Assembly: GCA_032622095.1 (NCBI GenBank)
Contig: CP136063.1
Coordinates: 145,035,950 to 145,099,949, forward strand
Reading direction: 5' to 3'
Origin: Siphonodentalium dalli
Taxonomy: Eukaryota; Mollusca; Scaphopoda; Gadilida; Siphonodentaliidae
Length of the DNA: 64,000 nt
Position numbers and translations under genes: made by a program. This document shows positions 1 to 64,000 of the stretch, piece by piece (the first letter of the stretch is position 1; each line of letters opens with the position of its first letter). The notes under the pieces are model-generated. The model searched no databases. It worked only from the letters and a program-made list of their open reading frames with translations, and was not told the DNA's origin.

Positions 1-560
1 GGTGTGGATGTTCCCTAGGTGACTCACATTCAGATTTGTTCAAATGAGGTCACTCTGTCAAATGGTTATGAAGGCAGGGCCATAACTCTTGCCCTCCATA
101 GTAATTCTTAAAAACTACTTATTCTGCTGTACCATCAGGTTGAATGGGTTCATATTTGGTATGAAGGGTCCTTGGGTGAACCGGAGTTCAGATTTTTTCA
201 AATGGGGTCATTTGTTTTAAATGGGGTCACCTCGTCAACTAGGGGCCAAGCAAAGGACAGTTTTCCTCTTAATATGCTTCCTTCACACGGGCCATCAGGT
301 CTATTTACTGATATTTAGTATGAAGGGTTCTTTGGTGTCTGGGATTCAAATTTATTCAGATGGGGTCACCAGATTAAATAGAGTGGGACCAGGGACATAA
401 CTGTATGTCTCTATAGTAATACTTAAAATGTCTTCTCAAGAGAGGTTGGACTATTTAGCTTACATATAGACTATAGTATGGAGGATCCTTTAGTGAAGTC
501 CTGAGATTCAGATTTGTTAACATGAGGTCAACCTGTTAAGAAATGACGGGGCTATGGGGA
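1..560 (+). repeat. degenerate ~158-bp tandem repeats
   Basis: TTCAGATTTGTTCAAATG-type boxes recur near 31, 188, 345 and 505, each followed by AGGTCA/GGGTCACC and by AGGGCCATAACT or GTATGAAGGGTCC boxes. About 3.5 units remain, cut by the window edge. Confidence 0.75.
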
Positions 561-1500
561 CTTCACTTAAAACATCTACCTTGGAACTACCTGACTGATT
601 AATCTGACATATATATATATATGGTGTTTTCGGGTCCATGGATAATTGGGCTTCAAACATGTCTAAATAGTTTATAAAAAGGTGCTTGTGAGATTGGAAA
701 TTTCGAACAATTGAGAAAGTTTGAGACGTCAGTTGTGAAATTCCAACCTAAGACTTGGGAGTCTGGAGCCCGGTCAGGAGGGGATATGTTGAGCTGGAGA
801 GGGGGGGGGGGTGGTGATCTGTAGTGTTCCATTGGTAATTTAAAGGTAGATATTCACCGATCGACATGAAGCCTCTCTATCCACATATCCTGTTTAGATC
901 TACTTCTTTTAAAGTGGTTATGAAAAGTTCTGACTGTTGTGGTCTCAAGAGTCCCAGTCTTTGCAGTCTGGTGAGCGACCCCACAATCTTTGACTGTCTT
1001 GTATTCAATCTTAATGTATATTTTCACTGTGTTCAAGTAATACTTTCCCCATAACAAGAGTTTGCATTTTATATCACTTCGACACATGGTAGTTCAGTAT
1101 TTCTGTAGCTTGATATAAAAAAAAAAAAAAAAATCCCTACCTATCCTAATTGTTTCACACCGTTGGCGGAAACATACTATCTTTTTTTTTTGGCCTTACA
1201 TGTAGCACAAAATACAGGCCAAGTTAGAAATCGGGTTCGCCCACCAATTATCGCCCGAGTTATGGCCTTTTTGTTGGAATTTGCACTTAATTTTCATTTT
1301 CCTGACAATAACTTTAGTAAGTCTGAATGAAACGAAATTTGGTACTAACTAGCCAAAAACACAGGTTAACAAGTTCACTGCCAAAAACAAATTGGTAATT
1401 CCATCCTGTATGCCAACATGGGATTGCACGTTTAGCCGATAGTAGTTGCTGTATTATGTATGTAGGAGTGATGGTTCGACCTACATGTATATCCGGTTAT
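561..1500. other. no gene seen; homopolymers and satellite remnants
   Basis: Holds G and A runs (802-811, about 1117-1132), a stretch at 1157-1205 that recurs at 3946-3993 (GGCGGAAA, then a T run and GGCCTTA), and one family C-type monomer remnant at about 1210-1370. Confidence 0.5.
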
Positions 1501-1507
1501 ATGATGC

Positions 1508-1831
1508 TGAAACATGTGATACGAGATAACTTGTAGTCGGCAACTGGGATGGAATTAATCAGTGTTCCATCGCTGCTGCCACTACGAGTTATCTCGTAGG
1601 TAAATACAATTACATTTTCAGTGACTTAGATGACGCGAGTGCTACACAGGTACAAGCATATCATGTATAAGACACGGTAAATGAATTTATATACAATCAC
1701 CGGTACACTCTACGTCGTCTAAGACGTCGAAAACGTAATATTTATTTACCTACGAGATAACTCATAGCTGGCACCAGCGATGACCACTGGTAAATTCCGT
1801 CTCAGGTGCCAACTACGAGTTATCTCGTAGT
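1508..1831. repeat. nested palindromes built on ACTACGAGTTATCTCGTAGT
   Basis: Four copies of the 18-20-bp palindrome near 1515, 1582, 1751 and 1812. The first pair brackets GGCAACTGGGATGGAA and its near inverse; the last pair brackets GGCACCAGCGA and its near inverse. Arms of about 55 bp at 1580-1634 and 1713-1767 are also inverted with respect to each other. Confidence 0.85.
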
Positions 1832-3216
1832 AGCTTTATATCACGTTTCAAAATCATAAAACCAGATTTTGGTCGACTAGGATACTATAAAACATGATGA
1901 ATGAATTTATATATACACACTTTTACACACATTGTCAGGGAAACGAAATTGTATGCATGATTAAACAAGCCACATGTATCCGCTTGTGCATGCACTTGAT
2001 GTAGGGCTAGCTCCAGTTTCCAGCAGCCTCTGACACTATATCTGAATTATCCTACTGTCAAAATGTATCCAGTTATACATGTATGTACGAGATGTGTAAT
2101 AAACATAGAACTACAGCTGATAATAAGATTTGTTAGAATTTAGACATCAGACCACTCAAGCAGTGCGCTCATTTCTAACTAATCTCAACATACATGTAAG
2201 TGTTGTTCTATTACATGTTACACAGCCAAGTTTAGATATTTTTCCTGGACCTTTCAGTCGCGTGCATGCCCCATCCCTCTATAACAATGGGGTGTATTAT
2301 CACTTTATCGCCAAAAGCTTCAAATGAAACCTGAACAATCTAGAGCTAACTGATTATTGATTTATGCAACGAAAGCCCTCTGTATATTGTCTGGGAAATG
2401 TCGATTTGCACCTGTCTACCATGGGTTAGGGATGTACAGAAGAGGTCCTGGTGAGTTGGAGTGTCCTAGCAATATTTCAAACTTCACCCCCACCCCTTGA
2501 TCGGGATGTGGGAATCGTTGTATCTCAAGCCATTGTAATTATACATTTGCAATCGATCAATGGGATCGTTGGGCATGGATTGATGCATAGACTTACATTG
2601 CTCTCGGTTTCTGTTGTTATTTATGTGTTACGAACACAACTACGAGTTAACTCGTAGTAGCAGTCCCCATGCAACCGTGTACTATGAGTTAACTCGTAGT
2701 GGCAGTCAACGTGTTAAGTTCAAATTTGGGTTCTGCCCACCTATTTTCATGTCCCTTTGTTGAAATTACCACGGACATTCATGTACATGTATTTTGCTAT
2801 GTCCTGATTTCTTATTTGTGTGAATTGATGTTAGGATCGATGAAAACCACACCAATTTTGAGGATGTACGGTACATATAGTCCCATTACTGTTGGGATAA
2901 AATTGTTATTTTCAGCAACTGCCTGGGATACATTGAGATTTGATATTTGGATGTCTCTTTTTGTTCCATGTGGCTCCGCCTTGGCCCTCAAGGCTCAAAA
3001 TCAGCATTTATATCACATCTGATTTGTATTGGATCATTACAATGATCTGTTATCTCTTCAATCCGCTTTATGCAACAATGCATTGTATACATTGTATCTA
3101 GATATGAAATTATGGATGGGCATGGATATAACAGCTTATAAACCGTGATGTTTTCTCATAACTATTCAGTGAAATCTCTTTCCACCTCACCCTAAAATTC
3201 TTTTCAATAAATTCAG
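1832..3216. other. probable intron 1 of calreticulin; no coding exon seen
   Basis: Apart from the palindromes, and a monomer remnant at about 2715-2800 (GGGTTCTGCCCACC), nothing is recognised. The signal-peptide exon was searched for and not found. Confidence 0.5.
2636..2705. repeat. two further CTACGAGTTAACTCGTAG palindromes
   Basis: CTACGAGTTAACTCGTAG at about 2640 is a perfect 18-bp palindrome; a second copy with one change lies at about 2682. The core is GTTAAC here and GTTATC in the 1.5-kb cluster. Confidence 0.85.
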
Positions 3217-3321
3217 ATGGATGGGAAGATCGCTGGGTTCAGTCTACCAAGAAAGGTGGCGAGCAGGGGAAATTTGTGCTGTCATCTGGAAAATTCTATG
3301 GAGATGAAGACAAAGACAAAG
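3217..3321 (+). CDS. CALR: calreticulin exon 2
   Basis: Acceptor TTCAG precedes it and donor GTATGT follows. It begins with the last two bases of an Asp codon (phase 1) and encodes [10 protein letters not shown] through [13 protein letters not shown], matching the start of the mature calreticulin N domain just after the first-exon junction used in vertebrates. It ends with the first base of a Gly codon. Confidence 0.95.
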
Positions 3322-6300
3322 GTATGTAACTTTCTGAAACATTATAAAATGCCCCCCATAATATGCCTATTTTTTAGCTCAACTTTATAACGTAAAGTTT
3401 GAGCTATTGCCATGGGTTGGCATCAATCAATCAATGCGTGTCCATGCATCAACAATTTCCCTCGGCACGCCCTACAGGCTGCATCCCTTATGCAATCTTC
3501 ACCAGACTTATTGTGTAGCTTCAGGGTAACCTATACAATGTAGATGGAAGCTATGATCCATCAAATTTTTCTTAATTTCAATGAACAACATGGCCACCAG
3601 CAGCCATCATGGATTTCAAATTTGAATCCATCGGCACACCTTACACATACATTGTACATCTTGGATTTTACTCTCTGCATGACTAAATCCTTTGGCACAC
3701 CCTGCAGACCACATCTCTCATTCGATCATCACCAAACTTCATATGGATGTTCGGGGTGACCTCTAGATCGGAGCCTCCTATCCTGTTGAAAAACACGGCC
3801 GCCAGTGGCCATCTTGGAATTTACTCTATGTATGACTGATTCCTTCGGCACAACTTTCCATCCACTTCTCTCATCCGATCATCACCAAACTTAATATGGA
3901 TCTTCAGGGTGACCTATAGATGGGAGCCTCCTATTGACACTTTCATTTCACCAGTCGGCGGAAATAAGACAATCTTTTTTGTTGGCCTTATTACTAGCAG
4001 AGTTTGTTGGAACTAGTATGAGCATTTCCCTGTTTCCCATTTGGGCTTATGTTAGGTTGTTTGTCGTGTATAATAGACCATCATATTATAATATAGACAT
4101 AGGCATAGTCAAGATAGGCCTGCATGACTGGTTAACCTTGATTAATTCAAATGGTTAACTGGTCATGAACATTCCATAACATCCCATAACTATGTTACAA
4201 AACAAAAACATGGCAGTTTTAGCCGAAGTTCATCAAGTGGGGTCTCGTCGGTGTTGAGCATTTTGCTTATCACACTCTCTTTACTTACTAGTACTGTACT
4301 GTAACACATGGCTTTTGTTTACTAACACGGCATACAATCTTTACAATAACAGGCTATTTACCCGATATTTACGATTGCTACATGTATGGACACAAAATAT
4401 GTCTGTATTTTAATATTCTGTTTATGATAGTTTTAACGGATGTGACTGTTTTTAACAGCAATACCCACCACGAAGGCCATCTGTATCTTTATGCTGATGG
4501 TAACACTGAAAATACTAGTTCTATAAAGTACTAGTAGTCCAGTAGTTACCCCTAATAGTAATTATTTGGATTTACTGCTACCATAAGTTCTTGACAAGTA
4601 TTAAACTCACCAGTTTAATAATTTATTATCTGGTAGGGTTATAGTCATACATGTAGTCACATTTATTCATGTGTTTACACACTAAGAAATTGTTTCATTC
4701 ATGTTTATCCAATATAGGTATACAGACATCCCAAGATGCTAGATTCTATGGAATCTCCTCCAAATTGGAAAAACCTGTCAGCAATGAGGATAGGAACCTT
4801 GTGGTCCAGTTCACTGTCAAACACGAGCAAAACATAGATTGCGGAGGTGGCTACATCAAGTTATATTCGCATGATCTTGACCAGAAAAATCTTCATGGTG
4901 ATAGTGACTACAATATAATGTTTGGTAAGTCATTAGTTCTGGTTTAACTACTATGACATTCAGAAATAGAACCTTGGGTATCCCAAGTATTGGCATTGAC
5001 TGATTTGTTGGTACATGTACTTATAGTTTTGACTTTACTTTCGTATGTGAATATATCGTGTGCACCCAATATAATTTTGTACACAAATCATGTTCAAATT
5101 CCCAAATGCTACCACTTCCAAAAAATTGGGGCAAATGATGTTCCAAGTTTTCCCGCTCTACTGTTAATATCCTTCTTTATTCGTCTGGAATTAGTGGTTT
5201 TCTGTCCCTCGGGCCTATTTATCAGCCAAGGGTTATCAACTCTAGAACTCTATGAATCGGCACTACTCCTCAGATTCAATATCAAAATCCATTGATATTG
5301 AATCGGTTAGCGACCGTTGCATAGCATAGGTCCTCAAGTTGGTTGCGAGTTAGTTCTAATTTTATTATATACGGCATTGGGGAAATTTCAGTGTGCATTT
5401 TGAAAGAACATATTGCCACATGTGCGATTCTCTGATTTTATCATTTATTAGCTCAACTTGACAGTCAAGTTTGAGCTATTACCATGGATGGCCATCCATC
5501 TGTCTGTGCATGCGTCAGTCAGTCAAAAAATCCGTTGGCACACCCATCAGGTCACATACATGTATCTCATCAGATCATCACCAAACTTCGTGGTAACTTC
5601 TAGATGGAATGCTTCGATTTTTTCCCGAAATACATTAAAAACATGGCTGCCAGCAGCCATCTTGGATTTCAAATTATAATCCAACAGCACACCCTGCAGC
5701 CCACATTAATTGTTTTGAAAATACAGTAATGTTTAAGTTTCAATCACTGAATCAGTTGATAAGTGTTCCAAAATTATACTGCAATTTTCAGCAATAATTT
5801 TGTAAAATTTTAGGACCAGATATTTGTGGACCTGGAACCAAAAAAGTCCATGTGATATTCACCTACAAAGGCAAGAATTTACTGACCAAAAAGGATATTA
5901 GATGCAAGGTGAGTAGACGGGCTATAGTACAGCTGACATCCCTTCTTCATAGATTTTATTTCATGGAAGCGTAAAAGAGAAATACAAGTAGAACAATTAT
6001 TAAACCATTCGTGCCAGAGGGGGTCGTGAAAATAAATCCAGACACGTAGGCTATTTAAAAAAAAAATTGCCTACTTTCAGGATCCACCACCCCAATTTTC
6101 TTCTTTTTCTCATGAGTTTTTGCAATGTGAAATAAAGACTTGGCATGGCGAATATTGTACCAGAGTTTGTTGGTTCCTTCATAATTTGTCAATTAAATGC
6201 TTGAAAGACAGTATATATATTATTTTGTTATAATGCTTTAAGTTAGTATACATATTATTTTGTTATAATGCTTTAAGTTAGTATACATATTACTTTGTTA

Positions 6301-8511
6301 ATATGAATTTAGCCTGTTTTTATACGCCCTTTTGAAAAAAAGGCCGTATTATAGTATTGGTCCGTCCGTCCGGGCGTCCGTCCGTTAACCTGTTGTCCGG
6401 ATGATAACTTTAGTTAGAGTGAACCAAAATTAGTAAAATTTGGTATGTGGGTTTATTAGCCGAAAAGTAAGTTCAAGTTCAAATTTGGGTTCCGCCCGCC
6501 AATTTTCACCGGAGTTATGCCCCTTATTTAACGTTTTTTTTTAACGTCCTTGAAATTTGTTGTCCGGATGATAACTTTAGTATAGTTTATCGGAATGAAT
6601 CCAAATTTCTTTCTTTCACCAAAACACAGGTCAAGTTCGAATTTGGGTTCTGTCCGACCATTTTTGGCAGAGTTATGCCCCTTTTTCGACTCAGAAAATT
6701 CAGTTTTTCTTATGTTTTTTGGTTTCCGGATGATAACTCGATTTTGGAATGTTTATACGCAAAACCCGTTTTTTTGTGGATTACATATATCAAAATACAG
6801 CTCAAGTCCGAATTTCGTTTTAATCCGATAATTTTTGCGAGAGTTATGGCCCCTTTTTTGACGTAATTTGACTTAGAAAATCCCTGAAATTTGTCCGGAT
6901 GATAACTTGAGTTAGAGTGAACCGATTTCAATCAAATTTGGTATGTGGGTTTATTAGGAGAAAAGACAGCTCAAGTTCGAATTTGGGTTCCGTCCGCCAA
7001 TTTTCACCGGAGTTATGCCCCTTATTTGACGTAATATGACTTAGAAAATCCCTGAAATTTGTTGTCCGGATGATAACTTTACTAGAGCTTATCGGATTCA
7101 ATGATAATTTGGTATATTACTTTCTCCCACCAAAACACAGGTCAAGTTCAAATTTGAGTTCCGTCCGCCAATTTTTACCAGAGTTATGCCCCTTTTTTAC
7201 CAGTTTCCGCCGACCCAAGAGAGGGCGTATATTGCACGCCCAGCGTAGCTCTTGTTGTAGTTGCTGTATTGTTTATTTGATTGCAAACAAAGATATTTTT
7301 AATAGTGGCCTGGATGTGATTGTATCATTGTTGCATAATATTGCGTACTTCTATTTGTAGGATGATGTCTATACTCATCTTTACACTCTTATTGTAAAAC
7401 CTGACAACACTTATGAAGTGAAAATCGACAACGAAAAGGTGGAAAGCGGTGATCTCGAGGCAGACTGGGACTTTCTTGCTCCAAAGAAAATAAAGGTACT
7501 AATATAACCTTTCTTTTGGTAAATGGATTCTCCCTTCAGTTATAAAGTATTCATTGAAATAATGTAAATTGCTTTTAATTTGTTGGTGTCAGGTTACGTG
7601 GTTCAGCCATTTATGAATGACTTTTGTGGGTTGTAAATCCATGGGTCCGCCGGTACTAATTGTCGCCTCCGAATAATAACAATAAATTCCAACTAATAAA
7701 AGTGCAGCCACCTCGGCTGGTTATCTGAAATTGTGCATCCGCTATGCAAGCATAATGAACACGTCGCCTGTCTGAGCTTTTGTTGCCAACTATTGAAGAT
7801 GTTAACGACTGGATATTATTACATAAGCCAACATAAGCTACATGTAGATGACATGGTGAGCGAAGATTGTTCTGGAAAGTTTTCCCATATCAACCCTTAA
7901 GCCTATTCACACCAAATGTACAATAAATGGCCTAAACCTCATTGTTAGGCCAAAAAAATTAATAGGTTTTGGTTCTCGGCCCCGCCGCATTGAATAAAAA
8001 GGGCCACATTGGGCCTTTTTATTGCAATGCCTGATGTTATGACAAAAAAAATTACAAAAATAAATTAAAAAAAATAAAATTTATTTTATCAACATGTCCA
8101 TAGCAGATATGTGTTGAATATTAGTGTGCATTGAGCTCTAACATGTAATGTGTTAAAAAGTGTCCTGCAGGCTTACAACATGAAGTAGATGACTACAATT
8201 AAGAAAATGATTAGCTGATCCTCATGCTCTTCTTACAATTAGTCATTGTGAACAACTTACACTAATTGTAACTTTATACAATTGAAAGGCACAGGACTAA
8301 ATTCAGGATCACATATTAGAATGGGGAGGTATCAGTTTTTAGACAACAATAACAGTAGTTAATGTCAGGGGCATTATATATTGTTAGGTAATCCCAGTCC
8401 ATACACTGGTAGTACAATGTCATTTTTATGTTTACCCATACCATAGTATGGTAAACATAGTGTCGTTGTCCGGATTGACCACTCGTCGTTAGTCCGTCCG
8501 TCCGTCCGTCC

Positions 8512-8565
<54 letters not shown>

Positions 8566-11500
8566 AGACACTTTACGCATGGTGCGATAAATCGAACATT
8601 TTATATCTGATCGGAACCAAATTTTGTATATGAATTTCTCAGCATAAAAGACAGATCGAGTTCATATATGGGTTTGATCCGACTATTTTTAACTGAGTTA
8701 TGGCCCTTTTTCGAAAAAAATATTCACCTTAAAAAAATATTTAAATTTAGATTTCATTTCTCGCCCAATCTAACAAAACCAAAAAAAATAATTAATAAAT
8801 AACAAATAATGAATTTTTTTTTTTTTAAATAATTAACAATTTTTTTTTTTTTAAAGATAATAAAATTTTAAAAACTAACCCTAATATAACTCCGCCAAGG
8901 GTACACCAAGTCAGCATACCAAATTTGGTTTAAATCGATCCAATATATTGTCATGTACTGCTAAATTTTTTTTAGCCATATTCAACAATTCCATCCCATG
9001 CCTTTGGAGTACTTAGCTATTAATATGGCTATATTATTTTCTGATGTCTCTTTTGCCAATGTGCAGATAAAAGCTATGGTATCTAATTTTTTTTAAAGTT
9101 TCAACAATACACATCATTCAACAATACACATCACATGCTGTTTAATAAAGGGTTTTGTAGGTTAAGTTACCAAAATGGGCTTTAGAACATTGCTAAAATC
9201 ACTTAGCTAATCTTGAGATTCAAGTGTCTTCATGCAACTGGCATTCAGTTATTTGATAAATTTCAATTTAAAGAGAATTCCATAACTTCTGATTTTATAT
9301 GTATATCCTCTCTGGAATTTTCTAAACTAACTGCCAATTGTGAAAATTAATGAGACATGGGTCAGATTTTAGAACACTGTTGATTGCCTGTTGATAAATG
9401 AAACAAAGTGATCTGTTTTTAATCACTTCATGTCATCTGCCATGTAGCCAATGATTTGTTTGTTATCACAAGAGCCAGCCAGTTGGCCAATGCAAAGGCT
9501 TATTTTATATAGGCATCTGTTATCTGACCCAACACATCAGAACCTAACATGTAACTACCAGAGAAAGCTGCACAACTGAGATCTATAAGGATATTTTGCA
9601 GAGAACACTTGATCATTCTTGCTTGGATATTCTTGATCCTCTTGCTTGGATATTCTTGATTCTACATGTTAATACCTGTGTGCAGATTCTTGTCATGCTT
9701 GGATAATCTTGATCCTACATGTTCATCTGTGCAGATTCTTGTCTTGCTTGGATATTCTTGATCCTCTTGCTTGGATAATCTTGATTCTACATGTTAATAC
9801 CTGTGTGCAGATTCTTTTCTTGCTTGGATAATCTTGATTCTATCTGTCCATACCTGTGTACAGATTGTATTCTGCAGAATGTTTTTCTTTCTACTGATCA
9901 ATACTTAGGATGTATCTTGACAAGACTATTACTAGTAGTCAAGAGAAGTTCATCAACAACAAAATATGACTTACAATACTGAGGTATATAAAGTTATGAT
10001 GTTTTCCATGTTTCTGTGAAAGGATTGATATATTTCAACATCATTGTGAGTAAAACAAATTTTGCATAATTTTTCTCCCTAGCTGCCATCTTGGATTAGT
10101 ATTGACTATATTATTTAGTGTACTCGTCTCTGCTGCCATCAATTTTATAATTTAAAGAGACATGAATACACAAATTTATATTGTCGTAAGTTTATCATTT
10201 ATGAGAATGTTCACCATTGCGAGCAAGAAAATGTTTATAAATTATAATCCAGTAATATAACCATGAAATAGAGCATTTCATATTTTCATACCAGTAGTGT
10301 CTTTCATATTCCCTGGGACTATAAAGCCCAAATTCAGCATGAACAGATGCACCCCGCATTTGATTTCATTACTGATAAGTTTAAAAAATATTAACCAATT
10401 TCATCCATTACATGCCTTTTGAACTCTTCTGTTGCTTGATATGTCTTTCCAAAATGGGAAAGAATGATTATGCCCCAAATAAATTCCCAGTGTATGTAAT
10501 AGTCATGACATCAAAGACGGCAGATGACTGCCAATGTTTTTGACTGATTCACCCTAAAACATCTCTATGATAATATTTTGATAGATCACATGCCAATTTG
10601 TAACAAAGCAGATAAATATAACTGCCCACTGTTTATACATTCTCTTCAATAATTTTGAACTAAAGAATGAAATATTTTACTTTTCATTTCTTTAAGAAGT
10701 GACATTTGCAGTTTGTCTTGTGTTGCCAGTTTTCAAGGCATGCTACTAGTTCCTATTCTATAATTTGAGTATCTATAGTCCTTAACTTGTTATTTTCTCA
10801 AAACCACTCAATTTCCAATGCTTATTTTCTAGCCAGAATATCAAAGTATATTATATGTATCTTATGTTGACATAAAATAACTTGGTTGTCGATAACGGTA
10901 TATTCATTCGGAGATGTTCTTCCACTGACTATCTCATTAAAAAAATAATGGATCCGATTGTCACCAAACATATTAATGGATCTTCTGAGTAACCACTAGA
11001 TGAGAGCCATAAATTTTTAAATCATTGAATAACATCAACCTTTGATTTCACTCTTTATATGACTAAATCTTTTGGCATACCCTACAGATGACATCCCTAC
11101 TTTGATCATCACTAAACTTTATATGGATCTTCGGCATGACCACTAAATCGGAGGCATACATTTTTTCCAAATTTTGTTAAAAAACATGGCCACCTCCAGC
11201 CATCTTGGATTTTAATCTTTGCATGAATAAATTCTTTGGCACTCCCAAGATAACATCCCTCATCCGATCATCACCAAACTATGCAAGGATCATCGCGGGT
11301 GATCCACTAGCCATAAAATATATCCAATATCATGCAGCCATCTTAATTTAGTTATATCTCTTCATGTTGACATCTACAGTATTATTACTTATATATTTCA
11401 ACTGTCCGCATTCCTAATTGCTCCATTGACTGTAACACATGAAATTACCCCCTCCCCCTTCGATTGAGCCACAGTGTCATTGACACATTCATCTGATTTG

Positions 11501-14500
11501 AAATTTCGACAATCTAAATGTATGGTCTTTCCAGAATTAAGATTTCTATGATGCCACGAAGGAAGAAAAAAACTGCTCAGATGAAAGCATTGGAGGAGAA
11601 AATAAGAAGAAAATCACAGAAGGGGCCCATATCAGCCTCTCCCAAAGATATGAGCCTTTCATTACTAGTACCATCCATGGTTAAAATGGAGCATTCTTCA
11701 GGACCATCCATGGTTAAAATGGAGCATGACACAAATTCACGACCAGCCATGGTTAAAATGGCGCATGACACAAATTCACGACCAGCCATGGTTAAAATGG
11801 CGCATGACACAAATTCACGACCAGCCATGGTTAAAATGGCGCATGACCCCAAGTCACGACCAGCCATGGTTAAAATGGCACATGACACAAATTCTCAACC
11901 AACAATAGTTCAACTTACATCTAACCTTCCACTACCAGGCACAGTTCAAATAATGAAAAAACCAACATCAGAAGCAGCTATGGTTCAACATCAAAGAAAT
12001 TCAACTTCATTAACAACCCATCCTGCTAATGATAACTTTCAACTTCTGTCTATTTCATCACACCCACAATGTTTTTGGTTCGAAAATGACAGTGATAGCC
12101 AGTCAGAAAGATTATCGAATGAACTTATCCGACAACTTGAATGGCAGAGAAAAAAAAGTAGAAGTAGAAGTACAACACGGAATGAAAAAAAACGGGATTA
12201 TATTAGAACCCGCAGGACTGACTCAAAGTTTCGGAAAGCTGAGCAAATTTCAGATAGTAAATCAAGAAAACAAAAACGAATTGATCCTGAAGTTAGGAAA
12301 GCTGAGCAAATTTCAGATAATAAATCAAGAAAACAAAAACGATCTGATTCTGAAGTTAGGAAAGCTGAGCAAATTTCTGATAATAAATCAAGAAAACAAA
12401 AACGTACTGATTCTGAAGTTAGGAAAGCTGAGCAAATTTCAGATAATAAATCAAGAAAACAAAAACGTACTGATTCTGAAGTTAGGAAAGCTGAGCAAAT
12501 TTCTGATAATAAATCAAGAAAACAAAAACGTACTGATCCTGAAGTTAGGAAAGTTGAGCAAATTTCTGATAATAAATTAAGAAATCAAAAGCGATCTGAT
12601 CCAAAGTTTCGGAAAGCTGAGCAAATTTCTGATAATAAATCAAGAAAACAAAAACGTACTGATCCTGAAGTTAGGAAAGCTGAGCAAATTTCTGATAATA
12701 AATCAAGAAAACAAAAACGTACTGATTCTGAAGTTAGGAAAGCTGGGCAAATTTCAGATAATAAATCAAGAAAACAAAAACGTACTGATCCTGAAGTTAG
12801 GAAAGCTGAGCAAATTTCTGATAATAAATCAAGAAAACAAAAACGTACTGATCCTGAAGTTAGGAAAGCTGAGCAAATTTCTGATAATAAATTAAGAAAT
12901 CAAAAGCGATCTGATCCAAAGTTTAGGAAATCTGAGCGAATTGCAGATAGTATAGCAAGAACAATAAAAAGATCTGATCCTGAATATCGCAAATGTGAAC
13001 AAATTTCAGAAGTTTTTTCAAAGAAAAGAGAACGTGCTTCTCCAAAATTTCGGAATGCTGAGCGAAAATCGGAAAGCTTAACCAAAAAACGAAAGAGAAC
13101 AAATACTGAGTTTTCTGAATCAGAGAGAATGCTTGGAAGAGAGTCAAAACAGCGAAAGAGAACAAATACTGAGTTTTCTGAATCAGAGAGAATGCTTGGA
13201 AGAGAGTCAAAAAAGCGAAAGAGAACAAATACTGAGTTTTCTGAATCAGAGAGAATGCTTGGAAGAGAGTCAAAAAAGCGAAAGAGAACAGATCCTGAAT
13301 ATTGCCGTGTCGATTCTCAATCAACAGCGGATTATATGAGGAAGAAAAGGTCAAATGTTCACTTTAGGGAAATGGAAAGAATTAAGCAAAATGCTAAAAG
13401 GCACCAGCTAAATAAAGAGAATATACCTTCTGTTCCAAAACCCAGCACACAGGCACCAATCTCAAGATCAGTTGACACCCTTGTTAAACAATTCCACAAG
13501 CTTGTATCTCAGGGATGTACATATGTTTGCACTTCATGTGATCAACTTTGGTACAGACATAGTGTCGTCAAGGCATCAAATCTCCAGAAAAAGTGTAATG
13601 ACGCCATCGAGTTGTGTCTAACTGGCTACAAAAGTGAAGATAATGAGGAATGGGTATGCTTAACATGTCAGCGTTATCTCCTGAAAAATAGAGTCCCACC
13701 TTGCTCAGTAGCTAACAGTATGGTCTTTCCAGAAAAGCCAAAAGAACTTGATCTCAGACCACTGGAGTGGAGATTGGTCTCGCCAAGATTGATGTTCCTT
13801 AAGTTATATCAGACTCCAAGAGGCAAACAGTTTAAAATAGAGGGGAATGTGGTGAATATACCAACTGACATTGTCACAACAATGACTCAATTGCCTAGAC
13901 TAGAGAATAACATGGAGACTATGAAAATCAATTTGAAAAGAAGGCTTTGTTACAAGAATTCAACAATGTCTCAAAATGTTAGACCTGGAATGGTTCACAA
14001 AGCTGCAGAATGGTTGACAGAAAATGGAGCCCTGTATCGTGAGAAAGGTATAACTCACAATAGAAACATTGCTTTGTTGTTGAATGATGAGGAACCTCTC
14101 CTTCAAGAATGTGACTCCAGTCTAGATAATGTTCCTAAGGAAACTGAAAGTGAAATGGTTGATTTTGATGGACAAAGTGCTAATGAGTTCTACCTTATCC
14201 TTGATAAGGTTTATAAATATCATGCTGCTGATGATCTTGATAACTTTATGGATGGTCAGAATCTAAAGAGAAACTGTGTTGTTAAAGAAGGGTTTCTTTG
14301 TTTGAAAAATAAAGTATCTCCTCGTACAGTGAACAGTGAATTCTATGAGATGGAAGCAAGCTCTAGTGATTTACATGAAAAAGCCTTCCTGTGCGTGGTT
14401 CCTGGATGTGTATATTCATCCTTCAATTATTTTGATATCACTGATCATATGAAAACCAATCATAAAGAAAGTAAACACCAGGAAATGACGCAATCACAAG

Positions 14501-17500
14501 ATAGCTCTATTCCCACTTGTTACCTCTGCTTTGTTTGTTTCCATGAAACATTTTCTGATACAGAAATAGGTGACCACATGCGAATTGTACATGATCTCCC
14601 AACATTATCTGGTGTCGAAATTCAAACCAAACAACTGAAACAGGACACAACGATTAATGTGCACACTGTGCTTCTCCCTGAGAGGGTGGTTCTATTTGAT
14701 GTAGAGAAATTCAACTCAAAATTGGATGTAACCTGCAGATACTCAATTACTACTCCATCTCAACTGTTTCTGAAGAAGCAAACAAGAATTGATAACATTG
14801 ATAAGACTTCAACAGAAGATGATTGTTCTGATGTGAATAATGTGTTGATTACTGAAGAAGCTTGTGATAGCGACAATGAAGAACCAAAATCTGGTGTACT
14901 TGACACTCTGCTGACAGGCCCGGACTTCTTAGATGATGATGAGCGTAACAAAGCAACATCATTTGCCCCTGGTGAAGGGAGTAAACCAATCAGTGTCTTC
15001 AAAGATGAACATTGTGAAGAATTAGCATTTCCAGAAATATTTTTTGGTTCATCGAGAGAGAAAAACAAAAACAGACATGTACCTGTTCATTATAGTGAAA
15101 CTTGCAAATCTGAATTGAGACGACGAGACAGAAGAGCAGCCAGGTGTATAGATAATATCTTTTTCAAAGCAAAGAAATTACAAATGAAAGCTATAATTAG
15201 CAAAACAATGTTAGCAGTAAGGAAGCATAAGACCCGGGGTAAAAAGTTGACAGCAGGATACTTAAAGAAACCTGATGCCATTAAAAAGCTACTACATCTC
15301 GATGAAGGATATGCCTTCTTGAGAAGCTTGAGAGGATCTCCACCATACTTCGAGAAAGCAAAGAAAGATCTGTTTGCTATGCTGAGACAATTGGGGCCCG
15401 CCACTCTATTTTGTAGTTTTTCCTCGGCTGAAACAAAATGGTTACATTTACTAAGGATACTCGGGAAATTAGTTGATAAGAAAGAATATACGGATCAGGA
15501 ATTGGAGGATATGTCCTGGGATGAAAAATGTCGACTAATCTCCAGCGATCCTGTTACATGTGCTCGACATTTTGACTACCATGTACAGTGCTTGATAAAC
15601 AAATTTATTCTGACACCACTCAACCCAATTGGTGAGATATCAGACTGGTTTTATAGAGTTGAGTTCCAGGCTAGAGGAAGCCCACACATACACATGATGC
15701 TCTGGGTGAAAGATGCACCAGTATATGGCGAAAACACTGAAAGAGAAATAGTTGAATTTGTTGACAGATATATTTCATGTGAGAAACCTCAAGACATTGC
15801 ATTGGCTAACCTTGTTTCACGACAAGTTCACCGACATTCAAGAACATGTCATAAAAAGAAAACTGGAAAATGTCGCTTTAATTTTCCTCAGCCACCTTTG
15901 AGGAAGACCGTTATTTTAAAGCCACTGAATTCAGATGATGAGTCAAAGAAACACAAAGCAGAATGGACACGCATTAGGAATATCCTGAACAACATGAAGC
16001 TAGGAGAAGATATTTCTCATGAGGAATTTCTAGAGAAAATAGGAACCACTGAGGAACTATATACTATGGCTATAAGATCATCAATCACCTCAAGTACTTT
16101 ATTTCTAAAACGGACGCCCAATGAGATCCGTATAAACAACTACAACAAATTGTGCTTGTCTGCTTTTAGAGCTAATATGGATTGTCAGTTCATCTTAGAT
16201 ATGTATTCATGTGCCACATATGTTGTGTCTTATATATCTAAAGGAGAGAGAGGTATCAGTGACCTGTTGTACAAGGCATGCAAAGAAGTCCGAGAAGGGA
16301 ATAATACTATCCGAGAACAAGTCAGGAAAATAGGTAATAAATTCTTGAACAATGTTGAGATATCAGCACAAGAAGCAGTTTATATTGTACTTGGATTACC
16401 AATGAGGAAAGCTTCCAGAGAGGTTGTATTCATCAACACTGCTCCTCCCGATGAGAGAACTAAGTTACTGAAACCACTGAAAGAGATAAATGAGATGAGT
16501 GATGATTCAGAAGAGGTGGAGTCAAATAACATGTTAACAAGATATGCAAAAAGACCGAAAAAGTTGGAAAAAGTCACATTAGCTGATTGGGTGGCCATCT
16601 ATGATAAACGAAATTTCTGGAAGAAGCGAAATACAGCAGAAACTGATACTGATGGTTTTCCTGTCAATGATGACCCTGAAGAAAACTCGGATGATGAAAT
16701 GCCTCAAAATGAAAAACCAACTGATTCTGTGCACAGAAAAGTCATACGAAGTGTCTGGTTCAATAAAGACATGTATCCTGAGAAGCACTACAGAGAACTA
16801 CTAATGCTGTTCACCAACTGGAGATGTGAAGATACTGATCTATTACATAGATGTAATACATATGAAGACAGATATTTGCAACTGAAAGGGGATATAGATG
16901 AACAAATGAAACTCTATGCACCTTGTCAAGATGCCCTCGATGATGCTATGGTTGACTTACAAAACAGAGAGAACATGAATGACATCATTGTTGCTCCTAC
17001 CGCTCAACATCAAGATGACATAGATGAAGATGAAGGAATGATAGCTGTGACAGAAGACCCAAAAATAACATATGATTTAGCAGAAGATCTGGGTGTCGGA
17101 ATTAAAGTGCAAGTTGAAGATGATGACATTGAGTCAGTATTGACTGAAACTGAATTTAGAAGTCTCATGAGAAGGATGAACAGAGAACAACTTTCATTCT
17201 TCTACCATGTCCTTTATACAGTCAAAACATCTGATGAGCCATTCTATTATTTCCTAAGTGGTGGAGCCGGTGTTGGAAAAAGTTTTGTTGTGACACTGCT
17301 ATGTCATGCTATCAGAAACTATATGACCAGTGAAGAAGGTGGTGATTTCAATCTGAAAAAAGTTCTGCTTGTGGCTCCAACTGGTAAGGCTGCTCACAAT
17401 ATTAATGGTCGAACACTTCACAGTACTTTCGCTATACCTGTCAGTCAGTCGCTCAAATATAAACCCTTGGATAGTGATCGGTTGAATACACTCCGCAGTA

Positions 17501-20500
17501 AGTATGGATCTATCAAATTAATATTTTCTGATGAAATATCTATGGTCGGAAATAGGATGCTAAACTTCATCAACATGAGGCTGAGAGAAATAAAAGGAAA
17601 TAGCAAAGACTTTGGAGGAGTTAGTATTATAGCAGTCGGTGACATGTTCCAACTGAAACCTGTATTTGATCAATGGGTTTTCCGGCCACTTGATTTGGAC
17701 TACGGACCCCTTGCTACCAATCTTTGGTTTGAACATTTTAGTCTGTTCGAACTCACAGAAATCATGCGCCAAAGAGAGAATAAAACATTTGCAGAGTTGC
17801 TTAATAGATTGAGAGAAGGGAATCAGACTCAGGAAGACATACATGCTCTCAAACGAAGGACCATAAATGATAGACATCCAGATTATCCACACGATGCTGT
17901 CCATCTATTCACAACCAACAAGAATGTAAATGCATTCAATGAAGAGAAATATCGGTTAAGCAAGGAGATCAAATATGAAGTCCAGGCTGTTGATTCGGTT
18001 GTAGGTGTCACTGGGACCAACCTTGAGAAGAATATTATCGATAAAATATCAGATGATCCAAGGAAAACAATGCAACTCAGCAAAGTTCTGAAACTCGCTA
18101 TTGATGCAAGAGCAGAGATTTGTATTAACACCGATGTGGAAGATGGGTTATCAAATGGATCATCAGGGATTGTTAAACATGTGCAGCTAACTGACAAGAA
18201 AGGAATTGTTTGGATCGCATTTGACAGTAAAGATATAGGTAAAAAAACAAGAAGAAAATACCAACATCTATTTGACAACACCGTGGAGTCAACCTGGACA
18301 CCTATCTTTCCAGATTCTAGACAGTTCAGAGTTGGGCGCAGTGCACAACACCAAGTCATTCGTAAGCAGTTTCCACTGAGATTAGCTGCATCTAAAACTG
18401 TACATAGATCTCAAGGAGACACTGTGAATAGTATTGTCGATCTGAGTGGACGTAAAATGGAGCATATTCATTATGTGGCTCTCAGTAGGGTAAAATCTTT
18501 GCAAGGACTCCATATTCTAAATCTGAATCACACAAAGATAGCAGTTTCAGATGAAGTCAAGATAGAAATGAAACGACTGCGAACTACAAACAACATTTCG
18601 ATAAGCAGAGTGGTACAAACTCAAAATTCTTGCAGGATAGTCTATCTGAATGCCAGATCATTGCACAAGTACCTGGAAGATGTAAAGGCTGATCCAAGAT
18701 TTACATCAGCTGATATCTGTGTTTTCTCAGAAACAAGATTTGAGAAGAATGATCCCGAACTTGCTGTCAATATACCGCCATATTCTCTGCATCGCATGGA
18801 CAGCAAAATGAAAAGAAATCATGGATCTGCAATTTATTCTAGATTAGCATATGAAGATGGTTACCCAAGGAATGTGCTTCACTCTGATATCGCAGAGGTG
18901 TTGGGAATTAAAATAAAAAAACTGAAAAACACTATAATTTTGTTTGTGTATAAGGCACCTTCTTGTTCTGATCAGGAACTTTTCTCCACTCTGAGCAAAT
19001 ATTTAACTGAGAATTGTCAAAATCATAATATCATTATCATGGGAGATTTCAACTATCAATTGACTGGCATTGAGTCCGCTGCAAACAATGTTAGCAAGAA
19101 GATGTCTAAAGAGCACAGCCTGAAACAGCTAATTTCGACTTACACAACAGACTACAGAACTACCATTGACCATATCTATACAAATATTCAGAATGACATA
19201 TTTGACTTTGGGACATATGAAACCTATTTCAGTGACCACAAGGCAGTTTGGATATCTGTGACAACTGATAGAATTACGACATCATGATGTGACAAAACAC
19301 AACATCTGTTGACTGGGCCAGGTATATTTATAATCTAATCTAAAACTGGAAGTGTATTATCTTCAGAGTAATCTTATTTAATATAAACTATTACCAATGT
19401 TTCAAACTTTTTTGCTGACTAGCTGTACATAAATGAAATATTACAATGCCCGTTTGTCCAAACATCAATGAATACCATTCAAATGGTTACTGTATGATTC
19501 ATTAATATATTTCATTTAATTGTTAGAGAGGCATGACAACTACAAATATACCCATATATGGAGGAAAATTGTTTTAAGTTTTCTCTTTGAATGAGAATTG
19601 TAGTCCAAATTAGCTGATCCATCTGGATTCAGACTTGTGACCATACCGACATTAGGCTTAGGCAAGTTTGAAGTAACAATAGAGGTTACATGGGTCTTTC
19701 TGTTCTCTTAATTATATGACTTTAATAGTGTGTGATCTTTTTCTGGTCATACTGGTACACTACAGTATTCCCTGTCTGTGCTAAAATCAATCATATTATG
19801 CAACCTAAGAATGATATTAACGCCATGATCTGAAGCGGGGATGTTATTTAGATGTAAAATACTTTTACTATTGTGTCATTGATAGTATTTTGATAAAGTT
19901 TTTCGTGTTTCTTTGAATCTATTTCATCTTGTCAAGAGAGATATTCTTCTGATCCATATTTGAAAAATAATTTGTATATAGCCAATTTCCACCACAGATT
20001 TCTCAACAATCATCATGATATGGTATTTTATTTCATCAACCCAGTTATATATACACTGGTAGTCATTCTGTCATGTACATGTAAGATGTAGCTGTAGAAA
20101 GAAAGCCTGAGGTGAGTACAAATATCATAAAATTTTATAATTCTTTTGACAATTTTTTATGATTCTTGGTGAGAATCATATGTGTATATATATAAATATG
20201 TTCACATTACTAATGTAAGAATCATGTTCTTGTCGCCATCATTCGCTATCGCCAAGGTATGGGTTAAACATCTGCCGATCGTGATCGGCCTCTCGTTATA
20301 TAAGACTAAATGAGTTTATATGCATAACAGTTCCCTCTACCTTTCTGGTTATTACTAGACAGAGGAAGGTGTCTTTGTCCATGCTTACTATGCGCAATAA
20401 AAAATAAAAATAAAACCCTCCCTCCATCATTGATTTGAAGAAAAAAATTGCCAGAGAACCAAAACACTTTTTTTTGGCCTTACCACAGTAGACTTAATTG

Positions 20501-23500
20501 TGTCACTGTCTAGTTTCACAAAAGCTGGTCTGTGATATGTGACTGTTACTTTGGACACGTTGTGAACCTACATATATCTTTGTGCTAGTTAATAGTAATG
20601 AATCAAAGAAGTTTAATTGTTATTTATTTTTATGCAGAAAGATTGATTACGCATTGTAATTGTAATTAGACCATAGCTACTCTTTCATTAATATACTTCC
20701 AAATCGATAGAGGCTTTGAATGTACACTTCTCTTATGAAATTTCTTCTTTTTTTTAAATGGCGACTTATTTTGTGGGGTTTTTAATTTCACGAAAATTGG
20801 ACCACCATGTACGATTTAAATTACATTAATCTGTCAGTTTGCGTTAATGCCTCAATACTGATGTTCTTAAATCAGTTTGTGAATTATAATTATGGTAACA
20901 ATATATGTCATTGAAACTCAGTCAAGGATTGGGTGAAACCTGGTACAAGGATGTGAAAGAAATTAAAAAAAACGGATCAGTGTCTTGTGAATGGCATATG
21001 GTCGGTCAGAACAAGTTTTTAGTCCTGAATACTGAGTAGTTGATACCATATAAATTTGTTTATTTAATTTTAAGGATCCTGAAGCTACAAAACCTGAAGA
21101 CTGGGATGAGAGAGAGACAATTGATGATCCTGAAGACACTAAACCAGAAGAATGGGAAAAACCCGAACACATTGCTGACCCTGATGCCAAAAAGCCTGAA
21201 GATTGGGATGATGAGATGGACGGTGAATGGGAACCACCAATGATTGATAACCCTGAATTCAAGGTAATTAATTTAATCAATCTAAAATTTCTTCAACATC
21301 CTTGAGATTTATGTGTTCTATTTTACATAATGATTATTCTTACTGACTCCTGAGTAGGCTCCTTCAAACATAAGAGGATCTGAATCATGCTTAAGGGTCG
21401 ATTTGATTCGAATTGACCATGAAGAATCTTAAGGGTCGATTTGATTCGAATTGACCATGAAGATTCAATTAATTTGTGCACTCTCTTACAATGGGAGACT
21501 CCTTTGACGTTTTCTGCTGTATAAACAAAACATTGCCATCAACAACTTAGCAGAAGGGGTTTAACCATATGCACGATGTATTATGGTAAATATTTGGGTC
21601 CGTGCAAAATGACAAATAGATAGTTGTTCTGCCTACTGTTATTTTATCCCGCTCCCAAAATATTTTGGGCGGGGTAAATAGAAATGGGTTCCCTCTCGAA
21701 AAGTTGTCCGGGGGCAATTTGAACAACTTTCAACTGTTTCCAAATATTTTTGGTGTATGAGTTAACAAGGGGTATATCTGAAACAAGTTTGCAAACTAGT
21801 CCTGGCCGGATATTTTCACCAGATTTATGGCCCTGTAATTGCCATTTAGCGCCTACGAAAAGTTGTCCGGGGTTTATTTTGAACAATTATCAACGGATGT
21901 GAAAATTTTTTGGTATACATACGAGTTCACAAGAGGAGCACCGGATATAAGTTTTTTTTTTTATTGTAATTTTTGGAATTGAAATTTAAATTTTAAGCCC
22001 AAACTAAAACAAGATATTAACCAATCTCAAACAAATATTAACCGATTTCAATTATTTTCAAGCATATTTTGAAAATGCCCATGCCCAACTTTGCCCACCA
22101 AGGTGGTGTGATACGGCCATCGTCAACTGCTTGTTAAATTTATTTAGTTGATGCACCATCTTTATATTGTTCTGTTCCTGTATTTATCACTACTCAGATC
22201 ATGAGGTAAATAGATTAGTTTCTGGATATCCATTTGGTGACGAAACAGTGCTAATTCCAGTAAATTCTGGCAAATGTTTGATTTTGACCAAATTTGGTTT
22301 GTGGCTAACCTTACCGGTACTTGTATTTAAGTTCGTGAAGTACTATTTTTCGATCAGATTTAAATTCGCGCATGTTGAATTTGTGCAATGTTGCTCAAAT
22401 TCAAAACTTACAAATTTTTCAAACGGTAAGGACTGACTATGTAACTTAAAGGGGTACTGTACGCCAAATGTTGTTGTTGGTTTCTATAGTCTCGGAGTCA
22501 GAGAATAAGGTAACAATTTTTTCACTATTTGAAAGTCTGTTGAGTACGAAGTAGTGTTACGGATGACAAATTTACCGGAATGCAAAAATACAAATTGTCG
22601 TTGTCGAGTAATTTTTGTACAGTTTTCAACCAAATGAATCAAATAAAAGTTATATTATAGGCATACTAGTCCAATATAATCATTTAAGTTATTGTATCGT
22701 CGCTAGTCAGTGAGTGACTTGGAGTGTTCTCCCCGTATCATTATAATATTTTAAGCAATCGTGTGTGCGATCGGTTTAACATCCAGTATCCCTCAATTAC
22801 TTTATTTTGATTACGGAAATTCGTAATTTAATTGACGCCATTTTATGGCTCCAGTCATAAATTCAATTTATATCAAATTATTAACTTTTAAATTATTAAA
22901 TTTTAAGATAGCATATTAACCTGAGCGTTTACAGAATACATCTTCGACTCAAATTACTTATGTTTCTATATATTATCGATATTAGATCGTTGTTGTCACC
23001 GGAAATTTAATGCAAATGGCGTACAGTACCCCTTTAAGACTGTTTGACTATGGTGTCCTGGACTACTGGATTGTCAATATCAAGACGTTATTTCGTACAC
23101 CTTCAGTCTGGAATGTTATTTTTTACAAGCATTTCATCACGAAAATGTTACCATGGCTTATGCGAATAATGATGTTGAGATTGGTTGCCTAAATGTATAT
23201 AATTGTCTATTCCGTTAACTATCTGTATGTTACGTACCGGTATGTAACTCATTAACGTAGCACTGTTATTTTTTTATTTGGTTCGACATGAACTCAGTAG
23301 TCATACTATTTTTTGCTCGGTTTTTAAAATAGTATTGCTCGAATTTAAATACAAGTAAGGATACCACAAATCCATGTTATGCCTCATATTCATGTGCCAT
23401 ATTTTAAAATTACAGGGAGAGTGGAAACCAAAGCAGATTCCTAACCCTGAGTACAAAGGCTTGTGGGTGCATCCAGAGATTGATAACCCAGAGTATGAAG

Positions 23501-26500
23501 AAGACAACATGCTCTACAGATATTCTGACATTGGTGCAGTTGGATTTGATTTGTGGCAGGTATGGCTAAATTCAATAGAAAACACTTTGACAAAGGTTTC
23601 CGTTAGGGCGGAACAGGCTCCGAAATACTGACCCTGTTTTTGGTGCCATAAAAAATACAAAGCGGGAAATGGGGCCCCCCTATGAATCGATGTAATCAAG
23701 AGTTGAATTGCCTGGGTCTGGTTGTCTTCGATTTCCCGATCACCACATGCAACGATGCTAAAATACACCACTTCAAATGTTGATAACGATTTTATGTATT
23801 CAATGATTAGTCTGTCTGCAAAACACCGGGCAAGCATCAATACATTAGGGATCGGAACTGCTTAAACATAGTTCTGACTATATGCAGTTAACAGTAACTG
23901 ATGTTTGTAATCGGAAGTTCTCAATATAAACCTTCTCTTGGGCGGACAGCGGGTAATGAGATGTCCCAATTGACATTGATTAAAATTCCAAAATATCATC
24001 ATCCCTGACAAGTTATTATTATAGACTTCAACCATAATACTCGTACTCAATGGCCAGAACATGTTCACTCGATTTGGCGGGACAACAGTGACGTTTTGGC
24101 GGAAAATTGGTGAATTTTTAAATTTCATGCAAGATAATGTTTAATGAAAAATATGCGAGTATATGCCCATAATTAGACGTACAAAGCCCCCCCCCCCCCC
24201 CTTCCCAAAACCTCCCCAATTCCCATTATTCTAGTGTTAGAAATATTTTATTTGAATACAAAAGAACATGATTTGCATGATGACTTCAATAAGTCCCAAT
24301 GTGATTCTCAATGTGGTAGTAATTAAATCAGCAGCTCCCGGTTGTTAGTCCTATAGAAACGATATACTTTTGAACCCAGGAAAATAACCAGCTGATATTT
24401 CTGTCAAACCAGTCATTAGATAAAAAAAAAATACTTGCAGAAATAATATCCGGATATATCGGCGAATGCAATCTTAAACTTCAGTATTCAAAGTATTCAT
24501 AACATAGTTTATTTCTTAACATGAATTCTGAGAAAGACATGTCATCCAAACCAAAACCACCCGGTGTATGTTCCAGGAGCAATAACTCGATATTTTGTTG
24601 ATCGCATGACTTTGGTATTTCCGGTTTGCTAGAATGAAGGTCGCACTCAGTTTATACATATAAGCAATTCAGGCAGACCATACGAGATTCAATTATTTCA
24701 ATCTGTTAATATCAATTCCAGTCTCTTTTGATCTTCTCAGGTGAAAGGAAATGATGGGGTGGTTTTGGATACAAAATTTCAAAATTTGTGTTTGACAGAT
24801 CGAGCCATGGTCGGCCTGGCCCGTCCTGTCCTAGGTCCTTTTTTTTCTGATTTTGTTTATCTTCGAAACATTATCCCAGTATTTTTGTTGTTTTAACATT
24901 CAGTTGTTTTTGTACATCTGTTTTTAGTCGAGTTTTTCAAAAACTCGACTTATGGTTTGACGAGGGACGGTTGGCGGGCGGGCGGGTGGACCTAACGAAT
25001 GCCTTATAATTTTGACATTTGTGAATGGATTCAAAAAACCAGGTTTGTCCGAATTTTTTTCGTGGAGTTATGGGTTTTAGTTTGTCTATTTTTAGCAATG
25101 TTATCACCGTTAGTGCGATAACTAAATGAAATATTAACGGATTCAATTGATATTTGGTATATAGGTCTAGTGCAATAATATACCACCGTCCGACTTTTTT
25201 TCCCGGAGTTGTGCACCTTATTGGCAGAAATTTGGTTCGACTGCCAAAAAACTCGACAAATGCATCTTAGATGCGTACACCTTGTTTTAAAAATGGGATG
25301 TATTATGTTATTGGTCTGTCTGTCCTCTCCGTTCGCTTTTTGTTTCTTATGTTAACTTAGATAATCTCAACTGAATGAAGTGAAATTTGGTAAATGTATG
25401 TGGGTTTACTAGCACTAAATACAGGTTCTGCCCACCAATTTTCACCTGAATTATGTCCCTTTGTTGGAATTGCCAAGGCATATTTTGCAACGCCCTAGCA
25501 ATTCTGTTGAAAAGGGTGATGCTTATCACTGGATTTTTAGGCAGACTGGCACAAAATAAATTTTATCTACATGGAAATCTTTTCTTACACCTTTCGGAAT
25601 GTAATTCAGACTGTTTTAAGAACCTGAATTTGTGCAAATAACAAATTAAAAAAGAGAATGAGATCATCATATTTAGTAGTTTGTTCGGCCAAAGAAAATA
25701 AATAACTGGTTGGGGTTACATACATGTACAATAAGTAAAAATTAGTCAGTAGGCAGGCATAATTTTATTGTTTTTCAAAAACTCGACTTATGGTTTGACG
25801 AGGGACGGTTGACAGGCGGGCGGACCTAAAGAATGCCTTATAACGTTGACATTTGTGAACGGATTCAAAAACATTTTGGTATGCGAGTTGCTCCCAATGA
25901 CTATTTACTGCCTGTAGAAAGTGTGTCACGTCAGAACTTTTTGACAAGAGTTATCCATCTTTGATGACTTTTTTGCAATTTTATCATCTGTTAGCGCGAT
26001 AACTCAATCAAATATTAACTGATTATAACCATATTTGATATATGAGTCTCTTGCAACAATATCTCGGACGAGTTCGAAAACCAGGTTTGTCCGAATTTTT
26101 TCCCCAGAGTTATGGGCCTTTGTTTGTCTATTTTTAGCATTTTTTTCACTGCTAGTGCGATAACTCAATTAAATATTAACTGATTCAAACCATATTTGGT
26201 ATATAAGTCTCTTGCAACAATATCTCGGACGAGTTCGAAAACCAGGTTTGTCCGAATTTTTTCTCCGGAGTTATGTGCCTTAGTTTGTCTATTTTTAGCA
26301 TTTTTTTTTCACCGTTAGCGCGATAACTCAATTAAATCTTAACTGATTCCAACCATATTTGATATATGAGTCTCTTGCAATAATATCTCGGACGAGTTCG
26401 AAAATCAGGTTTGTCTGACTTTTTGGGCCTTGTGTGGGCCTTATTGCCAGAAGTTTTTTTCGACTGCCAATAAACTTGAAATAGCATCTTAGATGCGTAC

Positions 26501-29500
26501 CCCTTGTTAAATATAGCTTTTCGTATCTTATTAGCTTATGCCATGGGTTGGCGCCCATCGTCTGCATCCGTCTGTCAACAATTTCATTCAGCACACCCTA
26601 GATGTCACATCTCTCATTCGATCGTCCCCAAACTTCATATGGATCTTCAGGGCGATCTCTAGATGGGAGGAATCATTTTTTTCCGAAATTTGTTTTAAAA
26701 AACCCAAAAAATGGCCGACAGCAGCCATCTTGGATTTCAAATTTGAATCCATCGGCACACCCTGCAGCTCGCATTTATTGGAGAATTATTTCCATAATTT
26801 ACAGGCATGTTTAGGATCGCCTCCAGATTGGAGCTATCAAATTTGAATGATTTTCGTTGAAAAACATGGCCGCCAGCAGCCATCTTTTTTACTCTTTACA
26901 TGACTAAATCCTTTGGCACACCCTATAGACTAGATTGGAGCCATCAAATTTTTCTGAATTTTGTTGAAAAACATGGCCTCCTGAGGCCATCTTGGATTTT
27001 AATTTATATATATCTCTTTATGTTCACATCTAGTATCACATTTAACTGTCTGCATTTCTATTCGCTTCATTGACTGTAAAACATGAAATTATCCCCTCTC
27101 CAAGTTGACACTTTCATATTCTGTCTGTAAAATTCAGCTTAGATGAAAACTTTTACAAAATCTTTCAAAGATTTTCTTAAAAATCTTTCAAAAATACTGT
27201 AGGGTAGGGGGTTTAAAATAGGGTTGGTAGGGAAACTACAACCAGATATATTTTTTCTTTGGCCCCGTGTGCAGATATATCAGTATATATTTTGTGGAAG
27301 CACATTCCAGTTGTGATAAAACAATAAATTGGACTTGCTTGTCCAAAGAGTATCAAGTGTGTTTACTAATTGCATGATTAGTTCATTATTCGTGAATACA
27401 TACAATTACCTCAATTTTGTTCACAGGTGAAATCGGGAACTATTTTCGACAATGTTCTGGTCACAGATGATGTTGATGTAGCAAAATCTGTCGGTGATGA
27501 AACATGGGGACAAACTAAGGATGCTGAAAAGAAGATGAAAGATGCACAAGATGAAGTAGAAGGAAAACAGAGGGAAGAGGAAGAAAAGAAAAAGAAAGAC
27601 GAAGAAGGTATGTTGCACTGCACCTATTCATTTTTTAAAATTAGCCATAACGGTGGGGGTGGGGGGATGTATTGAAGTTAATTGTTCGCTTTCGAAGCTG
27701 TACTTAATTTCCTACAAATAACATAACACTCTTAGGCCACAAAAGGGTTTTGATTCTCAGGCACAGCCACGTCAAAAAAAATGGCCGCATTAGACCATTT
27801 TATTTTAATTTTTATTCTGGATTGACGAAATTGCAAACACGAAAATAGGAAACTGTCAAATGGAAATTAGTTATGTTTCAAATATTGAATAGGAGCAAAA
27901 TACAACAGTGTATGTGTGGGTCTTTAACAAAATACCATAGGCAATGATAACTATCAGGTATATTGTCACCACAGGCTGTCCAAAACCCCAAATTTATTGG
28001 TCAAATGTGAAGAATATTTCGATAAAATCAGGAAGTGGTATACTGACCTTTGCACCGTAAATAAGTAACCCTGCAAGATAGAGTCCCCCCCCTTGCTATG
28101 CTATTGCTATGGAAGCTTTATGCAAAGGAACCGGACCACAATACAGTTTGAAATGCAATGTTAATTAGCCATGTTTACTTGGTTATTTGAAGTTTTATAT
28201 TTTCCATTGCGGTACATATACAGTCTCTAATTAGTCAGCGGAATAAGTGCATGAATCAAGACTTTCTATGATAGTTTGGAAGATAACTATCTTTTTGTTT
28301 CGACTGTAATTACGTTCCGTATTTTTATATGAATCGGATATGTAGATCTGAGCATGTTGTTAAAGTAAAGTGAAACACTCCGGTAGGTGATCAAATATAA
28401 ATGGAGAATAATCTTGTTCAAAGTAGTAATTTTTACAAATATTATATCCAAATTGACAATACACACTCATTCTTATATATTAATTAAATGCAGTCACTCT
28501 CGATGGCGAAATCGTTTTCGTTAGTTTATCGCCGATAGATGCATCCCGAATCGAGTAGTATATACTTACAATTGAGCATATTTCAGACGATGTTTTCTAT
28601 GTACCGGTATTGGTATGGTCGATTTGCTTCAGATTTTCGGCGATGTTAGTAAAATGCTACATTCCTCCACTTGCATAGCGTCTGGTTACTAACTGATCAG
28701 TTTCACGCACCCGAAAAAGTACATAATGTCTTTAAGCATGATTGTGCCGATATTAAAATCGTATCAATATATATATAACATTCTAGGTAATCCCTATATG
28801 ATGTACGGGTAGCATGTCATAATTTGTCATTCTTTATATCGGATTAAATTAGTTTAAATCCATTACAAAGTTCTCCCTACATTTTCTGGACCTGGGATGG
28901 TATAACAACCCATGCTTTCTATGCCAGACGGTGGGTAGAATTTTTTTTAAATAAAACACTCACGCTCGCATTTATTTAAAAAAAAATTGCCTGAGAATCG
29001 CTAACTTCTTTTTGTGTTGGTTTTATTGGAAATTTTTGGCCCCATGGCCTTTTTCAGACAAAACAAGTTATATAGGTACATGTAGAAATTAGAATCAATA
29101 GTCTGACATTTTCAGCCGGTAATGGAGTGATATGTATGACTGTATGTGATGTTCAAACATGATATCACAAGCTTCGAATGTTCATAATCTTCATAACAAT
29201 GGTTCATACATACCGGTATAGGACATGATATCGCCATAGGAGTTTCTTTCCAGAAATGTGTCTTTTAGTTATTGATCTTGTTTTTTATTGTCACATAATG
29301 TATTGTCTTAAAATGGCTTTCATGAATTCATATTCTGTATAGAAATCATTCATATGATGACATATTAGGTAAATAGGGGTGTTCCGCAAATTAAGATTTT
29401 GAACTATTGTGACCACCAAGAAAGATATTTTAATTGTGGGCTCTCTCATAGTTAGTGCCAAACAACATACCATTAAAACCACATGTTAAAAAAAAGATTG

Positions 29501-32500
29501 AAGCACGACTGTCCTTGACTTTGATAGCAATTCAGGTTCTTCTTTTATTTTATACAATTCATCACAGCATATTGATAATTTATTTCAGATACCAAAAGTG
29601 AAGATGATGATGAAGATGAAGAGGAGGATGATGATGAGGTAATGTATTAGTCAATCATCCCTCAGCCCCAAATAAATTGTGTACTGCTACCATAGCCAAT
29701 CATGATCTGTGCTTGTAATTGTCTTCGGCTTTTAAATTAGACTGGTTTTTGCCTGGCAATGAGCTGCAGGGAATGGGAGTTCTAGAGATGTATATCTGAA
29801 AATGATCATTGAGTTTTAGAAGAGGATGGCATAACAGACATTGTAGCCTGTGTTAAATGTGAAATTTCTGGTTTGAAGGTTCAATTATTTAAAAAAAAAC
29901 TGGGAATATTCACTCAAAAAAGTGACAAATTTGGAAATGTAACATGATTTTCGCATTCAGTGAAGGCCAACTGTGTTTGGATACAGGAAAATAGCCCGAT
30001 TTCTCTCCCCTGAATTATGTCATCTCTGCTTGCAAGACATTTTTTTCCAAAACTCGACTTATAGTTTGATGAGGGACGGTGGGCGGGCGGCAGACGGACG
30101 GGCGGGCGGCGTGTTTTGCTTATAACTCAACCGTTTATTGACGGATTAAATTTTTTTCGGTGTGTGAGTACATATCCATGCACGTAAGCTGCAGACAAAA
30201 AATCGGGTTCGTCCGCACATTTATTACAGAGTTATGGCCCTTTGCCATTTTTCACTTATTTTAGCCTCGTTAGCGCAACTTCAACAAACGTTATCTGATT
30301 CGATTGAAATTTGGGATATAGGTGTCTCCCAAGAATATCTCGGACGAGTTCGAAAACCGCCTGGTCCGATAAAATTTGATAGAGTTATGGCCTTAATTAG
30401 TCATTTTTTCACAAATTTTCAGCTCGTTAGCGCGATAATTTAACAAACATCATCCTATTTGATTGAAATTTTGATATATAGGTGTCTCCCAAGAATACCT
30501 CGGACGAGTTAGAAAACCGGCCCGGTCCGATAAAATTTGATAGAGTTATGGTCCTTAAAGGCACGTGAGACCTTAGTTGTCGAAAATATTCATATTTGTT
30601 CCAATCACCGTAAACAGAAAAACATTAAAACGCATACAGTTTCGTTCATATATACCATGACCATCGCGTAAACAGCATGTTATCATAAAGATTTACTATA
30701 TTTTACCTAAGCAAGAGCCTGATTGTGTTACAGAAGACAACACAATGCTGCTGGCTAATCACACACAAATGGCATAAACGCTCTTTATTCGTTCCATATC
30801 AGGAATTCACCCACAAAGAACGCTCTTTATGTTTACTATCATAATATAAACAAACACCAGAAAAGTAACTTTTTATGCCTTTGTTTACATAACAATGGTA
30901 AAAACTATGACAATAACATACTGTTTATGCGATATTTCTTATTTGTATACGGACAAAGTCTGTCTACATCTTGTTGTTCTTTCTGTTTGTGGCGGTTTTT
31001 GACGGGTGGAAATATTTTCACAGGATACCCACCGCCAAGGCCAACCGTACCTTTAAGTAGTCATTTTGTACGAATTTTGAGCTCGTTAGCGCGATAACTA
31101 GGGTTGAAACGATTAATCGACTAGTCATAGACGACGCTGAAATGTCAGAACGTCGACTCTGAATATAGTGTATTAGTTTCATGTATAACGTTTTCAAGAT
31201 CGATTCCGGCATAAACGGTGTTAACTGCGCGTAAGTTATGGTAAGTATAACGTTTGGTGGCACCCGGAATTGACAGTGTTACTAGTATAGACACACACGG
31301 ACCGGTGACCCGACTATTAATTGGACGAATGAAATTGACAACACAATGTCTCGCTCGTCGTTTGAGGTCAAAGACATGATGACAATGATTGACGCGGCTT
31401 TGTAGTTTGTCCGAGACCGTTTTGATACAGACACTGTGTATATTTCCATTGATCTCACACAGTCGGATCATGATGCGACGCTGGGTGAAGGTCGCTTAAG
31501 GTGACGTCATTGGTGCTACCGTATATAAATGATACTGACATTAAGAACTGACTATCGTATTCTACAACGTAGCCTATACTATAGGGCGTATTTAGTCGGA
31601 ACATTAACATTTTATAGTGACACCGCTCGGCACCGGTTTATTGGTGATCACGTGACTAAACGAAATAATCTCGAACGCTGATATTAAATTTAAAACCTGT
31701 ATAAATGATCGTGTATCTAATCATTATCCACCACATGTCTAATTATATAATTACATTCAGTGTGTTGGATAAATATCAAAATGTTTACAGTATTATTTCC
31801 CAAATAAATTGGTGTGTATGCAGGGAAATGCGCAACGCAATAGACCGTCATTGCATCAGTCATCAGTGTACACAATTTACGATGAATTTTCTGTACAATG
31901 TTATGTTTGAAAGTTTTGATATCGGGTACCGACTAGTCAACGCGACTTTTGGGCCTCGACTAGTCGACTCTGAAATTCACTAATCATTTCAACACTAGCG
32001 ATAACTTCAACAAACGTCATGCGATTCAACTCAAATTTGGTATATAAGTGTCTTCCAATAATATCCTGGACGAGTTCGAAAACCAGCCTGGCCCAATAAA
32101 ATTTGATAGAGTTATGGCCCTTAATTAGTCATTTTTCGTGAATTTTTAGCTCGTTAGCGCGATAACTTCAACAAACGTCATCCGATTAAACTAAAATTTG
32201 GTATATAGGTGTCTTCCAATAATATCCTGGACGAGTTCGAAAACCAGCCTGGCCCAATAAAATTTGATAGAGTTATGGCCCTTAATTAATCATTTTTCGT
32301 GAATTTTTAGCTCGTTAGCGCGATAACTTCAACAAACGTCCTCCAATTTGATTAAAAAATTTTGGTACATGACTTTCTTGGCACAATATCTCAAACGAGT
32401 TCGAAAAGCGGGTTTGTCCGATCTTTTTTCTCTGAGTTATCCCCCTCAGTTTGCAAAATTTTCTTGATTTTGAGGCCGTTAGCGCGATAACTTGAACAAT

Positions 32501-35328
32501 ATTAACCGATTATATAAATTTTTGGTGTGTGACTTGCTTCGCACAATATCTCGAAAGAGTGCGAAAACCGGGTTTCTCCCGAACTTTTTCCCCTGAGTTA
32601 TGCCCCTTAGTTTGTGAATTCTTCGCGATTTTGAGGCCGTTAGCGCGATAACTTTACAAATATTAACCGATTTTACCTATTAATTAGTCTACCGATACTG
32701 ATGCACACCAATTGGCGGTAGCCACCAGCGGTAAGCCACCGCCGGTAAGCCACCGAAAACGAGACACAGCATCTCTGATGCCACCTCTTGTTTTTTAAAT
32801 TGCTATGTAAACCATTTTTCCCCATTTCAAATATTTCCATGCTCTAACATAACATTTCTATTTCATTATTTTTTTTAATTTCATTATTTATACACCCTTT
32901 TGAAAAAAAGGTTGTAATATGTAATCAGTCCGTCCGTCCGTCTGACGTCTGTTAAAATTTTTGGTTTCCGATTGATAACTCCAACTGATTATTTAATCTG
33001 AACCAAAGTTGGTATGTGTTGTTCCCAGCTGAAGATACAGGTCGAGTTCGAATATGGGATCTGTCCAATTATTTTCACATGAGTTACGGCCATTTTTCAA
33101 CTTGGAATTTGACAGCATTTTGGCATTGATTTTGGGGGTATATAAGATCTTCTTTGTAAGCTCAAATTATTATTTTATTTTGTGGTAGTCCAATTAGAAA
33201 TGGCTACTGGGCATATTTTGCCATGCTTTCGAGATGTTCTTGTTTTAAATTGAATTCCTTGCTCAATTTAACAAATTTTCAAATAAAAAAAACATTTTTT
33301 TTTTTTTTTTTTTAAAGATTTTGCTCCTTCCTCAATTTAAAATTAACACCAAATTTGGTCTTCTTACCCTTTTCCATTGATGGGTCAAACACCCCTGTTA
33401 TGAAACACTTACACTGTTTTCATTATTTCACATTACTTACCTCTAGCACTGACAACAATAAGCATACCAGAGTCATGTGTGTGTGGTAATCATCTGTTCT
33501 TATCTGACATGTTTGATAAACCAATAATTGGGGAGTATGGGGGGTCATTAAAGTTCATCGACCATGACCAAGCCGTGTTCAAAACTGAATTGGGCGGGGA
33601 AGGGCGAGAAATCCTCCAATATTTTCACACGGGTCATCCTATAATCCCATTAGATGGAATCCCATGTGTTCTAAGCAGCCTCGCTTGTCAACAAATTATA
33701 ATCATTCTTTAGAAGTGTGATGGTATCTGTAACCATATAATCTATTATATGGAGTTGTTGGATTACTTTAACCCCTTCTCAAGACAAATTATGTGAGCTT
33801 TTGAGTAAAGTTGGGTACTGATATATGGAATGGTGATTGGTCAGTGGTGTGCAATAATAAAACTAAAATACAGTCGCTCGCTCGCATGTACTGCTGAAAC
33901 AGATACGGTTGATGACTGGTTATCGTCGGCAACCAACCCGGTTGAATCGTGGTCAACTAGTTAACCGCAATTCTGTAAACAGACATGGTACCCGCAGAAC
34001 AAATCTGATGTATTCAGGTCCTTAATCACTGGTGTTAGTTTTAAATAGCAAGTGTGTCACAAACTTTATAACTCAAATACGGAATAGACTATTGCAGCAT
34101 GATCAAATTCAGAATCATTTGCGAAAAGTCTTCCAGGAATGGAAAGTTTACAAAGTCCAAGCACTCTATTGACATGCCATCGTCTTTGATCTTCTGACAT
34201 CCGAGGGAAACGCATGCATTGAGTCATGGGAAAAGATAAAGATAATCTCTATCAATGCATTCATCAGCTTCTTCTCATGCACGGCAATGAAAAAACGTCC
34301 CCTGGCATTTGACAACTGTCCAGCAGGCCGTACCATGGTTATCCGAGGAGAGAATCTGATGTGTTTACACAGACTGATAATAAAAGGTTGCTACGATGCA
34401 AATGTACTATATGACGTTTATATATACCAGCAATGCTGATGTTCTTCACATTATTTCTCGATACTGCTATAAACAAATTTAACGTCTGGTTTAAACATCA
34501 GATTTTAGTATATGACTGCTATATACAAATTTAACGTCTGGTTTAAACATCAGATTTTAGTATATGGAACTTCAACCCATGTCAACATTGCCACTTGGTC
34601 AGCTTTCCCACCAAAACTGTTCATAGTGAAGTCGGGAAAATTTCTTAGTACAGCGGGTTGTCGTTTGCTTGACTAGTTTGTCGCAAGATTTTCCATGCAT
34701 ATAGAAAGATTGATCTTTAATTCCAATTCTTGACATCCAGTGTGTTGTCAACAACATGGTTAATGTAGAGTAACGAAGAAACATACCCCATTTCAATTTG
34801 TCAGGTGATACAGGTAGCAACTACAAACATGTCAGGTATGACAATCCTGTAGATATATCAGAAATGGAGGCACGGACTCATTATGCACTTGATTCAGTGA
34901 CCTTGAACAAGTTCTCATTTCTAATCAGAACGGAACATTGAGATCAATTCCCTCAATTTGGATCAAGCTTTAAAATTAGTTCCGATTTTCTGAACATGGG
35001 TTCGAATCTACCATTGTATTGGAACAGCCAAATGCACTTCCTCTGAAACTGCACATGTGACCATAGTCACCATACGATTACTGATACTGAAGTGATTGCT
35101 GATACTGAAGTGCCGTGAACTATGAGTGTAATATGGGTGGTTGAAATAATGGATAGCCAGTTACACCTCACTGTTATCTGGTTACAAAAAATGGTCAACC
35201 GTTTCAGCACTACTTGCATGGTGTTCAAATGTTTATGGTCACTGAAATGGGGAAATTGACTTTGCATGGCCTAATAATAACCTAATATCTATTTCCAGGA
35301 TGATGGAGCTGAACATGACGAACTATGA
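3217..35328 (+). CDS. CALR: calreticulin gene, coding exons 2 to 10 (5' end missing)
   Basis: Calreticulin is the soluble lectin-like chaperone and calcium store of the ER lumen, working with PDI-type partners on monoglucosylated glycoproteins. Nine exons joined by GT-AG introns encode about 378 residues in one consistent phase. They cover the N domain ([12 protein letters not shown] and [10 protein letters not shown], the two cysteines of the family disulfide, then DIRCK), the P domain (three PEDWD-type repeats, then GEWxP/NPEY-type repeats), the C domain (GTIFDN), an acidic tail and C-terminal HDEL. With a normal first exon (signal peptide plus about 12 residues) the protein would be near 410 aa, usual for the family. 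The acidic tail is shorter than in mammals. Exon 2 starts in phase 1, so the missing exon must end with a lone G. I could not find it in 1-3216, so it lies upstream or went unrecognised. Introns carry a Helentron, HINE-like elements, piggyBac-like and hAT-like insertions, none of which breaks an exon. Confidence 0.97.
3375..3948 (+). mobile_element. family A HINE-like element, 3' hairpin truncated
   Basis: The 5' palindrome at 3375-3406 has arms TAGCTCAACTTT and AAAGTTTGAGCTA. The body has three ~170-bp repeats with ATCATCACCAAACTTCATATGG, GCCATCTTGGA and TTTGGCACACCCTGCAG boxes, and the end is TGACACTTTCATTT. In the better-preserved copy at 38149 the 5' arm recurs inverted (GTTGAGCTAAAG) before the hairpin. 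No protein is encoded. Lies in calreticulin intron 2. Confidence 0.7.
4200..4490 (+). repeat. degenerate copy of the 30559-31052 piggyBac-like MITE
   Basis: TTTGTTTACTAACA, CGATATTTACGATTG, ATGGACACAAAATATGTCTG and ATACCCACCACGAAGGCCAT parallel, in order, boxes at 30881-31045. Ends are decayed and no TTAA pair is evident. Confidence 0.55.
4718..4924 (+). CDS. CALR: calreticulin exon 3
   Basis: Acceptor ATATAG, donor GTAAGT, phase 1 at both ends, 207 bases. Encodes [13 protein letters not shown], then [19 protein letters not shown] and [10 protein letters not shown]. The glycan-binding face (CGGGY, with K and Y nearby) and the first disulfide cysteine are here. This is the most conserved part of the gene in the window. 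Confidence 0.97.
5449..5730 (+). mobile_element. family A element, 3'-truncated
   Basis: 5' palindrome with arms TAGCTCAACTTGA and TCAAGTTTGAGCTA, then ATGGCCATCC and ATCATCACCAAACTTCGTGG boxes. It breaks off after CACACCCTGCAGCCCACAT. In calreticulin intron 3. Confidence 0.65.
5814..5908 (+). CDS. CALR: calreticulin exon 4
   Basis: Acceptor TTTTAG, donor GTGAGT, ends in phase 0. Encodes [20 protein letters not shown] to DIRCK. It holds the second disulfide cysteine and the third, free cysteine of the family. Confidence 0.96.
6217..6297 (+). repeat. 39-bp tandem duplication
   Basis: TATTTTGTTATAATGCTTTA and AGTTAGTATACATAT occur twice in succession, with a partial third copy. Confidence 0.9.
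6322..7256 (+). mobile_element. family C HINE-like element, complete
   Basis: Starts ATACGCCCTTTTG inside an imperfect palindrome, followed by a GTCCGTCC run. The body has about six satellite-like monomers of ~150 bp with GATAACTTTAG, AAATTTGGTATGTGGG, TCAAGTTCGAATTTGGGTTC and GAGTTATGCCCCTT boxes. Near the 3' end AGGGCGTAT is the inverse of the 5' terminus, followed by a hairpin (GGGCGT/ACGCCC, 7223-7241) and CTCTTGTT. Same plan as the Helentron termini. Non-coding; in calreticulin intron 4. Confidence 0.8.
7361..7495 (+). CDS. CALR: calreticulin exon 5
   Basis: Acceptor TTTGTAG, donor GTACTA, exactly 45 codons. Encodes [20 protein letters not shown], then the [12 protein letters not shown] end of the N domain before the P-domain arm. 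The donor opens the 13.6-kb intron 5 that holds the Helentron. Confidence 0.96.
7496..7942. other. start of calreticulin intron 5, nothing recognised
   Basis: About 450 bp of ordinary AT-rich intron between the exon 5 donor and the TIR at 7943. Confidence 0.5.
8428..8459 (+). other. Helentron 5' terminus, palindromic
   Basis: Near-perfect palindrome whose arms are ATGTTTACCCATACCAT and its inverse. It directly follows a T run, as do the 5' ends of families A and C. It was chosen as the 5' end because its first 15 bases recur inverted beside the 3' hairpin at 20274. Confidence 0.75.
8489..8566 (+). repeat. (GTCC)n-(GTCT)n microsatellite near the Helentron 5' end
   Basis: About five GTCC units pass into about fourteen GTCT units. 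A shorter GTCC run sits at the same place, just inside the palindrome, in family C elements (6360, 32930). Confidence 0.95.
8580..8715 (+). repeat. single satellite-like monomer inside the Helentron
   Basis: Contains the order of boxes seen in the family B and C monomers: GTGCGATAA, CCAAATTTTGTATATGA, a GAGTTC box, a GGGTT/ATCCGA box, then GAGTTATGGCCCTTTTTC. Only one copy is present here, against tandem copies in the short elements. Confidence 0.7.
9610..9872 (+). repeat. minisatellite in the Helentron 5' region
   Basis: Four or so imperfect copies of TTGCTTGGATATTCTTGAT followed by TCTACATGTTAATACCTGTG and a CAGATTCTTGTC box. Unit lengths vary from about 50 to 75 bp. Confidence 0.85.
10950..11503 (+). 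repeat. family A element, 5'-truncated, just upstream of the Helentron frame
   Basis: Has the family A body boxes (ATCACTAAACTTTATATGGATC, GCCATCTTGGATTTTA, TTTGGCATACCCTACAG) and the 3' hairpin GTGTCATTGACAC at about 11483-11495. It ends 15 bp before ATG 11518, so it could supply the 5'UTR or promoter of the transposase gene, or simply be a nested insertion. Confidence 0.65.
11518..19287 (+). CDS. Helentron Rep-helicase-endonuclease protein, 2589 aa
   Basis: Single open frame. The order is: 13-aa repeats around [13 protein letters not shown] (residues about 54-124); basic 21-aa repeats (about 236-466) and a second 21-aa array (about 521-593); Cys pairs (CTSC near 668, CLTC near 714); two C2H2-like fingers (near 958 and 1000); the HUH Rep nuclease with HIH at 1390-1392 and the YxxxY pair Y1568/Y1572; a PIF1-like SF1 helicase with Walker A GGAGVGKS (1915-1922), DEIS (2005-2008), GDMFQL, HRSQGDT and ALSRVK; and a C-terminal EEP endonuclease with N2378, E2405, GDFN (D2510, N2512) and SDH (D2573, H2574). 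All catalytic residues I can check are present. HUH plus PIF1 defines Helitron-class transposases; the C-terminal nuclease points to Helentrons. ATG 11518 is the first start; ATG 11548 (MMPRRKKK) may be the real one. Possibly still active. Confidence 0.93.
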   Translation: MYGLSRIKISMMPRRKKKTAQMKALEEKIRRKSQKGPISASPKDMSLSLLVPSMVKMEHSSGPSMVKMEHDTNSRPAMVKMAHDTNSRPAMVKMAHDTNSRPAMVKMAHDPKSRPAMVKMAHDTNSQPTIVQLTSNLPLPGTVQIMKKPTSEAAMVQHQRNSTSLTTHPANDNFQLLSISSHPQCFWFENDSDSQSERLSNELIRQLEWQRKKSRSRSTTRNEKKRDYIRTRRTDSKFRKAEQISDSKSRKQKRIDPEVRKAEQISDNKSRKQKRSDSEVRKAEQISDNKSRKQKRTDSEVRKAEQISDNKSRKQKRTDSEVRKAEQISDNKSRKQKRTDPEVRKVEQISDNKLRNQKRSDPKFRKAEQISDNKSRKQKRTDPEVRKAEQISDNKSRKQKRTDSEVRKAGQISDNKSRKQKRTDPEVRKAEQISDNKSRKQKRTDPEVRKAEQISDNKLRNQKRSDPKFRKSERIADSIARTIKRSDPEYRKCEQISEVFSKKRERASPKFRNAERKSESLTKKRKRTNTEFSESERMLGRESKQRKRTNTEFSESERMLGRESKKRKRTNTEFSESERMLGRESKKRKRTDPEYCRVDSQSTADYMRKKRSNVHFREMERIKQNAKRHQLNKENIPSVPKPSTQAPISRSVDTLVKQFHKLVSQGCTYVCTSCDQLWYRHSVVKASNLQKKCNDAIELCLTGYKSEDNEEWVCLTCQRYLLKNRVPPCSVANSMVFPEKPKELDLRPLEWRLVSPRLMFLKLYQTPRGKQFKIEGNVVNIPTDIVTTMTQLPRLENNMETMKINLKRRLCYKNSTMSQNVRPGMVHKAAEWLTENGALYREKGITHNRNIALLLNDEEPLLQECDSSLDNVPKETESEMVDFDGQSANEFYLILDKVYKYHAADDLDNFMDGQNLKRNCVVKEGFLCLKNKVSPRTVNSEFYEMEASSSDLHEKAFLCVVPGCVYSSFNYFDITDHMKTNHKESKHQEMTQSQDSSIPTCYLCFVCFHETFSDTEIGDHMRIVHDLPTLSGVEIQTKQLKQDTTINVHTVLLPERVVLFDVEKFNSKLDVTCRYSITTPSQLFLKKQTRIDNIDKTSTEDDCSDVNNVLITEEACDSDNEEPKSGVLDTLLTGPDFLDDDERNKATSFAPGEGSKPISVFKDEHCEELAFPEIFFGSSREKNKNRHVPVHYSETCKSELRRRDRRAARCIDNIFFKAKKLQMKAIISKTMLAVRKHKTRGKKLTAGYLKKPDAIKKLLHLDEGYAFLRSLRGSPPYFEKAKKDLFAMLRQLGPATLFCSFSSAETKWLHLLRILGKLVDKKEYTDQELEDMSWDEKCRLISSDPVTCARHFDYHVQCLINKFILTPLNPIGEISDWFYRVEFQARGSPHIHMMLWVKDAPVYGENTEREIVEFVDRYISCEKPQDIALANLVSRQVHRHSRTCHKKKTGKCRFNFPQPPLRKTVILKPLNSDDESKKHKAEWTRIRNILNNMKLGEDISHEEFLEKIGTTEELYTMAIRSSITSSTLFLKRTPNEIRINNYNKLCLSAFRANMDCQFILDMYSCATYVVSYISKGERGISDLLYKACKEVREGNNTIREQVRKIGNKFLNNVEISAQEAVYIVLGLPMRKASREVVFINTAPPDERTKLLKPLKEINEMSDDSEEVESNNMLTRYAKRPKKLEKVTLADWVAIYDKRNFWKKRNTAETDTDGFPVNDDPEENSDDEMPQNEKPTDSVHRKVIRSVWFNKDMYPEKHYRELLMLFTNWRCEDTDLLHRCNTYEDRYLQLKGDIDEQMKLYAPCQDALDDAMVDLQNRENMNDIIVAPTAQHQDDIDEDEGMIAVTEDPKITYDLAEDLGVGIKVQVEDDDIESVLTETEFRSLMRRMNREQLSFFYHVLYTVKTSDEPFYYFLSGGAGVGKSFVVTLLCHAIRNYMTSEEGGDFNLKKVLLVAPTGKAAHNINGRTLHSTFAIPVSQSLKYKPLDSDRLNTLRSKYGSIKLIFSDEISMVGNRMLNFINMRLREIKGNSKDFGGVSIIAVGDMFQLKPVFDQWVFRPLDLDYGPLATNLWFEHFSLFELTEIMRQRENKTFAELLNRLREGNQTQEDIHALKRRTINDRHPDYPHDAVHLFTTNKNVNAFNEEKYRLSKEIKYEVQAVDSVVGVTGTNLEKNIIDKISDDPRKTMQLSKVLKLAIDARAEICINTDVEDGLSNGSSGIVKHVQLTDKKGIVWIAFDSKDIGKKTRRKYQHLFDNTVESTWTPIFPDSRQFRVGRSAQHQVIRKQFPLRLAASKTVHRSQGDTVNSIVDLSGRKMEHIHYVALSRVKSLQGLHILNLNHTKIAVSDEVKIEMKRLRTTNNISISRVVQTQNSCRIVYLNARSLHKYLEDVKADPRFTSADICVFSETRFEKNDPELAVNIPPYSLHRMDSKMKRNHGSAIYSRLAYEDGYPRNVLHSDIAEVLGIKIKKLKNTIILFVYKAPSCSDQELFSTLSKYLTENCQNHNIIIMGDFNYQLTGIESAANNVSKKMSKEHSLKQLISTYTTDYRTTIDHIYTNIQNDIFDFGTYETYFSDHKAVWISVTTDRITTS
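11690..11890 (+). repeat. 39-bp coding repeats in the Helentron frame
   Basis: About five copies of a 39-bp unit read as [13 protein letters not shown]. Copies are nearly identical at DNA level, so the array expanded recently. One unit has PKS in place of TNS. Confidence 0.93.
12226..12915 (+). repeat. 63-bp coding repeats in the Helentron frame
   Basis: About eleven copies of a 63-bp unit giving [20 protein letters not shown]-type 21-residue basic repeats. Several neighbours are almost identical in DNA, and variant units ([11 protein letters not shown]) recur twice at a spacing that suggests duplication of several units at once. Confidence 0.95.
13081..13295 (+). repeat. second 63-bp coding array in the Helentron frame
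   Basis: Three near-identical copies of a different 63-bp unit ([20 protein letters not shown]). The period is the same as in the upstream array, which suggests an old shared 21-residue ancestor with separate later amplification. Confidence 0.93.
19288..20273. other. Helentron 3' non-coding region
   Basis: AT-rich, with no open frame of note between the transposase stop and the 3' hairpin. It contains the inverted subterminal copy of the 5' end at about 20257-20272. Confidence 0.6.
20274..20297 (+). other. Helentron 3' terminus: hairpin and CTCTCGTT
   Basis: Perfect 7-bp stem GCCGATC/GATCGGC with a GT loop, then CTCTCGTT. Compare GCATCTCTGATGC plus CTCTTGTT at 32769-32792, and the hairpin plus CTCTTGTT at 7223-7256. 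This hairpin is the expected rolling-circle termination signal. Confidence 0.78.
20493..21074. other. end of calreticulin intron 5, nothing recognised
   Basis: AT-rich sequence up to the exon 6 acceptor. No frame, hairpin terminus or repeat was noted. Confidence 0.5.
21075..21263 (+). CDS. CALR: calreticulin exon 6 (P-domain type 1 repeats)
   Basis: Acceptor TTTTAAG, donor GTAATT, 63 codons. Holds three DP(E/D)xxKPE(D/E)W repeats and then [14 protein letters not shown], the start of the type 2 repeats. These form the extended proline-rich arm that recruits the PDI-family partner. The reading frame is intact on the far side of the Helentron-bearing intron. Confidence 0.97.
21386..21466 (+). 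repeat. ~38-bp exact tandem duplication
   Basis: CTTAAGGGTCGATTTGATTC and GAATTGACCATGAAGA occur twice in succession without visible change, so the duplication is recent. Confidence 0.93.
21644..22135 (+). mobile_element. family E HINE-like element
   Basis: The 5' palindrome (21644-21677) has arms CCCAAAATATTTTGGG flanked by CCCGC/CGGGG. The body has two ~165-bp monomers (AAAAGTTGTCCGGGG, GTATGAGTTAACAAG-type, GATTTATGGCCCTG). The 3' end has the hairpin CCACCAAGGTGG and ends CTGCTTGTT. Same layout as families B and C with an unrelated sequence. In calreticulin intron 6. Confidence 0.65.
22450..23033. mobile_element. piggyBac-like MITE, 584 bp
   Basis: Perfect 17-bp terminal inverted repeats AGGGGTACTGTACGCCA, flanked on both sides by TTAA (22446-22449, 23034-23037), the target of piggyBac-type transposases. 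The interior is non-coding and cannot encode a transposase. Confidence 0.9.
23416..23559 (+). CDS. CALR: calreticulin exon 7 (P-domain type 2 repeats)
   Basis: Acceptor TTACAG, donor GTATGG, 48 codons. Encodes [15 protein letters not shown], a second repeat ending HPEIDNPEY, and then a segment ending GAVGFDLWQ, where the chain returns to the globular domain. Confidence 0.97.
23560..24925. other. intron 7, 5' part; no gene seen
   Basis: No recognised repeat. A poly-C run at about 24187-24203 is the only compositional oddity. Confidence 0.5.
24926..25286 (+). mobile_element. family B HINE-like element, complete short copy
   Basis: 5' palindrome AGTCGAGTTTTT-C-AAAAACTCGACT, then GACGAGGGACGG and a GGCGGGCGGG run. 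One to two monomers follow (GATAACTAAATGAAATATTA, GTCCGACTTTTTTTCCCGGAG). The 5' end recurs inverted (AAAAAACTCGACA) before the hairpin GCATCTTAGATGC (25262-25274), and the element ends CACCTTGTT. In calreticulin intron 7. Confidence 0.8.
25287..25530 (+). repeat. family C fragment abutting family B
   Basis: ATGTATTATGTTATTGGTC followed by a TGTCTGTCC run and one monomer (GTATGTGGGTTTACTAG, TTCTGCCCACCAATTTTCAC) match the family C left part. It starts at the very 3' end of the preceding element. Confidence 0.55.
25770..26508 (+). mobile_element. family B HINE-like element with three monomers
   Basis: The left palindrome is half lost (TTTTTCAAAAACTCGACTTA). It carries GACGAGGGACGGTT, then about three ~165-bp monomers with TTAGCGCGATAACTCAAT, TATCTCGGACGAGTTCGAAA and GAGTTATG boxes, then GCATCTTAGATGC (26484-26496) and CCCCTTGTT. 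Non-coding. Confidence 0.78.
26530..27120 (+). mobile_element. family A element, 5' palindrome degenerate
   Basis: TTAGCTTATGCCATGGGTTGG replaces the usual palindrome at its start. The body shows three ~170-bp repeats with GGCCGCCAGCAGCCATC-type boxes, and the end AGTTGACACTTTCAT lacks the left half of the hairpin. Confidence 0.65.
27427..27607 (+). CDS. CALR: calreticulin exon 8 (C domain helix)
   Basis: Acceptor CACAG, donor GTATGT, ends in phase 1. Encodes [20 protein letters not shown] and a long charged helix rich in E and K ([11 protein letters not shown]), the start of the low-affinity calcium-binding C domain. Confidence 0.96.
27731..29045. mobile_element. TIR element in calreticulin intron 8, same family as 7943/20492
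   Basis: The left end has TTAGGCCACAAAAGG and GATTCTCAGGCA, then GGCCGCATTAGACC as at 7985-8015. The right end carries the inverse of GATTCTCAGGCA at about 28990 and AAGGCCATGGGGCC at 29035-29048. The interior is non-coding. Ends are imprecise. Confidence 0.45.
29589..29638 (+). CDS. CALR: calreticulin exon 9 (acidic micro-exon)
   Basis: A 50-base exon between acceptor TTTCAG and donor GTAATG, phase 1 in and phase 0 out. Encodes DTKSE followed by an unbroken D/E run, the high-capacity calcium-binding tail. It is accepted because phase, splice sites and composition all fit between exons 8 and 10. Confidence 0.92.
29639..30042. other. start of intron 9, nothing recognised
   Basis: Ordinary AT-rich intron sequence. 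Confidence 0.5.
30559..31052. mobile_element. piggyBac-like MITE, 494 bp, nested in a family B' element
   Basis: Flanked by TTAA (30555-30558 and 31053-31056). The terminal repeats are imperfect: AGGCACGTGAGACC on the left against AGGTACGGTTGGCC, inverted, on the right. Host monomer sequence (ATGGTCCTTAA/GTAGTCATTTT) is restored when it is removed. Non-coding. Confidence 0.75.
31099..31997. mobile_element. hAT-like non-autonomous element, 899 bp
   Basis: Terminal repeats TAGGGTTGAAACGATTA and, inverted at the right, TAGTGTTGAAATGATTA. A perfect 8-bp duplication GCGATAAC lies at 31091-31098 and 31998-32005. The length of the duplication and the ends fit the hAT superfamily. CGACTAGTC motifs occur inside both ends. 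Only short frames inside; no transposase recognised. Confidence 0.88.
32890..33320 (+). repeat. family C fragment
   Basis: ACACCCTTTTGAAAAAAAGG and GTCCGTCCGTCC match the family C 5' end, then one to two monomers (GATAACTCCAAC, CAGGTCGAGTTCGAATATGG, GAGTTACGGCC). The 3' hairpin is lost, and it runs into a T tract. Confidence 0.6.
33321..35298. other. end of intron 9; no gene seen
   Basis: Contains one clear local event, a ~57-bp tandem duplication at 34459-34567 (ACAAATTTAACGTCTGG and CATCAGATTTTAGTATATG twice). A 77-codon open stretch at 33479 shows no recognisable domain and is taken as chance. Confidence 0.5.
35299..35328 (+). CDS. CALR: calreticulin exon 10 with HDEL and stop
   Basis: Acceptor TTTCCAG, then codons for DDGAEHDEL and TGA. 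The HDEL retrieval signal marks an ER-lumen protein and fixes the end of the gene. Confidence 0.96.
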   Translation, partial: DDGAEHDEL

Positions 35329-37426
35329 AGTGGACACTCATTGATGAATTTCATTATTTCATTCATCTGAGCGCATGGTGATATGAAAGTGGTGCATGGA
35401 ATGTCTGTTATTGATGAAAAGGATCTGTCATTGAAGTATCTTGAATCCTGGGGAATGAAGTAATACGTATCTTATAGAAGGATAACAATCTGCATCCACC
35501 ATGAAACCGCATCATACAGGAAGACAATGCATGGATAAATAGAGCATGCTGGAGCATTGGATATGACTTTGTTAGTTGTTACTTAGTCATTGATGATCCA
35601 TCGTTATCTTTTGTGTATGAATGTTGTTGAACATTATGGACCAATTCTCCTCATGCAGAGAACCACTAACACATTCTGTTTACCTCATAATTTCAAAGGT
35701 GCATTTTAACAGTATATGATGTCAGCTCGATTATTTTCTCCAAGGCCTTAAAATCCTTAATATTTTGCAAAAATCAAAATATAGCATTTCTATAGCGAAT
35801 CAAAATAATCATGATTCTGATTCTCGTCAGATTTTAAGGCCTGTTCCCCTCATGTGAGACCTTGTCACAAGCAAAATACTTTGTCTCTTGCAAATGCCCA
35901 ATTGAGGCTTGTGTTTTTTCATGTCATTACTTAACTCACTATTCATTGCTGTTCCTTTTATTTTTTTGATAAGTTGGCATGGAATCTTGTATGAGGTGGT
36001 GGTTTTTCTCCAATATTGCCTGTGGGTATCTCATATATTGCTAATAAATCCCCCCCCCCCCCCCTGCATTTATGCTAAATTGATATTTTCGGGTTAAGGT
36101 CGATTTTGATATATTGTACTGCGTTTGTTGTTTCTAACAGAGGTATATCCCTCACAGTTGAAGTATTTTTTGTCTCAGACAATCTACTTAGAACTGGATG
36201 CTTTGTTGTAAACCATTTGGTCTCATTATCATCTAATCATATGTGATTGTGTTTCTGTGTGTATGACAGTATGTTTGTAAGTGTTAAACTAAAGTTACAT
36301 GGCCAATTGATTGGATATTTGTATAGTGATGTATATTCATTTCATGAGTAACATGCGCCATGTTGATGATTTTGACATGTCATATTTGCACAGGGATATA
36401 TGTTTCTCCATTATTTCAGAATAAATTCTGAGTTTGTGATCTGAAATTTGGAATGTAGACATTTATGTACTATCCAAATAATGTGAATGGGGCATAGCCT
36501 AACTCCAAACTTAGAGGTAGATGGATCTGAAATGCTGTATTTTATGTAACTCACATCCTGGTTATGTTATGACCTTGTCCTTGACAACATCCGACAACTA
36601 CGCTTAACTAATATTGTGGCCATTTTCCCCATGTTACATCCGCACTGAAACTTCATATTTTTGTTTATAATGTTGGCTTCATATCTTCCTGTCAACACGC
36701 CTACCAAATAATGCCAGGTATGATATATCTGAATAAGTGCATGCTGCCCAGGATACAATAGCACCGTTATTGAATTTGTCAACGCTTATTCTTGTCAAAG
36801 ATTGTAAATCCTCCCAAAGTTCCTTCTTGCTTTGAGACTTGGCTGGCATGCAATGCAGAAAGAGTCTGTCCTTTTCATGTAATTACTATCTTTGACAATG
36901 GGTAATCATCTAATAGGTAATCTAAACGGTTTTAATTTCCAATAAAACTTATTAGCCAACTTGACCTTCCGGTGGCACAAATTTCTAGATTATCAGTTTT
37001 TTAAAAAGAGAAATTGAAGTATATGGTGTTGAGTTTATAAGATATGTGGTGATAGTTTCTCTCCATCACCTTTGAAACTGACCTGAGAGGATAACTACAA
37101 TAATATAGAGTTATTCCACCTGAGTTTGTAATCTGTTCAAAAGGTACTGTTGGATCCTGGTGTATGTCTCACATGTACAAGTTTGCTAGAGAACTTTAAG
37201 GCCTGATTATTGTTGAATTGTTTGTTAAATTATCATGTGTGAATGACCGTTATCTTCATCATTCTTTATCATGTGACTTAAATGAAGTATTTTTATCAAA
37301 TGTACTTTTCAAATATTTGATAATAAAATACTTCCTTTTTATTTAGTGTTTATTCTTAATGTTTCATGGGTCATCAATTATTCTATATTGCATGCCTAAT
37401 ACAACAATAAACAATCATACAACATT
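35329..37426 (+). other. calreticulin 3'UTR with candidate poly(A) signals
   Basis: AT-rich and non-coding after the TGA. AATAAA hexamers lie at 37322-37327 and 37406-37411, and a third at about 37470. A poly-C tract sits near 36050. The exact cleavage site is inferred, since no transcript evidence is available. Confidence 0.6.
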
Positions 37427-37689
37427 TCAAGTTATCTGATCTACCAAGACGAGAATTTAGATATATAATTCAATAAATTCATCTTGTTACTCTTTCACAT
37501 GATTTAATTGATTAAGGGCTGATTCTATAGTACCAGCTAATATATAGAAATAAGTTAATGGAGATGTTGTTCAGAGTGCTAGACTCCAGTTTTCAGTGTT
37601 TTTATTAATAAAAAACAAACAACCTGGTATATAATAATTACATTGAACACTTAAAATGTAACTAAATGAAATTGGCATCAATGATGAAT

Positions 37690-38149
37690 ATCGTAAACAT
37701 TATTCATTAAAAAACATGACTCAGTGGCCATCTATTTTACTCTGCGTGACTTAATACTTTGGCACAACCTGCAGGCCACACCCCTCATCTGATCATCACC
37801 AAACTTCTCAAGGATATTCGGGGTGAACTCGAGATATTTTCTTAATTTCGTTTAAAAACACGGATCAACAGCGGCCTTGGATTTTCCTCTTTTCATGACT
37901 AAAACCCTACATGCCACACCACTCGTCCAAACTTCATATGGTTCTTTGTGGTGAACTCTGGATGGAAGCTGTTCAATTTTTCCGAAATTTGTTTTAAAAC
38001 ATGGCCACCAGTGTGCAGCCATCTTTTCACAATGTAATCCATTTACTGAAACTTTTTGACTTTCCTTATTTATCATTATAATTACTTTTCATCATAAAAT
38101 AAATAACGCCTCCGCATGTTGAGCTAAAGTGTCATTGACACTTTCATTT
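37690..38149 (+). mobile_element. family A element with intact 3' end
   Basis: The body is as in the other copies. The 3' end shows GTTGAGCTAAAG, the inverse of the family 5' terminus, then the hairpin AAGTGTCA-T-TGACACTT (38127-38143) and TCATTT. The 5' palindrome is lost. This copy shows best that family A has the subterminal inverted repeat and 3' hairpin. Confidence 0.68.
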
Positions 38150-38193
38150 CCAAATTTCATTGAAAAACATGGCCGTCTTGTACTTCAGTTTTT

Positions 38194-39244
38194 AGTCTAG
38201 TTTTCAAAAACTCGACTTATGGTTTGACGAGGGACGGTTGGTGGGCGGACCTGAAGAATGCCTTATAACTTTGACATTTGTGAACGGATTCAAAAATATT
38301 TTGGTGTGTGAGTTGCTCCCAATGAGTATTTACTGCCTGTAGAAAGTATGTCACGTCCGAACTTTTTGACAAGAGTTATCCATCTTTGATGACTTTTTTT
38401 TAGTTTTTCACCGTTAGCTCGATAACTCGCGCAAATATTAACCAAATTCAACAATATTTGGTATATGAGACTCTTGCAACAATATCTCGGACGAGTTCGA
38501 AAACCAGGTTTGTCCGAAATTTTTTTTTCGGAGTTATGGGTCTTAGTTTGTCTATTTTTAGCAATTTTATCACCGTTAGCGCGATAACTCGATTAAATAT
38601 TAACCGATTTCAACAATATTTGGTATATGATATGAGTCTCCTGCCACAATATCTCGGACAAGTTCGAAAACCAGGTTTGTCCGATTTTTTTTTTCGCGGG
38701 GATTATTGGTCTTAGTTTGTCTATTTTTAGCAATGTTATCACCGTTAGCGCGATAACTCGATGAAATATTAACCGATTTCAACAATATTTGGTATGAGTC
38801 TCCTGCAACAATATCTCGGACAAGTTCGAAAACCAGGTTTGTCCGAATTTTTTTCGCAGAGTTATGGGTCTTAGTTTGTCTATTTTTAGCAATGTTATCA
38901 CCGTTAGCGCGATAATTCAATGAAATATTAACCAATTTAAACAATATTTGGTATACGAGTCTCTTGCAACAATATCTCGGACGAGTTCGAAAACCTGGTT
39001 TGTCCGAGAAAAAAATTCCGGAGTTATGGGTCTTAGTTTGTCTATTTTAATAACAATTTTATCACCGTTAGTGCGATAACTCAATGAAATATTAACGGAT
39101 TCAATTGATATTTGGTATATAGGTCTATTGCAATAATATACCACCGTCCAACTTTTTTTCCCAGAGTTGTGCACCTTATTGGCAGAAGTTTGGTTCGACT
39201 GCCAAAAAACTCGACAAAAGCATCTTAGATGTGTGCCCCTTGTT
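38194..39244 (+). mobile_element. family B HINE-like element, long copy with about five monomers
   Basis: 5' palindrome AGTCTAGTTTTCAAAAACTCGACT, GACGAGGGACGGTTGG, then about five ~165-bp monomers, most with ATCACCGTTAGCGCGATAA, TCTCGGACGAGTTCGAAAAC or a close variant, and GAGTTATGGGTCTTAG. It ends with AAAAACTCGACAAAAGCATCTTAGAT and CCCCTTGTT, the inverted repeat plus hairpin plus terminus. Confidence 0.82.
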
Positions 39245-39245
39245 A

Positions 39246-39650
39246 ATCCATTAACACAATCTACAGGCCACGTCTCTCACCCGATCGTCGCCAAACTTCA
39301 TATGGATCATCGGGGTCACCTCCAAATGGGGAACTTACCATTTTAGCTCAACTTTACTTTACTTTGTAAAGTTTGAGCTATTGCCGTGGCTTGGTATCCT
39401 TCATCCATGTGTGCGTCCATCAACAATTTCATTTAACACAGGCTACAGGTCGAACCTTTGGTCGGTTCATTATGAAATTTGTCATAGCTATCCATGTAAA
39501 ATGGAACGAGTCATTCTGCAAAAAAAAACATGCCCGCCAGCAGCCATTTTGGATTTCAAAATTCAATCCATTAGTATGGGCTACAGGTTATACTATTTGT
39601 CTGATAATCATGAAATTTGTCATGGATGTTGGTGAACGTTCAGATAGCTA
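39246..39650 (+). mobile_element. family A fragments with intact 5' palindrome
   Basis: A short family A body piece (39246-39335) precedes a new copy. Its 5' palindrome at 39344-39380 has arms TAGCTCAACTTTAC and GTAAAGTTTGAGCTA. The second copy breaks off after about 300 bp. Confidence 0.65.
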
Positions 39651-39951
39651 GATGACCACAATTCAATCGTAAGTGAAGGAATCGGGGCCCGACAAAATTG
39701 TGGATAGTTTGTTCACACGATTGTGATGTCACACATTATATCGTAGATTGTTCATAAGCATGTAATTGACTATCATACGATCTTTCCAGCTGCAATTTTT
39801 ATATACACACGACTGCGATTACGTCGCAAGTGGAGGTATCCAAGGATATGCCACGATTTCCTATCTAAAATCAGACAGTGTTTGATATTATTTTACAAAC
39901 ATGACATTTGGAACTTATTCCCTATTCCTTATTTTCAAAAATGTCGCTTTC

Positions 39952-40455
39952 GGCCAATTTGACAGCATGGTGGTGGCCCACCCAAATACCCCCTAGAAAC
40001 ATCCCGACCCCCCACCCATCACACAAGGGGGTGAAAATGGGGTATAGACCATTTTTGAGAACTGCATGTTAGGATTTCGACCGATTTGATGGCTTGGGTG
40101 GCTGCCTCAAATACCCCCTAGAAACACCCCGACCCATCACCTCCGGGGGGGTACCACCCCGAGGGTGTGAAAATGGGGTATGGACCATTATCGAGAACGG
40201 TAAGGATATCGAACGATTTGACCGCATGGGTGGGTAGCCCGGCCCAAATACCACATAGAAACACACCCACCCACCCCCGGGGCTACCACCCCGAAGTGGT
40301 GCCCACCCATCATCCCCGGGGGGTACCACCCCGAGGTGAAAATAGGGTATGGACCATAGGATTTCAACAGATTTGAAGGCATGTGTGGGTGGCCCGCCCT
40401 AAATACCCACAAGAAACACCCGACCCCCACCCATCACCCTGGGGAGTACCACCCC
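39952..40455 (+). repeat. GC-rich ~130-bp tandem array
   Basis: Four units, each with ATTTGAnnGCATGnGTGGGTGG-type, AAATACCCCCTAGAAACA, CGACCCCCACCCATCACC, GGGTACCACCCCGAGG and GAAAATGGGGTATGGACCAT boxes. Much richer in G and C than its surroundings. Confidence 0.88.
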
Positions 40456-41345
40456 GGAGTTCTAGTAAAGGGACATCTCCTGCAGAGATATATACAATTT
40501 TGATGGTCATAGAAAGGGAATTGGGGGTCCCCGGGGGCTTGCTTCCCTCATGGTGTACTTATTTACTTAAAATTGGGTAAACCCCCCTATTTTCATATCG
40601 TCAGCATCCATGCCCCATGAATGTCTCTCCACCCTGGAGCTCTACTGTATTTGATTAATTAAAGGGCATACCCTGCACAGATAATACAATATCAATGGTC
40701 ATACAAATGGAATTACGGGTCCCTGGGGGCTTGCTTCCCTCATATGGTGTACCAATTGACTTAAAATTTGGTTTAAAAAAAACCCCATATTTTCATATAA
40801 TCAGCATACTTGCCCCACGAATGAGTGGCTCCACCCCGGAGCTCTAGTATATTTAAGTAAAGTGACAACTCCTGCACAGATCTGTACCATAAAATGGTAT
40901 TTAGGGGTTACTGGGGGCTTGCTTCCCTCATATGGTTGGACTTGTATATCGACTGGAAAATTGAAGAAAAACCCTCTTTCCATATATATGCATATTATCA
41001 ACATCCCGATCCCAAGAATTGATGTATCAATCTCGGAGCGCTACTATTTTTATTATTAAAGTGACATAAAGTTCACATACCTATACCATTTCAATTCAAT
41101 TCTTTATTCTCATGACCTATAATACATAGGTATCGAGATAACATTTGTACACTATTTACATATATCATGGTACATATATAAGCATATTATACACATTATT
41201 ATAAATAAATATAAATAAACACATTATAAATAAATATCAATAAACACATTATAAATAAATATAAATTATATAATAGCACTACCATTTCTATTGTCATAAA
41301 AAGGGAATTAGCGGTCGCCAGGGGCTTTCTTCCCTCATGAGGTGT
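40456..41345 (+). repeat. ~195-bp tandem array
   Basis: Four units with AAAGGGACATCTCCTGCAGAG, ATGGTCATAGAAAGGGAATT, GGGGGCTTGCTTCCCTCAT and a CACCCCGGAGCTCTA-type end. The last unit is split by the retroposon at 41093-41280. Confidence 0.85.
41093..41280 (-). mobile_element. short retroposon with perfect 8-bp duplication
   Basis: ACCATTTC lies on both sides (41085-41092 and 41281-41288) and the host tandem unit is restored on removal. On the minus strand it ends GGTCATGAGAATAAAGAATT. Its other end is a 26-bp ATAAATAAATATAAATAAACAC-type tandem. A SINE or the tail of a LINE is most likely. Confidence 0.55.
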
Positions 41346-42535
41346 ATGCGCATTATTAAATAGATAAATATTCAAATATGTTAATATTGGACTTATTTGA
41401 TTCTGAACTAAGCCCTCAGTGGACGTAAACACGTTATTCCGTTGGATGGCTCCATCCACAATGAAAACCCAGTATAAAGACCGTACATAATTATGGTAAT
41501 CCGTGAGTTGGTTTATTTGTGTTATTTTCCAGTCTGTTTTCTTAAAAATAAACAATACGTGCTTATGTCATATTTAAATATATCCAAATGGGACTGTTAA
41601 TAACCAGAGTTTAGGTCCATATATAGAGCGTATTTGAGTTTTCAAATGACGCCAATATGAATTGATCTCGCGCAAACAAACAAAAGCCGAATTGTGGTTA
41701 TTTTCTCGAGAAAAGGCTTGATTTTACAGCCTGTTCTTGTGAAAAGAAGTACATTACGTGATTATTTTGAATGTTGCGTTGTAGGCCCATATATAGAGTA
41801 TTTGAGAAAAAGACGCTCATATGGATGTAAAACGCAGCGTTCAATATAAGCTGATATGAGCTTATTAAATTACGAAATAAGACCATATTGGCACTATATG
41901 TTCTACTTTTCCTTCAATATGAGAACCTATGTGAATATATAGGCAAGATGATATGTTAGGAATTTTAGACGGACTGGTGGCACAATAAGAATCCACAATC
42001 ATTATGTAGACCCGTGCCTGTTGTGGTTATATATGTCCAAAGAGACGATTTAGCAGCAAAAAATTACACATTATTCAGCCATACATGACCTTTGAACATG
42101 CAGCTGCGTGGGTGTACATGACCTTCTTTGTGACGTTCAGAGATACTATGATTGCACGCACAATAATAATCGACAGGGATAGCACCGTGCATATGGTTGT
42201 ATTGGGTACGCATACAGGGGCGATTTAGTAACGAAACATTATTTACGCCCAAGTTGTGAACAGCTGAAAGGGCATAAATGACCCGTTTGTAGATGGAACA
42301 GTTGCATTACAAGAATCCAAAAGGATAACATCGTTGTTGCTGTGGTAATTCAGCCTGTTCTCCCAAAAAAACCGCACAGTATCAGCTTAGAATAGAACAT
42401 GTTTTAGGCAGTTAATCTGCTTATAGAGTCGCCTCATTTTGAGTCGAAAATGTGCTGAATGTTGGAGCATTTTAGTCACATTATCGACTAACAATGAGGC
42501 ACTTCTAGGCAGATTATGTGTGGACAATGCCAGAA
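41346..42535. other. no gene; loose ~200-bp repeats
   Basis: TTCAGCCTGTTCT/TTACAGCCTGTTCT, GGCGATTTAG and TAGGCCCATATATAGAG recur irregularly, which suggests a worn tandem field related to the block at 42536-42921. Confidence 0.4.
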
Positions 42536-42921
42536 GTAAGCGAACTCACGACTTTTCATGTGTCCGCTCTTTAACATGTGTTTTCACTATGGCCCGCGCC
42601 ATAAAACGAAATAACGGGTATGAGTTCATTACCTGCTTATTTTAGAATCAAATAATCACATTATGTAGCAATTTCACGTTATAGGTAGATTATGTGCGTA
42701 TTTGCGCGAAGATATATGTTGAGTTATTTGTCTACATAGGCGATTTAGCAACTGACTTATGATAAATATTCTTTAAGTCGTTTGACCGGAGGGAATTAGA
42801 GTTAAAGTACTTTCCCCTAGCGGTGAAAGACGAATCGCCGAATGTGGCGCTTCTCGTTGGCGAGAGGTTTATGGTCATCTGTGTTGATTCCGTCTTCGGG
42901 TGTGGACCGCCTAAATTTTGT
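42536..42921 (+). repeat. dispersed repeat R1, copy 1
   Basis: 42536-42715 matches 60585-60752 (AACTCACGACTT, GCGCCATAAAA, CATTACCTGCTTATTT). 42762-42921 matches 58064-58222 with only a few changes (TTCTTTAAGTCGTTTGACCG through TCGGGTGTGGACCGCCTAA). The second part is open on both strands over about 50 codons in both copies; I do not recognise the product in either direction. Confidence 0.8.
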
Positions 42922-43985
42922 TGAGCAGCCATATTGAACGTGCATATTTGCCGGAGTTACAATATATTGAAGCCACCAAGATATTATCGCTTTACAGATT
43001 CATGCATTAACTCAATAACCAAATCGAACGGACAATGGCATGTTACGCTGGTGATATGACACGGACGTTGGTCACTGTGGGCTAAGCTGATTGGTGTGAC
43101 GACTACGTGATAGTTGTTTACCCGGCTTGATTGAGTGAGACATTACCAGTTCGCATTGCGCTGTTGTGCATGAAATTCGGAATTTATACAGTATACATCA
43201 AAATAGCGGCATACGTACACTGCTGTCTTCAAAGGGAATCGTTGAGGAATTGTGGTGGCGGGCGAATCGGCGATGAGTTATACGATTGAAGATAAGTATA
43301 ATTCTTCTTTGTTAATTGACAATGTGCCCCAAAGGGTTTGGGAACTGATGTACATATATTAGAATACATATACACATAGGCCCATAGCTCGGTCAATGAA
43401 ACAAATGTATATAAATTCCGAAATTGGGAGCTAAATCAGCTGGCTAAATTGTGGGTAATTTACACTTCATATATATGTGTAACAGCAAGCAGTTATATTA
43501 TTGTAAGCTGCTGCGTTGAGGGTGGTAAAATCGTTTTGTCCACGAAAATTCGAATTCTTAGTATGGTTCCGAATGTGTGAAATTGTGTAAATCGCGTGAA
43601 ATTTGTGATACAATGTTGGTTCCGAGTTAGACATGACGTCTGATTGAGCTGCATAACGATATTGCAGTTGGTTTGCTCCGCATTCTCACTGATGCAAGGA
43701 TGCATACAATATTGGTTGTATTGTGAACATTAAAATATACATACCATATATTACATAGAGTTGTCAACTTTTCGAAATTGCGGATTCCTAAAAATTAATT
43801 AGGGAATGGTTATTCCAATTTACACAAATTGTTTTGAAAATTTGGTTGAAATATCACTGGTGACTGTGCGTACTGGTTTTGCCGATGTTCCATTCCAGGC
43901 GTATGGCGAAAAGATTGGTTTTACCGGAGTGTGTAGACATCACAGATTGGCTGTCATCAATCGGTGAGGATTAGTCTCCTAACAA
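42922..43985. other. no gene seen
   Basis: No repeat, frame or terminus recognised before the LTR element. Confidence 0.5.
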
Positions 43986-43990
43986 GTGTT

Positions 43991-44121
43991 TGTCGTGTCG
44001 TAGCCCGTCACCGGCATGGTGTTTCATGTTTTAGTTGAACCGTGAACTTCCGGTTTAAGGAGTTTGCACATGGCAAGAAATACGCCTAGACTTTTGTTTC
44101 GTGCATGAATAAATATATGTT
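43991..44121 (+). repeat. 5' LTR, first part
   Basis: Matches 50305-50438 (TGTCGTGTCGTAGCCCGTCA and onward), including the AATAAA at 44108-44113. It stops at ATATGTT, where the inserted element begins. Confidence 0.9.
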
Positions 44122-46055
44122 TGGGTGATTCTCCATTAAATGAACAATTTCGTCCAGAAAATTCGGGGGGGGGGAAAGTTTGTCACATGCCGATGAATTT
44201 TATGCGAGTATGTAGCACAGATATTGGTGACCACGAAAATGACATTTGGCAAAATTATAGGGCCAGGTCAAGGTCAATCAAGGTCGTTCATTACAGCATG
44301 TGCCAATGACGATTTTTGGGGTTGAATCAGGGCAACGTCATTGTCAAATACGCTCTTTCTCCATAACTTGTTGACATGTGCTCTTTAATAGTTGAATTAT
44401 CGTTATGAGTATATATTGTTTGAGTAGCCGATGATGCATCCGTCCAAACGACGTATTGCGTAGCTCCGCACGTTGAGACGTCTATGAGATACAGCCATTT
44501 GAATATACGTGGTGGAAATTGATGTGCTTTGTGGGCGTGACTTAGAGTTCAAACTCTCTAAGAGGTCAACGAATACAGCGTTCAGATATGATAATTGGAA
44601 ACAGATTTTGATCGCATAAAAGGCGATTCCTATCAAGTCGGGCATGCCCTGGTCCCTCGTACACTTGGTTTGACTCCAAACGATCGAGGCACTCTGATGT
44701 AGACAGCGTGAACATACGTCAATCAAAGTCTGTTCCCCCAAGGGGTTCGCCAAATTGCAATGATAATTTAGAGTAGAAAACATTGTCGATGGATTTCTCT
44801 TACATGTTTCAAGATATTGAACTGAAATTTGGTATTTAGGGGTTTCTCGGTGCGCTCAATCAGATAGAATTGTCAGTGAGATATTCTGACGGTCCAAAAT
44901 GTGTATTTTGACGCCGTTGCTATAACACACGAGCCTGAAATCGACCCGCAGGCAGAACGATTGTTGAAAAGCACGGAAATAATTGACTTTCAAACTGTCA
45001 TCTGCTTCTCACTGAGATTGTTTGATGTAAACGTCAATCCATTTAGAGAATTCGTTAGATTCCGTTGATCACCCCCCCCCCCCCCCCACCACTCATTCAC
45101 TCACCCCCCCCCCCCCCCCCGATTTTATATAAAACGCACTAAAACTAATCCATATGTCATATTTGTTCTTTTTATCTACACCCAGATCATCCCTTAACAT
45201 GTTTTATTTGTTAGATCGTGTTTGCGTCTCTGGATATTTCAAAATTAAAATTGCGTCATTACCCAAACAGAAGGAGTGTTTGGGTAATGACGCGTTTGGG
45301 TAATGACGATTTTCGTTTCAGCGCGCTCTTATATTTTGAATATCCATCACCTATGAAAATGAACTAGTTTATGAACAAACAACCGCTGTGAGCTTTCGAA
45401 AAAAACTTTTAATCGTTCGCCTACAGCATGTAACATTCAATTGGTCTGCGTTTGTGTAATGACGCTGAATAAACATACGCTAGCGATTTCTAGTTTCAAA
45501 GGTTGATTTTGAAAAATTATTCAAGGAAACATAACCTGGGTTTATTTTTTCTAGACATTAAAGGATATTTACTCCACGATGCAACCATAGATATGAACAA
45601 GCTATGTTTCTGGTGAAAATATCAGCCGTCTTTATCGTGCGTTTGGGTAATGATTCTATATAACGGGACATGCTTTTGGAAGACTTCACATGCTTTCCAC
45701 TAACTAAATATTTAATTTCATAAAAATTATACGAATTGCATGGCGTTCAGTGCAAAATTCCGCACAAGAATATTAATTGGTTTAAAGATAAATCGTTCGG
45801 TGGCGAATGGGAACAATCAGGGAAGTTGAATGCCTTTGATTTGGGACATGCTGTTTCGGGGTACGTAGCCTGTAATATACACATGGCATATATGTTGTCA
45901 CACGTCCATACTAAACCCGAAATGTCGCTAATAAATGCCTGTATCGTGAGCTACAAGATCATTACCATCACGTTTATGTATGGTGGCCATTGCTTTTCAT
46001 AGGATGAACTAATAACGCAGGACATGGGTTTGCTCGTTTACGGGAGAATCACCCA
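44122..46055. mobile_element. 1.9-kb TIR element inside the 5' LTR
   Basis: Perfect inverted ends TGGGTGATTCTCC. The unbroken 3' LTR reads ATGTTTACATC, so the insertion duplicated TT or TTT. The interior has no long frame. It contains two poly-C runs (45074-45088, 45105-45120) and repeated TTTGGGTAATGACG motifs near 45284-45308, one inverted at 45253. Superfamily not assigned; short TSD and no transposase. Confidence 0.82.
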
Positions 46056-46115
46056 TTTACATCAATGGTCACCGATAAATTCCGAAGGCCCGAGGCGAAT
46101 TAGATGAATATAACA
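46056..46115 (+). repeat. 5' LTR, second part
   Basis: Matches 50437-50496 (ATCACCGATAAATTCCGAAGG-type sequence), ending TATAACA. TTGGCGACGACG follows as the presumed primer-binding region. Confidence 0.88.
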
Positions 46116-47010
46116 TTGGCGACGACGTGGAAACGAACTCCTAAGCATAAAGCTGCCGAATAAAGCGATAAAATTGACAAATCCGCACTCGCAAAATTCG
46201 ACCCACTTGTTGAACTTGTTGACCCCCAGACAGTCGGTCCAAGATGGGCAAAATGGCTCATGTCCTTCAATTTCTACGCAGATGGGAAGGGTCTCATTGT
46301 TACTAATGCTGTACAACCTGATGATGCACAACTTATAACCCGTCAGAGACGAAGAGCAATGTTACTACACAAAATTATGGATCTACTCGATCCCGTCCTG
46401 TAATTTGTAAAAGCCAGCCTTGGTCACTAGGACGTAACAACTACAGATACAGATACAACGCAGGAAGTGCTGTTCAGGACATTTTTCACACCCTCGAAAA
46501 TACAGGGGACCCAACTAAATACCAAGCTGCTGTAACTGCCATCAACGCATATTTTTTGCCCAAAGTAAATCAGACTCTTGCCAGACACACGTTTAACAAC
46601 ATGAAACCAAACCCTGGCGAACCTATGCAGCAATTTGCAACACGTTTGAGAGACAAATCAACATCGTGTGGCTATGGTAACGACACAGAGGGTCATATCA
46701 GGGATTCTATCGTATGGCAATCACCGACCGCAATAAAACGTCGACTACTAGAAGAAGGCGGAGATCTAACATTAGCCCGAGCTCTAGAAATAGCAACACA
46801 AGTCGAGAATGTTGAAAATCTCTTATAAGCACAACAGCCAGCCGAGCCTAATGTCAACAGAGTACAGCTCAAATCTAAGCCACAGAAGGGAGCGTGTTAC
46901 CGATGTGGTAGCAAACAACACTACGGCAATGATCCAAATGCCCCGCTATTGGAAAACGATGTGCGAAATGTCGGAAAATGTCACATTTTGCTGCCGTCTG
47001 TAGGACAAAG
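46116..47010 (+). pseudogene. retrotransposon gag, broken
   Basis: Capsid-like segments are spread over frames. 46179-46399 reads GPRWAKWLMSFNFYADGKGL and ends at a TAA. 46556-46828 reads a capsid C-terminal part (MKPNPGEPMQQFATRLRD). Two CCHC knuckles follow near 46890-47005: the first has lost its last Cys (CYRCGSKQHYGNDPNA), the second is complete (CAKCRKMSHFAAVC). At least two frame changes and one stop lie in between. Confidence 0.8.
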
Positions 47011-47397
47011 ATGGTAAACGCTGTTGACGACTCATCAGAAGATTACGAAGAACCACCACAAGCGTCAAATTATGCATTTCATTTTGACGAATCCTTATAC
47101 AAACTTGACTGTATGACCACCGTCATCTTGGGCGGTGTTCAGATCGACATGTTGATTGATTCCGGTGCGAGAACGAACGTCATAGACGAGCGCACGTGGA
47201 AAAATTTGAAAGATCAGAAAATCAGATGTGACTCAACATCAACTGACACTAACTCAAGAAAACTTTATGCATATGCTTCAAAAACACCTATTCCTGTTAA
47301 AGGTAAATTCAACTGCACCGTCAAAAGTGGCGAAAACCAAACAACTGGCTATTTTCCTCGTAATCGTTGGAAACGGTGTTCCATTGTTGGGAAATGA
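47011..47397 (+). pseudogene. retrotransposon protease region
   Basis: Reads TVILGGVQIDMLIDSGARTN; the DSGA motif is the aspartic protease active site, at about 47157-47168. The frame ends at 47397, and the RT continues in the next frame from about 47350. Confidence 0.85.
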
Positions 47398-48540
47398 ATT
47401 AGACTTACTCCGAGTTGGTCCTGATGTTGCAGAAATTAAAGAGACACAAAGTGACATTTACGACCAGTTGTGTTCAGAATATCCTAAAATTTTCGACACA
47501 GTTGGTAAACTGAAAGGAACTCTAGTGCATCTTCACAGTGATGAATCGGTGACACCGGTCGCTCAACAGCTAAGAAGAACTCCGTTTCATTTACGTGACC
47601 GTGTTGAAAATAAACTGAAACAACTCGAACAATTGGACATTATCGAAGCAGTCGAAGGTCCGACTCCGTGGGTAAATCCAGTCGTGATCGTACCTAAAGG
47701 TGAATCCGACGTCAGAATCTGTCTTGATATGAGGCAAGCTAACCAAGCGATTGTTCGTGAACGACACCCAATACCGACCGTCGATGAAGTGCTACAAAAT
47801 ATGAATGGAGCGACAATATTCAGCGAGCTGGACCTAGTTCTCGGTTACCACCAACTAGAGCTGGATGAAGAATCGAGAGATATAACAACCTTTGTAACGC
47901 ATGCAGGATTGCACCGTTACAAACGATTGCTCTTTGGAGTGAACTCCGCGCGAGCGAATTATTTCAATACAAAATCTCCAACGCGCTCAGTGGAATAAAT
48001 GGTGTGGAAAATATATCCGATAACATCGTAGTTCATGCTGCTGACAAAGCGATGCACGACGAAAGGCTTCGACAAGTGTTTCAACGATTGAAAAGCGTGG
48101 GCCTCACATTAAATCGTGCGAAATGTCAGTTCGGAATGAACAAAGTGAAATTCTTCGGATATCTGGTGTCTGAGAAAGGCATCGGTCCCACAGAGAAGCG
48201 TTTACAAGCGATGCTAAACACGCGACAACCGGAAAACATCAACGAGCTGAGAAGTTTTCTTGGTCTAGTCAACTACAGTGCGCGATTCATTCCAGAATTC
48301 GCGAGAATCAGTGAGCCGCTACGCAACCTAACGCCAAATGGTGTGCCGTTCGAATTCGGGGCTGATCATATGTGTGCGTTCAACAAGTTGAAAGAGTGTT
48401 TGAAAAAAGCGAACACACTAGCCCATTTCGACAAAAGTGCGCCGACTCAGATCATAGCAGATGGAAGTCCAACCGCGTTAGGCGCTAGCTGTGTTAGTAC
48501 AACAACAGAAAAGTGGTCCTGTTGTTGTCAGTTACGCTAG
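47350..48540 (+). pseudogene. retrotransposon reverse transcriptase, frameshifted
   Basis: RT motifs from PWVNPVVIVPKGESDVRICL to FSELDLVLGYHQ and RYKRLLFGVNSA lie in one frame. A shift near 47960 moves the rest (the catalytic-loop region and the thumb, FFGYLVSEKGIGP and LRSFLGLVNYSARFIPEF) to another frame. The conserved Asp pair of the catalytic loop reads ISDN, so the second Asp is Asn, a loss expected to abolish activity even without the shift. Confidence 0.9.
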
Positions 48541-49102
48541 TCTTGTTCTGTCATCAGTGGAACGTAGATATTCTCAAACCGAGCGCGAAGCGTTATCTCT
48601 GGTATATGCGTGTGAGAAATTCCACCCATATATCTACGGGAAGCCGTTCGAGCTCGTTACAGATCACAAAGCGCTCGAAGTAATATATGGTCCGAAATCG
48701 AAACCAAGTGCGCATATCGAGCGTTGGGTTCTCCGAATGCAGCCGTACGACTTCAAGGTGAAACACGTTCGATGTGTTGATAATATCGCAGATTCGCTGT
48801 CGAGACTAGTCACAGAACCTGCGAATGAAACCGTCGATAACGCTGATGAATATGTTCGATTCGTGACCGTAAATGCGACTCCGGCAACGTTCACGACGAA
48901 AGAAATCGAGAGAGAATCCGAATGTGATCCAGAACTCATCGAACTTAGGAATGCGAACACAACGGGCCGATTCGATAATTCGAAACCATATATGCCGATA
49001 GCCGGTGAGCTGTGCGTCATAGGACAGTTGGTGCTTCGTGGATCCCGTATCGTTATGCCAAAGAAACTCAGACCTTGGCTCTGGCGCATGAGGGACATTT
49101 AG
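48480..49102 (+). pseudogene. retrotransposon RNase H region
   Basis: SSVERRYSQTEREALSLVYA, FELVTDHKALEVIYG and VKHVRCVDNIADSLSRL are RNase H-type segments, in a frame different from the RT end (shift near 48485). It runs to a stop at 49102, after the frame has changed again for the integrase near 49070. Confidence 0.88.
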
Positions 49103-50280
49103 GAATCGTGGGCACCAAACAAGCACTACGCACAAAAGTATGGTGGCCTGGGATGGACAAAGCTGTAGAACGTTACTGTAAATGTTGCCATGGGTGCCAA
49201 ACTGTGGCGCGACCAGACCCGCCGGAACCGTTAAGGCCTACTCAACTACCACGTCAACCGTGGACTGAACTAGCTGTTGACTTGCTTGGACCTCTACATT
49301 CTGGACACAGTATACTAGTGGTTGTTGACTACTATAGTCGTTACTACGAGTATGACATCCTCACCACAACAACGGCGTCAACAGTAATTGACAGTCTAGA
49401 GGAAATATTTGCGAGACATGGACTACCGTTAGCTATCAAGTCGGACCATGGTCCACAATTCATTTCGTTGGAATTGAATGACTTTTGTACACGAAATGGT
49501 ATTAAACATTTACAGGTGACTGCGCGATACGCTGCCGCGAACGGAGAAGTCGAAAGACAAAATGCGTCACTCATGAAACGCATTCGAATAGCGCACGTCG
49601 AAGGGAGAAACTGGAAGATTGAACTAAGGACATATGTACAGAAGTACCGAAGTATACCGCATGCTGGGACAGGACGTTCACCAGCCGAGCTCTTGTTCAA
49701 CCGCAACGTGCGTAACAAAATTCCGACGCTAGAACTCGAAACGTATGATGGTGACAAACCGCAACCAGATTCATACGACGGTGACAAATCGCGACCGGAT
49801 TAAGAACTTTTCGACAAGGATTCAGAGTACAAAGGGCGAACCAAAATCTATGCTGACATGTCCAGGAACGCCAAGTATTCAGACATAGATCTAGGTGACC
49901 AGGTTCTCGTTCACCAAGAACCGACAAACAAACTATCGCCAAACTTCAACCCAGTTCCGAACCAGGTCATTTCCAAACAGGGTAACAGTTTCGTTGATCG
50001 AAATCCATCAGGTGTGACATATAGCCGAAACTCGAGAAACTTGAAAAGGTTTAACACTATGGGTGTATCCCCGTCAGACGATAACGACACTCCGGCGACT
50101 TCGCTCATGACTCCAACTGTGACTCTGCCCATTTCTGAGTCTATCACAGGAACGCCGAAAAATGACAATAGACCGCCAGATCATGCCGATACACCGCCAG
50201 ATCATGTCGATAGATGGCGAAGACATAATGTCAAACCGCCTGAGAGATTCCGGGACCTGGGAGATTCCGGGACTATGTAA
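49070..50280 (+). pseudogene. retrotransposon integrase, one in-frame stop
   Basis: The zinc-binding HHCC part (HEGHLG, CKCCHGCQ), the DDE core (AVDLLGPLHS, KSDHGPQFIS, NGEVERQNAS) and the C-terminal GDQVLVHQ/NKLSPNFNP module are all present. A TAA at 49801-49803 interrupts between core and C-terminal module, just after a short duplicated segment (SYDGDK twice). All three DDE residues are intact. Confidence 0.9.
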
Positions 50281-50304
50281 CATAAACTTTGAGAAAAGGG
50301 GTGA

Positions 50305-50496
50305 TGTCGTGTCGTAGCCCGTCACCGGCATGGTGTTTCATGTTTTAGTTGAACCGTGAACTTCCGGTTTAAGGAGTTTGTACATGGCAAGAAATATGCC
50401 TAGACTTTTATTGTTTCGTGCATGAATAAATATATGTTTACATCAATAGTCACCGATAAATTCCGAAGGCCCTAGGTGAATTAGAGGGATATAACA
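50305..50496 (+). repeat. 3' LTR, uninterrupted
   Basis: 192 bp, TG...CA ends, preceded by GAGAAAAGGGG and followed by the duplication GTGTT. It contains AATAAA. It serves as the empty-site reference for the insertion in the 5' LTR. Confidence 0.92.
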
Positions 50497-50501
50497 GTGT
50501 T

Positions 50502-50992
50502 AAATTGGAAATGTACGCATGGCGCTGAATTCATATGTTCACATGTAACAGACTGATGGGACTGTGAAATCATTCTATACATCAACGGAACTCGTGTGTT
50601 CTGTATATTTTAGAACTGAACTCCAGATGGTTCTTGTTAAAATTGGAATCAGCAAACAAGCTAGTAATCATATAGTGTTGCGGATATATGTTATCATTAT
50701 GTGGGCTAATTGTTTAAGATTCACTGCAATGATAGCATTATAAATTTATGACATGCGTGACCAATAGATATATTTATTATATGTAAATAATCGAGTGAAC
50801 AGTATATTCGAAACAGATGTGTTAATCTTGAAAATTTCAATAACAGATTCAAAGGCACCATTGTCGAAGTTCAGAATGTGATAAGGTACTCAGTGTGCCG
50901 CTTATTTTTATTAGAAATTGGGGGTATCTAATTATTCATCATTCTTTTTTTGTCAATCTGTGGTCCGCGTGACGATGCAACGGGCTAACCTA
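50502..50992. other. no gene; ends in repeat R1
   Basis: AT-rich spacer. From about 50958 it matches 60398-60435 (GGTCCGCGTGACGATGCAAC), the left flank of the foldback target. Confidence 0.6.
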
Positions 50993-50995
50993 TAT

Positions 50996-52870
50996 TAGTT
51001 AGGGAGCCCGCATATGTTCTATTTACACTTTTGCGTAAAACAGGTTTGACCCCCTAAAGTTGGTACCAATAATGGAACATTCTGAAAAACCGATTTCTTA
51101 AGTTGCGCATTCCTGGGGTTTAGGGGCCGCTAAACCCCAAAAAGTGCCAAAAATCACTTCTATTTTCACTTCCGCGTACATCGATGAATTTTGGTTTGAT
51201 GATACTACTAAGTGTACTGATTAAGAAAACACAACTTAAGAAATGGATTTTCCTGAGGTTTTCAGATAAGAAAGGGGGTCCCATGCTGAACCCCAAAACG
51301 TGATTTTTCACTTTTTTTTTACACTTTCGCGTACATCCATAATTTTTGGTCTCAAAGTACTTTGATATATACTAATCATAAAAACACAACTTAAGAAGCA
51401 ACTTTTCCTGGGGTTTTAAGATAAGAAGGGGGTCATCGCGTCACCCATCAAAACGTAAAAAATCACTTTTATTTACATGATTGCATTCGTCCAACGTGTG
51501 TCGTATGTGCGTACAGCCCTGGAACGTTGCACTATTACAACCAATACATCCCTAAATCGATACGATCAACTTAAGAAAAATATATATTCATGTCGTTTTT
51601 CTGATAAGAACGAGACTTGTTACCCCCCCCCCCCCCCCCCCCCCCCACAACCCGATCCATTTTCTAGAACTATAAGTGAGCCAGTTTTATGAAAACTAGC
51701 GGGAAAATCTAGTAAAATGTATACAAATGTATATATTTTCGTGAAGATAAGACATAATGACACTTTTTTGGGCCAAAATTGAAACTCACCATCCAAGATG
51801 GCCGCCAAAATGGCCGCCAAAATGACATTTTTTCACAAATATCTTCTAGATCAATTCATGCTGTTTGGAACTGGTTGAGTAATGCAACTTTATTTTGTGT
51901 TTTGTATACTAACTGATCATTGGAGCAATTAAATATGCAATTATTGGGGTCCTAACCCCTTCCGATCCCTCAAAAATTATATATTTACAGAACGCAGTAC
52001 AAAATTTTACAAAAAATCACAATTGGGATTCTAGTCATATTTCAACAAGAAATGAAAAGAACATTGTAATGTAAGTGAGGCATATCATTACCTATGAATA
52101 TTCCACATCTCTAGAACCATAAATCTTACCTTGGCTCAAAATGGCTGCGAAAATGGCCGCCAAAATATGGTAATGGTAAATATTGCCACAGGGTGTCCTG
52201 CAATCGCTTACAAGTTGTGGTTGATGTACACAATTGGCTAATCTGTTTTCTATATATTGCTTACTAACATGTCTGATGCACCATGGATCATTTTTAAAAT
52301 TGTCACCACTGACATCACCAGAAATATTGGATTTTTCTCTCACAAACTTGACATAAATATCGGCAAAAATTAACTTTTCAGGGTTCGACCATTTGTTCAA
52401 GTAAAATGTAACTATCTTTGGATTGAAAGGTGTTTATTGTTTTGGTCTATCTTAAATGTGTCACACTACGGTGTTTATAGACTAAATTGCTCAAGATGGC
52501 TTCCAAATTGGCAACCAAATTTATAAAAAGTTAAAAGTTAACATATCCCGAACATTATTCTCTGCGTTATCCGAAAAAGGTGGCAAATTGTGACTCACTT
52601 GGTTATTGTACGTGTTAGTTACAATGTAATTAATTGACAACTACGTTCTATTATGTTTGTCCCAGTTCCGTATGGGACATGACAAATTCATTTTAATGTT
52701 GCAGTATGGAATTTTGCGGAGAACCTCTTTTGTGATTCTGGCCATATTATTGAAAGGAAATGGGCAGAACTTTGAGACGGAACTGAGATGAACCATTATA
52801 TGTGGGTATTCTGGCCCATTATGATACAAATTTATCAACTGGATACAGGGTGGAAGCCAAGATGGCAGCC
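50996..52870 (+). repeat. foldback left arm
   Basis: Examples of inverse identity: TTGGTACCAATAATGGAACA (51060) with 57930-57950; GGTCCTAACCCCTTCCGATC (51949) with 55825-55845; TTTCCTTTCAATA-type sequence (inverse of 52750) with 55045. Contains a C run at about 51621-51643 that faces a G run at 57416-57429. Confidence 0.9.
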
Positions 52871-52875
52871 AGGGA

Positions 52876-54960
52876 GTTACGCTATGATCATAGATAGGAT
52901 AATAGGTATACAGGGAGTTATTGTATGGTCATGAATGATGTGTAGGTATATAGGGAGTGCCCTGTTGGTAACGGTGGGACGTATATTTATATATGTTGTA
53001 GATGTGTTATCATTGGTGGTGTATGGGGAGTAGATTTATTATCATGGATGGCGTGTATGAGTATGGCAAGTATGGAACTTATGAGTGGTCGTATGTGCGG
53101 ATATTGGTATATCTGGAAGGGCTCACCATTGGTGATGTGCATATGTATACCTGGATTGACTATATGGTCATGTGTATGGCGAATATATATACATGTAGTG
53201 GCTGCATGGTCCATTGTGAGGTGAATATGTATACAATGAGTGACTATGATCGTAAATGTAGTGAATATGTATACATAGAGTGAATATATGGTCATGTGTC
53301 GGGTGTAGGTGTATACCTGGTGTTCATGCATGGTGACTCGTGGCTGTATCGTCATTTGTGGTATGTACGGGTATAACCAAGTATGGTTGTATGATCAGGT
53401 GTACTAGTACATGTACGTGTATAAAGTGGGTGACTATGTTGTCATTTGTGTGGTGTTTATGTACATATGGAGTGACTGGGGTAATGGGTGGGTTGTACAT
53501 GTGTACATTGGGCGGCTATCGCTTTCCACAATAACTCAAGGATATGTTAATCAATAGAGAGGTTATGTCATATCGTGGAAAGCGATATCCACCCATTATC
53601 ACACAGTCATTACATATATACATAAACACCACAGACATAACAATATAGTGACCAACTGTATACATGTACACCTGACCCATGACCACGGATGACCATACAG
53701 CCACGCGTCACAATGCAGGCACACCGGGTATACTCCTAAACATGACCCATAACCATATAGTCACTCCTTGTATACCCATTCATCTCACCATTGGCCATAA
53801 GGTCATCCCATGTATACCTATTCTCCAAACGCATGGTCAAATAGACAATCAATATATACATCAACACCACAACAATGACCATAAAGTCACTCCGGTATAC
53901 ATATGCACATCACTAATGGCCATATAGCCACTCGCTTCATACACATACCCTCACCCATGTTACCTGGTATACTCCTTCACCTGACCTATGGCCATATAGT
54001 CACCCTGTGTGTACCTATTCAAAACATTCATACACGATCATGGTCAATCCTTGTATACATATTCACATCAACATTGGCCATGTCGATACCTGTATCCCTA
54101 TTTGTCACACCATAGCCGAATAGCCACTCAAGATATACTAATACACCCCAGCCATGTCAGTATAGTCACTACATGTATGCGTATGCACCTCATCCATGGC
54201 CATATAACCACTCGCTATATACACATATCCCTCGCCCATGACAAGAAAGCAACACGTGTGTGTACTGGTATAACCTACATATGACGATACCGACACGAGT
54301 CACCAAACAGGAACACCAGATACATGTATGCTCATACGCCTGTCACCCCCTATATAGATGTTCATTACATTTATGGTCATACAGTCACTACTTGTATACC
54401 TGCATGTACTCATCTCACCTTTAACCATGCGGTCACTACCTGTATTCCTATTCGACACACATAGTCATATAACCACTCGATATACATATGCAGCCCACCC
54501 TAGACCATAGATTCACTCCAGGTATACATGTAAACCTCACTAATGGCCATTCAGCCCTTCCAGATATACAAAAAACCCGCACATACGACCACTCAAACAA
54601 TCCATACTTGCATATACACCTCACACATGACAATTCAGCAATTCACTGTATAACCATACACGCCATCCATGATAATACAGCTAAGCCCTATACACCCACC
54701 AATGATAATACATCCACGAGATATATAAATATACATCCCACCCGTTACCACAAGGACACTCCCTATGTACCCACACGCTCGATAATGTCCACCCAGCTTA
54801 CTCCAGGTATTCATATTCAATCATGACCGTACAGTCATTCCATGTATACCTATACACATTACCCGTAACCATAAAATCACTACCTATTTATCCACACACC
54901 CCATCCATGATCATACAGACAATGCATGTACATCCCACCATGACCACACTGTATCCTGTT
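52876..54960. repeat. foldback centre: two facing minisatellite arrays
   Basis: Up to about 53510 the strand reads repeats of GTGACTATATGGTCATG-type and GTATGTATAC-type boxes, 45-60 bp apart. From about 53590 to 54960 the same boxes run inverted (CATGACCATATAGTCAC, GTATACATATTCACATC). The hinge is TATCGCTTTCCAC (53517-53529) and its exact inverse (53575-53587) around a 45-base loop. The right array is about twice as long as the left. Confidence 0.88.
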
Positions 54961-55009
54961 GACATTTTTTTTATCATACTGGACCAGAATAGCCAAAGAT
55001 TATGGTCCA

Positions 55010-58000
55010 TCTGAGTTCTGTCTCAAAGTTCTGCCCATTTCCTTTCAATAAATATGGCCAAAATCACAAAAGAGGTTCTTGGCAAAATTACATACTTTAA
55101 AATGAATTTGTCATGCCCCATACGGAATGGGACAACTGGTAATAGAACATGTAGTTGTCAGTTAATTAACGAACACGTATAATAACCAAGTGAGTCACAA
55201 TTTGCTACCTTTTCGGATAATGCAGAGAATGTTCGGGATATATGTAAAAAAAATTGCATTTTACAAATTTGGTTGCCATTTTGGAAGCCTTCTTGAACAA
55301 TTTGGTCTATAAACACCGTAGTGTGACACATTTAAAATAGACCAAAACAATAAACACCTTTCAATCCAAAGATAGTTATATTTTACCTGAAAAAATGGTC
55401 CAAACCTGAAAACTGAATTTTTGCCAATATTTATGTCAAGTTTTTTAAGAGAAAATCCAATATTTTTGACGATGTCAGTGGTGAAAATAGTAACAATTAA
55501 CCATGGTGCATCAGACATGTTAGTATTCAATGTGTAGAATGCAGAATAGCCAATTTTATACATCAACACAACTTGTAAGCGATTGCAGGACACGCTGGTT
55601 TATTATTTACCATTTTCCATATTTTGGTGGCCATATTGGCAGCCATTTTGAGCCAAAGTAAGAATTTTGGTTCCAGTGATGTGGAATATTCATAGGTAAT
55701 GATATGCCTCACTTACATTACAAAGTTCTGTTCATTTCTTGTTGAAATATGACTAGAATCCCAATTGTGATTTTTTGTGAAATTTTATACCGCATTCTGT
55801 ACAATCGATGTTTTGAGGGATCGGAAGGGGTTAGGACCCCAATAATTGCATATTTAATTGCTCCAATGATCAGTTAATATACAAAACACAAAATAAAGTT
55901 GCATTATTCAACCAGTTCCAAACAGCATGAATTGATCTAGAAGATATTTGTGAAAAAAGTCATATTGTCAACTTCCGGCGGCCATTTTGGTGGCCATCTT
56001 GGATGGTGAGTTTCAATTTTGGCCCAAAAAAGTGTTATTATGTCTTAGCTTCACGAAAATATATACATTTGTATACATTTTACTAGATTTTCCCGCTATA
56101 ATTTGTATAGGTTATAACCCCCTTGGGTGTTTGTACAAGGAATATAGACCAAAGCTGCGAAGCAGCTGCGGTCTGTATTCCTTGTACAGACACCCAAGGG
56201 GGTTATGACATATTTATAAAACGGTTCACACCCCAAGGCAAACACAATTGAGTCACATTATATTCGATGATTACCTAAACAAAAGTCAATTGAATGGATT
56301 GTGGTGCTCGCTACTCCTGTTGAATAATCAGTCAAATGTCCGTTGACAATCGGCTCACTTGCATGCGTCTGCATTATATATCAGCGATTCAGCATTGATC
56401 AGCATTGTGTCCGAATTTGAGAACGCTTTATACTGATAACGTGTTTCTTGATGAAAAATATTATTCCTTGTGACAATAAACTGTTTCAGCTGTCTATGTT
56501 ATTTTCCACCTTGTTGCCATAATGGAATTATCGTTCAGAACACAGGAGACAATGTGCCGGTTGTGTTCGGACTCGGAAGTGAAACTATTCCACATTGCAT
56601 AAAGTTTGTGTGATGAAATATCACCGGAATTCATAACAAAAGACGTAAGCAAACCTGTGTATAGTGTCTTTATTTTCCGCGCACATGCATGTATATGTGA
56701 ACAGTTTGTGAAATTTTCGCAATGTAACATTCAAAAGATCATTAAGTGATTATTGTGGATTATACATTCGAAACAGGTTTGGATCTAGTTCAGTTTACTT
56801 CCAATCACCCGCCCCTCCCGACAATCCATAACATATTCAACCGAAAGTGTTGGGCCCCCACCCATGTAGTCCACCCTATACCGGTATGTCCGCTAATAAT
56901 GGAATGATCCGTATCTTCCCGAGTGACTGGTGCGATCATTATCATGCCGCATTGTTAGAATTTCACACCTATCGCTCCGATCTCCTTTCAGCTTACTATC
57001 CAATTAATATCAATTTATGTCCACGATTGCTATAGCGTCCAGTTCTGGAACTTCTTGCTACTTAAACTCTCTCGATGCCCTAGCTAAATATTTCTATCTG
57101 TCTCCCTACATCTTTCTCTCTATATATATATCTCATTCTCTCCCCCACTCTCTCCACCACTGTCCTCAGTCACCCCTCATGCTATTTGCTCTCATCTCGT
57201 TGATCTTGATGTATTATATTGTATATACCGAGGCTCTCCCATTGTGGAGGTTGAACAATAAACATTCTGTATTTTGGCCCCGTTGAAATATAGATTCATA
57301 CAAGAAATATTGTTCATGAATTGGAGCAATTTGATTGGCCGAGGGGTGTGAACCGGTTTATAATCATAAAACTTGCTCACTTATAGTTCTAGAAAATGGA
57401 TCGGGTTGTGTGGGTGGGGGGGGGGGGGGTGACAAGTCTCGTTCTTATCAGAAGAAAACGACATGAATATATATTTCTTAAGTTGATCGTATCGATTTAG
57501 GGATGTATTGGTTGTAATAGTGCAACGTTCCAGTGGTGTACGCACATACACACACGTTGGACGAATGCAATCATGTGAATAAAAGTGATTTTTTACGTTT
57601 TGAGGCGTGACCCGATGACTCCCTTCTTATCTTAAAACCACAGGAAAAGTTGCTTCTTAAGTTGTGTTTTTATAATTAGTATATATCAAAGTACTTTGAG
57701 ACCCAAAATTATGGATGTACGCGAAAGTGTAAAAAAAAGTGAAAAATCACGTTTTGGGGTTCAGCATGGGACCCCCTTTCTTATCTGAAAACCCCAGGAA
57801 AATCCCTTTCTTAAGTTGTGTTTTCTTAATCAGTACACTTAGGAGTATCATCAAACCAAAATTCATCGATGTACGCGGAAGTGTAAATAGAAGTGACGCG
57901 CAACTTAAGAAATCGGTTTTTCAGAATGTTCCATTATTGGTACCAACTTTAGGGGGTCAAACCTTTTGTACGCAAAAGTGTAAATAGAACATATGCCGGC

Positions 58001-58010
58001 TCCCCAACTA
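55010..58010 (-). repeat. foldback right arm
   Basis: Inverse of 50996-52870, with the insertion at 56103-57358. Without the insert it is slightly shorter than the left arm. Confidence 0.88.
56103..57358. mobile_element. insert in the foldback right arm, with a strong palindrome
   Basis: Absent from the left arm. TATAAT flanks both sides (56097-56102, 57359-57364), a candidate 6-bp duplication. Near its left end lies a palindrome with ~42-bp arms (56107-56211; GGTTATAACCCCCTTGGGTG inverted at the far arm). Beyond it, ATAAAACGGTTCACACCCC is matched in inverse by GGGGTGTGAACCGGTTTAT at the right end. No coding frame recognised. Confidence 0.65.
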
Positions 58011-58240
58011 TATGGGTGTTGTTGTTCTTGGGAATATTCGGGATGAAGGATGGAACGCGTTTTAGGGGAAATATTCTTTAAGTCGTTTGACCGGAGGAAA
58101 TTAGAGTTAAAGTACTTTCCCCTAGCGGTGAAAGACGAATCGCCGAATGTGGCGCTTCTCGATGGCGAGAGGTTTATGGTCATATGCGTTGATTCCGTCT
58201 TCGGGTGTGGACCGCCTAATTTTTTACGGTATATGAGGCG
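58011..58240 (+). repeat. dispersed repeat R1, copy 2 (right flank of the foldback)
   Basis: 58014-58070 matches 60437-60500 (GGGTGTTGTTGTTCTT, GAATATTCGGGATGAAGGAT). 58064-58222 matches 42762-42921. A 64-codon frame from ATG 58050 covers the shared block; unrecognised. Confidence 0.85.
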
Positions 58241-58247
58241 TTAATAC

Positions 58248-58293
<46 letters not shown>

Positions 58294-58298
58294 GTATA
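58241..58298. repeat. (TA)n microsatellite
   Basis: About 20 TA units between symmetric TACGTATA ends; the tract can fold on itself. Confidence 0.95.
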
Positions 58299-58975
58299 TA
58301 TCACATTGCAATTAATCAGATAGTTCTTCATGAATCAAATCGATACATGTCTTTGTATGGGACATGTTGAAATACATGTCATGTATTAGCTTATTTGCTG
58401 ACACCGATTTAGAGAAAATGTATGGACTGGTTTGTGTGCATGAAATAATGTTGCCAGTGATAAGCCGACACTGAGGTACGGTACCGATCGACAGATCTGG
58501 TAGAGATCGGACGGTATAAGTTGTTACTTGGCATTGGTTTGGTGTCACAGGTTTCCATAGGTGTTTTATCCTACGGGTTTTTATCTATGTTTTTTCCTGG
58601 CCGGCCACGTACCGTAGTAACATTAATTATGGTTCATGTTGTCTTTTATTGGGAAATCCATGATGATTGTATAATATGATTGTATATATATATATTGGAA
58701 ATATTATGTTTCATAACTCAGTATTACATGTAGAGTAATATATTGTAGTGTCTTAAGACTCGAATAGTCTTTCTAAAGTAGATCCGACTGGCCGTATGCA
58801 ACATAAATTATCATATAGCATCAGTTGTATGTTGAAGTGCAGAGTATCCACTGCATCTACAGTGTATCTTGTTATCTGCATGGTGTGTAATTGGAATACG
58901 AATTACCATTGGATTTACTTGTGGATATATGGAAATTTGAGATTAGTAAATTTTTCCAGATGAAACCTAGTAACC
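58299..58975. other. no gene seen
   Basis: AT-rich spacer between the (TA)n tract and the tandem field that follows. Confidence 0.5.
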
Positions 58976-60330
58976 GTGGTTATTCACAACGGTGTAAACG
59001 GGTCTATCTTATGCTCACTGTCAGTACAGTGTCGTGTTCGAACAAATCAGGTTTGGTTTTTTTTGATCGTATGCGCAGAGGCAGATGTGATATTGGTGTA
59101 TTCTAGGATTGTATGGATGCTTATTGATATATATCGGCGATATTTATTGGCTTTTTATTTTATTTGTTTCAATTAATGGCGAATTATCTGCATATCACCG
59201 GTAATTCAAATAGCATTATAAGTAATGCAGACTGACATTATACTGCCCATGCAGTGTTCGCTTGTCCGAACGCTCAGTGATGTTCTGGAGTTTGCGCCGA
59301 TGCAAACGGATGCTTTGGCTCCATAATTCGATGCATTCATCTCTCAATGCATACTATATGGCTATTTATTCTATTGTATGTATTTCCAGTGGACTGAAAT
59401 ATGGAATATTGGATATTTGAGCATTGAGAAGTGTGAATAATTTAAAGTTAGAACCAATGCAATGCGGTTATTGGTGGACTGTTTTGTATAATACTACAGT
59501 AAACGTTGTTTTGGGTCCATAAACACAATCGTGTAAACTATATTCTCACCGTCAGTGCAGTGTCGTTTTGGAACCAGTGTATATATGATATATGTTGTAT
59601 TGTTTCCATTATTGGCGAATTTATAAGCATATTAATTCAATTAGAATTATACAGGTAATACAGACCGACGTAATACTGCTCATGTAGAGTACACTTTCTG
59701 AACGTTCAGTGATGTTCTGGAGTTTGCGCAGATGCAAACGGACATTTTGGTTCCATAATTCGATGCAGTCATCTCTCAATGCTTAATAGATGGCTATTTG
59801 TTCTATGTAATTCTAATGGACTGACATGTGGAATATTTGGATATTAGAGCATTGAGAATTGTGAATGATTAAATGTTAGAACCGATGAAACGCGGTTTTT
59901 GGTGGACTGTTTTGTAAATACTACAGTAAAAGTGGAATTGATGATATAAATATCCGTACATATTTCCGATGGAATAGGCAAATTGCGTATATATTGGTGA
60001 CTAATTGTACACTGTCATTATAGTGACGCATTGTAACTGCAGTGCGCATGCGATGCGATTTCATGTCAGTTCGCGGTGGTGCACTGCAATGTGATGCACG
60101 GTCCGGGTATAGTGTGCGTGATAGACTATAATGATGTACTGTCATTCACAGTGCGCGGTTTAGAACATTCAGTGATGTTCTTTCATCTGCGCAGATGCAG
60201 ATGGGCAGCATGTACACAATAATGTAATTTCCTATCTCGGGTGTGATTTCAGAGAACATTCAGTGATGTTGGGCCATCTACGCAGATGCAAATGGGCGAT
60301 GTTATTGTGATGGAATGTCCTTGTTTGTTT
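58976..60330 (+). repeat. ~430-530-bp degenerate tandem repeats
   Basis: CAGTGATGTTCTGGAGTTTG and CGCAGATGCAAACGGA recur at 59274 and 59707, with shorter partial versions at 60171 and 60260. TTGGTGGACTGTTTTGTA with CTACAGTAAA recurs at 59472 and 59900. Units have been unequally trimmed. Confidence 0.82.
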
Positions 60331-60397
60331 ATATGGTTGTGATGGAATGTTTTTGTGCATGTATATTGGAATGATTATGTGTAGTTGGTGTGATTAA

Positions 60398-60752
60398 ATG
60401 CGGTCCGCGTGACGATGCAACGCGCTAACCTATATGGGTGTTGTTGTTCTTCGGAATATTCGGGATGAAGGATGGAACGCGTTTTAGGGGAAATGTTTGA
60501 ACAGCTCTATGGCCATATATGACCTAGTTTGGGATTTTTCGATGACTTCATTATATGCATGTTCCTTATGTGAGGACAGTGAGACAAATAAACCAACTCA
60601 CGACTTATCGGGTTGTTTAATTGTGCTTTCACTGTCGCCGGCGCCATAAAATGGAATAACGGATGAGTCCATTATCTGCTTATTTCAGAATAAAATAATC
60701 CAATATGAATCTATTTTCGCAATATAGGTTGATTATATACGTATTTGCACGA
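60398..60752 (+). repeat. dispersed repeat R1, copy 3 (empty foldback site)
   Basis: CGCTAACCTATATGGGTGTT joins the two sequences that flank the foldback at 50995 and 58011. The match to copy 2 ends at about 60502. From 60585 it follows copy 1 (42536-42715). Confidence 0.85.
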
Positions 60753-61660
60753 TAGGTTCGAAAATCTAAAAAAGCCTCTAGAAACGAAGGTGCGAGCATT
60801 TTTCTCTCAGAAGCTTTTGAGAATTGTTTCTAAAGGTATTTTTATGCTGATTTCAAAAACCAATGTTGGCAAGTTAACAAATTATTATTTCTGGTCAAAA
60901 ATGGCAATTCAAAATGGCCATCATCAAAACAAAGTCTATCTTTACGTTTGTTGTTATCTTTTGCTCTAAGCCGTTCGAATATTGAGTATTTCCGTACTTT
61001 CGAACGAATTGGAACAAGAAGAAGTATACACAGAACATATGTGGTAATTTAAAGTGAACATGTTTGACATTTAACCCCATTTATGCCCAAAAAATGACAA
61101 AAAAACGCGAATTTTATAAATTATTACGGTCTTAAATGGCAGAAAGTGAAATATGCTGGAAACGTATCCTTCAAATTGTATAGACAATTGTGTCTAAATG
61201 TAATTTGTAACCTGATTCCAAAAAACAATGTTGGCAACTCGACAAATAATTATTTCTGACCTAAAATGACAATTCAAAATGGCCGCCATCAGAACAAAGT
61301 CTAGATTTTCGTTTACTGTTATATGTTGTTCTAAGACGTTTGAATATTATGCATTTCCGTACTTTCGAACGAATTTTGACAAGAGACACTATATACAGAA
61401 CATATGTGGTAATCTAAAGTGAACATGTTTGACATTTAACCCACTTTATGCCCAAAATGACAAAGAAAACGGCAATTTAATAAATTATTGCCGTCTTAAA
61501 TAGCAGAAAGTGAAATATATCCTTCACATGGTTTAATTAGACAGTTGTATCTAAATGTAATTTGTAATCTGATTCCAAAAAAACAATGTTGGCAACTCGA
61601 CAAATATTTATTTCTGACTTAAAATGACAATTCAAAATGGCCGATATCATAATCCGTTAA
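60753..61660 (+). repeat. ~362-bp tandem repeats
   Basis: CAATGTTGGCAA occurs at about 60862, 61228 and 61587. Each copy is followed by ATTTCTG, AAAATGACAATTCAAAATGG and, where complete, GAACATGTTTGACATTTAAC and TTATGCCCAAAA. Two full units and a part. Confidence 0.9.
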
Positions 61661-64000
61661 AAATTCGAAAATCATCAGTAATATTATGAAACTGGTTCAT
61701 CAACACCCAATGCGACACAATTTGCCATCATATAGCCAAAAATGGTCACATAAAAGCCTTATTACGTGCGCTCGCGCAACAGTATGGCGATCAGTCAGAT
61801 TCGTAGGTATGTACGTTGGTGTACCCTACCGATTCACTTATGAACTACTACCAGCTCACGGAAGAATATCTTATACTTTATATAGCAACAAACTGCCAAT
61901 TGCTTAATCAAGTTATAGATTTCACCAACTGAACATTTAAAAAATCTATTTGAGTGCGTTTTGGAGCGCATCCTTTGATCTTTTAGAAAGTTGTTGCACG
62001 AAAATACGTTGTGTATGTTGACGTTTCTAAGGACGCTGTCACTAACAACGGAAACCAGCATGGTCCGTTCTAATGATGCTCCATAACGTTGTTACGACCC
62101 AGTGACGTCACTCACGAACTGCTGGAGGTTAACTAGTCTTGATTGACAGCCGTCTTGTTCCAATAGACGTCTGATAACAGCTGCGGCCATCTTAATTTAA
62201 GATTAAGCTCCGCCCTTCGACATCTACCGGCGCTTTGTTGGGATGACATTAACTAACACGAACACTGACTTCCGGGTTGATACACGTTTTTCGAAAACAA
62301 TGGATCTAAATTAAAAATCAAGATTAAAGCTACTTGAAAACGAAATGACACAAGAATAAATCATAAAATTTAACATCATTGAGTAAAAGCACAAGAAAAG
62401 AGAGTGCGCGCTCCGCATATCGAGATAAATCGATCGAATTGATGGATGCACGATATTGGGCAATAAATTATAAACTGAGTTACTGATTCACTAACTAACG
62501 GATCACAAAATCTATGTTATTGTAGGGCCATTAATGCCCTATTGGCCTATTCTATATCTGATGACTGTTGGACATGAAGATTAGGCAAGTTTTTATCACT
62601 TTATTTCACCAATCAACTTTCAATCAATACTTTCTCATATGTCCTGTCCATCAGGTCCATCTATTTGTTTACTTGTTTGTCTGTTTTATCTAAATTACTC
62701 TACCTGTGAACTTGTGAAGGTGACTTGATTGTCAATAAACTTATCTTTACATATATGATAGGCCAATAGATATATATATATGTGTTGATTCGGTACGGTA
62801 TTTAACGTACAAGTCATATTTATAGCTCTATTAGTTGGGTTGTACATGTATGCTAAATATGTTGATGTTCTTTGTTGGTTCTTTCGGTTGATGTTATTTC
62901 ACGGTGTCTGTATCGTCCAGATGATGAATTTCATTATTGTCAACTCAGTCTTGAAAAAATGCATATTTCTATTGAGACTTATTTGCTATTATTGCACAAA
63001 TTATTAAATATTTAAAACAAATATACATTTGGTCAAAATTAATTATGAGCATTGAGCAGAGCCTGGTTGAAATGCTACGGTGTGGCGAATCATACTCGTC
63101 TGCGAGCGACGGTCAGAACTGATGCTATATATGCATGGTTCTATTAATGGTTTGTATTTTGATGAGGTAAACTGCTCGTAACCTCCATTGACAATTTCAC
63201 ACCAGGTTCTATTCATAAACAAATTAGAAATTTGGCATAAGGAACTGTAGTAAACAAATGTCTGTCCAAATGACTAGATCATTGACGACTCGGGCAGACA
63301 TATACGGGTAATCCAATGTTAATAATGTAATGAGGCAGCATGTTTAACACAACCTTTATTATTAAACATTTTAAAGTTAACATATTAAAGACATATTATG
63401 GACTTGATCGGGTACGTGAAACTGATAAGTTAGTATTCAGGCACCATGCCAACTTGAAATTGAAAACATCGCCTGAACTACGCTCAAATGTAAATATTTA
63501 TGTCTAGATTCGGGATGCAACTATCAACGATAAATTTACAAAAATGATTCCGCCAACGAAAGTCACTGCATTTCAATAATATATAAGAATGACGGTGTGT
63601 GTTGTGAATTTGGAAATAATATTTGTAAAATGTAACTAAGTACTTTGAGGAAGATTATTCACCATTTCTATTTGGTCACCCTAATGGAGTGTTTCACATC
63701 ACTTTAAAATTTAAAGAAATATGGTCGAAATGCAAATGAAAGAAATAATGTTGAATGAGGCCAGAAAATAAAGATGCTTTGTTTCCATGCATCGACCGAC
63801 CCTAAAAATAACCCGCCGACCCTAAAGTGTTTATTGATATTTGGAGAAAAAGTTTTCTAAAATTTTTATTTCTGTTTTTACGACTAATGCTCATAAATAT
63901 TGATGATTATAGTGTACAAAACACATGGCTTCTAATAACATATCCCTGTGAAAAGTGACGTGAAGTGTGTGATGGGTTGTGGATTGATGGGCATGAATTT
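61661..64000. other. no gene recognised
   Basis: No domain-bearing frame, repeat or RNA gene seen. At 62090-62290 there is a somewhat CpG-richer patch with TGACGTCA, CCAAT, CCGCCC and ACTTCCGGG boxes that could be a promoter of a gene outside the window, but these short motifs occur by chance too. Confidence 0.4.

Follow-up and report, generated by a model that had tools for sequence, protein, structure and literature searches.

The choice and the cutting of the target by Helentrons are poorly settled: Thomas et al. (2014; PMC4067079) described families with a variable number of T residues at the insertion site and proposed that the captured endonuclease is the agent of this choice. The Helentrons of Metaseiulus occidentalis and Drosophila (PMC4067079) carry a Rep domain, a PIF1 helicase and a C-terminal AP endonuclease in one frame with N-terminal zinc-finger-like motifs; they have palindromic subterminal inverted repeats (subTIRs) and a palindrome near the 3' end (8 nt from it in the element studied here), insert at T-rich sites without target duplication, and share their ends with many HINEs. 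In the oyster Crassostrea gigas the very numerous non-autonomous Helentrons named Cg_HINE (PMC7492417) also occupy T-rich sites without target duplication, and are found inside other repeats. Apart from the variable T count, these features are shared by the family described below.

The window analysed was a 64-kb stretch of Siphonodentalium dalli DNA (GCA_032622095.1, contig CP136063.1; C3:145,035,950-145,099,949). Genome-wide searches covered the 2.23 Gb assembly of nine contigs, and copies are labelled by contig (C1, C4, C6, C9 etc.). Positions are those of the window, and all features lie on the forward strand (+), the two TTA duplications being without strand. We conclude, with a probability of about 0.95, that 8428-20297 (11,870 bp) is occupied by a complete Helentron of the autonomous type (an endonuclease-bearing Helitron-like element) which was inserted recently. 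Its host is a 13.6 kb calreticulin intron, in which it has the sense orientation: tblastn with human calreticulin detected one exon 5' of the insertion at about 7361-7495 (with PKKIK, 82% identity) and another 3' of it at about 21069-21263 (KPEDWD repeats, 78% identity). Elsewhere in the window, four adjacent frames at 47228-49803 (+) with reverse transcriptase, RNase H and integrase matches represent the pol remains of a Gypsy-like retrotransposon, split over frames.

The intron is mostly made up of the Helentron and of a second transposon into which it was inserted. The segments 7948-8427 and 20298-20479 constitute a single interrupted MITE with terminal inverted repeats (GGCCAAAA..) and a TTA duplication. 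Its left half, beginning with the terminal repeat GGCCAAAAA, is 85-95% identical to empty copies, and most of these alignments end exactly at 8427; its right half (...TTTTTTGGCC) is 92-97% identical to the 39 other copies listed, nearly all of which start at 20298. The TTA at 7945-7947, where homology to the empty MITEs begins (7945/7947), is identical to that at 20480-20482, and other copies have TTA or TAA after GGCC at the latter place. With the terminal repeats GGCCAAAAA/TTTTTGGCC and a 3-bp TWA duplication (TTA/TTA), the host element is by its sequence classified as a PIF/Harbinger-like MITE.

The uninterrupted MITE junction, AGTACAATGTCATTTTT followed by ATATAAGACTAAATGAG, was found in 1,361 genome copies (at most 2 mismatches). 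In these empty MITEs GTCATTTTT is joined directly to ATATAAG across the insertion point, with neither duplication nor loss of target; the Helentron thus entered between CATTTTT and ATATAAG without either. Since the empty copies read straight across, the boundaries 8428 and 20297 are fixed to the base, with the reservation that up to 2 T can be assigned to either end, because insertion adds a net two T's, in the MITE and in a second repeat alike. The TTTTT tract at 8423-8427 (CATTTTT) belongs to the target, with the insertion point at the 3' end of the tract or no more than 2 nt away: the T5 is present in the 1,361 empty sites, and its assignment to the Helentron was rejected since the empty MITE (CATTTTTATATAAG) and the empty second repeat (ACCATTTTTTCTTAC) both carry the T run. 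Three near-full-length copies, at C4:113.61-113.62 Mb, C1:177.41-177.43 Mb and C6:77.75-77.77 Mb, align over 8428-20297, each between unrelated flanks.

The ends themselves are structured. At 8428-8458 there is a palindromic subTIR or hairpin, ATGTTTACCCATACCATAGTATGGTAAACAT, with a DNA fold of -8.8 kcal/mol (z = -4.1) and about 6,800 genomic copies. Its inverse with one extra base, ATGGGTTAAACAT, is the 3' subTIR at 20259-20271, and it is followed at 20274-20289 by the terminal hairpin GCCGATCGTGATCGGC, placed by fold and motif positions, which stops 8 nt short of the element end; the last 8 nt are CTCTCGTT (20290-20297), and this end has about 9,900 genomic copies.

The gene at 11518-19287 encodes a Rep-helicase-endonuclease of 2,589 aa without stops, its ATG standing immediately 3' of an in-frame stop; neither an RPA nor a second ORF was seen in the window Helentron. 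Pfam domains follow in the order DUF6570, Helitron_like_N, PIF1 and Exo_endo_phos. Cysteine-rich zinc-finger-like motifs and DUF6570 occupy 13528-14538 (aa 671-1007; Pfam DUF6570 at aa 723-847), the Helitron_like_N or Rep domain 15172-15702 (E 6e-24) with the HUH motif HIH at 15658-15696, and the two-tyrosine motif YVVSYISK 16219-16242. The PIF1 helicase (17176-18489, Pfam 2e-27) contains Walker A at 17260-17283, Walker B at 17530-17547, motif V at 18394-18417 and motif VI at 18475-18489; in the PDB search it matched PIF1 helicases and, more weakly, Helraiser (7lcc). The EEP (AP-like) endonuclease with SETR, GDFN, IDH and SDH motifs lies at 18649-19239 (Exo_endo_phos 2e-7, aa 2378-2574). By motif position, all the catalytic motifs named are kept.

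Tandem repeats were detected by TRF both outside and inside the gene. A GTCC/GTCT microsatellite of 18.5 units (8492-8565) differs in length among aligned copies, and coding minisatellites lie in the N-terminal region at 11697-13298 (39-bp x5.3, 63-bp x11.9 and 63-bp x3.4). The two 63-bp arrays are at 12233-12984 and 13083-13298; other copies carry indels of -63 or -126 bp there, and since they vary by such whole units the frame is preserved despite the changing repeat number.

The assignment to the Helentrons is based on several traits found together: a Rep with HUH and two tyrosines united with PIF1 in one protein, an EEP fused at the helicase C-terminus, the diagnostic Helentron motif 2 described in PMC4067079 (in which (F/Y)xR precedes (V/I)ExQxRG and an S separates the G and P of GSPHxH), subTIRs at both ends, a short palindrome near the 3' end, T-rich insertion without target modification as seen in the empty sites, and HINEs with identical ends. 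Canonical Helitrons have no endonuclease, end in 5'-TC and 3'-CTRR, and insert between A and T; the present element has an EEP domain, the ends ATGTTT and CTCTCGTT, and a T-tract target.

Most of what the sequence-only reading had claimed could be verified. The Helentron at 8428-20297 is complete with both termini definable, as the empty MITEs and the C4, C1 and C6 copies with the same ends demonstrated; its 7.77-kb frame is open over 2,589 codons and keeps the HUH, YxxxY, PIF1 and EEP catalytic residues; the 5' terminus does recur inverted beside the 3' hairpin; exons on the same strand flank it on both sides, in agreement with a sense insertion in a calreticulin intron; and the T-rich flanks lack a target duplication. 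Recent mobility of the family was likewise borne out by the C4 copy, in which 11,812 aligned bases hold 9 substitutions relative to the window copy, besides a few indels, and the flanks are unrelated; the family therefore moved very recently.

The C6 and C1 copies differ from the window copy by about 0.7-0.8% overall, and their non-coding divergence (1.25%) is about four times the nonsynonymous one (0.30-0.37%). Together with pN/pS values of 0.4-0.6, which come from few changes, this hints weakly that the protein was under selection during the movement of the family. In the C1 copy 1.8 kb of other DNA is inserted at the place equivalent to window position 14924.

The helicase of the window copy is one residue short. 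At 18430-18436 it reads SIVDLSG, and the compared copies read SIVVDLSG: the Val between motifs V and VI is absent here and present in C4, C6, C1 and C9. A gap appears at the same place against the PDB PIF1 chains, and the spacing of this strand is kept by eight other Helentron-type frames as well as by PIF1 proteins; compared with the protein consensus of the family, the window copy thus carries one lesion. The C4, C6 and C1 copies each have frame-breaking changes (frameshifts or stops), and among the best-scoring copies listed the whole frame is open in the window copy alone. An open frame is, as judged from sequence, not a proof of an active protein, and the activity of the window copy is unproven because one conserved helicase residue is missing. 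The source copy of the family may be another one, given the broken frames in the three nearest copies. Whether the missing residue kills the protein, so that the window element is a young but dead copy and the mobility now comes from other copies, is a question to which we would answer yes with only slightly less than even odds. The codon is missing in the window copy only, within a stretch conserved with PIF1 helicases, and the other near-full copies have frameshifts or stops; against this, the frame is otherwise open with every named catalytic residue retained, the loss of one residue between motifs may be harmless, and intact copies may exist beyond the best-scoring ones listed.

The earlier view of intact Helentron frames as a rare finding did not hold in this genome. 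At nine of ten other Helentron-type loci sampled, helicase and/or EEP motifs (VALSR and/or GDFN) lie within one open frame (at least 400 aa within the stretch read), and such intact frames are not rare in S. dalli. Two more Helentron families, at C5:60205600 and C5:200450203, show 42-43% protein identity and open stretches of about 2,000-2,300 codons.

The ends of the element are very numerous, most of their copies being on short elements: the 5' end gave 6,822 genome matches and the 3' end 9,934 (at most 2 mismatches), many 5'/3' pairs lying 1-3 kb apart. Reversed-pattern controls of both termini gave 0 matches in 2.2 Gb, so that chance occurrence is excluded. The window element, which shares both ends, is the natural candidate for the coding partner of these HINEs, and they were presumably moved by its protein or by those of close relatives. 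Copies with constant ends and no target duplication have accumulated in a copy-and-paste-like manner. A 12.3-kb non-coding element with the family ends stands at C2:87565700-87578560, at the identical MITE nucleotide; as a second autonomous element it was rejected, having no frame of at least 120 aa and, beyond its ends, sharing just part of the 5' region with the window element.

The target was read from a sample taken on contig C1; of the 40 5' flanks in it, 38 were unique. At least five T stand at the end of 33 of the 38, and the number is exactly five in 26 of these 33, against 54% expected from the T runs of the window (p = 0.003); the T run is preceded by CA in 11 of the 26, with a background of 9.7% (p = 1e-5). 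The orientation of the element ends relative to the T run is fixed. Furthermore, single nucleotides of other repeats are used again and again. At the MITE nucleotide hit by the window element, 44 junctions with a 5' end and 38 with a 3' end were counted, 36 of which pair up around inserts of 1.0 to 12.3 kb, and in the second repeat 117 insertions share one position, between ACCATTTTT and TCTTAC. With the T-run density scaled from one window and related copies counted as separate events, the approximately 40 insertions at the MITE nucleotide are about 100-fold, and those in the second repeat about 13-fold, above chance relative to T5 positions. The second repeat is very abundant (about 30,000 copies of AACACTTTTTACCA..TCTTACATTC) and is a frequent landing site of HINEs. 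Empty sites without target modification were seen in both repeats.

These observations led us to a tentative proposal, to which we give appreciable weight but rather less than an even chance: the family protein recognises a short target (a non-T base, often CA, then five T, together with the surrounding sequence) and keeps a constant spacing between the 5' edge of the T run and the point at which the element is joined, and would thus be a near-site-specific rolling-circle transposon which reuses the same nucleotide of other transposons, its site being set by the captured EEP endonuclease. A T count mostly fixed at five and the repeated use of one MITE nucleotide were not found in the literature searched, whose coverage was incomplete, and the search for site-specific or poly-T Helentrons and for Helitron hot spots gave nothing relevant. 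A plainer explanation is that there is only an ordinary preference for T-rich DNA, as T-rich or TT sites are the published norm for Helentrons (PMC4067079, PMC7492417), and that the hot spots in the MITE and in the second repeat reflect chromatin or copy number. We consider this unlikely, while still a serious contender, since it accounts neither for the excess of exactly five T and of the preceding CA nor for the enrichment at the two hot spots over other T5 positions.

Another alternative does away with the hot spot: about 40 filled MITEs would all descend from a single MITE and HINE composite, spread by the MITE transposase. Several filled copies are indeed alike in sequence and about 1.35 kb long, e.g. 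C1:15.6 Mb and C6:1.2 Mb, and a few have the appearance of duplicates of a single composite. However, the inserts measure anything from 1.0 to 12.3 kb, and their 5' ends diverge by 1-37%. On the tree, filled MITEs are intermixed with empty ones, and different inserts are found in close relatives (C2:164.9, C5:41.5, C9:57.6); the second repeat is filled at one position in 117 copies as well. Spread of a single composite was therefore judged improbable. Since the filled MITEs are mixed on the tree and their inserts are so divergent, most of them appear to be independent insertions.

The sequence-only reading had named homology running past 20297 as evidence against these ends, and it had called for the alignment of genome copies, in which C4, C1 and C6 were found to begin at 8428 and end at 20297. 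Some short copies do run on beyond 20297, only because they were inserted at the identical site of the identical MITE. The junction of CTCTCGTT with ATATAAGAC, common to 38 copies, short and long, which extend into the identical 185 bp, might suggest a true 3' end near 20482, with these 185 bp of flank made part of the element by read-through capture. This reading has practically no chance of being right and is refuted by the empty MITE sites: 36 of the 38 have the other MITE half upstream of their 5' ends, both halves are joined exactly in the 1,361 empty MITEs, and the C4, C1 and C6 copies stop at 20297.

By analogy with known HUH endonucleases and Helitrons, the two-tyrosine Rep would nick the donor at the palindromic 5' end, the PIF1 helicase would displace a single strand until the 3' hairpin halts replication, and the displaced strand would be joined to the T5 tract. 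The EEP domain, following the suggestion of Thomas et al. (PMC4067079), would nick the T/A tract of the target, and the preference for T tracts probably stems from this domain.

It should be emphasized that the added value of this family is its target-site record and the link to the HINEs, rather than the open frame. It offers about 7,000 insertions, well over 1,000 repeat copies with the exact empty site, and a coding element whose ends match; from these the rule of target choice can be derived by statistics and afterwards put to a biochemical test.

Helraiser is a canonical Helitron, which has no EEP domain and no subTIRs and inserts between A and T. With this bat element (PDB 7lcc) the window Helentron shares the HUH/two-tyrosine Rep joined to a PIF1-type helicase and the hairpin near the 3' end. 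For Cg_HINE (PMC7492417) no autonomous partner was assignable, whereas the HINEs of S. dalli share both termini with an autonomous-type element, so that a coding partner can be suggested for these very abundant HINEs. All structural traits checked agree, at the level of sequence, with the Helentrons of Thomas et al. 2014 (PMC4067079), from which the present family differs in some respects: no counterpart of the RPA frame of the mite Helentrons was seen in the window element, the mite frame was published as a 'corrected' ORF and the window frame is open, and long coding minisatellites are found in the N-terminal region of the window element only. Additionally, the T count of the 5' flank, variable in the families described there, is mostly five in that of S. 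dalli.
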